42,074 bases of DNA from Acidobacterium sp. (GTDB lineage: Bacteria > Acidobacteriota > Terriglobia > Terriglobales > Acidobacteriaceae). Made by a program: the position numbers and the translations under genes. The notes under the pieces were generated by a model. The model saw only the letters and a list, made by a program, of their open reading frames with translations, did not search any database and was not told the DNA's origin. The DNA is taken from contig PKVY01000081.1 in the NCBI GenBank assembly GCA_003131625.1, positions 134,172-176,245 of the forward strand. Direction: 5' to 3'. Numbering within the stretch: position 1 is the stretch's first letter; each line of letters starts with the position of its first letter. Of the stretch, positions 1 to 42,074 are shown one piece after another.

Positions 1-3
1 CTT

Positions 4-33
4 CGTGGCACTTACCTCACCGGAAGTGCCACG
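4..33. terminator. Strong stem-loop at left edge
   Basis: Arms CGTGGCACTT (4-13) and AAGTGCCACG (24-33) pair perfectly over 10 bp around a 10-nt loop. The site lies just downstream of the minus-strand gene that ends at 59, so it could end or protect the capsid-region transcript. No T-run follows on the minus strand, so an RNA-stabilising or processing hairpin is as likely as a terminator. Confidence 0.45.
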
Positions 34-58
34 GGACGAAGGTTCGAAAACCTATTGA

Positions 59-514
59 CTAAGTGTTCGAAACGGTCGAATCTACGGGTTTCTGCTCGGC
101 GTTGCCCAAGACGATCTCGGCGAAACCGAGGATCGCGGGGGACGAACCGCCGGTGAAGGCCGGCGTGACGACCGCCCGAAGGTACTGCTTCCGGTTAAGG
201 TTGAGGCCTTCGATGCGGGCGACGTTCTCCGCCGCGGCGGATTCGCAGTTGAGGGTGAATCCGATGACGGTGCCGGTGTTATCGAGCGCGTTCGCCCAGT
301 TGCCGGTGCCGGTCGAGCTCTCTTGGAGCGTGATGACGAGCGTTGCGGCAGACGGGGAACCCGATGCCTCCGCGCCATAGACGTGGATTGCAGCGTTGTC
401 ATAGCCGGACGTGTTGACGGACGAGCCGTCAACCGCGGTAGAGCCGGTGAAGCTCTGCGGGACGAGTGATACACCGCCGATGAGCAGCGTATTGTCATAA
501 ACGTTAAATCTCAT
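59..514 (-). CDS. Probable phage structural protein after the capsid gene
   Basis: This 151-residue protein is encoded directly downstream of the major capsid gene. It is rich in Ser, Thr, Ala and Gly with alternating beta-type hydrophobic residues, and has no signal peptide or membrane segment. In HK97-type phages this position usually holds a head-decoration, head-closure or minor tail protein; I do not recognise the family. The leader is A/C-rich (CAATCAAAACC before ATG) and lacks a Shine-Dalgarno sequence, as in many minus-strand genes here. A structural role is inferred from position and composition. Confidence 0.7.
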   Translation of the reverse strand: MRFNVYDNTLLIGGVSLVPQSFTGSTAVDGSSVNTSGYDNAAIHVYGAEASGSPSAATLVITLQESSTGTGNWANALDNTGTVIGFTLNCESAAAENVARIEGLNLNRKQYLRAVVTPAFTGGSSPAILGFAEIVLGNAEQKPVDSTVSNT

Positions 515-564
515 TGGTTTTGATTGATTGGCCCCTGCCTTCCTTCGACTTTAATCGGAAGGGA

Positions 565-584
565 CGGAGCGCGGGCGCGCTCCG
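565..584. terminator. GC-rich hairpin after major capsid gene
   Basis: CGGAGCGC and GCGCTCCG form an 8-bp stem with a GGGC loop in the 143-bp gap between the capsid stop codon (658) and the next start (514). There is no clear T-run on either side. Hairpins behind capsid genes often act as leaky terminators or mRNA 3-prime stabilisers; that role is inferred. Confidence 0.4.
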
Positions 585-657
585 ACGGGCGGTTTATTCC
601 CAATCCCCGCCGATCCGCGCCGAGGAAACGGCGCGAACCGGAGAGGAGTTCACGAGA

Positions 658-1893
658 TTACGACGCTGCCGTAGAAATGACCGTGAATGCCTTGGGGAGC
701 ACAACCACGAATGCGTGGCGGTGCTTGTAGACGATGCCGCGCTGGTCTGCGAGCGCGATCTCCTTGCCGCCGAACGAGCCTGACTCGAACTGCGCGACAC
801 GAAGGTCGCCCTTGTCGCCGAACGCGCACGCCTTGAGGTTGCCGAAGATGGCGAACGGCTGGCTGGTCTGCGAAGCGACGGTGGTCGCCGGGAGCCAGCG
901 GTTCGTATAGACGGGATAGCCCGCCATATAACCAGCCGGCCGGATCGGACCGCCGCCTACATCGTCCTTGAGCTCGTTGCCTGCTCCCGAAAGGAACAGG
1001 AACGGAAGGCCGGAGCTCGAAGCGAGCGCGGAGCGGATCGCCGCCCAGACGGTGCGGTGGAAGTACCACGCGGCGCCGTCCAAGATGGATTCCTCCAGTG
1101 TAGCGATGACGTTCGCTGCATCCGTGACCGGATTGAACGACGCAAACGTTGTCTGGCTGTTGCCAGCTTTCATCGTGTACGTGTTCACGTTCGCGGTGTT
1201 GAAGATGCCGACGAAGGGACCGGTGTAAGCCGTGCCTGCGACGCTGCCGCCGCCGACAAAGCCCTGCTGGTCGATCATGTTCGCGAGCGCCTCACCTGCC
1301 ATTGCCATGAGCCAGTCCGCGAGCTGCACTGAGGCATCGGCCAAAAGGTCGTTGCCAACGGTGAAGGCGAGCTGCCACTTGCGGGCGATGAGGACGGCCT
1401 GACCGAACGTGAGGCCCGTCGTGGTTCCCGGAAGATCCACGCCGACATAGGAGCCGGTGAGGAATGAACCGGTGTAGTTGGGGATGCCCAACTCATCGGT
1501 CTTCATCGGCCAGTTCTGGCACTGCTTCATGATCGTTCCGACCGAAGCGGCGATACGAAGGATCGCTGCCGCAACTTCCGGTTCAACCAAGTAGCCGCCA
1601 CGATTGTCCTGCTCTTCGATGAGCGCTTCGTTTGCCTTCATGACAAGCGCGCCCTCGCGGTTGCCGCGGAAGACTGCCTGCACCTGCTTGGCGAACGAAA
1701 CCTTCTGGTCGGTCGTCATGCCGGAGATGTCGCGGCCTTTGACGGCGCGCTCCACCATGGCCCGCTCGACGACCTGTCGTGCGGTCTTCACGGAGATCTC
1801 TTCCATCGTCGGAACGAGGGACTTCTCCATGAAGTCGTTGAATCCATCGGAAACGGTCTTAGAGACCGCATCCAAGATTTCTTGTTTTTCCAC
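658..1893 (-). CDS. HK97-type major capsid protein
   Basis: This 411-residue protein would form the icosahedral shell. Residues 1-120 are helical and charged (a delta-domain-like part), followed by the HK97-fold order: an N-arm near NRGGYLVEPE, a spine/P-domain region, the stretch with GTTTGLTFGQ, and a C-terminal beta part with KGDLRVAQFESGSFGG. The length is usual for the family. It lies immediately downstream of the prohead protease/scaffold gene, the conserved order. The start is GTG (MEKQEILD), 22 bp after the protease stop, without an obvious Shine-Dalgarno sequence. The fold assignment is by pattern recognition, not by search. Confidence 0.88.
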   Translation of the reverse strand: MEKQEILDAVSKTVSDGFNDFMEKSLVPTMEEISVKTARQVVERAMVERAVKGRDISGMTTDQKVSFAKQVQAVFRGNREGALVMKANEALIEEQDNRGGYLVEPEVAAAILRIAASVGTIMKQCQNWPMKTDELGIPNYTGSFLTGSYVGVDLPGTTTGLTFGQAVLIARKWQLAFTVGNDLLADASVQLADWLMAMAGEALANMIDQQGFVGGGSVAGTAYTGPFVGIFNTANVNTYTMKAGNSQTTFASFNPVTDAANVIATLEESILDGAAWYFHRTVWAAIRSALASSSGLPFLFLSGAGNELKDDVGGGPIRPAGYMAGYPVYTNRWLPATTVASQTSQPFAIFGNLKACAFGDKGDLRVAQFESGSFGGKEIALADQRGIVYKHRHAFVVVLPKAFTVISTAAS

Positions 1894-1915
1894 TTATTTG
1901 GTGTTTGGGATAGGT

Positions 1916-3715
1916 CTATCTGCCCGAAGCGCGCGCCGCCCTGATCTTGTCGTTAAGCTGGCGGAGAGCACCTTCGGAAGCAGTTTTGACCTGCCTCACG
2001 AGCCGCTGGGTGAAGAGGTAAGTCTCCAAATCCGCGTCTGCTCCTGAGGTGCTCGACCTTGGTTTCAGGGCCTTCTCGTCGCCGTCGGGCTTTTCGGCCT
2101 CGGGCTTCGGGGAAGGTTCCTCCCTTCCGCCGCCGTCATCGGAGCCGATAAGCTCCTTGAGGGCCGCGGTGACATCGTTGTGGTGGGATTCCATCTTTTC
2201 CAAGATGGCTTTCAATTTCTCCTTATTCTTCGCGGAGATCTGCCGGCCGATCTTCGTGATGAGCTCCTGCACGGATTTCTCTTCGTTGTCCTCGCCTTGA
2301 CCGAACTCCGCGTCGCACATGGCCTTGTGGGCTTTCTCATGGCGGTCGAGCTCGTCGCCCACCGCTTTCGTGAACTCGTCGATAGCCTTCTGCTTGTCGT
2401 CGTCTCCAGTAGCGGACTCATGGGCGGACTTGAACTCATCGATGGCCTTATCGACGGCTTTGACGTGCTTCAGATGCTCCGCTTTGACCTCCGACTTGAA
2501 TTCGTCGATGGATTTCTTCGGCTGCTGGTCTTCGAGCGCATAGCCATCGTCGATGGCCTTCATCGTGTTTTGGAGGTGCTCGTCCTGCTCTCCGTCGATA
2601 GCCTTCGTGAACTCGTCGATCGATTTGAACTCGTCGATAGCCTTCGCAAAGGCCTTTCCGTGCCGTTCGTGCTCTGCTTTGAATTTGTTTGTGAGTTCTT
2701 GGTTCATTGGTTCGGATTTGGTGGATTTCGCGGGGACACATACGAGGCTGCCGGGGTTGTTGGGATCGTCTGCGAGTATTCCGGGCGTCCCGTCGTCGAG
2801 CTCGCAGCGGTCGCCGATCTGAGGCGACTTTTCGGACTTCTCTTCCCAAGGCGGCGTTTTGCCGAATTCCTTGTAATGCGAGGCGATGTGAGCTTTCACG
2901 GCGGCAACGTCGCCGGAGGGAATGTCAACTCCCCCTCTGCCGCCTTGTAAGGCAGCCGCCGCTGCTTTCACTCCGTTCCAAACAGCTTTCAAATCGGAGG
3001 TGCGGTGATGGGGGAGCTTGTACGAGGACTTCACGTCGGGGTCTTCGGAATCGAACCACGCACAGATGGACTTGAGCTTGTCCATGTCGTCGCCGCACTC
3101 TTTCACCTCTGCCGGGCCGTCCCATGCGGTGTCCGGGTCGGCTGTGCCGTGGTCCTTGTAGGGAACCGCTCCCTTCGTCTCATAGAAAAAGCCCTTCGTC
3201 ACGAGATCACGTGTGGACATACCGAGCGCGCTCACCTGCCGTAACGATAGGGCGAACTTTCCCGCAGGGACGGGGCAGAAGCTCATCTCAAGGAGTTCGC
3301 GGGTGCCGTCGTCGTTCTGGATGTATCCGGGAGAGACGGCGCGGAGGATCTTCTGCTGATACAGCGAACATGCGAGGTCGGCTTCGGGATTGATGCCTGC
3401 CGGCGCGAACTTGCCCGTGGCGACCGCCTTGTTGCCTTGTATCTCGATGTCAGTGACAATCCCGATCGGGAAACCCCCGTAGTTGTGCGCCCAGAGGACG
3501 ACCGGGTTCAGCGTGAAGTATTTGAGGTCCCATTTGGACTGGTCGAGCTCATCGCCCTGACGGTCTTCGTCGGACGTGCTCATCACAACCTCGAAGGTGC
3601 GGTCGTCGCCGGAGGCCTTGGTCTGCTTCACAAAATCCCCGACGGACTCGGCCGCAAAGGATGCCTTCAGTTGAAGTGCGAGGTCCTGCGAGAATTTCTT
3701 TAGGGATTCATTCAC
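1916..3715 (-). CDS. Prohead protease fused to scaffold-like coiled coil
   Basis: Residues 38-165 resemble the HK97 prohead maturation protease (family U35/S78): FEVVMSTSDEDRQGD, then the likely catalytic His77 in LWAHNY and Ser128 in RAVSPGY. Residues about 165-300 contain a DIPSGD...HIASHYKEF...PPWE segment that I associate with long phage proteases. Residues about 335-470 are a Lys/Glu-rich coiled coil with IDEF repeats, and the tail (520-599) is Pro/Lys/Glu-rich then helical. At 599 residues it is far longer than a lone protease (about 180-250), so the scaffold is probably fused, with the enzyme cleaving its own scaffold during capsid maturation. It starts with GTG. The capsid gene follows 22 bp later. 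Confidence 0.85.
   Translation of the reverse strand: MNESLKKFSQDLALQLKASFAAESVGDFVKQTKASGDDRTFEVVMSTSDEDRQGDELDQSKWDLKYFTLNPVVLWAHNYGGFPIGIVTDIEIQGNKAVATGKFAPAGINPEADLACSLYQQKILRAVSPGYIQNDDGTRELLEMSFCPVPAGKFALSLRQVSALGMSTRDLVTKGFFYETKGAVPYKDHGTADPDTAWDGPAEVKECGDDMDKLKSICAWFDSEDPDVKSSYKLPHHRTSDLKAVWNGVKAAAAALQGGRGGVDIPSGDVAAVKAHIASHYKEFGKTPPWEEKSEKSPQIGDRCELDDGTPGILADDPNNPGSLVCVPAKSTKSEPMNQELTNKFKAEHERHGKAFAKAIDEFKSIDEFTKAIDGEQDEHLQNTMKAIDDGYALEDQQPKKSIDEFKSEVKAEHLKHVKAVDKAIDEFKSAHESATGDDDKQKAIDEFTKAVGDELDRHEKAHKAMCDAEFGQGEDNEEKSVQELITKIGRQISAKNKEKLKAILEKMESHHNDVTAALKELIGSDDGGGREEPSPKPEAEKPDGDEKALKPRSSTSGADADLETYLFTQRLVRQVKTASEGALRQLNDKIRAARASGR
2400..2660 (-). repeat. Degenerate in-frame IDEF repeat in scaffold region
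   Basis: The codons for (A/S)IDEF(K/T) recur about seven times over 260 bp, giving blocks such as FKSIDEFTKAID, KKSIDEFKSEV, DKAIDEFKSAH and QKAIDEFTKAV. Spacing is irregular (about 10-35 residues), so this is a diverged tandem duplication within the coiled coil rather than a perfect repeat. Confidence 0.7.
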
Positions 3716-3733
3716 CGTATAGGTGATTAGTGT

Positions 3734-4288
3734 TTAGTAAGGAAGCTCGTCGAACGAAAGGCGGAACACCGTGCTGGTCGGTACTGCGAGCGATGCGCCC
3801 GTGCCATTGCTGTAGTACACCGTCGCCGTACCCGTCGCGCCGTTCGTCGAAGCGAGTATGCAGCCCGAAACGTAGACCGTGGTCGTCGCGGAGCTGCCGC
3901 TGCAGATCGCGCCGACTGCGAGGCCGGCCGATTCCGGGACAGTGACAGTCGTCGTTGCCGTCGAGGTCGTCGCGCCGAGGGGTCCGAGCGTGGCCACTAC
4001 GGCCGGTGTTCCGCTCGCGGTCACATACGCCGTGAGGCCATGGTACTGGTCCGAACCGCCTACCGAGAGGCCGCTCGCCGCGTCGGATGAGAACGCTCCG
4101 ACCGGATAGACATACCCGTTGCCGGTCAGCCCTCCGGATGTGGTCGCGGTGACGAGGTTCGACGGAGCGATCCCTCCTGCGAAGTCACCGCCAAGCACCG
4201 GAGTTAATTTATCTGCTGCATACCCCCCGACAAGCCCGCCCACGATCGCAAGGACCGCGAGCCCCGCAATTAAGGATTTGTTGTTCAT
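3734..4288 (-). CDS. Exported or membrane-anchored Ser/Thr/Gly-rich protein
   Basis: This 184-residue protein starts MNNKSLIAGLAVLAIVGGLVGGY, a short basic N-end and one hydrophobic helix (residues 5-24), consistent with a signal anchor or signal peptide. The remainder is Ser/Thr/Gly/Ala/Val-rich and beta-like, with two Cys (in GAICSGSS and VSGCIL). It sits between virion genes, 18 bp upstream of the protease gene. I do not recognise a family. It is one of four consecutive-region genes with an export signal, which is odd for a virion module and suggests surface display or envelope passage during infection. Confidence 0.65.
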   Translation of the reverse strand: MNNKSLIAGLAVLAIVGGLVGGYAADKLTPVLGGDFAGGIAPSNLVTATTSGGLTGNGYVYPVGAFSSDAASGLSVGGSDQYHGLTAYVTASGTPAVVATLGPLGATTSTATTTVTVPESAGLAVGAICSGSSATTTVYVSGCILASTNGATGTATVYYSNGTGASLAVPTSTVFRLSFDELPY

Positions 4289-4306
4289 ACCCTAATCGTA
4301 GGAACG

Positions 4307-4477
4307 TCAAGCCCTTTTGGATATGTGTACAACTTTCCGATGCCGCTCACGCTCGCGGCGCGCGCGACAGGATTGGCAGACAGGATTGTTGACTCCCCTC
4401 CGGCGCAGGATGATGGCCGGACACTTGCTGCACTCCATCTTTTCGTAGTTCGTCGATCGCGTGCCGGTGACGGGCAT
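4307..4477 (-). CDS. Small zinc-ribbon protein
   Basis: This 56-residue ORF begins 1 bp after the stop of the preceding gene (4479) and ends 18 bp before the next start, so it fills its slot exactly. It contains CSKC (residues 16-19) and CQSC (34-37), a four-Cys zinc-ribbon arrangement, followed by a very basic tail (RARRERERHRK). The paired CxxC plus basic tail suggest a nucleic-acid-binding protein. No database family is recognised. Tight packing with the upstream gene is the main evidence that it is real. Confidence 0.72.
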   Translation of the reverse strand: MPVTGTRSTNYEKMECSKCPAIILRRRGVNNPVCQSCRARRERERHRKVVHISKRA

Positions 4478-4478
4478 A

Positions 4479-4820
4479 TCAGTTGTTCGATTTAGGCAGC
4501 TTCGGCTCGACGATGATCGTGATGCCGGACCACGTGAGCACCTCGGTCGATGACCACGTGGCCGTCACCTGCGCGAGGAACGTTCCGGGATTGGGGAAAT
4601 TGCCTGATGCGACGGTGTAATGGCAGGTGCCGGCCGGGCCACTGTCCACAGTCATGTTCCCCGTAAAGAGCGCGGCGCCAGTCGGGTCTTGGCTGTCCTG
4701 CACGGTTATCGTGAGGGACGCATCCGTAATATCCACCGCATTGCCGTTCCCGTCCTCAAGTGTGAAGGGAAGCTCGTATCCGTAGTCGTTCTGCCCGACG
4801 ATCTGGGGCTGGAGGATCAT
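4479..4820 (-). CDS. BppU/tail-associated Ig-like domain protein
   Basis: This 113-residue protein begins MILQPQIVGQNDYGYELPFTL and continues DGNGNAVDITDASLTITVQD. This pattern (polarisation of a linear field followed by a Val/Thr-rich beta-sandwich) resembles the N-terminal domain of BppU-type baseplate upper proteins and related phage proteins. It ends with WSGITIIVEPKLPK. It overlaps the upstream 62-residue gene by ATGA, suggesting translational coupling. A role as a small baseplate or fibre-attachment protein is inferred. Confidence 0.62.
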   Translation of the reverse strand: MILQPQIVGQNDYGYELPFTLEDGNGNAVDITDASLTITVQDSQDPTGAALFTGNMTVDSGPAGTCHYTVASGNFPNPGTFLAQVTATWSSTEVLTWSGITIIVEPKLPKSNN

Positions 4821-5005
4821 AGTTCGAGGGTGTTGTCGTTTGTCGCGGGATTCGAGAGGGTGAGATTGCGGAACCGGAGCATGAGCGTGAGTACGGCGTT
4901 ATAGCCGTTCTGCACGATGCGCATCCCAAGCCGAACGATCGGGCCGAGGAGGCTCTGCCGTTCTGATCCATATGCGTTGGTGCCGTAGCCGGAGAAGCCG
5001 TACAT
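4817..5005 (-). CDS. Small virion-module protein, unknown function
   Basis: This 62-residue protein has an N-terminal Tyr/Gly-rich segment (MYGFSGYGTNAYGSER) and a central amphipathic or weakly membrane-active helix (VRLGMRIVQNGYNAVLTLML). It starts 3 bp after the preceding ORF and its stop overlaps the next start (ATGA), so it is part of one operon. I do not recognise it; small Gly/Tyr-rich proteins at this position can be head-tail joining or fibre accessory parts, but nothing here shows it. Confidence 0.6.
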   Translation of the reverse strand: MYGFSGYGTNAYGSERQSLLGPIVRLGMRIVQNGYNAVLTLMLRFRNLTLSNPATNDNTLEL

Positions 5006-5008
5006 TCG

Positions 5009-5119
5009 TTAGCGGATTCGTTTATCGCACTCCGAGCAGTAGTGATGGCGAGGGTCCCAACTCACAATGGGTGCGAAATGGCAGGGCGAGATTCCGAAGA
5101 GGATGAGGAAGGATTTCAT
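5009..5119 (-). CDS. 36-residue Cys-containing mini-protein
   Basis: The ORF encodes MKSFLILFGISPCHFAP... and ends YCSECDKRIR. Its ATG overlaps the stop of the upstream exported protein (ATGA), and its own stop lies 3 bp before the next start, so it fits the operon with no slack. It has one Cys-Xaa2-Cys pair (CSEC), an upstream Cys-His (CHF) and a His-His, so a single zinc site is possible. Function unknown. Confidence 0.55.
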   Translation of the reverse strand: MKSFLILFGISPCHFAPIVSWDPRHHYCSECDKRIR

Positions 5120-5874
5120 CGAAAAATAGCGTTGCCAGTTAGTTTCAGATTTGCCGCGAATTGATAATCGAGATTCGGTGGTCCAGCGGGAGCGGCGGCA
5201 TATGGGATAAGCGTCGCGGATACGATGCCGTAAGCCGTGGAGGCCGAGAAAGTGAATCCCTGCTTGTACGCAGATCCGTTCGCAATCGTACCGCTTGAAT
5301 CCACCATAGACATATCTCCGAACTCCCCCGAATTGCCGCGCAGGACAGAACCAGTAGGAGTGCTCGTTGCCGTCCAACTCGCGGTGCTTTCGTTTTCCGC
5401 GTAGGAGGTCATCCATGTGTTCGTGTGGCTTGGCGTGATGCTGTTCGTTCCAGCCGTCGCGCTTCCCGTCGAACTCGCGGAACCATCGAGCGTGCAGCTT
5501 TGAACACCCGTGTAGGAGATTTCCGAATAGTAAATCTGCGCGGTGGAACTCACTTTCACAATGATGCTCCCCGTAGGAGGAGAGGCAAGACACCAGAGGG
5601 AAATGCCAAACGCCGCACCACCAGACCCGGCGATTATCTTTGTGAGCGCGGTGCCGCTCGCCGTCACGGTCTGCGGGTCGCCACCTCCCCCGTCTTCGTT
5701 CCATACGAGCAGAACCCCATTGGCACCCGACCCCATCGTGTAAGTCGTGGTTGAAACTCCGCTTGCCGCATACACGGAGGTCTTTTCGTTATCAAAGGCG
5801 ATGGCCGCATGAGCGACCGGAGCGACAAAGAGAAAACCGAGCAATAAAAATAAGAGATATTTCTTTATAGACAT
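5116..5874 (-). CDS. Exported beta-rich protein with signal peptide
   Basis: The product (252 residues from ATG at 5874) opens with a textbook Sec signal, MSIKKYLLFLLLGFLFVAPVAHA followed by AIAFDN, so cleavage after AHA is likely. The mature part is Ser/Thr/Gly-rich with a concanavalin-like flavour (GVLLVWNEDG, SISLWCLASP-like, YYSEISYTGVQSCTLDG); proteins with this pattern are often secreted or virion receptor-binding. A longer in-frame start upstream would run through the neighbouring gene and is rejected. It overlaps its upstream gene by 10 bp and its downstream mini-ORF by 4 bp. Confidence 0.72.
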   Translation of the reverse strand: MSIKKYLLFLLLGFLFVAPVAHAAIAFDNEKTSVYAASGVSTTTYTMGSGANGVLLVWNEDGGGGDPQTVTASGTALTKIIAGSGGAAFGISLWCLASPPTGSIIVKVSSTAQIYYSEISYTGVQSCTLDGSASSTGSATAGTNSITPSHTNTWMTSYAENESTASWTATSTPTGSVLRGNSGEFGDMSMVDSSGTIANGSAYKQGFTFSASTAYGIVSATLIPYAAAPAGPPNLDYQFAANLKLTGNAIFR

Positions 5875-6989
5875 GTCGAAGTTGAAAGTTGCCACGCTAT
5901 CGTGCTTGATACTTGGAAATCGGCGTACACGACAGTCGTACCTGACGCTTGGCTGGGGGTCATTTCCAAACACCCCGTCCGATAGGAAGATGTTGCGGTA
6001 GAAGTCGCTCCTACAAATACAGTGCTTGTCTGATTCACGGGATTCCACGCGTACAGTTGGACACCCGAAGGCGCGGCCGTCGTCGTCCCTACCGCGAGAG
6101 ATGAACTTATCGTCGTGGTTGCAAGAGACGATGTCGCGGTCACTCCGAGTGTTCCCGCTACCGTAAGCGTTTGCGTAGGTGTTGAGGTAGCGACCCCCAC
6201 ATTTCCACCGTTCGCCTGCAATTCGAGATTCTGCACAGTTCCATTTCCCCCCGCCTCCGTGCTGATGTTCGCGTACCCCGTACCTGCTCCCGAATTGACG
6301 GACTTCCCGAAGTGTAGGCACTCATATGTCGTCGTCGCAAAATTGTCGAGGTCTGAAGAACAGATGTCTTCCCACGCCGCTCCATAGATCGTTGATCCAA
6401 ACCCATTTGCAATCGTAGGTCCTTTCGGAAATACGTCGAACGCTGCAGGGGTTGATGCTTGATATGCCGTGGCGAAGGGAACCGCGATGCCGAGATTCGC
6501 ACGTGCTCCGAAAACAGCGGTATCAGTACCCACTCCCTCGCCCAAGCTCACGTCGGGATTTACAAGGAGGGAATCGTAATTGTTTATCACCATGTTCCCG
6601 TTTTCGGTCGTGGTGGCTTGGAGTGTCACGCTGGAAGTGACGTTCAGAGTTCCTCCGACATTCAGATTGTTCGCCTGTGTCAGCGTCGTACCCGATACCG
6701 AGAGAGTGGAAGTCCCCGACAATGCGCTCGCCGTACTCCAGAATGGAAAAGTGCTCGTAGTGACCGCCGATGAGGTCGTGACCGTTCCGCTCCCCCCTCC
6801 TCCCGAAATGCCGAGCGTTGATGTCGCAACCCACTGGATGCCACCCGTTGCCGTGGAACTTGCGATAGGGACTGTTCCATTCGCTCCTGGCGTCGGAACG
6901 GTCTGTGAAACAAGTGAAGCCGATGCGATGCCCGCGAAAGCGAATGTTACAAAAGCGACTGCGGAGATGACGAGATGTTTTATTTTCAT
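5865..6989 (-). CDS. Exported Ser/Thr-rich fibre-like protein
   Basis: The product has 374 residues from ATG at 6989, whose start overlaps the upstream stop (ATGA). It starts MKIKHLVISAVAFVTFAFAGIASA, a Sec signal with likely cleavage after ASA. Repeated short beta motifs follow: STATGGIQWVATSTLG, LNVGGTLNVTSS, GNVGVATSTPTQTLTVAGTLG and ATSSLATTTI. A central island (about 140-230) is less repetitive. The motifs resemble tail-fibre shaft repeats and also the ATSTLG-type surface proteins common in Parcubacteria. It may be a host-surface adhesin or fibre; there is no enzymatic motif. Confidence 0.72.
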   Translation of the reverse strand: MKIKHLVISAVAFVTFAFAGIASASLVSQTVPTPGANGTVPIASSTATGGIQWVATSTLGISGGGGSGTVTTSSAVTTSTFPFWSTASALSGTSTLSVSGTTLTQANNLNVGGTLNVTSSVTLQATTTENGNMVINNYDSLLVNPDVSLGEGVGTDTAVFGARANLGIAVPFATAYQASTPAAFDVFPKGPTIANGFGSTIYGAAWEDICSSDLDNFATTTYECLHFGKSVNSGAGTGYANISTEAGGNGTVQNLELQANGGNVGVATSTPTQTLTVAGTLGVTATSSLATTTISSSLAVGTTTAAPSGVQLYAWNPVNQTSTVFVGATSTATSSYRTGCLEMTPSQASGTTVVYADFQVSSTIAWQLSTSTCL

Positions 6990-9193
6990 GAACAATTATT
7001 GGTATTAAAGTAGTATGAGATGCCCGCGACGACATCGAAGGAACTTGCCGCGCCGGAGGCGTACATCACATGGCAAGCGGTGGACGAAGCCGAGCCGGTG
7101 ATAACCGTTGAGGTCGTAGTACCCGTAGCGACGAAGGTCGCCACGCTTGTCGTTGCCGAGACCACGTTCAGCGTCGCCGTGCTTGTTGTCGTCGTGCCAA
7201 CGGCGAGGTTGCTCGTGAAGTCGCCGGTGCCGGAAACGTGAAGGTTGTTGCCACTATCCGTCGTGCCGTTCACGTCCACTTCCCCGTTCGTATCTAGGAA
7301 CAAAGGAACTTGACTACCATTATCGGTTGCCAGTTCTATACCTCCAGAATTGACTCCAGCCCCAGTGGAGTCGTTTTGAATGAGGAAGTTCTTTGCACCG
7401 ACACCGACGATCTCATAAGTGTTTCCTGCCGCGCCGCTGAAGCCCAAATACTGCCCTGAATTGCCACTCCTGTAAATTACCATCGCATAGCCAGCAGTAG
7501 GGCCGTTGATTGATACGGGAGCAGTAAGGAACGAAGACGGAGCCGCACCGAATCCCACAGGGTTCGAGAACGATGTTTCCGATTTCACGGATAAAGAACC
7601 ATCTACCGACAAGTTGCCGTTTGAAATGGGCTGCACACTTACCGAAGTGATGGCAAGCGCAGCCCCTCCTGAGTTTATGATGAAGTTCCCCGTGTTTTGA
7701 GCGGTAACATAATCGTCTATGCTTGACCCAGCGAGAGTTGATGCGCCGCCTGTGCCGCCGATAGAATAAGCGCCATATTGGGATGATGTCGCTATTGTCA
7801 TTTTTACTTCATAGGTAACTCCCGCCGTGATGGAAAGCGCAGGATTCGGCTGGGCACTTTGGTTTGAGCCAGCCGCCGCAATAAGAACTCCTCCCGCAAT
7901 GCTCCACTCCGCTTGAAGCGTCCAGCTACTCGTTTGAATAGCGGGAGCGATGTTTGAACCGCGCGTGGCGTCAATATAAGCGTTCGCTCCAGCGGATTGA
8001 GAACCGACAGTCGTCGTTGAGGCGAAGTTGGCGGTCGAGGTGACGTTCAGGGTGCCGCCGACGGCAAGATTGTTCGAGCCGAGGTTCACGTTCGAGTTTG
8101 CGCCTGTATAAGGGACATAGGTGGTGGAGGCGGTAGAGGTCGTAAGGCACGAGGCGCAGCCGATCACGCTTGCCGCGCTCCATGTGATGGGCGACGTGGC
8201 AGTGACAGAGGCGTTTTGAAGCGCCGAGCTTATATAGCCGGAAGGATTCGTGGCGAGGTAATAGGTCGTCGAGTTCGTACCTTGCCATGTCCCCTGCCAG
8301 TTTCCCGTGCTCGTTGTGACCCCGACATTCGTGAGGGTGATGCTGTTCGTCGTCGTCGATATGCCGATTCCAGTTCCGGCGACGAAGCTGATCGTCGAGG
8401 TGTTCACACCCGCGATTGTCTGTACGGCAATCTGGCAGGTAATCGTGCCTGTCGCTGAAAGCGAATTGGCGAGCTGGCCCGTCGAGCAGTTCTGGACGCT
8501 GCCGCCGTTGATATTCAATGTGACCGTCGTTGTCGTGTTCGTGGAACTCGTCGCCTGCGTGATCGAGATTCCGCTTCCTGCAACAGACGTATAGGTCGGA
8601 GCGGTCGGGAACGTGACGCTGCCGCAGCTCGCAATCCCTGCACTCGTCACCGAATTCACGAATTGGTTTGCGCTGCACGTCTGGGTGACGCCGTTATTCA
8701 GGCTAACGCTGATCGTCGTCGTCGCACCGCTTACCGTTGTGGTTGCGCCTGTACCGGCGGTTATCTGATATGCGGCCGCCTTGTTGCCGTTAATCGTGGG
8801 CCAAACGACACCGAGCGTGCTTGATGTGATGGTGACCGTTCCCGACCCGCCGTTCACGGTGTTCACAACCTGTGTGCTCGACGAGAGGAAGTCCGACGGG
8901 TTGTAGAGCTGCCACGTTCCGGCCCAGTTCCCGGTGTTGGTTGCGACTCCGGTGCCGGTGATCGTGACAGTCCCGCTCGCGCTCGAAACTGAGCAAGTCC
9001 CCGCGCAAAGGATGTATGCGGGCGTGTAGGCCCCGCTTCCGGTGCCGATGAGCACCTGCCCGGCCGCGGGCGATGCTGTGGTGCCGGTTCCGCCGAGAGC
9101 CGGAGGATAAGCAGCGGCGATCGCGTCGATCGCCCTTAACAAGCCGAAGATGGCAACGATGCTGACTGCGATGAGGAGGATTTTGCGGATCAC
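6986..9193 (-). CDS. Large exported tail-fibre-like repeat protein
   Basis: This 735-residue protein starts with GTG; the start overlaps the upstream TGA (GTGA). The N-terminus MIRKILLIAVSIVAIFGLLRA is a signal or anchor, followed directly by YPPALGGTGTTA, the fibre motif PxALGGTG found near N-termini of many tail fibres. The body is Thr/Ser-rich with repeats such as TGNWAGTWQL / TGNWQGTWQG, SVSLNNGVTQTCSANQF / NINGGSVQNCSTGQL and LAVGGTLNVTSTANF. Residues about 400-500 look like a carbohydrate-binding beta-sandwich. A fibre or adhesin is likely; a Sec signal on a fibre is unusual. Confidence 0.75.
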   Translation of the reverse strand: MIRKILLIAVSIVAIFGLLRAIDAIAAAYPPALGGTGTTASPAAGQVLIGTGSGAYTPAYILCAGTCSVSSASGTVTITGTGVATNTGNWAGTWQLYNPSDFLSSSTQVVNTVNGGSGTVTITSSTLGVVWPTINGNKAAAYQITAGTGATTTVSGATTTISVSLNNGVTQTCSANQFVNSVTSAGIASCGSVTFPTAPTYTSVAGSGISITQATSSTNTTTTVTLNINGGSVQNCSTGQLANSLSATGTITCQIAVQTIAGVNTSTISFVAGTGIGISTTTNSITLTNVGVTTSTGNWQGTWQGTNSTTYYLATNPSGYISSALQNASVTATSPITWSAASVIGCASCLTTSTASTTYVPYTGANSNVNLGSNNLAVGGTLNVTSTANFASTTTVGSQSAGANAYIDATRGSNIAPAIQTSSWTLQAEWSIAGGVLIAAAGSNQSAQPNPALSITAGVTYEVKMTIATSSQYGAYSIGGTGGASTLAGSSIDDYVTAQNTGNFIINSGGAALAITSVSVQPISNGNLSVDGSLSVKSETSFSNPVGFGAAPSSFLTAPVSINGPTAGYAMVIYRSGNSGQYLGFSGAAGNTYEIVGVGAKNFLIQNDSTGAGVNSGGIELATDNGSQVPLFLDTNGEVDVNGTTDSGNNLHVSGTGDFTSNLAVGTTTTSTATLNVVSATTSVATFVATGTTTSTVITGSASSTACHVMYASGAASSFDVVAGISYYFNTNNCS

Positions 9194-9750
9194 TGGTACT
9201 GCGCGATGTGAGGCTCGCCTGACAAGGCTGCCGGGGGCGGGGTTATATACGTAATCGTAGTGCCTGAAATCTCATAGTCAACCCCCTGAAGCTGCGGCTG
9301 TCGTGCAAGGGTGATCTGCAGGGAGTTCGGGTCAAACGGCGTGATGCCTCCGTGGAGCGTGAACGTGGTGTTTGTGCCGTCGATCGTGCCGTCCACATTC
9401 ACGAGCTTCCACGGCTGCTGAAGGTTCGCGCCGATGTCCGTGATCATCTTGGCCGTGATGCCGAGCAGCATCTGATACGTCTTGCCTGCGGTGTTCTTGG
9501 TCGAAGCCGCGGTGCCTTCCTGCGCGCGGGTGACGGTGAGCGTGTTTCCGGAGACGTTCGTGACGCGGACGATCTCCACGTTGGGATCAAGTGCCGGATT
9601 CACATAATCGGTCGAGTTCCACCACACCATATTGAAAGGCGCGGAAGGAAGCGATGATCCTCCGGAAGAAAGCACGATCGAAGTGTCGGTTGCGCCATAT
9701 CCCGTCGAGACGGTGAGCTGTATGAAGTTCGCGACGGAATCGAGCGTCAT
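9190..9750 (-). CDS. Baseplate/tail-type phage structural protein
   Basis: This 186-residue protein contains EIVRVTNVSGNTLTVTRAQEGT, a motif seen in many phage baseplate or fibre-base proteins, then AKMITDIGANLQQPW and a C-terminal beta part with DGTNTTFTLHGG. It has no signal peptide. It starts 6 bp after the portal stop and overlaps the fibre start by 4 bp, so it may link the particle to the fibre encoded next. The family is recognised by motif only. Confidence 0.68.
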   Translation of the reverse strand: MTLDSVANFIQLTVSTGYGATDTSIVLSSGGSSLPSAPFNMVWWNSTDYVNPALDPNVEIVRVTNVSGNTLTVTRAQEGTAASTKNTAGKTYQMLLGITAKMITDIGANLQQPWKLVNVDGTIDGTNTTFTLHGGITPFDPNSLQITLARQPQLQGVDYEISGTTITYITPPPAALSGEPHIAQYQ

Positions 9751-9756
9751 GCGTGT

Positions 9757-12105
9757 TCAGATACTTATTTCTTCCGGACGCAGGAAGCACATGCAGTTCG
9801 GATGGAGTGGAGGCGCGCTCACGTCGCCGTAATCGAGCGACATGGTCTTCGCGTCGTCGCCTTCGCCCACGGTAAGACTCGCGCCGTTCTCGAAGAAGTT
9901 ATCGTCAATACCGATGGTCTTGCCGTCCATCGCCTGACAGAACGGGCACACATTAGAGGTCTGGCTCGTGTACCACTTCACCGTCTTCACGACTCCGGAC
10001 TGCTTCCACGCGCTCTTCAGCGCGTCGTTCGCGGCCCTGAATGATTCCGTCTTCGCGACCATCGCCGCGCGCTTCTCGTCGCTCCACTCGTAGATCTCCT
10101 CTACGGTCTTCGTGATGTCGGAAAGCGGCGCACCCGCGGTGAGGCCGTCATTGATCTTCGTCTCTAGCACTTCAAGCGTCGTCTGCTGGTAACTCTCGGA
10201 CATTTTCTGTACGGAAGCTTTCACCGCCGCGCGCGTCGTGTCGTTGAAGGGATTGAGCTCGGGCTTTCCGATCTCGGCCGCGGCCGATCGGGACTGATGC
10301 TCGAAGAGCGTCTCCATGATCGGCGTCACGGCGTCGGTCGTGATGGAGATCCACTTTTCGATGTTGAAAAGGTCCTTGGGATCGACGGCTTTCCCGATCG
10401 CTGTCGGAAGGTTTGCGAGCACTTCCGCCTTCTGCTCGCCGTTGATCTTGCGGATCGTCGCCGCGATGTCTTTTTCCGCCTGCTCGGTGTACTCGCTGAA
10501 CTCCTTCCATCGCGCTTCGTCCTGTTCTTTCGTCGTCTCGAACTTCTTGCCCGCGAGGCGATCCTTGAGCCTGTCGGTGATGCTCTTTGTGAGTGATTCC
10601 GCCATGGCGACGCGCTGTTTCGCCCGACTCGCGAGCTTCGTGCGTGCGGGCCTGAAGGCCACGCGCTGCCCGTTCGCGGCCTTCTGGACCTTGGCCTCGA
10701 TCGCCTTGAGGAGCATCTTGTGGGGCTTGTCCGCGCCTCCTGCGGCCTCCGGCGCCACGTCGCCGTCGCCTTCTGGCTCGCCTACCGGTCCCATCGTGCT
10801 CGGGGCCATGAGGACATCGCCGCCTTCGACAGGACCGAGGCCCATGAACTCGTCGCGTGCCTCATTGATCGTGAGGATCGGCTGGCTGCCGACCGCCGCC
10901 TGCATCTCGGTCGTCCGCGCGCCGCGGTCCTCCGGCACTGGATCGATGAAGCTTATATAAAGATCATCGCCGTAGCGCGGCACGAGCTTCTCGTTCAGGA
11001 AGTCGCAGATGCGCTGCATGTGCGGCTTTATGACGCGCTTGCTGAACACGTAGTCCGCCGTCTCGGCTGTCGCGCGGTTCGTGTCCGACTCGGCTGTGCC
11101 GAGGATCGTCTTCGACACGCCGAACAAGGCGAGGATGCGGTCGCGCATGTCCTCGGAGAGGTTCTTGAAGTCCATGTCCTTGGGGTTCGTGCCGGCGGGA
11201 GTCCACTTCACACCTTTCGGCAGGACGCCGATGCGCTGCATGTTGTCGATGCCGCCGTGGACGTCCATGAAACCGATCTTCAGGGCCTCCACCTGCGACT
11301 CGGCCACCATCTCCGTCTCAAGGAAGCCCGCCGGCCGTGCGCCGTTCAGGAAGAACTTGCGATTGAACTCCATCGCATAGTTGTCGTTGTCGATGTACTC
11401 CGCGCCCGCTTGCACAATGCCGCGGCCCTCGAAGAAATTCATCGGGTCCGGCGAGCGGAAGTGGATGATGCACGCTGGATCGAACACGATGTTCCGCGAT
11501 TCGAGCTTCATCTTGTAGCCCGTGATGCGGAACGGGAAAGAGCTTTTATCAATCAGTGGATGGACCTTCGACGGGTCGAGCAGATAGGTCGCGTCCGGCT
11601 TCGCAAGGTCGTCCTTTACCGGATTTCCCTTCGTATCGGTCAAAAGCCAGTAACAGTTGCCGACAAGGTCGAGATGGCTTGAGGTGAGGTACTTCAGCTC
11701 CGAACCGATCATGTCGGGGTTCACGCCGTCCAGAAGGTCGAGGAGCGGATGCTGCTCTTTCTCGTTGTGGTCTTTGCCATTCACCTCGAAGAGCCGGAAG
11801 TCGATGTTCTGCACTTCGCGTGCTTTCGCGTTCACGGCTGCATAGACGTAGCCGCGGTTGTTCGCGAGCGCCTTCTCCGGGTCGATGTGGTGGCCGCCGC
11901 CGGGGCGCTCGATCGCGAACTGGTTGCCGCTCGTGTCGATGTCGCCGAACTTGCCGCCCGAGGCTTTGGTGAGCCCATAGCGGGTGAACGTCAAGCCGCC
12001 GCGCTCCTGTTCGTAGAGCTCGGGATCTATGCGCGAGGCGATGCCTCGCACGAGGCGTGGCAACCATCCGGGCTTGCCTTTGGAATTGAGGGAGGGTGAA
12101 GCCAC
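9757..12105 (-). CDS. Portal protein fused to Mu gpF-type head protein
   Basis: The portal ring is the gateway for DNA at one capsid vertex. Residues about 1-430 show the HK97/PBSX-like portal pattern: NRGYVYAAVNAKAREVQNIDFRLFE, SGNCYWLL-like LVGNCYWLLTDTKG, IIHFRSPDPMNFFEGRGIVQAG, NFFLNGARPAGFLE-like and LFGVSKTILGTAESDTNRATAE. Residues about 470-782 are helical and end with a minor-head (SPP1 gp7/Mu gpF) domain: WYTSQTSNVCPFCQAMDGK and LHPNCMCFLRP, with four Cys probably binding metal. At 782 residues this is a portal plus morphogenesis fusion; the two are usually separate adjacent genes. GTG start, 1 bp after the preceding stop. Confidence 0.86.
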   Translation of the reverse strand: MASPSLNSKGKPGWLPRLVRGIASRIDPELYEQERGGLTFTRYGLTKASGGKFGDIDTSGNQFAIERPGGGHHIDPEKALANNRGYVYAAVNAKAREVQNIDFRLFEVNGKDHNEKEQHPLLDLLDGVNPDMIGSELKYLTSSHLDLVGNCYWLLTDTKGNPVKDDLAKPDATYLLDPSKVHPLIDKSSFPFRITGYKMKLESRNIVFDPACIIHFRSPDPMNFFEGRGIVQAGAEYIDNDNYAMEFNRKFFLNGARPAGFLETEMVAESQVEALKIGFMDVHGGIDNMQRIGVLPKGVKWTPAGTNPKDMDFKNLSEDMRDRILALFGVSKTILGTAESDTNRATAETADYVFSKRVIKPHMQRICDFLNEKLVPRYGDDLYISFIDPVPEDRGARTTEMQAAVGSQPILTINEARDEFMGLGPVEGGDVLMAPSTMGPVGEPEGDGDVAPEAAGGADKPHKMLLKAIEAKVQKAANGQRVAFRPARTKLASRAKQRVAMAESLTKSITDRLKDRLAGKKFETTKEQDEARWKEFSEYTEQAEKDIAATIRKINGEQKAEVLANLPTAIGKAVDPKDLFNIEKWISITTDAVTPIMETLFEHQSRSAAAEIGKPELNPFNDTTRAAVKASVQKMSESYQQTTLEVLETKINDGLTAGAPLSDITKTVEEIYEWSDEKRAAMVAKTESFRAANDALKSAWKQSGVVKTVKWYTSQTSNVCPFCQAMDGKTIGIDDNFFENGASLTVGEGDDAKTMSLDYGDVSAPPLHPNCMCFLRPEEISI

Positions 12106-12106
12106 T

Positions 12107-12484
12107 TTACGCGGTCATGATCTTTCCATCGGCGACCTTGAACGTGTGCGTCTTCGAATAGGGGCAGGTGAGGGAAGTCTCGATGGTGAGCGGTTCGAGG
12201 CTGACTATCGCGTGATTCTTCGTCGTGGCGAGCGGTTGATTGCAGTCCGGGCAATTGATGATGACCGTGTCGATCTCGGGCCACAGGAGCTCGACGATCT
12301 GTTTGATCTCGTACTTCTTCCCGAACCAGTTCCACCATAGCCGGCGGAATGCCCCGGTCGGCGGTGTAAGCGGCTCGCTGTAGAACTTCCGAATGGGCTC
12401 CCGTTTGGGTATGAAAACGAACTCGCCGGGATGGGAAAGGTCTTCAGAGTGGGGCACACGCTTTACTTCTAGCGCGGTGGACAT
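12107..12484 (-). CDS. Small protein with Cys-pair, before the portal
   Basis: This 125-residue protein carries INCPDCNQPL (residues about 75-84) and a later single Cys (LTCPYSKTHTF, with His), so a one-site zinc finger of CxxC...C..H type is likely. The N-half has a basic/aromatic segment (FRRLWWNWFGKKYEIKQIVELLWP). Its stop lies 1 bp before the portal start. Function is unknown; its place suggests a packaging or head accessory role. No Shine-Dalgarno sequence (CCCTCCAA before ATG). Confidence 0.65.
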   Translation of the reverse strand: MSTALEVKRVPHSEDLSHPGEFVFIPKREPIRKFYSEPLTPPTGAFRRLWWNWFGKKYEIKQIVELLWPEIDTVIINCPDCNQPLATTKNHAIVSLEPLTIETSLTCPYSKTHTFKVADGKIMTA

Positions 12485-12555
12485 TTGGAGGGATTATCTT
12501 CACAGTAGCAAAATGGTTACTTTCGGCAAGGGGATAACGGTGAGAGACTTTCGGC

Positions 12556-13161
12556 ATGGGAACAGCGGCTTTATATTTGCTCATTCTTGTCGTGGGTTAT
12601 ATCGTTGGGTCATTTCTTCCAAGCTATTTCAAAAAGAAGGGCGAGAATCTCGCCACGAAGGAAGACATTGCTGAACTCACAAAAACTGCGAAAGAAATAG
12701 AGGCGAAGATCGACGAGGGGATGCTGGGGCGTCAAAGACAATGGGAGCTCAAGCGCGAGGTGTTATTGGAAGCGGCAAAGAGGCTGTCCGAGGTGGATAA
12801 CGCGCTGCTTTCCTACTGGACGGCGATGGCGATGCCGAACCCTGACGATGACGAGGAGATGGCGATCTTGCGAGAAAACCGATCGGCCGCTACGAAGAGA
12901 TGGAACGCCGCTGCGCAAGCGCTCGACGAAACTAGACTTATTGTGGCAATCGTGTGCGAACGCGTCACCGAAGATTCCTTTGATGCGTTTGGCACGTGGT
13001 GCGACATGGTGGTGGCAGGGATGAAAACGGACCCGAGCCTATATGAAAAATCGCGCAAGTCCTTATATGAAAAGTTGCAGAGCGCTCGCAATCACATTAG
13101 AAAAGAGCTGGGCATAGAGCGGCCCGCAGAGGATGCTCCGGGTCTGATAAAGCTCGACTGA
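12556..13161 (+). CDS. Membrane-anchored coiled-coil protein (moron candidate)
   Basis: This 201-residue plus-strand gene sits alone between the minus-strand portal and terminase genes. It has one N-terminal membrane helix (ALYLLILVVGYIVGSFLPSYF) followed by KKKGENLATKEDIAELTKTAKEIE, a motif that recurs in orphan bacterial membrane proteins, then a long helical cytoplasmic part. Opposite orientation and isolation are typical of a moron (lysogeny cargo). A superinfection-exclusion role would fit a single membrane anchor with a helical domain, but nothing shows it directly. The upstream 70 bp hold an AT-containing region that may carry its promoter. Confidence 0.72.
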   Translation: MGTAALYLLILVVGYIVGSFLPSYFKKKGENLATKEDIAELTKTAKEIEAKIDEGMLGRQRQWELKREVLLEAAKRLSEVDNALLSYWTAMAMPNPDDDEEMAILRENRSAATKRWNAAAQALDETRLIVAIVCERVTEDSFDAFGTWCDMVVAGMKTDPSLYEKSRKSLYEKLQSARNHIRKELGIERPAEDAPGLIKLD

Positions 13162-13166
13162 GCTGC

Positions 13167-13373
13167 TTACTTCGCCTCCTTCTTCTGCTTCGCCCATCTC
13201 TTGCGCTGGGCTGCGGCGATCTTCTCACGTGCTTCGGCACTCAGAGTGTACTTCCGCTTCGCTTTACGGCCACCGCGGCTTGCGCCACTGCTGGTTCCGG
13301 TGAGTAGAGCGCGGGCCTGTTCGAGGCGGGAAATCTCAGCTTCGATTTGGGAAAGTATTTCAGTGGTATTCAT
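13167..13373 (-). CDS. Small basic DNA-binding-like protein
   Basis: The product has 68 residues from ATG at 13373 (MNTTEILSQIEAEISRLEQAR). An N-terminal coiled coil is followed by a Gly/Arg/Lys linker (SRGGRKAKRK) and a C-terminal helix LSAEAREKIAAAQRKRWAKQKK. This last motif (SAEARxKIAAAQRxRWAK) is a frequent small-protein pattern in soil bacteria, including acidobacteria, and looks DNA-binding. A longer upstream start (13472) overlaps the terminase C-terminus and is less likely. Compare the similar coil plus AT-hook protein ending at 25911. Confidence 0.68.
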   Translation of the reverse strand: MNTTEILSQIEAEISRLEQARALLTGTSSGASRGGRKAKRKYTLSAEAREKIAAAQRKRWAKQKKEAK

Positions 13374-13395
13374 GCGCAACAGTGTAGCGCAGTGG

Positions 13396-15816
13396 CTACG
13401 CATCGATCCAATGGATCTTCGGCAGCTCAAGCCCCTGACTGACGAGTCCTTGCAGCAAATAGACAAGGCCATCGCAGTTGTGAACGAGAATGCCGTTCGC
13501 TAAGAATTCGTGTGCGCCTTCAACGAGGAGGTTGTAGACGGGCCTTACGGACGAATCCTTGCGGATGTTCGCGGTGCCACTTCCGGCCGGATTCGCTTTT
13601 GTGCCACGCTGCAGCGGCGGGAATGACGTTGTAAAGCATGTTGCGTCGAGCTTCCCTGATCTGTTGCGGTGTGCGCCGGCGCATATGGTCGGAGATATGC
13701 TTCGCGCCATCTTTTGAGGCGAGATTAGAGATGCGGTTGTTGAGCGGGTTGCCGTCTTTGTGATGGACATGGGTGAATCGATCGATTGGCCCGAAGTTGT
13801 CGATCCAAAGCTGACGGTGGAGAGAGACGGGAGATTTGTGATTGCCGTCATGCCGCCAGTAGTAAACGCGATGAGCGCGTTGTTCGGCTTCAGGATTGCG
13901 GCGGTAGACCTTGCCATCGTAAAGAATGGCAGGCGGCGGATTCGCCCAATCAACCGATTCGTACCGGACAGCATCGCCTTTCCAGCGCCAATGATTCTCG
14001 CCTGAACGGGCAGCCGAAAATCGGGCACGCATTTCGGGACTCCACTTGTGTCCCTTATACCGGTCGCCGAGATTGCGGACAGAGACCTTACCAGCGCATT
14101 CGCGAGAACAAAACCTGCCGGTGCGCTCGCAGGCGTAGTATCGGAACTCTCTTCCGCATACTTCACACTTCCCGCTTCTATTGCCGAGATGCAGTCCTCC
14201 TTTCTGTTCCATACATAAATCATGTCGGATTCACGCACATTTGCAATGGGGACAACTCCGTGCGCCGTAATGACGGGATGATCGGGCGTGGCGGTCAATC
14301 CGAACCTTGTAATCACTTCTCGCCGTCCGGTTTGACCAGCCCAAAGCACGCGCTTATATCCCTGACGGGTGAAAACTCGGTCGCCTTCGCACACGGCTTT
14401 TATTGGGACTTCACCTCGTTCGGTGAAAACTAACGTGTCGCCATCGAGACATAGGTCGTCGTGTGACTCGACGCCAAGATTGAACATCTGCCCGAGCAGT
14501 TCCTCACATCCCGCCCGAGGGAATAGCACCGTGCCGTTCTTGATGTAGGGCGCTACCACTTGAAGCCTTGCCCGCTTGTCGCCCTGCGGCTTCATCGGAA
14601 CAACGGGCAAAAGCGCGCGCTCCATCTCCTGAATCGCGGCCTTTTGATACGCCACATCCTCCACGAAGAACAGGTTCGCGCCGCCGAGTTCGCCGGGAAT
14701 GTTCCTCACCTTCTGGAGGAAATTGAAGAACGTGACGTGCTCGTTGTACGGATGGGGCCGGATATAGATCTTCGGCGCGTTTTCGACGTAGAACACTTCG
14801 CCGGACACGATCGCCGTGTAATCCGCGCCTTCCTTCTGGCTGATCGCGAGGTCTATCCCGTGACCCTTGATCGCCGCGATGCCCTTCGGGAACTCGTCGT
14901 AGTAGTGAATGTCCTCGGGCTTTATGATCGCCTCGTCGTCCGAAACGATCTTCAGGAGCATTTCCCGCTGCCACGGGATCGCGCCCATATCCCGTTCCTT
15001 GTCCTTGAGGCTTTGCTCCGTGGGATACATCGCGGGCCATGTGCAAATGCCGTCCTTGTCGAGGAGCGGGAATTCGAGGACCTTGAATCCCGTGCCCGGC
15101 GCCCGGAGACGCGAAAGCAACGCGTCCATATGCAGGAGGTTCCCGATAACGACGAGCTTGCCCTTCCGGGCGTCCAAGCCCGGCATGATCTCGCTGTGGA
15201 GCCAGCGGTCGGTCTTGTCGCGGTTCTCCTTCGTGCGTACCCATTCGCCGTCCTCCGGGTCGTCCACGACGATGAGCTTCGGGCGGTATTGCAGATGGCG
15301 TAGACCTCTCACCTTCTGGCCGCGGGACCGGGCGAGGATTCGGACCCCGTTCGAAAGGACGATGTTCTGCTTCTGCCACTCCTCGCCTTCGCCCTGAAGG
15401 CTGAAGTCCTCGATGACGTTCCCTTTGATCTCGCCGTAGTCCTGCTTGATGAGGGTGTTCGTCTCGAGCTCGTGTTTGATGGCTGAAATGTTGAGGGTCG
15501 CCTGACGAGAGGAGTCGGCGATCAGGATGATGAAGGGATATTTCTCGGGATATTCGAGCGCGGCCCAGAGAGGGAGGGCCAAGCTGCCTAGCGTGCTCTT
15601 GCCTGAGCCGCGGAACCCGAGGACAAGGACGCGGCGCTCATGTTCGTCCTCAAGCGTGTGGACAAGCTGTGAGTGGAATGTGGCGGGAGGGTCGGTGAAG
15701 TATCCGGTGAGGTATATCAGCGAGAAGCCGAGCAGGTGTTTCCTGCTCTCTTTGCGGGCCTCGAAGTTGTCGAAAGGGTAATCAGCCGGGCTGGCTGGCG
15801 TTGCTGGGTTGGACAT
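13396..15816 (-). CDS. terL: Terminase large subunit interrupted by an intein
   Basis: The exteins (residues 1-455 and 781-806; 481 in total) form a normal-size packaging ATPase/nuclease. Walker A is GFRGSGKST (67-75), Walker B KLIVVDDPEDGEW (near 180), and a motif-III-like segment follows at VIGNLLHMDA. The nuclease domain contains GIDLAISQKEGADYTA (first Asp) and, after splicing, SHDDL joined to CDGLVYLLQG, restoring the conserved HDD...D pattern. The precursor is 806 residues. It overlaps the small-terminase gene by 35 bp. Without splicing the final nuclease Asp is displaced, so packaging depends on the intein being removed. Confidence 0.9.
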   Translation of the reverse strand: MSNPATPASPADYPFDNFEARKESRKHLLGFSLIYLTGYFTDPPATFHSQLVHTLEDEHERRVLVLGFRGSGKSTLGSLALPLWAALEYPEKYPFIILIADSSRQATLNISAIKHELETNTLIKQDYGEIKGNVIEDFSLQGEGEEWQKQNIVLSNGVRILARSRGQKVRGLRHLQYRPKLIVVDDPEDGEWVRTKENRDKTDRWLHSEIMPGLDARKGKLVVIGNLLHMDALLSRLRAPGTGFKVLEFPLLDKDGICTWPAMYPTEQSLKDKERDMGAIPWQREMLLKIVSDDEAIIKPEDIHYYDEFPKGIAAIKGHGIDLAISQKEGADYTAIVSGEVFYVENAPKIYIRPHPYNEHVTFFNFLQKVRNIPGELGGANLFFVEDVAYQKAAIQEMERALLPVVPMKPQGDKRARLQVVAPYIKNGTVLFPRAGCEELLGQMFNLGVESHDDLCLDGDTLVFTERGEVPIKAVCEGDRVFTRQGYKRVLWAGQTGRREVITRFGLTATPDHPVITAHGVVPIANVRESDMIYVWNRKEDCISAIEAGSVKYAEESSDTTPASAPAGFVLANALVRSLSAISATGIRDTSGVPKCVPDFRLPVQARIIGAGKAMLSGTNRLIGRIRRLPFFTMARSTAAILKPNNALIAFTTGGMTAITNLPSLSTVSFGSTTSGQSIDSPMSITKTATRSTTASLISPQKMARSISPTICAGAHRNRSGKLDATCFTTSFPPLQRGTKANPAGSGTANIRKDSSVRPVYNLLVEGAHEFLANGILVHNCDGLVYLLQGLVSQGLELPKIHWIDA
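13477..14451 (-). other. Intein in terminase nuclease motif
   Basis: The intein covers precursor residues 456-780 (325 aa). Cys1 opens block A (CLDGDTLVF), block B is GLTATPDHPVIT with the TxxH pattern, and the C-end has block F/G VYNLLVEGAHEFLANG...ILVHN, followed by Cys+1 of the C-extein. All residues for standard class 1 splicing (Cys1, block B Thr and His, penultimate His, Asn, Cys+1) are present. About 190 residues between the halves read as Ser/Thr/Ala/Arg-rich sequence with no endonuclease motif in this frame; the same DNA encodes an HNH protein in another frame. Confidence 0.88.
13520..14212 (-). CDS. HNH homing endonuclease overprinted in the intein
   Basis: This 230-codon ORF starts with ATG at 14212 and ends at 13520, wholly inside the intein and in the minus-1 frame relative to it. 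It has a Cys4 finger (CEVC at 16-19, then C28, C35, C39), a NUMOD3-like DNA-binding segment (about 53-80, GHKWSPEMRARFSAARSG) and an HNH core (H150, H151 in HVHHKDGNPLNN, then RISNLAS). It would nick or cut an intein-less terminase gene to drive homing. An in-frame stop lies 21 bp upstream of its ATG, so it does not extend. No good Shine-Dalgarno sequence precedes it. Paired sequencing indels are the main alternative to true overlap. Confidence 0.8.
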   Translation of the reverse strand: MEQKGGLHLGNRSGKCEVCGREFRYYACERTGRFCSRECAGKVSVRNLGDRYKGHKWSPEMRARFSAARSGENHWRWKGDAVRYESVDWANPPPAILYDGKVYRRNPEAEQRAHRVYYWRHDGNHKSPVSLHRQLWIDNFGPIDRFTHVHHKDGNPLNNRISNLASKDGAKHISDHMRRRTPQQIREARRNMLYNVIPAAAAWHKSESGRKWHREHPQGFVRKARLQPPR

Positions 15817-16306
15817 CCTCCTTCGGGGCGTTCAGAAGGCCCCAGTTGTCGAAGGCGACGCGGATCGCCTGCTTTCGTTCCTCGGGGAGCGGGGTGTTGC
15901 GGATCGTGGCGTCGAGCGTTCCGAGCTTGCGCTCGAAAACGCCGGCGTCGAAGAGTTTCTCGAAGACGGCGCTGTGGGCCTCGCGGATCTCACGGAGGGC
16001 CATGACACGATCCTGCTTGCGGGCGAACGGGTCGTTCGCGATCTCCCATGCGACGCGCACGACCTGCGTCATCGTGTCCTCGAAGGCGGCGAGGGCATAG
16101 TTGAGCGTCTGACGGTCGGCACGCTTGATGCGCTCCGCGTAGATCTTCTTTACGAGGGTCGAAAGGTAATGCCGCTCGATCTTGATACCGTACTCGCGAT
16201 CGAGCCGGTCGGCGAGGTCGTCAAGAGGGATCTGGTGGTCCTGCGCGATGACCGAACGCACCCGTGAAATGAGGTACTGCTTCTTGTCCTTGGCTATAAG
16301 CGGCAT
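15782..16306 (-). CDS. Probable terminase small subunit
   Basis: This 174-residue protein lies directly upstream of, and overlaps by 35 bp, the large terminase gene. The N-terminal part (about 5-60) is helical with a possible helix-turn-helix (IPLDDLADRLDREYGIKIERHYLSTLVKKI); the rest is helical with LREIREAHSAVFEKLFDAGVF. Small terminases recognise the packaging site and load the large subunit. Sequence identity to a named family is not evident, so the call rests on position, size and the N-terminal HTH. A/C-rich leader (AACCCAATCCTTCC) without Shine-Dalgarno sequence. Confidence 0.72.
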   Translation of the reverse strand: MPLIAKDKKQYLISRVRSVIAQDHQIPLDDLADRLDREYGIKIERHYLSTLVKKIYAERIKRADRQTLNYALAAFEDTMTQVVRVAWEIANDPFARKQDRVMALREIREAHSAVFEKLFDAGVFERKLGTLDATIRNTPLPEERKQAIRVAFDNWGLLNAPKEDVQPSNASQPG

Positions 16307-16383
16307 GGAAGGATTGGGTTGGTTCCCCTTAACTGTACCGCGACGAAGTAAAAAAGCTAGACTAGGCGTGATGTGAGGTCTGT
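16307..16383. promoter_or_regulatory. Divergent intergenic region with shared 10-mer
   Basis: This 77-bp gap separates the small terminase (left) from a plus-strand gene (right). It contains TTAACTGTAC at 16329-16338; read leftward TACAGT could be a -10 box for the terminase operon. The same 10-mer occurs in the other divergent gap at 19742-19751. The right-hand gene has a Shine-Dalgarno-like TGAGGT before its ATG. No matching -35 box is clear. Confidence 0.4.
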
Positions 16384-16743
16384 ATGGCCGAGATAACGAT
16401 AGAGTTCACCGGACGAACCCAAGATCTCAACGAATTCAGCTCCGCGCTCTTTGGGACTGACGCGCTAGCGGCCGGGACTCAAGAGGAGATTCCCGGAGGC
16501 GGGACGATCACGATGCAGTCGATGATGTTGCGCAAGGCGTACGGCATTCCGCAGTACATCGAAATCATTCTCTCAGTTGTGGACAGCATCGCCGCGGGGA
16601 TCGCCGGTAATTACATCTACATCAAGTTGATAGAGCACAACGGCGGGAACCTGAGTATCAGGATCAACCGGCGCGAGGTTCACCTCGACAAGCGCAAAAT
16701 AACCAAGATGATTGAGGAGGAAATCGCGACCCAAAGGAAATGA
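16384..16743 (+). CDS. 119-residue cargo protein, EACC1-like
   Basis: A plus-strand gene flanked by minus-strand genes. The sequence goes from an N-terminal beta segment (MAEITIEFTGRTQDLNEF) through a hydrophobic mid-part (YIEIILSVVDSIAAGIAGNYIYIKLIE) to a short C-terminal beta segment (LSIRINRREVHL). This order resembles effector-associated constant component 1 proteins, small partners in bacterial conflict systems, but the similarity is weak and I hold it as a lead only. The start is set by the TGAGGT ribosome site 5 bp upstream. The hydrophobic stretch is helix-like but not a convincing membrane segment. Confidence 0.65.
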   Translation: MAEITIEFTGRTQDLNEFSSALFGTDALAAGTQEEIPGGGTITMQSMMLRKAYGIPQYIEIILSVVDSIAAGIAGNYIYIKLIEHNGGNLSIRINRREVHLDKRKITKMIEEEIATQRK

Positions 16744-16750
16744 GAGACAA

Positions 16751-16779
16751 CGCAAAAAATAAAGGTCTACTTTTTTGCG
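16751..16779. terminator. Bidirectional terminator between convergent genes
   Basis: CGCAAAAAA (16751-16759) pairs with TTTTTTGCG (16771-16779) around an 11-nt loop. It lies between the stop of the plus-strand gene (16743) and the end of the minus-strand gene (16767), and either strand ends in a T-run. The stem is A/T-rich, so it is probably weak. Confidence 0.5.
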
Positions 16780-16967
16780 ATTTCCTTTAGCATCGCTGCG
16801 ATCTTCTTCAAGTCCTCAAAATCCGCGATAATCTCGATCCGCGCCTTCATTTTGTGCATCCGCTTGGAGACCTCCACCTCCCCATGAATGGTGGGATCAT
16901 TCAGCGCCTTCTCAAGCTCCTTCTGGCTGACGGCCGGGCCGAATTTTATGGTGTAGCGTTCGATCAT
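16767..16967 (-). CDS. Small alpha/beta protein, unknown function
   Basis: From ATG at 16967 the product has 66 residues: MIERYTIKFGPAVSQKELEKALND, then KARIEIIADFEDLKKIAAMLKEI. It looks like a compact alpha/beta fold without Cys or membrane segments. A longer form starting at GTG 17015 adds a basic segment with no support and is not preferred. A plus-strand gene converges on it from the left across a terminator-like hairpin. No family recognised. Confidence 0.55.
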   Translation of the reverse strand: MIERYTIKFGPAVSQKELEKALNDPTIHGEVEVSKRMHKMKARIEIIADFEDLKKIAAMLKEIAKK

Positions 16968-17147
16968 CTCTTTGGATTTTTCGCGACGAGCGTGAGCCAA
17001 ACAACTTTTTGCCACGCATTACAAAAACTTCGGACACGCGCTTTATCACTGACACGAAGGACTGTTTTAAGGCACGCATTGCATCGGTATTTTCGTTTAC
17101 GCTTGGCGAGGGAAATCATTTCTCATATTGCGTGATAGGTTTATGCC

Positions 17148-17318
17148 ATGGTTCAAGACGGCATTCGGTTCTGCGATGTATGTGATGAGGAGATCCCGCG
17201 AGGCGAGACATATGCCTATTACCTCGTACCAACGCCCGAAGGCGAATCTCGCGTTGATGTCTGCTTCGACTGCCGAATGAATATGCACGGGCGGGATCTG
17301 AAGTCTGCCGTGAATTGA
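17148..17318 (+). CDS. Small zinc-finger protein on plus strand
   Basis: This 56-residue ORF begins MVQDGIRFCDVCDEEIPRGE and ends RMNMHGRDLKSAVN. It has CDVC (9-12) and CFDC (39-42), the Cys4 arrangement of a treble-clef or DksA/LIM-like ribbon, separated by a beta segment (TYAYYLVPT). A TAGG sequence about 9 bp upstream may serve as ribosome site. It lies alone on the plus strand between minus-strand genes. The overlapping minus-strand frame has no motif and is taken as a shadow. A regulatory or adaptor role is inferred. Confidence 0.65.
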   Translation: MVQDGIRFCDVCDEEIPRGETYAYYLVPTPEGESRVDVCFDCRMNMHGRDLKSAVN

Positions 17319-17458
17319 GAAACCGGGAAGCCCCTTTGCCCGACGGATGGGGCGGTTGCGCAGGTATGGATGCCTTGTTCGGGCAAAATACCGTCTAGAA
17401 CGGGTTCCGCCGATTGGTCCTGCCGCGCCATTACTGGTTCGCGTTCCCGGCCCGATTG

Positions 17459-17671
17459 CTATTCTTCCGGCGCGCCCTCCGGTTCTTTGACCGGCTCTTC
17501 CTTTGCCGGCGCTTCGTCACCCTCAGGCTTTTCCTCGGGCTCTACTGCGGGCGTGGCTTCGGGAGTGGGCGCTGCATCGTTCTTCACCTCTTCTGCCGCG
17601 GGCGCCGCTACCGGCTGCTCGGCTCCGGCTTCCCGGATTCCGCCCTCTGGTGCTGCTTCGTAATCTGCCAT
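17459..17671 (-). CDS. Acidic Ala/Glu/Pro-rich low-complexity protein
   Basis: The 70-residue product is nearly all Ala, Glu and Pro (PAAEEVKNDAAPTPEATP, EEKPEGDEAPAKEEP), with no aromatic residue after Tyr4 and a strongly negative charge. It is probably disordered. The leader ACATCAAAACAA before ATG is A/C-rich without a Shine-Dalgarno sequence, matching neighbouring minus-strand starts, which favours a real gene. Such proteins can be linkers, scaffold-like or DNA mimics; none is shown. Confidence 0.5.
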   Translation of the reverse strand: MADYEAAPEGGIREAGAEQPVAAPAAEEVKNDAAPTPEATPAVEPEEKPEGDEAPAKEEPVKEPEGAPEE

Positions 17672-17701
17672 TTGTTTTGATGTGTGGTTTTGTATCGACC
17701 T

Positions 17702-18199
17702 TTACAGACGCCGCACTCTTTCAGCGACGCTCCTGTTGTTCTCTGCAAGCCCGCGGAAATATTGAGCTGTCTTCTCTCCGTTTGCCGCGTTCTCTTCCTC
17801 GGCCTTCGCCTGCTGGCGTTTGTACTCCGCAACCTTCTCTGCCTGCTTGCGCTCTTTGTCGGACAAGTACTTCTCCTGTCCGGTCATCTGGTCGCGCTTG
17901 ATGAACTTCGCGGGCTCATGGCAAATCGAACATACCCACTCATCCGATCCCTTTAGATCTCCGATCATGCTCTCGTGGCCGTTCTCACAGGAATAAAAGC
18001 CCTTCTCCTCCAACTCGCTCACCTGCTTGATCCGAGCTTCCATCTCATCGGCTTCGGCATTGAGGCGTGAGACAACGTCGCGTTTCTCCGCGGCGAGCCT
18101 TGACGCGAGGCCCGCGTTCAGGTCATTCGTTGCCGCTTCCACTTCCTGCTTTAGCCGGTACTGGGCCTTCGCATACCGCTTTGCGATGAATCTGAGCAT
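17702..18199 (-). CDS. Coiled-coil protein with central zinc finger
   Basis: The product is 165 residues from ATG at 18199 (MLRFIAKRYAKAQYRLKQEVE). Helical coils flank a zinc finger made of FYSCENGHE and WVCSICHEPAKF (C-x3-H, then CxxC, about residues 70-105). The C-half is Lys/Glu/Ala-rich coil (KERKQAEKVAEYKRQQAKAEEENA). A start 14 codons upstream has no support. It follows a 35-residue membrane mini-protein by 2 bp. Function unknown; the rubredoxin-like knuckle in a coil suggests a structural or DNA-associated role. Confidence 0.65.
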   Translation of the reverse strand: MLRFIAKRYAKAQYRLKQEVEAATNDLNAGLASRLAAEKRDVVSRLNAEADEMEARIKQVSELEEKGFYSCENGHESMIGDLKGSDEWVCSICHEPAKFIKRDQMTGQEKYLSDKERKQAEKVAEYKRQQAKAEEENAANGEKTAQYFRGLAENNRSVAERVRRL

Positions 18200-18201
18200 T
18201 G

Positions 18202-18309
18202 TTATTTTGCGGTGGCTTTGATGATCTCGACGAAGATCCACGCCGCAATGAACACGTATACCAGCACAGTGACAAAACGCATGGATGCCTTGAAGTGCTT
18301 GGAGGTCAT
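18202..18309 (-). CDS. 35-residue single-pass membrane mini-protein
   Basis: The ORF reads MTSKHFKASMRFVTVLVYVF..., continuing IAAWIFVEIIKATAK, one hydrophobic helix (about 11-29) with basic ends. The ATG leader (CCTAAATCA) is of the A/C-rich type seen for neighbours, and the stop lies 2 bp before the next start. It could be a holin-like or anchor peptide, but a single short helix does not decide this. Real expression is plausible rather than proven. Confidence 0.5.
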   Translation of the reverse strand: MTSKHFKASMRFVTVLVYVFIAAWIFVEIIKATAK

Positions 18310-18373
18310 TGATTTAGGGGATTATCTAAAGTGTAGAATATGGGGGATATTAGTCAATCCACAGGAACATGGA

Positions 18374-19195
18374 ATGCCCAAAAGGATTTGTAAACTTTGC
18401 CTGCAGCACAGGGAACTCAGGCGTAGCCATTTCATGCCTCGGGCTATTTATGGGAATCTGAGAGCTCCGGGCTATGAGCCGGTGCAGCTCACGTCGAAGG
18501 TCGTGAGGCCCACATCTCTCCAGACGGCCGAATACCTCCTGTGCCACGATTGTGAGCAGCTCCTCAACAAGAAAGGTGAGCGGTGGGTTCTCCCCCGTCT
18601 TGCGAGGTACAACGCTTCATTTCCGCTCTACGATCTTCTCACCAAGAGGCCACCAGTATTCGACGATGGTTATCTGGCCGTCTATGCAACGGCCGAGAAC
18701 CCGGATGTGGATCGCGAAAGCTTGATCAACTTCGCCATTGGCCTCTTCTGGAAGGCTTCCGTTCATTCTTGGAGTGGCGAGCGACAGGAAGCGCGCATCG
18801 ATCTCGGCGACGTCGGGGAGAATCTCCGGCGATTCCTGTTGGGGCAAGCGGCCCTAGCAGAGAATGTTGCGCTGGTCCTGATTGTCGTTCCTCCACCGGT
18901 GTCCCTAATAGCCACAACCGATCCGATACGTGGATCGAATGCCGACTTCGCGAATTACCACTCTTATGTGCCGGGCCTGTTTATGAATCTTTGCGTCGGA
19001 GCGGACGGTCGAGAGAGAATGAAGGGCACCTGTATTGTTTCGAATCCACTCGGCCCTGTCACTGTCCAAGACGTTACGCCTGACATTCGGGCACTACTCC
19101 ATTCTGTGGGAGCCGGTGCGTATAAGACAAAGAAACTCATAGAAACTCAGGCGGAAATCGTCGAAAAGCAGCTCCACAAGAAGCCTCAGTCCTAA
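18374..19195 (+). CDS. HNH-like zinc-finger cargo protein
   Basis: The product is 273 residues from ATG at 18374, chosen because AGGA lies 7 bp upstream. The N-terminus ICKLCLQHRELRRSHFMPRAIYG followed at about 50 residues by LLCHDCEQLL has two CxxC pairs and an SHxxP motif, an arrangement like HNH-type treble-clef nucleases in orphan bacterial proteins. The C-terminal 170 residues are alpha/beta with no motif known to me. It stands alone in plus orientation, so it is cargo; a nuclease-type defence or exclusion factor is a reasonable guess. It converges on the VRR nuclease gene with a 4-bp overlap. Confidence 0.7.
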   Translation: MPKRICKLCLQHRELRRSHFMPRAIYGNLRAPGYEPVQLTSKVVRPTSLQTAEYLLCHDCEQLLNKKGERWVLPRLARYNASFPLYDLLTKRPPVFDDGYLAVYATAENPDVDRESLINFAIGLFWKASVHSWSGERQEARIDLGDVGENLRRFLLGQAALAENVALVLIVVPPPVSLIATTDPIRGSNADFANYHSYVPGLFMNLCVGADGRERMKGTCIVSNPLGPVTVQDVTPDIRALLHSVGAGAYKTKKLIETQAEIVEKQLHKKPQS

Positions 19196-19488
19196 ATTTG
19201 CGCAAGAACATCATCAATGCCATGAGCAATGATGTACCTTCCTCCGGCTTCTTCCAGTCGTCTCTGAAATTCCTTCTGGTGCTCGCTCTGCTTTCCGCCC
19301 GGTGCTTTGACCTCGATCCCGACGTACTGCCCGTTCACGACGCACACGATGTCCGGACTGCCGACCGCGCCGAACCGGTAGAAATGCTTGTTTGAATCGA
19401 CGAAAGCGCCGCTGTTGTTCCGGTAGTGGAACACGTGCTTCCACGCCAGCCATTCGAGAATCGCTTTCTGTGTCGCGCTTTCCTTCAT
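19192..19488 (-). CDS. VRR-NUC domain nuclease
   Basis: This 98-residue protein is a single VRR-NUC (PD-D/ExK) domain: an N-terminal helix, KHFYRFGAVGSPDIVCVVNGQ with Asp46, and YVGIEVKAPGGKQSEHQ with Glu59, Lys61 and the trailing QxxxQ-type Gln. Phage VRR-NUC proteins are Holliday-junction or flap nucleases in replication and recombination. A GGAGGGA lies just before ATG. The upstream Cys-rich gene overlaps by 4 bp, so both are translated together. Confidence 0.88.
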   Translation of the reverse strand: MKESATQKAILEWLAWKHVFHYRNNSGAFVDSNKHFYRFGAVGSPDIVCVVNGQYVGIEVKAPGGKQSEHQKEFQRRLEEAGGRYIIAHGIDDVLAQI

Positions 19489-19730
19489 TCCCTCCGACGT
19501 TTAGGTTTGTCTGATACCGGCCGGCCGTGTCCGCACTCGCAATCGCACGGGTGATCGTGGCTGTTGTTCTCTTGCCAGTCTCGAATTATGCGAGTGTGGT
19601 CTTCATGTGCGGCGTGAGCCAACCGGCGCGCGAGCTTGTCGTCGTTATATTCTTGACGCGGGACGGAGCCATCACAGTCTGAGTGCTTTTTCTGTTTGCA
19701 GGGGATGGAGATGTAGCGGGGGCCGCGCAT
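19485..19730 (-). CDS. Cys/His-rich small protein
   Basis: This 81-residue protein contains CKQKKHSDCDG near the N-end and HPCDCECGHG near the C-end, with additional His residues, so one or two zinc sites are likely. A basic tail (KPKRRRE) follows. It is first in a short operon with the VRR nuclease (4-bp overlap) and probably reads from the promoter at 19745-19772. Perhaps an accessory DNA-binding protein for the nuclease. Confidence 0.65.
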   Translation of the reverse strand: MRGPRYISIPCKQKKHSDCDGSVPRQEYNDDKLARRLAHAAHEDHTRIIRDWQENNSHDHPCDCECGHGRPVSDKPKRRRE

Positions 19731-19741
19731 GGGGAATTAAG

Positions 19742-19772
19742 TTAACTGTACAATTGGCGGGCGCGGAGTCAA
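19742..19772 (-). promoter_or_regulatory. Sigma-70-like promoter, leftward
   Basis: On the minus strand TTGACT (19772-19767) and TACAGT (19750-19745) are spaced by 16 bp, upstream of the Cys-rich/VRR nuclease operon starting at 19730. The 10-mer TTAACTGTAC (19742-19751) covers the -10 box and is shared with the divergent gap at 16329, so it may also be an operator. The plus-strand gene at 19808 may read from the same region. Confidence 0.55.
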
Positions 19773-19807
19773 GGAGAAGGCGTAAGCTAGTCGGAGAGGA
19801 TTATGCG

Positions 19808-20062
19808 GTGGCGAGCAACGGCGCGCGGCGGTTCGTATATGAATTCAATGGACAGCCAAAATTGCGAGAGGTCGAGGAAGATCTGAGCGGCGGGATGGAG
19901 ATGCCGAGTATCGGAAGTATCATCAACCGGCACGATAAGGATTGGAAAGTAACCCACTTGCTCGCGCCGGTCTCATCAAGCGGAACCATTCCGATCGTCC
20001 GCGTGTTCTTGAGCGATAACTTCAAGGGACACTCTTTCGTCTTGAAGCGTGTAGTACCATGA
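19808..20062 (+). CDS. 84-residue cargo protein, unknown
   Basis: The start is taken as GTG at 19808 (MASNGARRFVYEFNGQPKL) because GGAGAGGA lies 8 bp upstream. The body (IGSIINRHDKDWKVTHLLAP, GTIPIVRVFLSD, HSFVLKRVV) reads as a small beta-rich domain without Cys or membrane helix. It is a plus-strand gene opposite the nuclease operon and is followed by another plus-strand gene 23 bp on. No family recognised. Confidence 0.6.
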   Translation: MASNGARRFVYEFNGQPKLREVEEDLSGGMEMPSIGSIINRHDKDWKVTHLLAPVSSSGTIPIVRVFLSDNFKGHSFVLKRVVP

Positions 20063-20085
20063 TCACAAGCGGGAGGTGTAAGGAT

Positions 20086-20349
20086 ATGAAGTTCCAAGTG
20101 ACCATCACCCGCACGGATACGGGAGCAAACACGCGGGTCAAGTCTGACACTGGAGAGGCGAACAAGGATGTTGCTTCATGGAGTGAAGCGCTTGCCGAAG
20201 CCGAGCGCCTTGGCCTGATCAATGCCGTAGAATCCCTCGCCGCCAAAGCCCTCCCGCCCGGCTTTCCTTTGCACGTTTCCGCGGATGCCAGCGTTGCCGA
20301 TCTTGTCAGGCATGGATTCGCGCTCGGCAAGGGCGCGCCGCCACGATAA
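20086..20349 (+). CDS. 87-residue cargo protein, unknown
   Basis: The ATG at 20086 (MKFQVTITRTDTGANTRVKS) has GGGAGGTG 7 bp upstream, better than the upstream in-frame ATG at 20059. The protein has an N-terminal beta hairpin, a helix (SWSEALAEAERLGLINAVES) and a C-terminal LPPGFPLHVSAD segment. It pairs with the preceding plus-strand gene as a two-gene cargo unit. Function unknown. Confidence 0.65.
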   Translation: MKFQVTITRTDTGANTRVKSDTGEANKDVASWSEALAEAERLGLINAVESLAAKALPPGFPLHVSADASVADLVRHGFALGKGAPPR

Positions 20350-20404
20350 GGAATCTCTCGGGGGACGATTGCGACGACGCCGAGCTTGATGAGGAGGGAG
20401 CGGA

Positions 20405-20725
20405 TCATTTCTTCTTCTCACTTTTCTTCTTTCGCACAAACACGTTAATTGTTTCTTCCGCGCCGTTGTCGATCTTCTCGGAAACAAATTCCACACCGAG
20501 ATATTCGATCAACGCATTAATCTTCGCCTTCGTCTCGTCGTAATCGCAATTGTTCATGTTGATTAAATTAGTTTGCATGAAATGAGTTATCTCCAACCCC
20601 TTATTTCTTTCCCACCAATTCTTAGCCTTGATGTGGGCAACGACCTGCTTCTCCCGATAGCAATTGTCGCCACAAAAGGGACAATATCGTTTGAGGTCAC
20701 ATTGCCACGGCCATTCTTCGTTCAT
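20405..20725 (-). CDS. Zinc-finger protein of early region
   Basis: The product (106 residues) starts MNEEWPWQCDLKRYCPFCGD at 20725; its ATG overlaps the upstream stop (ATGA), which decides the start over the longer frame to 20833. Cys9, CPFC (15-18), Cys21 and a following HI suggest a zinc knuckle. The C-terminal half is alpha/beta with a Lys-rich tail (VRKKKSEKKK). It is coupled to a winged-helix protein. Likely nucleic-acid-binding. Confidence 0.68.
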   Translation of the reverse strand: MNEEWPWQCDLKRYCPFCGDNCYREKQVVAHIKAKNWWERNKGLEITHFMQTNLINMNNCDYDETKAKINALIEYLGVEFVSEKIDNGAEETINVFVRKKKSEKKK

Positions 20726-21042
20726 ATTCCAAGTGAATTGCTTTGTTCGACCTTTGGCTTCTCTGCAAACGCTTCTGGCAGCACCGGATACTTCGCCTTC
20801 CACGCGTGGGCTGTGCTTCCCGTCACCCTGCACGTCCGCTTGCCGGCGTCGAGGATCAGTCCCATCTTCCGGAGCTCAAGGCAGCGCGGCGTGATCCTGT
20901 TCACCGGCCAGTTTAAGCGCGCGGCAAGCTCGGCGTTCGTCGCATCCGGAAATAGCCGGAGCGCATCGAGCACTTCTTTCTGCTTCTTACCGAGGTTCTG
21001 TGTGGCCCGGGCGTAGGCCCAGAGGGAGGTCTCTTGTTGCAT
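20722..21042 (-). CDS. Winged-helix DNA-binding protein
   Basis: From ATG 21042 the protein has 106 residues: MQQETSLWAYARATQNL, then a helix-turn-helix KEVLDALRLFPDATNAELAA...RLNWPVNRITPRCLELRKMG, followed by a wing LILDAGKRTCRVTGS. This is the MarR/DprA-C-like winged-helix pattern used in phages as a small regulator. The 300 bp upstream are intergenic and probably contain its promoter. It could be the regulator of the early region. Confidence 0.75.
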   Translation of the reverse strand: MQQETSLWAYARATQNLGKKQKEVLDALRLFPDATNAELAARLNWPVNRITPRCLELRKMGLILDAGKRTCRVTGSTAHAWKAKYPVLPEAFAEKPKVEQSNSLGI

Positions 21043-21340
21043 TGAATCGTTGATTGAGTTTTCGCTAGTCCAATCTTGGTTTAAGAGCTGAGGAAAAGTG
21101 CACCACAAATGTAACTATACGGATGCGGGTGAATCGCGCTAAAGTATTGATTCCACGACGCATCGGAGGATTTGTCACCCGTTTCGTACCTCCTTATCCA
21201 CTGATTTCTTGTTGCGCGCACTTGCATCGTGTTCTGGGCACGCCTACAGTTTTTGTATCCCCTTTACAAACCAAGTGATTGATCTTAAGCAAAAGTGGGT
21301 ATTTACCCATAGCTGCTTATGACGTTCATTTGGGGGTCAC
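21043..21340. other. 298-bp intergenic region between divergent genes
   Basis: The gap lies between the winged-helix gene (left) and a small membrane gene (right). It is more A/T-rich than its surroundings, with TTTACAAACCAAGTG near 21260 and a small hairpin TGGGT-ATTT-ACCCA at about 21296-21309. TTGATC and TATTTA at about 21280-21305 are 15 bp apart, short for a promoter. I see no gene and no convincing operator. Confidence 0.4.
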
Positions 21341-21493
21341 ATGGGGTCGCCCGATTTCAGCCACTTCCTTTTCCTCGTGCGCTTCTACGTCTTCGAAGTG
21401 TGCGAGACGTTGCTCTTTATCGCGTTTTTGATCGCGCTGATGTGGCATACCATCCGCCGCATTATCCAGTTTGGACGCGGCGGAAAGGAGTGA
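21341..21493 (+). CDS. 50-residue membrane mini-protein
   Basis: The ORF begins MGSPDFSHFLFLVRFYVFE and continues VCETLLFIAFLIALMWHTIRRI, ending QFGRGGKE. One long hydrophobic helix (about 23-40) with basic flank on the C-side gives an N-out or N-in single span. GGGGGT 4 bp before ATG may be the ribosome site. It lies alone on the plus strand. A holin/antiholin or exclusion peptide is possible. Confidence 0.55.
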   Translation: MGSPDFSHFLFLVRFYVFEVCETLLFIAFLIALMWHTIRRIIQFGRGGKE

Positions 21494-21578
21494 GAACCGC
21501 GGGGAGGGCCTTCCATAGGTATTGCACCTACCTCTCTTTTGCCCCGTGCTTATGGGAGAGGAGACCCTTGAGTGGTTG

Positions 21579-21869
21579 TCAATTGGACTTCCGATACCAC
21601 GGCTTTGCGACTATCTCGTAGTGGTGGACAATGTCGTTCTTCGTGAACTGGCTGAGCTCGCCCCACATCTCCTCCGCGTGCCGGCAACGCTTTCGTTGGA
21701 ACGTGGCCATGGGGCAGGTGCACGTGATGTTCGGGTTCATCATCGACCCGCCCCAGTAGATCGTCGTCGTATACACGACAGACTGGTCCCTTTTAGAAGG
21801 GTAGATCGTCGATCGAAATATCCTCTCCCCCTCCCAGGCTTGGACGATCTCCTTCACCATCTTGCTCAT
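21579..21869 (-). CDS. SWIM zinc-finger protein
   Basis: From ATG 21869 the protein has 96 residues with the SWIM signature: C50-x-C52-x9-C62-x-H64 (ITCTCPMATF, then KRCRHAEEM). SWIM fingers bind DNA or proteins and occur in SWI2/SNF2 helicases and recombination mediators. The preceding part is a short beta segment (SVVYTTTIYWGG). It overlaps the SSB-like gene by 77 bp in another frame; a shorter start at the second Met (21860) is possible. A stand-alone SWIM protein next to an SSB suggests a recombination-mediator role. Confidence 0.72.
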   Translation of the reverse strand: MSKMVKEIVQAWEGERIFRSTIYPSKRDQSVVYTTTIYWGGSMMNPNITCTCPMATFQRKRCRHAEEMWGELSQFTKNDIVHHYEIVAKPWYRKSN

Positions 21870-22308
21870 CGAGTTGTATGGTCGGGATGTGTTCCGCCGA
21901 CGCTTGGACTGCGACCTTTGAAATGCGCTTGCCATATTTGCCGTTCTTCAACTTGAACGCCTCCACATAGAACTCCTCTCCGATCTCGATGTCCTCTAGG
22001 TCCTCAATGAGGTAATACAAATTGCCGTCCTCATTCTTAATCGGCATGTTCCACAGCTTCTCAACGCCGTTGTCGGTGATGACCATTTGGAGCTCTTCCT
22101 GCTCGGCGCCGTTGAAACTCTTCCCCTTCCCAATCTTTTGGGAGACGATCTTCACACGGTGCTGTCCGTTCGGGACTTCGACATCGATCATCTGTCCGCC
22201 GCCGGCGTCGATCTTCTTCTTATCCGTAACGCTGAAGAACTGATTCTTATCCGCAATTGCGCCTTTCTCGCGCGCCTTATCCGCAAGCTGCTTTGCTAAT
22301 GTGCTCAT
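21793..22308 (-). CDS. SSB-like replication/recombination protein
   Basis: This 171-residue protein has a beta-rich core (IDVEVPNGQHRVKIVSQKIG, EELQMVITDNGVEKLWNM, GEEFYVEAFKLKNGKYGK) and ends DISIDDLPF. The acidic DDLPF tip mimics the DDIPF tail through which SSB recruits partner proteins. It is not the standard SSB sequence; phage single-strand binders of this type are known with an OB-like fold. The leader TTATTCAAAC before ATG lacks a Shine-Dalgarno sequence. It sits in the early operon with the coiled-coil gene. Confidence 0.7.
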   Translation of the reverse strand: MSTLAKQLADKAREKGAIADKNQFFSVTDKKKIDAGGGQMIDVEVPNGQHRVKIVSQKIGKGKSFNGAEQEELQMVITDNGVEKLWNMPIKNEDGNLYYLIEDLEDIEIGEEFYVEAFKLKNGKYGKRISKVAVQASAEHIPTIQLDEQDGEGDRPSLGGGEDISIDDLPF

Positions 22309-22340
22309 GTTTGAATAAATAATTTTGTTTATTTACTGCT

Positions 22341-23213
22341 CTACGCTGCCTGCAATTCGCTCACAATTTCGTCCACGAGCTTCCGCACCTTCGCGACCTT
22401 TGCCTGCGCCTTTTTGCCAGTTACCACTGGGAACGGGATTGCCATGAACGTACCGGAAAAAGCGCGGAGCTTCTCTGTGTCTGGACGCTCCGCCTCGATC
22501 CGCTCCGCTTCCGTCTTTGCGGCTATTTCCGCGGCGATGCGTTCGTCCTCCTTGCGCTTGGCATCGATCTCCGCCTGAATGCGGGCATCTTCAGCGGCCT
22601 TGCGCGCGGCTTCCTCAACCTCCGCCTTATGGCGCGCCTCGCGCTCGGCATCCAACTTCTGCTGTTCGATCGCTTTCTTTTCCGCCTCGATCCGCTCCTG
22701 CTCAGCCTTCTGCTGCCGGTCCCGCTCTTCTTGCTCAAGCCGCTGCTTCTCCAATTTCGCGGCCATGAGCGTATTCAATACTTCCGCAAATGCCGCATCG
22801 TCGAGGGTGAGCAATTCCGCGTCGCCGATCTCCGCGCCGATCTCCGCTAGCTTGGACTTTCGGTCCGGGAGTTTTTCGCGCTGTTCTGTTTCGAACTTGA
22901 TGCGAGCCTTCTCATCGTCGATCTTCATCTGCTCGGCCATGAGGTGGTCCTCGACTTCCAAGATCGCCTGCGTGATGCGCTTCGCTTCGGCATCCACGGC
23001 TCGACCGTATTCGAGGCTATGGGCCTTGAGCTCTACCCGGCGTTTCTCGACGTTCACCCGCTCGCCTTTGATGAAAAGCCGTGCCTCCCGCACTTTTTCG
23101 TAACCCTCCAAATCATCCAGCCCCTTGACGGTGAGTGGAAGGAACTCCTTGCGGTACGATTCGAGCGCCGCATCCGTCACGCTGTATTTGACCAAATCAT
23201 TTATGTCTTCCAT
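22341..23213 (-). CDS. Long coiled-coil early protein
   Basis: The protein has 290 residues: a helical N-domain (1-110, with DLEGYEKVREARLFIKGERVNVEK), a middle (LPDRKSKLAEIGAEIGDAELLTL), a long Glu/Arg/Ala coiled coil (150-240) and a C-domain with AIPFPVVTGKKAQ. The VKGLDDLEGYEKVREAR... RVNVEKRRVELK start resembles phage proteins encoded next to recombinase or SSB genes. It lies 32 bp upstream of the SSB-like gene in the same operon, so a role in DNA replication or recombination is inferred. Confidence 0.68.
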   Translation of the reverse strand: MEDINDLVKYSVTDAALESYRKEFLPLTVKGLDDLEGYEKVREARLFIKGERVNVEKRRVELKAHSLEYGRAVDAEAKRITQAILEVEDHLMAEQMKIDDEKARIKFETEQREKLPDRKSKLAEIGAEIGDAELLTLDDAAFAEVLNTLMAAKLEKQRLEQEERDRQQKAEQERIEAEKKAIEQQKLDAEREARHKAEVEEAARKAAEDARIQAEIDAKRKEDERIAAEIAAKTEAERIEAERPDTEKLRAFSGTFMAIPFPVVTGKKAQAKVAKVRKLVDEIVSELQAA

Positions 23214-23221
23214 TTTTGTGA

Positions 23222-23461
23222 TTAGTTGTTTTGTTCTGCATATCGCCTCTCCTGCGCTTGGACCGTTTGAGCATTTGAACGCACGACTTCACTGATTTCC
23301 TGCCCCGGCGCGTTCTCACTGTTCCACCTCGGGCGGTGGCGCTTGTACCCGAATCGTTCCTCCACCAATATCTCTTCACGCCGCTGCTCCTTCACCCAAT
23401 CCTCCTTCGCTTCCCGCTTCGCAGATGCCCGATTCGCAGCCTTGATTTCCTCGTTAGTCAT
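23222..23461 (-). CDS. Small charged helical protein
   Basis: This 79-residue protein is Glu/Arg/Lys/Ala-rich and helical (MTNEEIKAANRASAKREAKE, VKEQRREEILVEERFGYKR), with a Gln/Asn-rich end. It has no Cys. It sits 8 bp before the coiled-coil gene and overlaps the preceding finger gene by 8 bp, so it is an operon member. Function unknown. Confidence 0.55.
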   Translation of the reverse strand: MTNEEIKAANRASAKREAKEDWVKEQRREEILVEERFGYKRHRPRWNSENAPGQEISEVVRSNAQTVQAQERRYAEQNN

Positions 23462-23663
23462 ATGCTTCTTGTTCTTCCGCCGAGGCGACCAACCCTCGTC
23501 TTGAAAAGTAATTTCCTGCTTCCGCCATCGCTTCGTTGATGCAGGCTCCGCACATGCCGGCGCGGGACTCGAAGTCCTCCTTCATGACGACGTGCGCTCC
23601 TTGCGGGCACCAGACGAAGTCGTCCTGTCCGCCCAATACCGATTCGATGATGTTGTTTGCCAT
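23454..23663 (-). CDS. Zinc-finger small protein
   Basis: The product has 69 residues: DDFVWCPQGAHVVMKEDFESRAGMCGACINEAM. Cys19 with CGAC (37-40) gives three Cys plus His; metal binding is probable. The leader ACAACCACATCC before ATG is A/C-rich without Shine-Dalgarno sequence. It belongs to the early operon. Similar one-finger proteins are common in phage early regions, with unknown roles. Confidence 0.58.
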   Translation of the reverse strand: MANNIIESVLGGQDDFVWCPQGAHVVMKEDFESRAGMCGACINEAMAEAGNYFSRRGLVASAEEQEAYD

Positions 23664-23674
23664 GGATGTGGTTG

Positions 23675-23860
23675 TTAGAGTGCTTCTTGCTCACCACACC
23701 AACACGTTCGCGACCACTCATCGCAATCGACAAATTGATGGACGTGGGTCTTTATCCCGTGCTTCGACTGAAAATCGATATGCTCGCGATAAATCGACTG
23801 ATTGCTGAAATGTGTCTCTTGGCACTTTACGCAACCGTATTCTTGCAATGTTTCTGGCAT
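23675..23860 (-). CDS. Zinc-finger small protein, C2H2-like
   Basis: From ATG 23860 (leader CATCAAACCAATCC, no Shine-Dalgarno) the protein has 61 residues: GCVKCQETHFSNQSIYREHIDF, then KTHVHQF and SRTCWCG. CVKC with later His residues resembles a C2H2 finger, and CWC adds a second pair. A long upstream extension in this frame (to 24253) is Arg/His/Ser-rich and looks like a shadow. The ATPase/early operon continues to its left. Confidence 0.6.
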   Translation of the reverse strand: MPETLQEYGCVKCQETHFSNQSIYREHIDFQSKHGIKTHVHQFVDCDEWSRTCWCGEQEAL

Positions 23861-23894
23861 GGATTGGTTTGATGGATTAATTTGTTGTTCTGAA

Positions 23895-23972
23895 ATTCGG
23901 CAGGGTGCGAGCGAACCGTTCCTGATTGCTCGCCCAAGTTCCGAGAATGACTCGTTTTCTGCCCTGCCGAAT
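23895..23972. repeat. Nested inverted repeat between early genes
   Basis: ATTCGGCAGGG (23895-23905) pairs with CCCTGCCGAAT (23962-23972) over 11 bp, and inside it GCGAGC pairs with GCTCGC. GAACCGTTC also occurs twice (inside the structure and just after it). The element fills the 120-bp gap between two small minus-strand genes. It could be a terminator without a T-run, an RNA processing site, or a small non-coding RNA. Confidence 0.55.
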
Positions 23973-23982
23973 GGAACCGTTC

Positions 23983-24141
23983 TTAGAACGCGCCGATTGA
24001 CGCGAGCCACAAGAGAAGAAGAACGATGCCGACGATGGCTGCTGCTGCCACTATGTCCTCGGCAAGCGTCTTCCACCTCGATTGCTTCGGCCGGACGAAG
24101 TATCCGATCTCGGAGCTGATGAGTTCTGTTTCGATATTCAT
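23983..24141 (-). CDS. 52-residue membrane mini-protein
   Basis: The product starts MNIETELISSEIGYFVRPKQ and ends with one hydrophobic helix, VAAAAIVGIVLLLLWLASIG. The leader CAACAAATCC before ATG is A/C-rich. A longer in-frame version (MIKAWLIGGSG...) has a better-defined upstream limit but no supporting feature. A C-terminal anchor is clear; the function is not. Confidence 0.5.
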   Translation of the reverse strand: MNIETELISSEIGYFVRPKQSRWKTLAEDIVAAAAIVGIVLLLLWLASIGAF

Positions 24142-24364
24142 GGATTTGTTGCTGGTTGGTTTCGACCTTTGACATGGGACAGGCGGCGGAGGGGTGGTTC
24201 CCTTGCGTCGGAGGATCAGGGTGGGTGATCGCCCCGAACCGCCTATCAACCATGCCTTAATCATCCCATACCGGCGCGGTATTGCAAGGGAGGGGGCTGG
24301 GGATAGCAAAATGCCGACACGTGCGGGATAATCGGTCAAGCACCGATCAGGAACGGAGATTGGT

Positions 24365-25030
24365 TTGGAAACAACGCGGACGACAAAAGCGTGGACCCCC
24401 AAGTCGATTATGCTATTCCGGGAAGACTTGGAAGAGATCGTGAAAATCTTCCGGACAGCCGCCCCTGACTCCGTCGTTTCGATTGAGGATGAGGAAACCC
24501 AATATCCGTCCTTCGATGAAGTGCTTGTGCACAAGGGACCGGCGATCGCCGACCTGCGGCTGATCAACGCCACTGTCGGGATCAAGCTACAGCTTCGACG
24601 CTTGCCAACTGCGACCAGTACCACAACACTTGCGACAACAAAGATCAGTGACGAGGCTGACCTGACATTCTATCGAGCTAAAGAGTTCCTTGAAGGAAGG
24701 CGGAGGCCTTCTCAATTCTGGCTGGGAACCGTGCTGCCGGCTCTGTGTATATCGATAATTCCATTATGTAGTTTCATAATGTATCTTCATCGCCGGGATG
24801 CGCCTCCCTATCCGCTGTCGTTCGTGCTTTTGGCATTTGTATTTGCTCTAGCGATCAGCGGTCTCCTCATGGGCCCTCTGTTCAAATATTCAACCGCCTA
24901 TCTGGTCACGTTGAAGCGGGAGCGAGAGGACGCGTCGTTTTTTAAGAGGAATAAGGACCGCTTCCTGATGTCATTGTTGTTCTTCGTGTTGGGCATTGTA
25001 GTGACTCTCATCCTGCAATACTTCAAATAG
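24365..25030 (+). CDS. Multi-pass membrane cargo protein
   Basis: This 221-residue plus-strand protein has an N-terminal soluble domain (1-105; IMLFREDLEEIVKIFRT, DLRLINATVGIKLQLRRL) and then three or four membrane helices (WLGTVLPALCISIIPLCSFIMY, LSFVLLAFVFALAISGLLMG, LMSLLFFVLGIVVTLILQY). The start is TTG at 24365 with GGAG upstream; an ATG at residue 16 is an alternative. It is alone between minus-strand and plus-strand early genes. No family recognised; a membrane effector or exclusion protein would fit. Confidence 0.65.
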   Translation: METTRTTKAWTPKSIMLFREDLEEIVKIFRTAAPDSVVSIEDEETQYPSFDEVLVHKGPAIADLRLINATVGIKLQLRRLPTATSTTTLATTKISDEADLTFYRAKEFLEGRRRPSQFWLGTVLPALCISIIPLCSFIMYLHRRDAPPYPLSFVLLAFVFALAISGLLMGPLFKYSTAYLVTLKREREDASFFKRNKDRFLMSLLFFVLGIVVTLILQYFK

Positions 25031-25117
25031 ATCGTTTCCATCCCGCTATTTCCCCACCTTGCGCTTTCCTGTCAGTTTCCTACGCTTAAGGGAGCTGCTT
25101 GAAAGGACAGCTATCTC

Positions 25118-25342
25118 ATGGCTGGAAGAAAGCCTGATTACCGGGTGATGTTCGTGGAAGACAACGGGAAGGGCAGGAAAACCTATTTTCGCGTAGGCGG
25201 CGCTTGGAAGAACAAAAGCGACGGCGGCGCGGAGAGCGTGGGGATCGAGATCAATATCGGCCTCCCGCTGGTCCTCGCCCCTCACACCAAACTGGTCTTG
25301 TTCGAGAACGCAGACGAGCAGGACGCCGAACCGCAGACCTAA
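25118..25342 (+). CDS. 74-residue beta-rich protein before primase gene
   Basis: The protein begins MAGRKPDYRVMFVEDNGKGR and has beta strands KTYFRVGGAWKNKS and IEINIGLPLVLAPHTKLVLF. An AAGG lies upstream of ATG. The pattern recalls small phage proteins of the DUF736-like type but is not a clear member. It is followed at once by a strong hairpin-T terminator and then the CHC2 protein gene, so the two may be differentially expressed. Confidence 0.65.
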   Translation: MAGRKPDYRVMFVEDNGKGRKTYFRVGGAWKNKSDGGAESVGIEINIGLPLVLAPHTKLVLFENADEQDAEPQT

Positions 25343-25369
25343 AGGGGATGGAAGTCCATCCCCTTTTCC
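25341..25369 (+). terminator. Rho-independent terminator
   Basis: AAAGGGGATGG (25341-25351) pairs with CCATCCCCTTT (25356-25366) around AAGT, followed by TTCC. It includes the stop codon of the preceding gene. Its place 16 bp before the next start suggests attenuation of the primase-type gene. Confidence 0.8.
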
Positions 25370-25384
25370 ATGAAGGGAGGAGTC

Positions 25385-25963
25385 GTGCTCGACTTCGCGG
25401 CGCTCAAAAAGATCCCGCTCACAAGCGTCTGCGCGCGTTATGGTATCGCGCTCACGTTCGGCGGCAAATACGCAAAGGCAAAGTGTCCCCTCCCCACACA
25501 CAAGGCGGGGGACAAGGACAAGAACTTCAACATCAACCTCGAAGGAAATTACTGGAAGTGCTGGTCGGAAAGCTGCAACGAGAAGGCCGGCGCCAAAGGT
25601 GGGGATGTCATCAACTTCGTCGCGGTCATGGACGGATGCTCTCAGCACGAAGCGGCAAAGAAGCTCGCCGGGTGGTTTCCCCTGACAGAAAAACCCGCCC
25701 CTCATATCGAGAAGCGGGCTCCTGAGAAGTCCCCAAAAGGACCTCAAAAGGACTCTTCAGACCATACCAGTCCGGGCGATAGCGTCAAGGGCTACATGCA
25801 GGACGTGGACGCGTGGTTCGAACAGCTTGTCGCGCCGCGCGAAGGTGAAGAAGACGACGTTTATTGGAAACGCATCAGGAACGGGGTTAAATCCCGCCTG
25901 ATCGAATCATTCAAGAATGGGAAGCGACAAGCTCAAGGACTTCCTGTTCCACAAAATTCTTAG
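25385..25963 (+). CDS. CHC2 zinc-finger primase-type protein
   Basis: The start is GTG 25385 (VLDFAALKKIPLTSVCARYGI) because AAGGGAGGA lies 4 bp before it; an upstream ATG at 25370 overlaps that ribosome site. It has 192 residues. The N-terminal part is a DnaG-like CHC2 domain: Cys34, His39, then CWSESC (59-64) and GGDVINFV. Typical CHC2 has C-x2-H; here it is C-x4-H. The C-half is a linker and a helical tail, without the TOPRIM catalytic domain, so this is a primase fragment or a regulator that borrows the domain. It is followed by a terminator. Confidence 0.8.
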   Translation: MLDFAALKKIPLTSVCARYGIALTFGGKYAKAKCPLPTHKAGDKDKNFNINLEGNYWKCWSESCNEKAGAKGGDVINFVAVMDGCSQHEAAKKLAGWFPLTEKPAPHIEKRAPEKSPKGPQKDSSDHTSPGDSVKGYMQDVDAWFEQLVAPREGEEDDVYWKRIRNGVKSRLIESFKNGKRQAQGLPVPQNS

Positions 25964-26108
25964 GTTTTCTGCCCCGCCGTTTTCCGGTCGGGGCTTTTTC
26001 TTGCCCGTGCCCGAGCTGGGCGAGCTGTTCGTCGATGCGTCCGCGCTCGGCGGTGAGGATCTCGATAGCCTGCAGGCGAAGCTGTTCAGCCTGCTCGATT
26101 GCCGTCAT
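25911..26108 (-). CDS. Small coiled-coil protein with AT-hook-like motif
   Basis: This 65-residue protein has a helical N-half (MTAIEQAEQLRLQAIEILTAERGRIDEQLAQLGHG) split by a Lys/Arg motif GKRRGRKPK, an AT-hook core. GAAGGAG lies 5 bp before ATG, an exception to the Shine-Dalgarno-poor trend. It overlaps the end of the plus-strand primase-type gene by 53 bp and the terminator within it. Similar in plan to the coil plus basic protein at 13167-13373, so possibly a nucleoid-type DNA binder. Confidence 0.62.
   Translation of the reverse strand: MTAIEQAEQLRLQAIEILTAERGRIDEQLAQLGHGQEKAPTGKRRGRKPKNFVEQEVLELVASHS
25971..25999 (+). terminator. Rho-independent terminator after primase-type gene
   Basis: GCCCCG (25971-25976) pairs with CGGGGC (25989-25994), followed by TTTTT. 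It sits 8 bp after the plus-strand stop and inside the minus-strand AT-hook gene on the other strand. Confidence 0.72.
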
Positions 26109-26154
26109 GTGGTCTCCTTCGGTTGCGTGGCAGGGAAAAGGGTTAATTTATCTT

Positions 26155-26595
26155 CTAAATCGAGGACACCGATTTCAATAATTTCTCAGCGTCTTCGAGT
26201 GATGCGACCGTCAGCATAGCGAGTTTGGCGCTATCGAAGCGGGCGTCTATATCGTCTTCAGTGCCAAGGTCCTTGTCGAGACGTGCGGTGATGGTCTTCC
26301 TGAGAAGTTGTCCATTCTTGTAGTCGAGTACCACATCATCGTCGCTATCGAGATGAAATCCGAGCAGAGAGAGTTCCTCCTCTTGCTCCTTGATCTTCTC
26401 TCTACCGGCTCTGATCTGGTCCGCCAACTTCAATGCACCTTTCTTCTCCGCGAATTCCTCAACGATCGACTGTTCAAGTGCCTGACGCTTTTCACGAAGT
26501 TTGTTCTTCGCCTGAGAGCGAAGACTGTTGTAGTCGTTATTCAGCACGTCGGCAAGCTGCTTCCTATTCGCCAACGAAAATTGTGAACTGTTCAT
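26155..26595 (-). CDS. Helical phage early protein, unknown
   Basis: The product (146 residues) begins MNSSQFSLANRKQLADVLNN at 26595, chosen because the A/C-rich leader (CCTAAAATCC) is shared with neighbours; an upstream Met at 26688 is less likely. The body is coiled-coil (LREKRQALEQSIVEEFAEKKGALKLADQI) with a beta segment DSDDDVVLDYKNGQLLRKTI and a C-terminal helix. No family recognised. It precedes the AT-hook gene on the same strand. Confidence 0.6.
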   Translation of the reverse strand: MNSSQFSLANRKQLADVLNNDYNSLRSQAKNKLREKRQALEQSIVEEFAEKKGALKLADQIRAGREKIKEQEEELSLLGFHLDSDDDVVLDYKNGQLLRKTITARLDKDLGTEDDIDARFDSAKLAMLTVASLEDAEKLLKSVSSI

Positions 26596-26751
26596 GGATT
26601 TTAGGTTTAATTGGTGTCTTTCCCCTGCTTCCGCAACGATGATGCCGCGAATGTCCCTCCGCACGCGGTGGCTTATCGTGAGCATCATGGTTAAATTATG
26701 CGCGGGATTTGTCGAGCGCGAACAGAGATTATGAGCGGGTACGCACGCACG

Positions 26752-27996
26752 TTACGCAGAAGCCGCAAGGAAGCGGTTTATCTTTGCGATCACCTCTTTT
26801 CGCTTTGATCCGTAGCGCTGGAGGGAATGCTTTATGAGCTTTGTGGGGTTGGCTTCGTCGCCGCGTTTCAGGATGGTGGGAAAGCCGATGACCCTTCGGG
26901 CCTGCGGAAGATCGTCGATGAAGGTCCGGCAGTAAAAGCTGTAGCGGGGCAATGAGGTGATGTGTGTGGCCTGCACCTGCTCCTCGTTCCAGTTCTCCTC
27001 GACGGCGCGGGCGTCTACGCCGGAGACGTTAAACACCACCTGCGTGGGGCAGTTCGAGAACACATCCGCGGCGAAAGGAAGCTGGTACATCCCCTGACTG
27101 GCAAGGACAAGGGTGATGGCGTATTTCCGGGATTCAGCCAAAAGGGTCCCGAACCGGCCGCCGTGGACGAAATTGTGAACCTCGTCCGCTACCAGCATGA
27201 ACGGCGGTCTGACGCGCTGCTTTTCGCGCTTCAATGCCGAGATTGAGACCATCGAAACGATCAGCGAGCCGAGGATCTGGGCGATCTCCTCACCCAGCCT
27301 GCCTTTGGAGAACCTGCAGACGACGATCTTCTTCGTGTTCATGATTTCGAGGAAGTCGAGGGATTTTGGCTGGCCGATGATCGGGATGATCGACGGCCGG
27401 AGGAGCTTCCCGACCTTGTTGATCGGCGGCGAGAACTTGGACATCTGCTCCGAATCCCGGAGCTTCTCGTCGTACTGTTCCTTGAACATCTGAAGCAGGG
27501 GGTTTTCGGTCGCGGCGAGGATCTTCTCCCGGAACTTGTCGTCGGCCATGAACCGGAAGATGTGGACCGGCGTGGGGTGGTCGAAATACTCACACACCGC
27601 GTCGATGGCGTTGATGATGACGCGCGCCGACTCATCGCCCCACGCGGAGCCGGCAAGGGACTTGAACGTGGTGAAAAGGGACTCCTTGCCGAGCTCTAGC
27701 TCCTCCGGAGAATTGAAATAGAGCGGGTTGAACGGCGGGACGAGGGAGGCATCAGGGTCGATCCAGATGAAATCCCGCATCCGGCTTTTCGGGATGAGGC
27801 GCGCGATCTGGTCGGCGGTGTCGCCGTGAGGGTCTATGAAAAGACCGCCATTGCCCTGACGGATGTGTTCGATGAAAAGATTGACGAGCAGGGTGGATTT
27901 TCCCATGCCCGACATGCCTTCGATTGAAACGTGTTTTGTAGGATCTATTGAGAATTCGTTGCCGGTGATCGAATCCCGGCCGAGGGAAATTTGCAT
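26752..27996 (-). CDS. VirD4/TraG-like P-loop ATPase
   Basis: The 414-residue protein opens ISLGRDSITGNEFSIDPTKH and contains Walker A GMSGMGKSTL (29-38), GGLFIDPHGDTADQIARL, Walker B PFMLVADEVHNFV and a sensor-like segment ITLVLASQGMYQLP. This order is typical of DUF87/TraG/VirD4-type DNA translocases, the motor or coupling protein of conjugation. No N-terminal membrane helices are present. Together with the second ATPase and the relaxation protein it suggests DNA transfer or virion-related pumping. It lies to the left of a dense module, after an acidic mini-protein. Confidence 0.82.
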   Translation of the reverse strand: MQISLGRDSITGNEFSIDPTKHVSIEGMSGMGKSTLLVNLFIEHIRQGNGGLFIDPHGDTADQIARLIPKSRMRDFIWIDPDASLVPPFNPLYFNSPEELELGKESLFTTFKSLAGSAWGDESARVIINAIDAVCEYFDHPTPVHIFRFMADDKFREKILAATENPLLQMFKEQYDEKLRDSEQMSKFSPPINKVGKLLRPSIIPIIGQPKSLDFLEIMNTKKIVVCRFSKGRLGEEIAQILGSLIVSMVSISALKREKQRVRPPFMLVADEVHNFVHGGRFGTLLAESRKYAITLVLASQGMYQLPFAADVFSNCPTQVVFNVSGVDARAVEENWNEEQVQATHITSLPRYSFYCRTFIDDLPQARRVIGFPTILKRGDEANPTKLIKHSLQRYGSKRKEVIAKINRFLAASA

Positions 27997-28035
27997 TGCT
28001 ATGAGGACAAATGGATAGAGCTCATCATGGGCGTT

Positions 28036-28206
28036 CTAAAGTTCTTCGCTCTCTTCGTCGTCCTCTTCATCTTCGTCTGCGGCGTTCGGCTCGTCGGCAT
28101 CTTTGCCGTCGAGCTCTTCATTTTCATCAGTCCCGCTGTCCTTATACATAGCGGCCCTTCCGTCATCGTCGTCATCATCGTCGCGCTTTTCGATCAGAGC
28201 TGTCAT
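28036..28206 (-). CDS. Half-acidic mini-protein
   Basis: The product has 56 residues, of which 28 are Asp or Glu: MTALIEKRDDDDDDDG near the start and AADEDEEDDEESEEL at the end. A good ribosome site (GGAGGAG, 7 bp before ATG) and the ATGA overlap with the preceding ORF support expression. The plus-strand ORF in the same place is a hydrophobic shadow of the acidic codons. Such a charge pattern is typical of DNA mimics (Ocr, DMP-type) and of histone-like chaperones; a restriction- or nucleoid-protein inhibitor is possible but unshown. Confidence 0.62.
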   Translation of the reverse strand: MTALIEKRDDDDDDDGRAAMYKDSGTDENEELDGKDADEPNAADEDEEDDEESEEL

Positions 28207-28423
28207 ATGCTTGCTCCTCCGTGCTTCATGCGATGCGGGATGGGGTTGTTCAGATACCTTGCCATGAGCACCTCCGCGTGATTCGTCCCGGGGACGCCGG
28301 ATTTGTTGCCAAAATGGTGCGTTGCTATGCCGCCGTCGCCGCCGCCATCAAAGACTGGATCACAGCCCGAGACGACGGCGAGGGACGGATAGTGCCGGAA
28401 TGTCCGGCCCCGCGATTATTCAT
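28203..28423 (-). pseudogene. Small gene with probable single-base frameshift
   Basis: ATG at 28423 (MNNRGAG...) runs out after 32 codons, but after a plus-one shift at a GGGG run the frame reads RTFRHYPSLAVVSGCDPVFD, GGIATHHFGNKSGVPGTNHA and EVLMARYLNNPIPHRMKHGG, and stops at 28203, overlapping the next ATG by ATGA. The downstream frame has no own start nearby but has plausible protein composition. One extra G in the run would join both into a 73-residue protein. This is either an assembly error or a disabled gene; I do not recognise the product. Confidence 0.45.
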
Positions 28424-28468
28424 CGCGATTGATTTTAAGTATGGCTGATTCGCGGGAGAAGTCGAGCA

Positions 28469-28816
28469 TTACCAGTACCGGTTGACGAGTTGCAGAGTGC
28501 ACCCGAGTTCCTTTGCGACCTCAACAGAAGTCAGGCCGTCTGCCTTGAGCTCCGCGATTCTCTCCTTGATGTCTTCGGCACTCATGCCGGAGATAGGCTT
28601 TTCCGCCGACTTGCCACCCTTCTTCGGACAATTATCTGAGCGGTGTCCGGGTTCGCCGCACGCTTTACAGCGACGAGCTCCCTTTTTACCCTTTACTGCT
28701 TTTGGGGACACGGGACGCTCCTCGGCACGAATTGCCTGTTCAACTGGCGACAATTCTACGTACACCTTTCCTTCGTGAACGATGAATGATTCACCGTTCA
28801 ATTGATAGATCCTCAT
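28469..28816 (-). CDS. CCHC zinc-knuckle plus HTH-like protein
   Basis: From ATG 28816 the protein has 115 residues. The zinc knuckle is exact: C50-x2-C53-x4-H58-x4-C63 (CKACGEPGHRSDNC). Flanks are basic (KAVKGKKGARR and PKKGGKSAEK). The C-end (GLTSVEVAKELGCTLQLVNRYW) resembles a short helix-turn-helix. CCHC knuckles are typical of retroviral and eukaryotic RNA/ssDNA-binding proteins and rare in bacteria. It overlaps the relaxation gene by 4 bp, so it probably binds nucleic acid in the same process. Confidence 0.75.
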   Translation of the reverse strand: MRIYQLNGESFIVHEGKVYVELSPVEQAIRAEERPVSPKAVKGKKGARRCKACGEPGHRSDNCPKKGGKSAEKPISGMSAEDIKERIAELKADGLTSVEVAKELGCTLQLVNRYW

Positions 28817-29661
28817 GCTTGTAAGAATGAATACCCGACCTTTTCCCAGTCTTTCGGCGTAGCGAAAATCTCGCCCCCAATATCCTTCGTGTACGCCTCT
28901 TCGGTCGCAAGCCAAAACATCCGGTGGTTGTATTCCTGATTCAGTTGTTTCAGGAGGTTCCGGCGACGCTCATGCGTCCGCTGGACGACGATCACTCTGA
29001 ACTGCCGGAACGTCCCCCATTCTTTCTGACAGGCATCTGAGCCGTAATACTCGTGATATTTGCCGAGCTTTTTCATGATGGACGGCTCGCCGTTCTGGTA
29101 GTGGCCGATCTTCGCGCGCTCCATTTCGAGGAAATAGTACAGCGTTCCTTTGTCCTCCGGCTTTGCGGGATCAGTGAGGGCGAACATGGCGTCGGGAGAG
29201 ATCGTGCATTTGAGGTCGGCCTGCTGCCAGTAGAGTTGGAGTTTGTGCTTCAGGGCGAACTTCTTGAGCACCATGTGGAACCACGAGATCTCAAGTTCGT
29301 GGTCGAGGGTCCGCTGAGAGTGCTCGTCGAACGTCTTCGCTAGCTGGTAGACGCTGGTGACGAACCTGACACCAGCGTCAGAGAGGCCGTAGACGTAGGT
29401 GACACCGCCGCTCTCGCGGTCGAGTTCGAGGTAGGGAAGACGGTTCACGAGGCCGGCGCGATAGAGAAGCCCAAGGGTATACCTGACAGAGCGTTTGTCG
29501 TTCTCGTTCGGAGTCCGGTTGCGCAGGAGCTCTGCGACGTCGTTTGTGCGGAGACAGAAGTATTCAGCGAGAATTTCGAGGATTTCCCTTTTTGTCGCCG
29601 TGAGGCGGAACGCTGGGAGTTTTGCCGCGTTGCGGCTGATCTTGGGGAGGGTTGTCGTCAT
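28813..29661 (-). CDS. Replication-relaxation family protein
   Basis: This 282-residue protein matches the Replic_Relax pattern: an N-terminal winged-helix (KREILEILAEYFCLRTNDVAELL, RSVRYTLGLLYRAGLVNRLPY) and a PD-like alpha/beta core (LDHELEISWFHMVLKKFAL, ISPDAMFALTD, YYFLEMERAKIG). Such proteins are linked to plasmid or mobile-element replication and DNA nicking. It lies between the two P-loop ATPases and overlaps both the ATPase upstream (98 bp) and the zinc-knuckle gene downstream (4 bp). Confidence 0.8.
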   Translation of the reverse strand: MTTTLPKISRNAAKLPAFRLTATKREILEILAEYFCLRTNDVAELLRNRTPNENDKRSVRYTLGLLYRAGLVNRLPYLELDRESGGVTYVYGLSDAGVRFVTSVYQLAKTFDEHSQRTLDHELEISWFHMVLKKFALKHKLQLYWQQADLKCTISPDAMFALTDPAKPEDKGTLYYFLEMERAKIGHYQNGEPSIMKKLGKYHEYYGSDACQKEWGTFRQFRVIVVQRTHERRRNLLKQLNQEYNHRMFWLATEEAYTKDIGGEIFATPKDWEKVGYSFLQA

Positions 29662-31054
29662 TCACTTCATCATGACGTACCGGCGGGGAATTGGAAGGGG
29701 AGTTATCCCCAGAGCTTAATAGGCTGCTTTCTGCGGAAGGAGAAGGTATACCGCCATACGTTGACAGAGTCGCCCGCCTTATCTCGGCTGCACTCGTCAT
29801 TTGCTCTTGTGTTGGAGGGGGAAGAGGTGGAGGCGTGCTCGCGATGATGCCTTCCTCAGTGCCGATCTTGAAAAACGCGGTGTACAGCGGAAGATTCGCG
29901 AGTCGATCGGGCTCAATAGTTATGCGGTCCGGAAATTGTTCTGAGTTATGTGGGAGAAGATGTCTCCAGTTCGATACGTCTTCATGATTGATACGGAATG
30001 CAATACGAGCTGCAGTGACGTTCGTGAAGACTGACTGTTTTATCTGGCTATCCAACTGATATAACCCCTGATTCGCGAGCGTGAGAGATAGCCTGAACCC
30101 GCCTGCCTCTGACAGTATCCGATCGAAGTCGCTGGTTTGGAAGTTCTGGAATTCATCGGCATAGAAAAAATGCGGCACGCGATCGACTTTGGCTTGCTCT
30201 TGCCTGCGAAATGCGGCCTGTTGGATCTTGGAGGTGAGGAGCGCCCCGACTAGGTTGCCATTCTCGCGACCGACGCCCATGAGATTGACGAGGAGGATCT
30301 TGCGGGACTCCATACAATCGAAAATGTCGAGAGGCATGCTTGCGGGTCCAAGCATTGTCTTCAGTGGCGGAGTGGTGATAAAGGTGGACATTCGGGTGAG
30401 AATCGGCCCTTCGCGAGGCTTGCCTATTTTCGGGAATACTTTAGCCCAGTAATGAATGATGTCGTCATATCTGCCGCCTTCATTATTCTTTCTGACGAGA
30501 TCAAGAATTGCTTGTTGGCGGTCTTCGTCTATGAAGAAATGGTAGATGTCGAGGAACGAGACCTCCTTCGCTGAGAGCAGGGTGTAAATGACCCATCGGA
30601 GAATTGATCCCCATTGATCCCCCGCCGCCATCGCGGAAAATCGCATAAATGTCTGGTTTACATCAGCGAGAAGAGTCTGTCGCTCTTCTTCTGTTTTCCA
30701 TCCCATGAAGTTGATCGGAACGGGATTCTTAATGTCGATGTAGATGCAATCCGGAATACGGCTATGAGGAACGCGGGGCAATACAGATTCGGCAAGATCG
30801 CCCTTCGGATCGAGCAAGGTCAACCCCTCGTTATTTGCCATGTCCTGCGTAATCATGTGCTCAAGAAGAGTGGACTTGCCGTACTGGGAGGCGCCGGCAA
30901 TATAGACATGCCTGAATCGGGATGCCGCAGGAATTTCGAGTTCTCTGGCAGCTTCGTCATAGGGGTTGTTATATCGAACGAACGGTTCTGGTATCACCTC
31001 TTCAGTAAATGTGGTGCGCGGCCAATCGGAAGTGAAGCTGGGCTTGAATTTCAT
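29564..31054 (-). CDS. Second VirD4/TraG-like P-loop ATPase
   Basis: The protein has 496 residues with Walker A GASQYGKSTL (about 54-63), a segment GLTLLDPKGDLAESVLPRVP, Walker B PHFFYADEFQNFQ and LSLTLANQGLYQL. The order is that of the first ATPase (26752-27996), but the sequences are diverged paralogues. The C-terminus (about 410-496) is a Pro/Ser-rich, probably disordered tail. It overlaps the relaxation gene by 98 bp and is coupled to the membrane gene upstream by ATGA. Confidence 0.82.
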   Translation of the reverse strand: MKFKPSFTSDWPRTTFTEEVIPEPFVRYNNPYDEAARELEIPAASRFRHVYIAGASQYGKSTLLEHMITQDMANNEGLTLLDPKGDLAESVLPRVPHSRIPDCIYIDIKNPVPINFMGWKTEEERQTLLADVNQTFMRFSAMAAGDQWGSILRWVIYTLLSAKEVSFLDIYHFFIDEDRQQAILDLVRKNNEGGRYDDIIHYWAKVFPKIGKPREGPILTRMSTFITTPPLKTMLGPASMPLDIFDCMESRKILLVNLMGVGRENGNLVGALLTSKIQQAAFRRQEQAKVDRVPHFFYADEFQNFQTSDFDRILSEAGGFRLSLTLANQGLYQLDSQIKQSVFTNVTAARIAFRINHEDVSNWRHLLPHNSEQFPDRITIEPDRLANLPLYTAFFKIGTEEGIIASTPPPLPPPTQEQMTSAAEIRRATLSTYGGIPSPSAESSLLSSGDNSPSNSPPVRHDEVNDDNPPQDQPQRGKTPSVPPHGDKKGNPRNSR

Positions 31055-32022
31055 TGGACGGACACTCCCGTGTAGATGAGTTCGTCATCCTTACCGCCGC
31101 TTTCCCAATAGGTAGAGAGCTGTAAATTGATCTTCAGCACATTGGAATCCGGGTCATTGATCACCAGTGTGAACTTCGTAGGGACGTTCGGTAGCAGATT
31201 CTCTTCGGAACTGTAATTTAATTGTGTTCCGCCGGGAAATTGAAATTGGGCGGAACGAATCTCAATCGAATTGCCTTGATCGTCAACCGCATGACCGTCT
31301 TTCAAATAGAGATGCTTCGGGACGTCAAGCGTGTTGGTCGCTTTTCCAGAGCAGTGAATCCTATCAGCCGAACGATGGCATTCGTCAATCAGGAGCCGAT
31401 AGTCACTGTCCGCTCCCGAACTGGGGGCAACGGACTCGATTATGTAAGTTCGCTCTGAAGCCTGTGTTTTCGGAGCCGGTGGTTCTGCTGGCTCTGGGGA
31501 CGGTGGTTTCGGCGTTGAGAGGGGAGAATCCTGCAAGTGCGCCCCGAATTTCGGTTGCGTGCATATGAGCGTGAGAGTTCCTTTGCCCTGAACGTGGAAG
31601 TTGGCCGAGCGGTCCATACCCGCAAAGCAACTGTTTTCGAGCGCTCCTCCGGTGCCCGCGGTAAAGAAGGGTACGAGGGGACCCGGATTCGCTCTGCCAT
31701 TGCACCAGACGCTCACGTAGTCTCCGGGATTTTGCGATTTCTGAATTTCGAAAGTTTGCCATGCTTCTGGCACAATTACCCTCGGTCCGTAGCAGCCTTC
31801 CGTTAGGGGTATAGTGATCCGTTCGACGGTCTTTTTGCTGTAGTCGAGAACGGTTTCGTCATCGCAGAAACGACGCTGATAGTGCGATGAAATGATTTGA
31901 GGTGTCGCCTGATGAGGGGAAATCGTGTCGCTGCAAGAGCGAAAGCCGCCAATGACGATGAGTGTTGCGCACAACGTCATGAATAAGCCGCGATAGAGCC
32001 CGTAGCGTGAATCATCGCTCAT
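31051..32022 (-). CDS. Membrane-anchored extracytoplasmic protein
   Basis: The 323-residue product has an N-terminal hydrophobic helix (about 13-28, LFMTLCATLIVIGGF), then an outside domain with several Cys pairs (RRFCDDET, EGCYGP, VSVWCNG, LICTQPK), a Pro-rich linker (about 168-190) and a C-terminal Ig-like domain (about 205-323; RIHCSGKATNTLDVPKHLYL, VPTKFTLVINDPD) resembling DUF4352. Coupled by ATGA on both sides. It may form the outside face of the ATPase complex. Confidence 0.65.
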   Translation of the reverse strand: MSDDSRYGLYRGLFMTLCATLIVIGGFRSCSDTISPHQATPQIISSHYQRRFCDDETVLDYSKKTVERITIPLTEGCYGPRVIVPEAWQTFEIQKSQNPGDYVSVWCNGRANPGPLVPFFTAGTGGALENSCFAGMDRSANFHVQGKGTLTLICTQPKFGAHLQDSPLSTPKPPSPEPAEPPAPKTQASERTYIIESVAPSSGADSDYRLLIDECHRSADRIHCSGKATNTLDVPKHLYLKDGHAVDDQGNSIEIRSAQFQFPGGTQLNYSSEENLLPNVPTKFTLVINDPDSNVLKINLQLSTYWESGGKDDELIYTGVSVQ

Positions 32023-32570
32023 CGTTTTGTAGAACCGAAATAAATTCCTTTGGAAACCCCTGAAGATCTCTGCGTTTTCACGTCGATGATTTTTAGGGTC
32101 AATCTTTCAAAACCCATTTCGGCGTGGAGAGGGGCCAATGCACCATTCAAGAGCTCTTGCATTTCTCCATACGGATCATCTGAGAGCTTTTCTCGTTGCG
32201 ACAGGTAGCCATTCAAACATGCCTGTAGTTGCACTTTAATGCGAATAAGCGCGTTCGCAGATTGTTTTGGATCAAGGTATGAAATGGCGACCATTACGGC
32301 GATTTCATCGCCGCTTTTGAGGGATGAGCTGAGCAATCCGATCTCATAGGTCTCGGGTGGCGGCTCTGGTTTTGACTCTGCGGCTTTCTCAAGATGGTCG
32401 AACGCGTACCAGCCCAACATCATTGCGAGCGCGGCGAACAGAAGTGTCGGAGGAAAACTGCGAATAGCTATGCTGACGATTGCGATGAACACGCAAATGC
32501 CGGCAATGATCATGAGTATGGTACCGGTCATTCCATGTCGTGCGTAGGCTTGATCAGGCGCTTCTCTCAT
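32019..32570 (-). CDS. Two-helix membrane protein with SPFH-like domain
   Basis: The protein has 183 residues: two membrane helices (ILMIIAGICVFIAIVSIAIR and LLFAALAMMLGWYAF) and a cytoplasmic or exterior domain (GDEIAVMVAISYLDPKQSANA, VQLQACLNGYLSQREK, LAPLHAEMGFERLTLKIIDVK) whose beta-alpha order recalls SPFH/band-7 proteins. It is the first gene of the ATPase operon, next to the hairpin-rich gap. Confidence 0.62.
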   Translation of the reverse strand: MREAPDQAYARHGMTGTILMIIAGICVFIAIVSIAIRSFPPTLLFAALAMMLGWYAFDHLEKAAESKPEPPPETYEIGLLSSSLKSGDEIAVMVAISYLDPKQSANALIRIKVQLQACLNGYLSQREKLSDDPYGEMQELLNGALAPLHAEMGFERLTLKIIDVKTQRSSGVSKGIYFGSTKR

Positions 32571-32575
32571 ATCAG

Positions 32576-32732
32576 TGCCGCACCGTCCTAGCCGATAGGC
32601 GTACCCGATAGGGCGACGCGCAGCGACGGGCAGTCTTCGCCGAAAGCCCGCTAGGGTTGAACGACGAAGAACGATAAGTGATGAGGAGAGAAAGGGAAGA
32701 CTGCCCGTCGGTAGACGAGGGACGGTGCGGCA
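32576..32732. repeat. Nested long inverted repeats in intergenic region
   Basis: TGCCGCACCGTCC (32576-32588) pairs with GGACGGTGCGGCA (32720-32732) over 13 bp. Inside, GACGGGCAGTCTTC (32625-32638) pairs with GAAGACTGCCCGTC (32696-32709) over 14 bp. CCGATAGG is also directly repeated in the left arm. The element lies upstream of the ATPase/relaxation operon. Such structures mark transfer or replication origins of mobile elements, but a terminator or structured RNA would look similar. Confidence 0.6.
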
Positions 32733-32772
32733 TACCAGTCATACCCGTATCCTCCAGTAAATAAAGGCGTTA

Positions 32773-32985
32773 TATCGTCCGCGGCATATCCGCGGCGATA
32801 TTTTCTAGTACCTGTCGGGGATAGACAGCGGTACTGGAAAAAGGGTGTTTCAGGTACGGCAAAAGTGGGGAACTGGCGATATACTACGCCCAACCTCTGC
32901 CTTTGGGCAGAGGGATTTTCAGGCCGGTCACTCTTCTGAAGAGCGGAGCGGTCTGGGCTTCTCATCAGTTCTCCCGTAAGGGAGA
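32773..32985. other. Array of five hairpins upstream of HTH gene
   Basis: Consecutive stems: TATCG-CCGCGG with CCGCGG-CGATA and one bulge (32773-32800); AGTACC-TGTC with GACA-GGTACT (32807-32835); CCTCTGCC with GGCAGAGG around TTTG (32894-32913); CTCTT with AAGAG (32931-32943); TCTCCC with GGGAGA around GTAA (32970-32985). No gene is visible here on either strand. This suggests a structured RNA leader or an origin; it is only 24 bp from the next start. Confidence 0.55.
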
Positions 32986-33008
32986 GGAATTCAAATCTGG
33001 AGACAGAA

Positions 33009-33218
33009 ATGGATTCCAATGAGAAGTGGTACTCGGTGAAGGAAGTGGCGGCGCGTTACGGCGTGAGCTGTGACACGATCCGGCGGCGGATAAAGCGGGG
33101 GATTCTGAGGGCATTGAAACTGCCGTCGCTTTCCTCGAAGCGCAAGAGAATATACGAGTGCTTCCGTATCGCGGAGAGTGAGCTCGATCGCTTCACGCGG
33201 GTCAATTCCACAAACTGA
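33009..33218 (+). CDS. MerR/excisionase-type HTH protein
   Basis: The protein has 69 residues: SVKEVAARYGVSCDTIRRRI...KRGILRALKLP, the Xis/MerR-like winged helix used by excisionases and many small regulators. TGGAGA lies 5 bp before ATG. It is followed by a terminator at 33228. It is the last clear element-type gene before the possible attachment site, a usual place for an excision factor, but no integrase is next to it. Confidence 0.75.
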   Translation: MDSNEKWYSVKEVAARYGVSCDTIRRRIKRGILRALKLPSLSSKRKRIYECFRIAESELDRFTRVNSTN

Positions 33219-33227
33219 ATCGGGAGA

Positions 33228-33247
33228 GGCGGCGCGAGCCGCCTTTT
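33228..33247 (+). terminator. Rho-independent terminator
   Basis: GGCGGC (33228-33233) and GCCGCC (33238-33243) pair around GCGA and are followed by TTTT. It ends the HTH transcript 10 bp after its stop. Confidence 0.85.
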
Positions 33248-33258
33248 CCTTGTCCTCT

Positions 33259-33738
33259 CTAGAGGCGTGGTTTCTCGGTACTACGCTTCATGACGACGAG
33301 AACGGCGTCGTTTTTCTGGGGTGTACGCTCGCTGCGCAAAAAGAGCAAATCCGTGATCTCGTCATCGAGCCAGACCGTCTTTCCAACTGCCTCAATGAAC
33401 TCCGAGCAGCTTCCGGGCTTGTGGCCACAGAAGGCTGTGATCCAAACATTCTTGAAACGCAGGACGAATAGACCTTCATTGCCGTCGTCATTATGCCAAG
33501 TGCTGTCATACGAGATGATGGTGTAGGCTCTACATCGTGAGAATTGATTGCAACCGGGCTGGATCGTATCTTCCGGGAAGGTTGTCCACGTGGGTGCCTG
33601 TTCGCCCTCAATAGGGGCCATAGGGTGGTAAACCTCTGCTTTGCCTGCCCGAACATATGCTTTGTTATTAGGGGAGATCACAGATCCGCTCTGGCCGCTG
33701 CAACTCAGGGCCACAGCCAACGCAAGGGGAAGGCTCAT
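33259..33738 (-). CDS. Small secreted protein
   Basis: From ATG 33738 (AAAGG just upstream) the product has 159 residues and starts MSLPLALAVALSCSGQSGSV, a short signal with a Cys that could be lipid-modified although the lipobox is imperfect. The mature part contains four more Cys (PGCNQFSRC, CGHKPGSC) and looks folded. A longer start (33819) adds no recognisable feature. It converges on the HTH gene. No family recognised; it may belong to the element or the host. Confidence 0.55.
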   Translation of the reverse strand: MSLPLALAVALSCSGQSGSVISPNNKAYVRAGKAEVYHPMAPIEGEQAPTWTTFPEDTIQPGCNQFSRCRAYTIISYDSTWHNDDGNEGLFVLRFKNVWITAFCGHKPGSCSEFIEAVGKTVWLDDEITDLLFLRSERTPQKNDAVLVVMKRSTEKPRL

Positions 33739-33932
33739 GCCTTTCAGTTTTTCGCTATGCAGATGAATCGATGCGCCTCTGGGCGCACCCATGGTAGAAA
33801 AAACGCCGGATCGACACAATGAAAAATCTCGTGTACCTAATACGTACTCAGGTACCGCTTTTTGGGCGTCTGGGGCATAATTCTGCGGCCATAGTTTTCA
33901 ATAAGTTATTTGTTTTCAATACGGTAGTGGAA

Positions 33933-33986
33933 TTCGATCCCATCCGCCGCCACCAGAATTGGCACTAAGATCCCATCCGCCGCCAC
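33933..33986 (+). other. Possible attachment site (tRNA 3-prime end)
   Basis: Positions 33933-33955 read like the T-loop, T-stem 3-prime arm and acceptor arm of a tRNA ending in CCA: TTCGATC (33933-33939), CCATC, CGCCGCC, A and CCA. The first half of the T-stem does not pair, so only the 3-prime part is tRNA-like. GATCCCATCCGCCGCCAC is repeated at 33969-33986. Upstream lies an A/T-rich stretch (33895-33920). The arrangement is that expected of an attR left by integration into a tRNA gene, marking the element/chromosome border. Confidence 0.5.
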
Positions 33987-34136
33987 TCTTTTGGCGACTT
34001 CCGTGGCCCTGAGATCCATCGCTGCGCTCAGGATTTCGCCAGCGGGCTCGGACGCCCGCATGACGGCTCAAGTTGTCTTCCTGATCCAGCAGCGATACAA
34101 AGGCAGGGAAGTACCCCGTCTCTGGAGAGGATTCCC

Positions 34137-36116
34137 ATGACCCTGACGAAGTGCCTTCGTGGTTTCGCTGTGCTTACCTTCACCGTTTCAGGAATCGTGC
34201 TGACCGGCGCTGCTCAAACGGCACAATATCCCAACTATCCCAGCGAGACTCCGGCGCAGTACACGTCTCCGACCGACATCCTTCACTACGAGCGGCGGGA
34301 CGTCATGATCCCGATGCGCGATGGCGTGAAGCTGCACACGGTGATCATTCTCCCCAAATCGCTGGTCGAGGCTCATGGGGCGAAGCATGCCGGCATGTTG
34401 CTGACTCGGACTCCGTATGATGCCACCGGGCTGACCAGCCATGCTGCCAGCACTCATCTGGGGCCGATTCTCGAAGGGTACGACAATGCGACCGACGTGG
34501 TCGTCGAGGACGGCTACATCCGTGTGGTCCAGGACGTTCGGGGCAAGTATGGATCCGAAGGCGACTTCGTGATGAACCGGCCGGTCCACGGTCCGCAGAA
34601 CCCCACTCCGGTCGACGAAGCGACTGACACCTGGGACACCATCGACTGGCTGGTGAAGAACGTCCCCGAGAGTAACGGCAAGGTCGGCATTCTTGGCATC
34701 TCGTACAACGGATTCCTGCCGCTGATGGCGCTTTATCATCCTCATCCGGCGCTTAAGGTCGCGGTGCCGATGAATCCCATGGTCGACGGCTGGATGGGCG
34801 ATGACTGGTTTCATAACGGAGCTTTTCGTGAGCAGAACATGCCGTACGTTCTGGAGCAGGAAGCGACCCGGGGCAATATGGCGAAGTGGTTCACCAGCGA
34901 CTTCGACGACTTCGAGATGTACATGAAAGCTGGATCGGCGGGCGAGCTGGGCAAGGAGCGTGGCCTTGAACAGGTCGGCTACTGGAACAAGATTCTGGCT
35001 CACCCCAGCTACGACGCTTTCTGGAGCGATCAGGCCGTGGACAAGGTGCTGGCGCAGTACTACCAAACCGAGCCGATGATTCCGACCATGCTGGTCGCCA
35101 GCCTCTGGGACCAGGAAGACATTTACGGAGCGATTGCCGTTTACAAGGCCATCAAGCCTCTCGATAAGAGCGGCGATCTGCACCTGGTCATCGGCCCGTG
35201 GCATCATGGCCAGGAAATCGACGACGGATCGAGCCTGGGAGCGATCCATTTCAACAGCGACACCGGTCTTTTCTTCCGGCAACATATTCTGCGTCCCTTT
35301 CTGGCGAAGTATCTGATGGACGAGACTCCGGTCACCGAGGTTCCGGCGGTTTGGGCCTTCAAGACCGGCACCAATGAGTGGGAGAGGCTGGCTTCGTGGC
35401 CCTCCGGGTGTCCCAGCGGATGCTCTCCCCAACCGGCTCCGCTATATCTGACGGCCGGCCTCGGCCTCAGCTTCACCGAACCGTCGGGGTCCGGCGCCGA
35501 GTTCGATGCTTACGTTTCCGATCCGGCGAAGCCGGTGCCGTATCGGCGGCGTCCGGCGCAGCCCATCGGGTACGTTCTGCCGCTGACGTGGCCGGAGTGG
35601 CTGGTCGACGATCAGCGGGAGCAGTCGGGGCGGACCGACGTGCTGAGTTACACGTCAGAACTCCTGCAATCACCGGTTCAGATCAGCGGGCAGCCGGTGG
35701 CTCATCTGGTGGCTTCGACCAGCGGCACCGATTCGGACTGGGTGGTGAAGCTGATCGACGTTTATCCCGACGAAGTCGCCGACCAGCCTGACCTCGGCGG
35801 GTACGAGCTGATGATCTCGGCGGACATTTTCCGGGGACGGTATCGGGAAAGCCTGGCCGTTCCCCATCCGATCCCGTCGAACGAGCCTCTGGAATACAAA
35901 TTCAATTTGCCGACAGCGAATCATGTTTTTCTGCCGGGTCACCGGATTATGGTGCAGGTGCAGTCGAGCTGGTTCCCGTTGTACGACCGGAATCCGCAGA
36001 CGTTCGTCCCAAATATCTTCTGGGCGAAGCCCGGCGACTACCAGAAAGCCGAGCAAAAGGTGTGGCATGCACCTGGGCATGAAAGCTATGTCGAGTTGCC
36101 GGTAGTACATAAGTAA
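34137..36116 (+). CDS. Secreted CocE/NonD-type acyl hydrolase
   Basis: The 659-residue protein has a Sec signal (LRGFAVLTFTVSGIVLTGAAQTAQ) and the X-Pro dipeptidyl/CocE layout: IPMRDGVKLHTVIILPK, then ATDVVVEDGYIRVVQDVRGKYGSEG, nucleophile elbow GISYNG with Ser189, an Asp in LWDQEDIYG, and GPWHHGQ with the catalytic His, followed by a C-terminal jelly-roll (VAHLVASTSGTDSDWVVKLIDV). The order is that of alpha-amino-acid ester hydrolases or glutaryl-acylases. It probably hydrolyses peptide-like or beta-lactam-type esters/amides outside the cytoplasm. GGAGAGGA precedes the ATG. This is chromosomal, not part of the element. Confidence 0.88.
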   Translation: MTLTKCLRGFAVLTFTVSGIVLTGAAQTAQYPNYPSETPAQYTSPTDILHYERRDVMIPMRDGVKLHTVIILPKSLVEAHGAKHAGMLLTRTPYDATGLTSHAASTHLGPILEGYDNATDVVVEDGYIRVVQDVRGKYGSEGDFVMNRPVHGPQNPTPVDEATDTWDTIDWLVKNVPESNGKVGILGISYNGFLPLMALYHPHPALKVAVPMNPMVDGWMGDDWFHNGAFREQNMPYVLEQEATRGNMAKWFTSDFDDFEMYMKAGSAGELGKERGLEQVGYWNKILAHPSYDAFWSDQAVDKVLAQYYQTEPMIPTMLVASLWDQEDIYGAIAVYKAIKPLDKSGDLHLVIGPWHHGQEIDDGSSLGAIHFNSDTGLFFRQHILRPFLAKYLMDETPVTEVPAVWAFKTGTNEWERLASWPSGCPSGCSPQPAPLYLTAGLGLSFTEPSGSGAEFDAYVSDPAKPVPYRRRPAQPIGYVLPLTWPEWLVDDQREQSGRTDVLSYTSELLQSPVQISGQPVAHLVASTSGTDSDWVVKLIDVYPDEVADQPDLGGYELMISADIFRGRYRESLAVPHPIPSNEPLEYKFNLPTANHVFLPGHRIMVQVQSSWFPLYDRNPQTFVPNIFWAKPGDYQKAEQKVWHAPGHESYVELPVVHK

Positions 36117-36645
36117 TGTCGTGCAGGGGGGTACCCCCCTGGGGGCCAAGTCGCATCTCATTGCAAAATAAGGGTTCGGCGGCTGTTGACGACCTCGACA
36201 ACATGGACGGGTTCCAGCAATTTGAAAACAAGGCGCTTGTGCCCTCCTATTTGAAAGTAAGGACGTTGTGAGAGCGAGAAGCGAGTAAACGGCAAGCGAG
36301 AGGCGAGCGAGCTGCGAGCTAAGAAGCGGTTAGCTGTCAGTTAAAGACGCACCCTGGCAAAGAGCCATGAGCAGATATCCGCGATCGGATCGCAGAGCAG
36401 AAAAGGAAAAGCCCCATCGGGAAGGTGGGGCTTTTTCTATCTTTACTCTATAAGTTCAGAATATCACATGGAGAGAATAAACCGGCCAAATATCTTTGAG
36501 GACATTGTGGTGTAAGTCGTGCTAAGTCAGCGGTCATTACTTTGGATTTTGGGTGTCCCTCTTGACAAATTTTCCACATTTGGCAAACCTGCGGGGTTCG
36601 GTGGTGAAAAGGCGGGAGGTGGGGGTCGGCCGCGGCGGCGTTTCT
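36117..36645. other. 529-bp intergenic region with palindrome
   Basis: AGGGGGGTACCCCCCT (36125-36140) is a perfect 16-bp palindrome followed by CTCATTGCAAAATAAGG, a combination I associate with repeated intergenic blocks in Acidobacteriaceae genomes. Farther on is a GCGAG-rich low-complexity stretch (36271-36320), the terminator at 36407 and an A/T-rich part. A TTGACA occurs at about 36563 without a good -10 box or gene behind it. No gene seen. Confidence 0.55.
36407..36436 (+). terminator. Rho-independent terminator
   Basis: AAAAGCCCCA (36407-36416) pairs with TGGGGCTTTT (36426-36435), loop TCGGGAAGG, and a T-run follows. It is 290 bp after the hydrolase stop and works in both directions in principle. 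Confidence 0.82.
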
Positions 36646-37389
36646 TCAGGCCCAAACCAGCCCGATCACATCCTCGATGAAGCTCGACGCTTTCTTTATC
36701 CCGGGACTGTATTTCGTGGGGTGTCCACAGCGGTTACGCAGGTCGAGGGCTTCCCCGAGAGTCGTTTTCTCGCCCTTATCAAGGACACCCAGTTCTTGGA
36801 GGGCTAGCAACGTGGTTGCGTCGCGGATATAGGCGAAGTCTTCAAGCTTGTTCACCGGTCGGGCTTTGGGATCGTGTTTGGTTATGGCTCCGTTGAGGGC
36901 CGCGTGATGCTTGGTGAGGGCCTCCTCTTGGAGGGTCCGGACGGCACCTGTCCATAGGAAGACAATCGCAGCGCGGAGTGCGCCTACGCTCAAGCATTTG
37001 ATTGACTCTAGGATGTAGTCGCGGACAACCTGGTCGCCGACTTTTGCTGCTAGGGCCTCTAGGGTGGCCACATCATGCTCAATTTCAGGCGTCGAGGCGG
37101 GCAGGCCTAACTTTGCTCTGATGTGCTTTTCTCCAGAGCTGGTCAGCCGCCAGAGTCGACGCTTGCCGGATACTCCGGGGCTGTCCACTAGCGCCCCACT
37201 TTTGGTCAATACGTCTGCGACATTGATCTTCGAGGCCCTCGGCACCCTGGCCCTAACCAGCGCGTCGCGTATCTCCTCAACAGTGAGAGCGGCCTTGTCC
37301 TGGTAATGCTGTTGGTAGTAGAGCACCGCGAGGCACGACTCTCGTTGAGAGCCTCCTGCCAGCGGTGCGAGGAATTCGCCGAGCGTCAT
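36646..37389 (-). CDS. Winged-helix plus HEPN-like protein
   Basis: The protein has 247 residues. Residues about 15-105 form a winged-helix-like domain (LTVEEIRDALVRARVPRASKINVADVL, RRLWRLTSSGEKHIRAKLG). Residues about 110-247 are all-helical and end with LDLRNRCGHPTKYSPGIKKASS, an RNxxxH-type motif of HEPN (RiboL-PSP-like) proteins, which are often RNases in toxin and defence systems. It is coupled by ATGA to the gene upstream and is the third gene of an operon with its own promoter at 38352. A toxin-like or abortive-infection effector is a fair inference. Confidence 0.72.
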   Translation of the reverse strand: MTLGEFLAPLAGGSQRESCLAVLYYQQHYQDKAALTVEEIRDALVRARVPRASKINVADVLTKSGALVDSPGVSGKRRLWRLTSSGEKHIRAKLGLPASTPEIEHDVATLEALAAKVGDQVVRDYILESIKCLSVGALRAAIVFLWTGAVRTLQEEALTKHHAALNGAITKHDPKARPVNKLEDFAYIRDATTLLALQELGVLDKGEKTTLGEALDLRNRCGHPTKYSPGIKKASSFIEDVIGLVWA

Positions 37390-37901
37390 GATTCACTGCC
37401 TTCAGCGGGCCGCTTCCGCGTCCCCTTCGTCACCTGATAAGCCTTCTTGAAGTAGATCTCGCCAGGCACGGTAGGCTTGAACTCGCTTCTGCCGGAGTGT
37501 TGGAAAAGCATCTTGCCGTCACGTTGGGCCTGTTTCAACGTCATATCGAGGCTAGCCGGGATGGTGAGACCCACAGAGTCAGCAATCTGCCGCATTTCAT
37601 CGAGCTTGAATGGCTGTGCCCCGTATTGGCTGTACAGCCAAGCCGCAATAAGAATGGCATTATCCGAGGGTTTACCGTCCGGATAATTGCCGAAAAGCTC
37701 CTTCATCTGCTCTTCAGAGCCTTCCCTCTCGTCCGGAGGTGCGTCCGGCTGGTGCTTGCCATCGACCTTATGAGCCTGCCCCGTGATGTAGCCCGTAAGG
37801 AGTGAGAAGGCCCCCTCGCGAATCGCGGGATCGAGCTTTTCGATGACTTCGTTAACCTCTTTCAGCCGTTTAACGCGTTCGTGAAATGTGCTGCTCTCCA
37901 T
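37386..37901 (-). CDS. Winged-helix partner protein, unknown
   Basis: The product has 171 residues: a helical N-part (RVKRLKEVNEVIEKLDPAIREGAFSLLTGYI), a charged linker (QPDAPPDEREGSEEQ) and a C-terminal domain (NAILIAAWLYSQYGAQPFKLDEMRQIADSVGLTI...LKQAQRDGKMLFQHSGRSEFK) that reads as a winged helix. It lies in the middle of a three-gene operon (25 bp after gene 1, ATGA overlap with gene 3). No family known to me. Confidence 0.65.
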   Translation of the reverse strand: MESSTFHERVKRLKEVNEVIEKLDPAIREGAFSLLTGYITGQAHKVDGKHQPDAPPDEREGSEEQMKELFGNYPDGKPSDNAILIAAWLYSQYGAQPFKLDEMRQIADSVGLTIPASLDMTLKQAQRDGKMLFQHSGRSEFKPTVPGEIYFKKAYQVTKGTRKRPAEGSES

Positions 37902-37926
37902 AGCATCTCCTTCGCCCGATGGGGCC

Positions 37927-38328
37927 TCACCGTTTGCCCGTGCTCGGGGTCGACAGGCCTTTCAAAAACGGCTCTATCTTGTGCGGCAGTGCACGGTAGA
38001 TTCCTGATCGAGGCGACAGGGCGAATTTGTCTTCAATCGCGTCCTTTCCGCGGGCCCGTACCTGGTTGGGCGGCAGCCCGGTGAACTTAGCGATCTCAGC
38101 CACAGTAAGGTCACGGGAGATCGCGGAGTCCATCTCAGCGCCGATCGCCCTCGCGGCGAGCGTCAGCTTGACCTGATCCTTCCCGGAGAGTGCCGGGTTT
38201 CTGATCTCGACGCCCCCATCCTTGTCAATCCGGCAGTGGGCCAACGCCATGGTCACAACTGGTTCGAGCCGGGATTTCAGGAGATCTTCATCGACGATGA
38301 ACTGTTTCTTAAGTTCCTCGATGCCCAT
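37927..38328 (-). CDS. HTH protein, first gene of HEPN operon
   Basis: The start is ATG 38328 (MGIEELKKQFIVDEDLLKSR) because AAGGAGG lies about 11 bp upstream and the longer GTG at 38361 would overlap the promoter -10 box. The product (133 residues) has a helical N-part and a C-terminal HTH-like segment (DLTVAEIAKFTGLPPNQVRARGKDAIEDKF). It may be the DNA-binding regulator of the operon: its promoter spacer contains an inverted repeat. Confidence 0.7.
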   Translation of the reverse strand: MGIEELKKQFIVDEDLLKSRLEPVVTMALAHCRIDKDGGVEIRNPALSGKDQVKLTLAARAIGAEMDSAISRDLTVAEIAKFTGLPPNQVRARGKDAIEDKFALSPRSGIYRALPHKIEPFLKGLSTPSTGKR

Positions 38329-38351
38329 CGGGTTCTGGTCCTCCTTGCAAA

Positions 38352-38380
38352 ATCTTGCCACATCGGCCGGTCGATGTCAA
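38352..38380 (-). promoter_or_regulatory. Sigma-70 promoter of HEPN operon
   Basis: On the minus strand TTGACA (38380-38375), a 17-bp spacer and CAAGAT (38357-38352) precede the three-gene operon. The spacer holds an imperfect inverted repeat (CATCG-ACCGGC-CGATG), a possible operator for the HTH product. Confidence 0.82.
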
Positions 38381-38439
38381 GAAATAGTTCTAAAGCCAAT
38401 TAAATGCCACGGTACACACCAGCCCAAGGATCGGCTTCT

Positions 38440-38678
38440 CGTCTCTCCGGGGGTTCCGCCGGGATGCCCCCGGGCGCTGGAAGTGTCTGTCAGTTCTGCT
38501 GCTCGCACGCAGCGTCTGCGTACAGGGGTTCGTTTTCAAGTAGTGCCCATGACCCATGTTTATGCGGGTGTTCTGAGGGTGGGGCCGACGGTCAGGCAAC
38601 GCACCGGACGATTCCGTTTATGTGTTCGCACGAGACAAGCGCATTTCGCTGGCGCTGCCGTGCTGAATCTTGGACGAA
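38440..38678. repeat. 239-bp direct repeat, copy 1
   Basis: This block recurs at 38829-39067, offset by exactly 389 bp with no indels and about nine substitutions (about 96% identity). It starts CGTCTCTCCGGGGGTTCCGC and contains a hairpin CCGGGGG/CCCCCGG near its left end. Both copies stay open in one frame, but substitutions are as often non-silent as silent, so it is not taken as coding. It may be a small mobile repeat or a duplicated non-coding element. Confidence 0.85.
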
Positions 38679-38828
38679 CGTGGCCCCGTCAGCGCATGTA
38701 TGTGTCGCACATTTATATGTGCTAATATTGATATGCGTACTATCAGTCGTATCTAGAAGTGCTTACGGGCCAATATGGTAGCGACACAACTTATAATAAT
38801 GTATGAACAGCATGAAACTGGAACCTCC

Positions 38829-39067
38829 CGTCTCTCCGGGGGTTCCGCCGGGATGCCCCCGGGCGCTGGAAGTGTCTGTCAGTTCTGCTGCTCGCATGCA
38901 GCGTCTACGTACAGGGGTTCGTTTTCAAGTAGTGCTTATGACCCATGTTTATGCGGTTTTTCTGAGGGTGGGGCCGACGGTCAGGCAACGCACCGGACGA
39001 TTCCGTTTATGTGTTCGCACGAGACAAGCGCATTCCGCTGGCGCTGCCGTGCTGAAGTTTGGACGAA
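38829..39067. repeat. 239-bp direct repeat, copy 2
   Basis: Second copy of the repeat at 38440-38678. The 150 bp between copies are A/T-rich with a hairpin GCACA-TTTATA-TGTGC near 38709. Both copies point the same way and lie between the HEPN operon and the toxin-antitoxin pair. Confidence 0.85.
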
Positions 39068-39271
39068 GACGGTCGCGGTGACGCCCTGCGCGCGCATACA
39101 GGCAAGGTGGGAAATGTGAACCCCAAATCTGGCAAGCTGCGCTCTTGGCGGGCGACGGATAGACGGATGTGGCGGAAGGCGATTCGGGGGTTGACGGCCC
39201 GGCAGCGAGTCGTAATTCAATTCTGAATACTTACAGTGGTGCTGTAGCGCAAAGCCTCCTGGTCGGTCATG

Positions 39272-39324
39272 TTGAATCCAGAGGGGGGCGATGCTATTGT
39301 TTGGGTGTGATTTAAATATCACAC
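39272..39324 (+). promoter_or_regulatory. Promoter and operator of toxin-antitoxin pair
   Basis: TTGAAT (39272-39277) and TATTGT (39295-39300) are 17 bp apart. Directly downstream GTGTGAT (39305-39311) and ATCACAC (39318-39324) form a perfect inverted repeat around TTAAAT, covering the likely transcription start, as expected for autorepression by the antitoxin complex. Confidence 0.78.
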
Positions 39325-39349
39325 GCCAAAAGGCGCGCCGTGCGCTCAA

Positions 39350-39676
39350 GTGGAAGCTGTTCCAAGGGAGATTTTCTTTTTTGAGACCAGGGACGGCAGG
39401 GTTCCGTTCCGTGAGTGGATGAACCTGGTCAAAGGCCAGCCTGTTTATGAAAAGGTTGTGGCCCGGCTGGAGCGCATCGAGGAAGGGAACTTCGGAGAGC
39501 ATCGATCGGTTGGAGAGGGAGTAAGCGAGTTGGTGATCAATTTCGGGCCGGGCTACCGCGTCTATTACGGCCTGGACGGGGCAGACATCGTCATCCTGCT
39601 GGTTGGCGGCAGCAAGGCCACGCAGCAGAAGGACATCGACGCGGCCAAGCAGTACTGGAGACAATACAATGCCTAA
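39350..39676 (+). CDS. RelE/ParE-superfamily toxin (HigB/COG3657 type)
   Basis: The protein has 108 residues from GTG. FFETRDGRVPFREWMNLVKG, VARLERIEEGNFGEHRSVGEGVSEL and INFGPGYRVYYG are typical of the addiction-module killer family COG3657. It would act as a ribosome-dependent mRNA interferase or a related toxin. The antitoxin gene overlaps its end by 8 bp. Toxin-first order matches HigBA-like modules. Confidence 0.86.
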   Translation: MEAVPREIFFFETRDGRVPFREWMNLVKGQPVYEKVVARLERIEEGNFGEHRSVGEGVSELVINFGPGYRVYYGLDGADIVILLVGGSKATQQKDIDAAKQYWRQYNA

Positions 39677-39959
39677 GACGCGAATCTCGTATCGAGACTG
39701 GTTATTGGAGGAGTTATCCGACCCGAAGATCGCTGAGAGATATCTGAATGCGTGCCTTGAAGAGGGCCCGGACCTTTTTCTGAAGGGGCTGAGGAAGGTC
39801 GCGCAGGCCCGGCAGATGGCGAAGGTAGCGAAGGAGGCCGGGGTGCAGCGGGAGACGCTCTACCGCTCGCTGTCTGAGAATGGAAACCCGACGCTGGAGA
39901 CGCTTTCATCCGTCCTTCACGCCTTAGGGATGGAACTGAGGGTGGCCGCCAGGCAATAA
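39669..39959 (+). CDS. HTH antitoxin of COG3657-type pair
   Basis: From ATG 39669 the product has 96 residues: an N-terminal linker (SYRDWLLEELSDPKIAERYLNACLEEG), then LKGLRKVAQARQMAKVAKEAGVQRETLYRSLSENGNPTLETLSSVL, a Xre/COG3636 helix-turn-helix. It should neutralise the toxin and repress the shared promoter at the palindrome 39305-39324. Confidence 0.86.
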   Translation: MPKTRISYRDWLLEELSDPKIAERYLNACLEEGPDLFLKGLRKVAQARQMAKVAKEAGVQRETLYRSLSENGNPTLETLSSVLHALGMELRVAARQ

Positions 39960-39981
39960 GCTGCGCTCTCCGTGCATCGCC

Positions 39982-40368
39982 TCAGAATGCCAGCAGCGCA
40001 ACGCCGACGCAGACGAAGAGGGCCGCGGTCCAGCGGCGGCGATCGACGTTTTCGTGCAGGAAGAATTTTGCGGCGAGGGCGTTGGTGACGAAGGTGAGGG
40101 AAGTGGCCGCGGGGCCGATGAGGCTCAGATCCCGATGGCTGAAGGCGAAGAGCAGGGAGAAGAAGCTCAGTGCGAGGCAGATGACGCCCAGGCCGAATCT
40201 CCCGTTGGTGACCACTGCTCCGGCTGCGCCGAGGATTCCGCTGCGCTGGCGGATCACGTCGAGATCGCCGACCTGGCGCATGGCGGAGGCGGTGAGAATA
40301 TCGCCAGCGGTGGCGGAGATGACGATAGCCGCGATCATGGCGGAGGTGGCGAGGAGGGCGGAGGTCAT
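39982..40368 (-). CDS. Small EamA/DMT-type membrane protein
   Basis: The product has 128 residues with four hydrophobic helices (LLATSAMIAAIVISATAGDIL, FGLGVICLALSFFSLLFAF, SLIGPAATSLTFVTNALAAKF, RWTAALFVCVGVALLAF) and the motif FFLHENVDRRRW, like half of a DMT/EamA transporter. It is read with the second EamA protein and the hopanoid radical SAM gene (same strand), with which it probably forms a cluster. Full transporters would need pairing of two halves. Confidence 0.78.
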   Translation of the reverse strand: MTSALLATSAMIAAIVISATAGDILTASAMRQVGDLDVIRQRSGILGAAGAVVTNGRFGLGVICLALSFFSLLFAFSHRDLSLIGPAATSLTFVTNALAAKFFLHENVDRRRWTAALFVCVGVALLAF

Positions 40369-40390
40369 CGGCGAACCTCTCCGGGCCTTA

Positions 40391-40458
40391 CGACGCAGGG
40401 GCTAAAGCCCACCTCTTTTTGGGACGCTTTCGGCACGACTGAAGTCGTGCCCTGATAC
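40391..40458. repeat. REP-like paired-hairpin repeat
   Basis: GGGCT-AA-AGCCC (40399-40410) and GGCACGACT-GA-AGTCGTGCC (40432-40451), followed by CTGATACAAAA, form a paired-hairpin element of the type repeated in Acidobacteriaceae intergenic DNA. It lies in the 262-bp gap between the two EamA genes; nothing else is seen there. Confidence 0.68.
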
Positions 40459-40630
40459 AAAAGCGGCTGAGGCGGTTGTGCAGGCGAGTGAAGGAATCGA
40501 AGGGATGGATTGGTGGTTTCCCACATCTGCCAACAGCAGGCAGAGCCGTTCGACGCGCAGCTCGCCAGGCTCGCAGCTTGCTCAGGCCAGGTTATGGGGC
40601 ACCCGGCCGTGGTAGCGAGGATGGCGGAGG

Positions 40631-41107
40631 TCATCGATGGGCCTCCTCGGCCATTGGCTCGGTGTTCGTCTCGGAAGGCGAGTGTGCGGCGGGGGTGGCG
40701 TGGTGGTGGCTGTGGTCGGTGTAGGACGGCCCGCGCGTCACAAATCCAACGCCCGCGGTGATGAAGACGACGCCCAGCCAGCGGAGCGGCGACACGTGCT
40801 CGTGCAGCCAGAATTTCGCCAGCAGCGTCATGATGACGTAGCCGAGCGAGCTGGCGGGGAGGACGTAAGTGAGATCGGCCCAGGAAAGCGCGGTGAGGTA
40901 GGACGCGAAGAATCCGATGAGGAGGACGATGCCCGAGGCGACCCAGGGGGAGAAGATGGCGTGAATGAGGGCGCCGGGGTGGGCGAGCGAGACGGGGCCG
41001 AGGGACTTCATGCCGCGCGCGAGGAAGGTGTCTCCGCAGGATGCTGTGATGGTGATGACACCCAACACCAGATAGCGGCGGAATGTCATGGAGTGGCGGC
41101 TGTTCAT
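40631..41107 (-). CDS. EamA/DMT-type membrane protein
   Basis: The protein has 158 residues: four membrane helices (YLVLGVITITASCGDTFLARG, PWVASGIVLLIGFFASYLTAL, LTYVLPASSLGYVIMTLLAKF, RWLGVVFITAGVGFV), the motif FWLHEHVSPLRW, and a His/Ser/Glu-rich C-tail (SHHHATPAAHSPSETNTE) that may bind metal. It is a paralogue of the preceding gene (LHENVDRRRW in that one). The pair may form a heterodimeric exporter near the hopanoid pathway. Confidence 0.78.
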   Translation of the reverse strand: MNSRHSMTFRRYLVLGVITITASCGDTFLARGMKSLGPVSLAHPGALIHAIFSPWVASGIVLLIGFFASYLTALSWADLTYVLPASSLGYVIMTLLAKFWLHEHVSPLRWLGVVFITAGVGFVTRGPSYTDHSHHHATPAAHSPSETNTEPMAEEAHR

Positions 41108-41240
41108 GACGAAGAGCTGAGTTCAAGCCTGCAGCCCGCGGCCGGCAGCCTGCAGGCGAAACCCAACGAAGACGGAAACTGGTAGCGGGTCGTGTTCCCG
41201 CCGCTGCCCGCTGCGCGCTGCAAGCCGCGGGCTGCCGTGG

Positions 41241-42074
41241 TCACGCCTGGGCGCGGGCTTCTGCGCCGGCCTTCTGCGTCCGCGCGTCGCGCACCATCTT
41301 GCCGCGCTGTGCCCGCAACTTCAGGAACGCCCTCGATTCGTGATAGAGCCGCTTCAGGTCGCCATTGGCGATGGCTTTGCTGACCACGCGCCACGCGGCC
41401 CTGGGGCGGAAGAAGTACTCGTCGTAGAAGCGATGCACCATTTCGAGCACGTAATCGGCGGGCAGGCCAGGATACTCGATGTGTGCGAGCTGGTGTCCGC
41501 CTTCGTCGGTCATCTTGTTCTCGTTGGTGATGAAGCCGTTGACACGCGCGTACTCGTACAGCTCGGTGCCGGGGAAGGCATGCGCAATCGAGACCTGGAT
41601 GGTCTCCACGTCCAGCTGCTTGGCAAACTCGATGGTGTTGCGGATCGACTCCTTCGTCTCGCCGGGCAGGCCGAGGATGAAGTCGCCGTGAATGGTCAGG
41701 CCGAGCTTGTGGCAGTCGCGGGCAAAGTCGCGCGCTCGCTCGACGGTCGCGCCCTTCTTGATGTTCTTGAGGATTTGCGGATCGCCGGACTCGAAACCGA
41801 CGATCAGCAGGCGGCAGCCGGCTTCGCGCATCGCCTTGAGGGTGTCGTAGTCAGTGGTGACGCGCGAGGTGGACGACCAGGTGAGCTTCAGCGGCTTGAG
41901 CTTCGCGCAGAGCTCGATGGTGCGCGCTTTCTGGATGTTGAAGGTGTCGTCGTCGAAGAAGAATTCCTTCACGGCAGGCCACTTTTCCTTTACGTGCGCC
42001 ATTTCGGCGGCCACGTCGTCGGTGGAGCGCTTGCGCCACGCATGCCCGCTCAGCGTCTGCGGCCACAGGCAGAA
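41241..42074 (-). CDS. hpnJ: Radical SAM protein, probably HpnJ (N-end missing)
   Basis: The frame is open to the right edge; the first visible residues FCLWPQTLSGH contain the last Cys of a radical SAM CxxxCxxC cluster motif, so the N-terminal part lies outside. Visible pieces include VKEFFFDDDTFNIQKA, GFESGDPQILKNIKKGA, IHGDFILGLPGETKES and FYDEYFFRPRAAW. This matches the hopanoid-associated B12-binding radical SAM enzyme HpnJ, which acts in side-chain modification of bacteriohopanepolyols. Family naming is by memory of motifs, so moderate; the neighbouring EamA genes agree with the hopanoid context. Confidence 0.68.
   Translation of the reverse strand, partial: FCLWPQTLSGHAWRKRSTDDVAAEMAHVKEKWPAVKEFFFDDDTFNIQKARTIELCAKLKPLKLTWSSTSRVTTDYDTLKAMREAGCRLLIVGFESGDPQILKNIKKGATVERARDFARDCHKLGLTIHGDFILGLPGETKESIRNTIEFAKQLDVETIQVSIAHAFPGTELYEYARVNGFITNENKMTDEGGHQLAHIEYPGLPADYVLEMVHRFYDEYFFRPRAAWRVVSKAIANGDLKRLYHESRAFLKLRAQRGKMVRDARTQKAGAEARAQA

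What the first reader, a model, noticed from the sequence alone, without database searches (positions are those of the whole stretch)
13477..14451. Intein with its homing endonuclease overprinted in another reading frame
The intein has intact terminal splicing motifs in the terminase frame, but its middle carries an HNH endonuclease (NUMOD3-like plus HHKDGNPLNN) in the minus-1 frame, with its own ATG and stop (14212-13520). About 690 bp are open in both frames. Known inteins carry the endonuclease in frame; a nested alternative-frame endonuclease would uncouple splicing from homing. I cannot say whether this arrangement is already described. A rough count suggests the intein frame staying open by chance has a probability of a few percent, so selection is likely but not certain. 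Two compensating indels in the assembly are the rival explanation.
Basis: partly seen in the sequence, partly recalled or inferred. Interest (0 to 1): 0.9.

Follow-up and report, generated by a model that had tools for sequence, protein, structure and literature searches.

The report
Intein hiding an endonuclease gene out-of-frame
A phage DNA-packaging gene carries what looks like a self-splicing protein insert whose middle stretch also encodes, in another reading frame, a complete DNA-cutting enzyme; the same arrangement recurs in many distant phages, so it is kept by selection rather than an accident, and it may show how 'split' inteins and free-standing homing genes arise.

Summary
Confirmed and general. 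The window's large terminase (TerL) ORF (15816-13396, minus) contains an intein (14451-13477). A 230-aa HNH endonuclease ORF (14212-13520) lies inside it in the -1 frame, with its own ATG and stop. The model shows a HINT fold interrupted by 195 disordered residues where the HNH is encoded. Against L007, substitutions follow the intein frame at the ends and the HNH frame in the middle.

Of 76 loci with this HNH family and both intein halves, 66 have the HNH in -1, 5 in +1, and 5 have a split intein; none is fused in frame. In 57 representatives the intein frame holds 0 stops against 145-346 expected; 11 intein-less relatives have 80 against 75-89. Twenty-three later loci repeat this. Assembly indels cannot explain it. 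A different HNH family is overprinted on a helicase intein too.

Closest in print: the out-of-frame HNH 'ShiLan domain', not an intein (PMC11855218). An unread 2025 preprint on 'non-canonical' actinophage inteins may overlap. Splicing, HNH production, cleavage and homing are inferred, not shown.

The parts
14452..15816 (-). TerL N-extein, ending ...VESHDDL
   Evidence: phrog_38 1.4e-65; empty-site relatives read ...VESHDDL|(N/V)D
13477..14451 (-). Intein, 325 aa, Cys1...His-Asn325, uninterrupted in the TerL frame
14158..14451 (-). Intein N-terminal splicing half (residues 1-98; Cys1, block B TPDH)
   Evidence: AlphaFold block means 90-97 over residues 1-90, 75 over 91-100; Hint_2; block names recalled
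13573..14157 (-). Intein residues 99-293: open but disordered stretch, pLDDT below 50 throughout; its coding capacity is used by the HNH frame
   Evidence: intein codon positions changed 8/72/10 against L007
13477..13572 (-). Intein C-terminal splicing half (residues 294-325, ...VYNLLVEGAHEFLANGILVHN)
13399..13476 (-). TerL C-extein, beginning Cys+1 (CDGLVYLLQG...); stop 13396-13398
13520..14212 (-). Nested HNH endonuclease gene, 230 aa, -1 frame relative to TerL
14210..14212 (-). HNH start codon ATG, overlapping the intein-frame Trp codon; no clear Shine-Dalgarno in this copy
13988..14053 (-). NUMOD3-like motif (HNH-frame residues 54-75)
   Evidence: E 0.0022, just below the Pfam cut-off
13718..13822 (-). 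HNH_3 motif (HNH-frame residues 131-165, containing HVHHKDGNPLNN)
   Evidence: E 5.9e-9; H150, H151, D153, N158, N159, H172, H176 invariant in 20 aligned homologues
13520..13522 (-). HNH stop codon TGA inside the intein C-terminal block (RLQPPR* out of frame to VYNLLVE)

Best explanation
It is a mobile intein whose homing endonuclease is overprinted instead of fused. The terL transcript is read in two ways. Reading straight through makes a TerL precursor whose two intein halves fold together as one HINT domain; the 195 residues between them are an unstructured loop that mainly has to contain no stop codon; the intein excises and mature TerL forms. Separately, ribosomes start at an internal ATG at the end of the N-terminal splicing half and make a free HNH nuclease (230 aa here), stopping inside the C-terminal splicing block. 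The nuclease cuts intein-less terL at its conserved motif (HDD/NDH...DALRY type), and repair copies in the intein, the overprinted gene and the +1 Cys. Shown here: anatomy of both frames, purifying selection on the HNH protein, selection against stops in the intein frame, predicted HINT fold, empty sites, recurrence. Inferred: splicing, internal initiation, cleavage of that site, homing.
For: Anatomy. AlphaFold: HINT halves mostly above 90 (110 of 325 residues), residues 99-293 below 50; best PDB match gp41-1 intein 6qaz. Window v L007: HNH aa identity 0.91, intein-frame 0.64; NN/SN 0.08 for HNH, NN/NS 0.69 for the intein frame; five independent pairs pooled 0.21 and 0.64. The frame under selection switches: intein codon positions 16/10/42 in the N block, 8/72/10 in the middle. 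76 loci with both halves (near-duplicate contigs included): 66 in -1, 5 in +1, 5 split, 0 fused in frame. Stops in the intein frame: 0 v 145-346 expected in 57 representatives; 11 intein-less 80 v 75-89; 5 split 55 v 63-66. Twenty-three later loci: 0 v 67-159. Met followed by K/N/T/I/M, a forced stop in the intein frame: 0 of 90 Met in nested(-1) v 6 of 29 in intein-less proteins. SD-like motif before 23 of 66 HNH starts v 33 of 320 control ATGs, one-sided p 3e-6. Of 45 TerL relatives 42 lack the insert; six read directly have N or V where the window has Cys+1. HNH-less mini-intein L149.
Against: No splicing, translation, cleavage or homing was observed. The window's HNH ATG has no clear Shine-Dalgarno; 43 of 66 representatives lack an SD-like motif, and hybridisation energy separates starts from controls only weakly (p 0.03). 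My script preferred ATG where several starts were possible, so '63 of 66 ATG' is partly by construction. The window alone fits chance under the shuffle null (0.30). NN/NS of 0.64-0.69 in the intein frame is below 1, so the loop may carry some constraint besides openness. 'Nested' was defined by an open ORF, so zero stops in that class is by definition; the unconditional figure is 71 of 76. In split L123, and in L113 (N half only), the N half has the HNH's frame modulo 3, but in a separate ORF closed before the HNH. Intein-less L009 also has 0 stops in that frame. The Foldseek match of the HNH model to I-HmuI is weak (E 0.045); the whole-intein model has mean pLDDT 54.8.
Confidence: 0.85

Rival explanations
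1. Assembly artefact: two compensating one-base errors moved a normally fused HNH out of frame.
For: Raw reads were not available.
Against: Same arrangement in L007 and L010, in phage records TJE1, Highwayman and MD07 and in 66 of 76 loci, window included; HNH has its own ATG, upstream in-frame stop and terminal stop; codon-position pattern fits real dual-frame evolution.
Confidence: 0.01
2. The intein frame is open by chance and means nothing; only the HNH matters.
For: Window alone has P 0.30 under its own-codon shuffle; intein-frame residues in the overlap drift (identity 0.61 over residues 99-293).
Against: 71 of 76 loci open; 0 stops in 57 representatives where 145-346 are expected; AT-rich cases such as L083 (GC 0.30) have 0 v 33 in the unused frame; repeated in 23 further loci.
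Confidence: 0.01
3. The HNH is reached by programmed ribosomal frameshifting, giving an N-intein-HNH fusion, not by internal initiation.
For: Many copies, the window included, lack an SD-like motif; a strong AAAGGAGGA lies just after the junction (14195-14203), and internal SDs can stimulate shifts (recalled).
Against: Each of the 76 loci has a possible start codon before the HNH domain, usually a few codons after an HNH-frame stop; SD-like motifs are enriched before the chosen starts; free-standing relatives L009, L042, L047 and L049 keep a start at the matching place.
Confidence: 0.1
4. The nested HNH is a packaging cofactor of the terminase (as reported for the HK97-type HNH protein) rather than a homing endonuclease.
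For: It sits in terL, and free-standing relatives lie beside terL in BP10, EauM23, L009 and L042; passage on the HK97 HNH protein in PMC10448857.
Against: Patchy: 42 of 45 TerL relatives lack the insert; it is found with the intein and its +1 Cys; it matches HNH_3/NUMOD3 and intron-type HNH PHROGs; a different HNH family does the same in a helicase intein.
Confidence: 0.08
5. A group I intron carrying the HNH is inserted inside the intein coding sequence.
For: HNH genes are common in phage introns (recalled).
Against: No intron family at E up to 10 in window 13200-14700, the only stretch searched; no reason for 0 stops in the intein frame; HNH start and stop overlap the intein splicing halves.
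Confidence: 0.01

Closest known systems
ShiLan domain (Arsenault, Gosselin, Gogarten 2025, PMC11855218; abstract, sections 3.6 and 4, part of the references, and passages read)
   Same: An HNH endonuclease encoded out of frame inside a phage gene, with no stops in the host frame; patchy distribution; translation start unexplained
   Different: Sits in a DNA methylase and is reported to lack splicing motifs, so not an intein and thought to stay in the protein; here both splicing halves are present and the host is TerL
[quoted passage not shown] not held)
   Same: Cited by PMC11855218 for overlapping reading frames in actinobacteriophages, so it may describe this arrangement
   Different: Cannot be judged; not read
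Canonical homing inteins, e.g. mycobacteriophage TerL inteins (PMC5050341, passages read)
   Same: Inteins in TerL, the commonest intein host among mycobacteriophages in that paper
   Different: Those TerL inteins all lie in the ATPase domain and are headed splicing-competent and endonuclease-active; here the site is a C-terminal motif (nuclease domain, recalled) and the endonuclease is in another frame
Fractured genes: split inteins with an endonuclease gene between the halves (Dassa 2009; reference title seen, not held; rest recalled)
   Same: Endonuclease encoded between the two splicing halves; a naturally split GOS-TerL intein is known (reference title in PMC7090010)
   Different: There the intein is in two genes; here it is one ORF. 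Five of 76 relatives here are split
HNH_3/NUMOD3 homing endonucleases, I-HmuI type
   Same: HNH_3 and NUMOD3 hits; I-HmuI is the best, weak, Foldseek match
   Different: I-HmuI is intron-encoded (recalled); this one overlaps an intein

Membership tests
Intein (HINT, class 1) | Nucleophile at residue 1, block B TxxH, terminal His-Asn, Cys/Ser/Thr at +1 | tested here: met
   CLDGD..., TPDH, LVHN|C; Hint_2 and TIGR01443 above cut-off, TIGR01445 and PF14890 below; motif rules recalled
Intein (HINT, class 1) | HINT fold | tested here: met
   (gp41-1, DnaX, RecA, DnaB inteins among the top matches; predicted model)
Intein (HINT, class 1) | Sits precisely between codons of a host gene that exists without it | tested here: met
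   six relatives without the insert (L008, L009, L011, L015, L035, L042) read VESHDDL|(N/V)D at the junction
Intein (HINT, class 1) | Self-splicing | not testable with these tools
   no experiment
Canonical homing intein | Endonuclease domain fused in frame between blocks B and F | tested here: not met
   offset 2 mod 3; 0 of 76 fused in frame
HNH homing endonuclease | HNH motif, under purifying selection | tested here: met
   PF13392 5.9e-9; invariants; NN/SN 0.08 to L007
HNH homing endonuclease | Site-specific cleavage and homing | not testable with these tools
   only indirect: patchy distribution, +1 Cys found with the intein
ShiLan-type insertion | Out-of-frame HNH with no splicing motif in the host frame | tested here: not met
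   splicing motifs are present
Fractured gene / split intein | Intein halves on separate ORFs | tested here: not met
   one 806-aa ORF; met in relatives L094, L098, L107, L116, L123
Overlapping (overprinted) genes | Two frames of one stretch both maintained by selection | tested here: met
   in the overlap the intein frame is kept mainly free of stops
Group I intron | Catalytic RNA core | tested here: not met
   window 13200-14700 only

The most novel reading that the evidence does not exclude
Overprinted-endonuclease inteins are a general, convergent and old class. An endonuclease gene invades the loop of a mini-intein in a non-fused frame, the intein keeps its frame by stop avoidance, and from this state the element can (a) lose the gene to give a mini-intein, (b) let the frame close, giving a split intein with an endonuclease gene in the middle, i.e. 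the origin of 'fractured genes', or (c) release the endonuclease as a free-standing gene beside terL that still carries intein and extein fossils. Each of these states was seen in relatives; the overprinted state occurs in one HNH family in both alternative frames and, with a different HNH family, in a helicase intein.
Probability: 0.45. Interest if true: 0.9.

Novelty: new variant of a known kind. Interest (0 to 1): 0.78.

Why it matters
Inteins are usually described as one protein with splicing and endonuclease domains together. Here the two functions share DNA but not protein, so the endonuclease can evolve, be dosed, be lost or leave without touching splicing, and the host gene is protected by little more than stop avoidance in a disordered loop. 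That offers a testable route to split inteins and to free-standing homing genes beside terL. It is easily missed: in TJE1, Highwayman and MD07 only TerL is annotated at the place. It is also a natural set of long same-strand overlapping genes with dozens of diverged copies.

Tried and rejected
Rejected: assembly indels, chance openness, group I intron (see rivals). The frameshift route is kept at low weight.

Led nowhere: intein-N alignment A3 was not conserved enough to search, and a single protein in its place found only its own contig. HNH alignment A1 could not be used on genome contigs; a smaller alignment, A8, was used. Foldseek of the HNH model gave only a weak I-HmuI match. Pfam found nothing in the two helicase-intein ORFs; PHROGs did for the one submitted, L157. 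The HNH tree (quick mode) has 46 of 93 inner branches open and 13 starred; starred forks are used, and two unstarred ones are quoted with their support.

Rows dropped before counts: L001-L006 (copies of the window or L007) and minus-strand hits; 2 of 93 records whose HNH ORF ran off the locus or held N (91 rows); 13 more at 70% identity or above (78 representatives). L137-L140, L143, L145, L147 and L151 re-find contigs already held. One search's 76 loci still include near-duplicates (e.g. L089-L091, L111/L121). One search's 23 and 11 loci were not filtered for similarity; L181 and L182 lie on one contig and give identical counts; six ORFs (L141, L162, L171, L169, L173, L184) were started at the domain, not at an ATG. 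'Intein-less' means that no intein half was found by my profiles, so very diverged halves could be missed.
Full report
WHAT IS THERE. The minus-strand ORF 15816-13396 (806 aa) is a large terminase (phrog_38, 1.4e-65) with an intein at 14451-13477. Its ends match Hint_2 and TIGR01443 above cut-off and TIGR01445 and PF14890 below it. A second ORF, 14212-13520, 230 aa, starts 1604 nt into the TerL gene, i.e. in the -1 frame, and is an HNH protein (PF13392 5.9e-9; NUMOD3 0.0022, just below its cut-off). The window lies in a 5.39 Mb, 148-contig genome at C67:134172-176245.

THE TWO READINGS. AlphaFold on the 325-aa intein (18 sequences) gives two confident pieces at the ends (110 residues at 90 or more) that together match solved HINT folds; residues 99-293 are below 50 (mean of the whole 54.8). 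Top PDB matches are gp41-1, DnaX, RecA and DnaB inteins. The HNH model has block means of 88-97 over residues 81-170 and 74-92 over 171-210, and is poor at the ends (mean 76.6). So splicing is encoded at the ends in one frame and the nuclease in the middle in the other. The HNH ATG overlaps an intein Trp codon, and its stop lies inside the C-terminal splicing block.

SELECTION. Against L007 (a distinct contig; 83% to the TerL ORF by best segment), the HNH frame is 91% identical and the intein frame over the same stretch 64%. Changes fall 13/9/77 on HNH codon positions; NN/SN is 0.08 for HNH and NN/NS 0.69 for the intein frame. Five independent pairs pooled (one of them with 4 changes only) give 0.21 and 0.64. 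By segment, intein codon positions change 16/10/42 in the non-overlapping N block and 8/72/10 in residues 99-293: the frame under selection switches inside one open ORF. HNH codons 1-60 show the same third-position bias (3/3/19), so the upstream ATG is probably the real start.

RECURRENCE. tblastn of the HNH against annotated phages found it inside annotated TerL genes of Tetrasphaera phage TJE1, Acinetobacter phage Highwayman and Rhodobacteraceae phage MD07, all three at offset 2 as in the window. An HNH-profile scan of viral contigs (80 of 306 relatives kept) plus earlier loci gave 93 HNH records after dropping copies. Of these, 76 had both intein halves: 66 in one open ORF with HNH at -1, 5 in one ORF at +1, 5 with the halves in different ORFs, 0 fused in frame; 14 had neither half and 3 only one. 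In split L123, and in L113 (N half only), the N half has the HNH's frame modulo 3 but is closed by a stop before the HNH. By eye, in the flanks printed for these 76 (L064 has none upstream; L123 and L125 have partial N hits), the insertion lies in or within a few residues of a TerL motif of the type HDD or NDH ... DALRY (nuclease domain, recalled). PHROGs named TerL for 8 of 8 nested, mini or split hosts submitted. A scan seeded on the intein N block, blind to HNH, gave 23 loci: 18 nested at -1 (7 of them contigs already held), 1 HNH-less mini-intein (L149), 1 in-frame HNH in a DNA polymerase (L156), 2 helicase inteins (L157, L158) and 1 other (L160). A scan of genome contigs (one genome for each of 84,980 species) gave 24 loci: 12 nested at -1, among them Bacteroides mediterraneensis Marseille-P2644T and MAGs labelled Nitrosotalea and Methanomethylophilaceae; 1 in-frame in a DNA polymerase (L177); 11 with no intein motif beside the HNH.

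STOP AVOIDANCE. In 57 nested(-1) representatives (below 70% identity, 11,870 codons) the intein frame has 0 stops; 145 are expected after shuffling each gene's own synonymous codons and 346 from local composition; the unused frame has 967. Eleven intein-less relatives have 80 stops in the same frame (75-89 expected; one of them, L009, has 0). Five split representatives have 55 (63-66 expected). Four nested(+1) representatives have 0 (40-54 expected). Nested loci were defined by an open ORF, so the unconditional statement is 71 of 76 open. Twenty-three later loci: 0 against 67 and 159, with 495 in the unused frame; eleven without intein: 88 against 96 and 114. In the -1 arrangement Met followed by K, N, T, I or M forces a stop: 0 of 90 Met in nested(-1) proteins, 6 of 29 in intein-less ones. 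The intein frame thus limits the HNH protein sequence as well. For the window alone the figures are 0.002 (composition) and 0.30 (shuffle), so the single case proves little.

TRANSLATION. Each of the 76 loci has a possible start before the HNH domain. With ATG preferred where there was a choice, 63 of 66 representatives start with ATG and 3 with GTG. An SD-like motif precedes 23 of 66 starts and 33 of 320 control ATGs from the same terL genes (one-sided p 3e-6); hybridisation energy differs only weakly (p 0.03). The window's ATG lacks one. Internal initiation is the best reading, not a demonstrated one.

MOBILITY. Of 45 loci found with the whole TerL, 3 hold the insert: L006 (0 nt differences to the window over TerL and 3 kb either side), L007 and L010. 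For 36 the match crosses the site without it, and for the other 6, whose match stops there, reading the DNA shows an uninterrupted site. Six relatives read at the junction have VESHDDL followed by N or V where the window has Cys+1: the splicing nucleophile is found with the intein.

STATES AROUND IT. L149 is a mini-intein that resembles L095 on both sides of where L095 carries the HNH. Five loci are split: HNH overlaps the end of the N half in L094, L098 and L116, not in L107 and L123; a possible start of the C half overlaps the end of HNH in L098, L107 and L116. Each is a single contig, L098 and L116 being alike. L009, L042, L047 and L049 have an intein-less terL with an HNH gene directly downstream. 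The DNA upstream of that gene still reads, in the old relative frame, like the end of the intein N half (VILYIW in L009 and L042, SDTIYMW in L047 and L049); in L042 the 3' end reads PVFNLRIE, like the C-terminal block. After the HNH, L047 and L049 have a second piece of TerL C-terminus (ALDALVYLILGLVGEG...), and L009 has one too (VSQGLELPKIHWIEA, read by eye from the DNA tail). These look like HNH genes left behind when an intein-less terL end was restored. In the HNH tree a starred clade joins four nested(+1), three split and one free-standing gene; L009, L042 and L047 are sister to the window group (support 92, not starred) inside a wider nested group (88, open). The tree is unrooted, so direction is inferred from the fossils.

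A SECOND FAMILY. Inteins in a DNA helicase (L157, L158; for L157 phrog_16, ResIII and DEAD) carry, in the +1 frame, an HNH ORF of another family (L157: phrog_374, 1e-28; none of its PHROGs is on the window HNH's list, and my HNH profiles did not find it): 0 stops against 16-20 expected, HNH-frame identity 0.94 against 0.75 in the intein frame, changes 12/6/49.

AGAINST WHAT IS KNOWN. Ten literature searches of open PMC papers turned up one account of out-of-frame HNH insertions, the ShiLan domain and the Pacc40 case (PMC11855218: abstract, sections 3.6 and 4, part of the references, and passages read), stated not to be inteins, and a genome note on Applejack (PMC12613952, passages). Among the listed titles and the passages I read I found no account of an out-of-frame endonuclease inside an intein with splicing motifs. 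The preprint cited there as reference 7 is not held and may describe it; I rate that risk near one half. Mycobacteriophage TerL inteins in PMC5050341 (passages) lie in the ATPase domain. PMC10448857 and PMC7090010 were seen in passages. The 'fractured gene' paper is known to me only as a reference title and from memory.

VERDICT. Observation confirmed, interpretation supported and extended: a recurrent, selected architecture, a new variant of homing intein. Splicing, HNH production, cleavage and homing still need experiments.

Noticed in passing
L157:1783-4401 with ORF 3074-3922; L158:1388-3835 with ORF 2559-3359: DNA-helicase inteins with an HNH ORF of a different family (phrog_374, scored for L157) in the +1 frame: a second, apparently independent case of overprinting.
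   Followed up: partly
L009:5502-6047, L042:5394-6053, L047:5481-6014, L049:1065-1610: Free-standing HNH genes directly downstream of intein-less terL, with intein-like fossils upstream (all four), a C-block fossil (L042) or a second piece of TerL C-terminus downstream (L009, L047, L049): they look like escapees from an intein.
   Followed up: partly
L094, L098, L107, L116, L123: Split forms: TerL-N-intein, HNH and C-intein on separate, partly overlapping ORFs at the TerL motif, a possible route from overprinted to fractured genes.
   Followed up: partly
L149:3010-3399: HNH-less mini-intein at the same TerL site, resembling L095/L114 with the overprinted stretch missing.
   Followed up: partly
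window 14195-14203 (minus): A strong Shine-Dalgarno-like AAAGGAGGA lies just inside the HNH gene, after its ATG, with no ATG/GTG/TTG in the HNH frame at the usual distance; its role is unclear.
   Followed up: no
L160:3004-3990: Terminase-like gene with an intein of another kind whose in-frame middle looks by eye like a LAGLIDADG endonuclease (motif and host recalled, not scored).
   Followed up: no
L156:3-4499 and L177:385-4035: Inteins in DNA polymerases with an HNH in the same frame: ordinary fused forms, useful as controls.
   Followed up: partly
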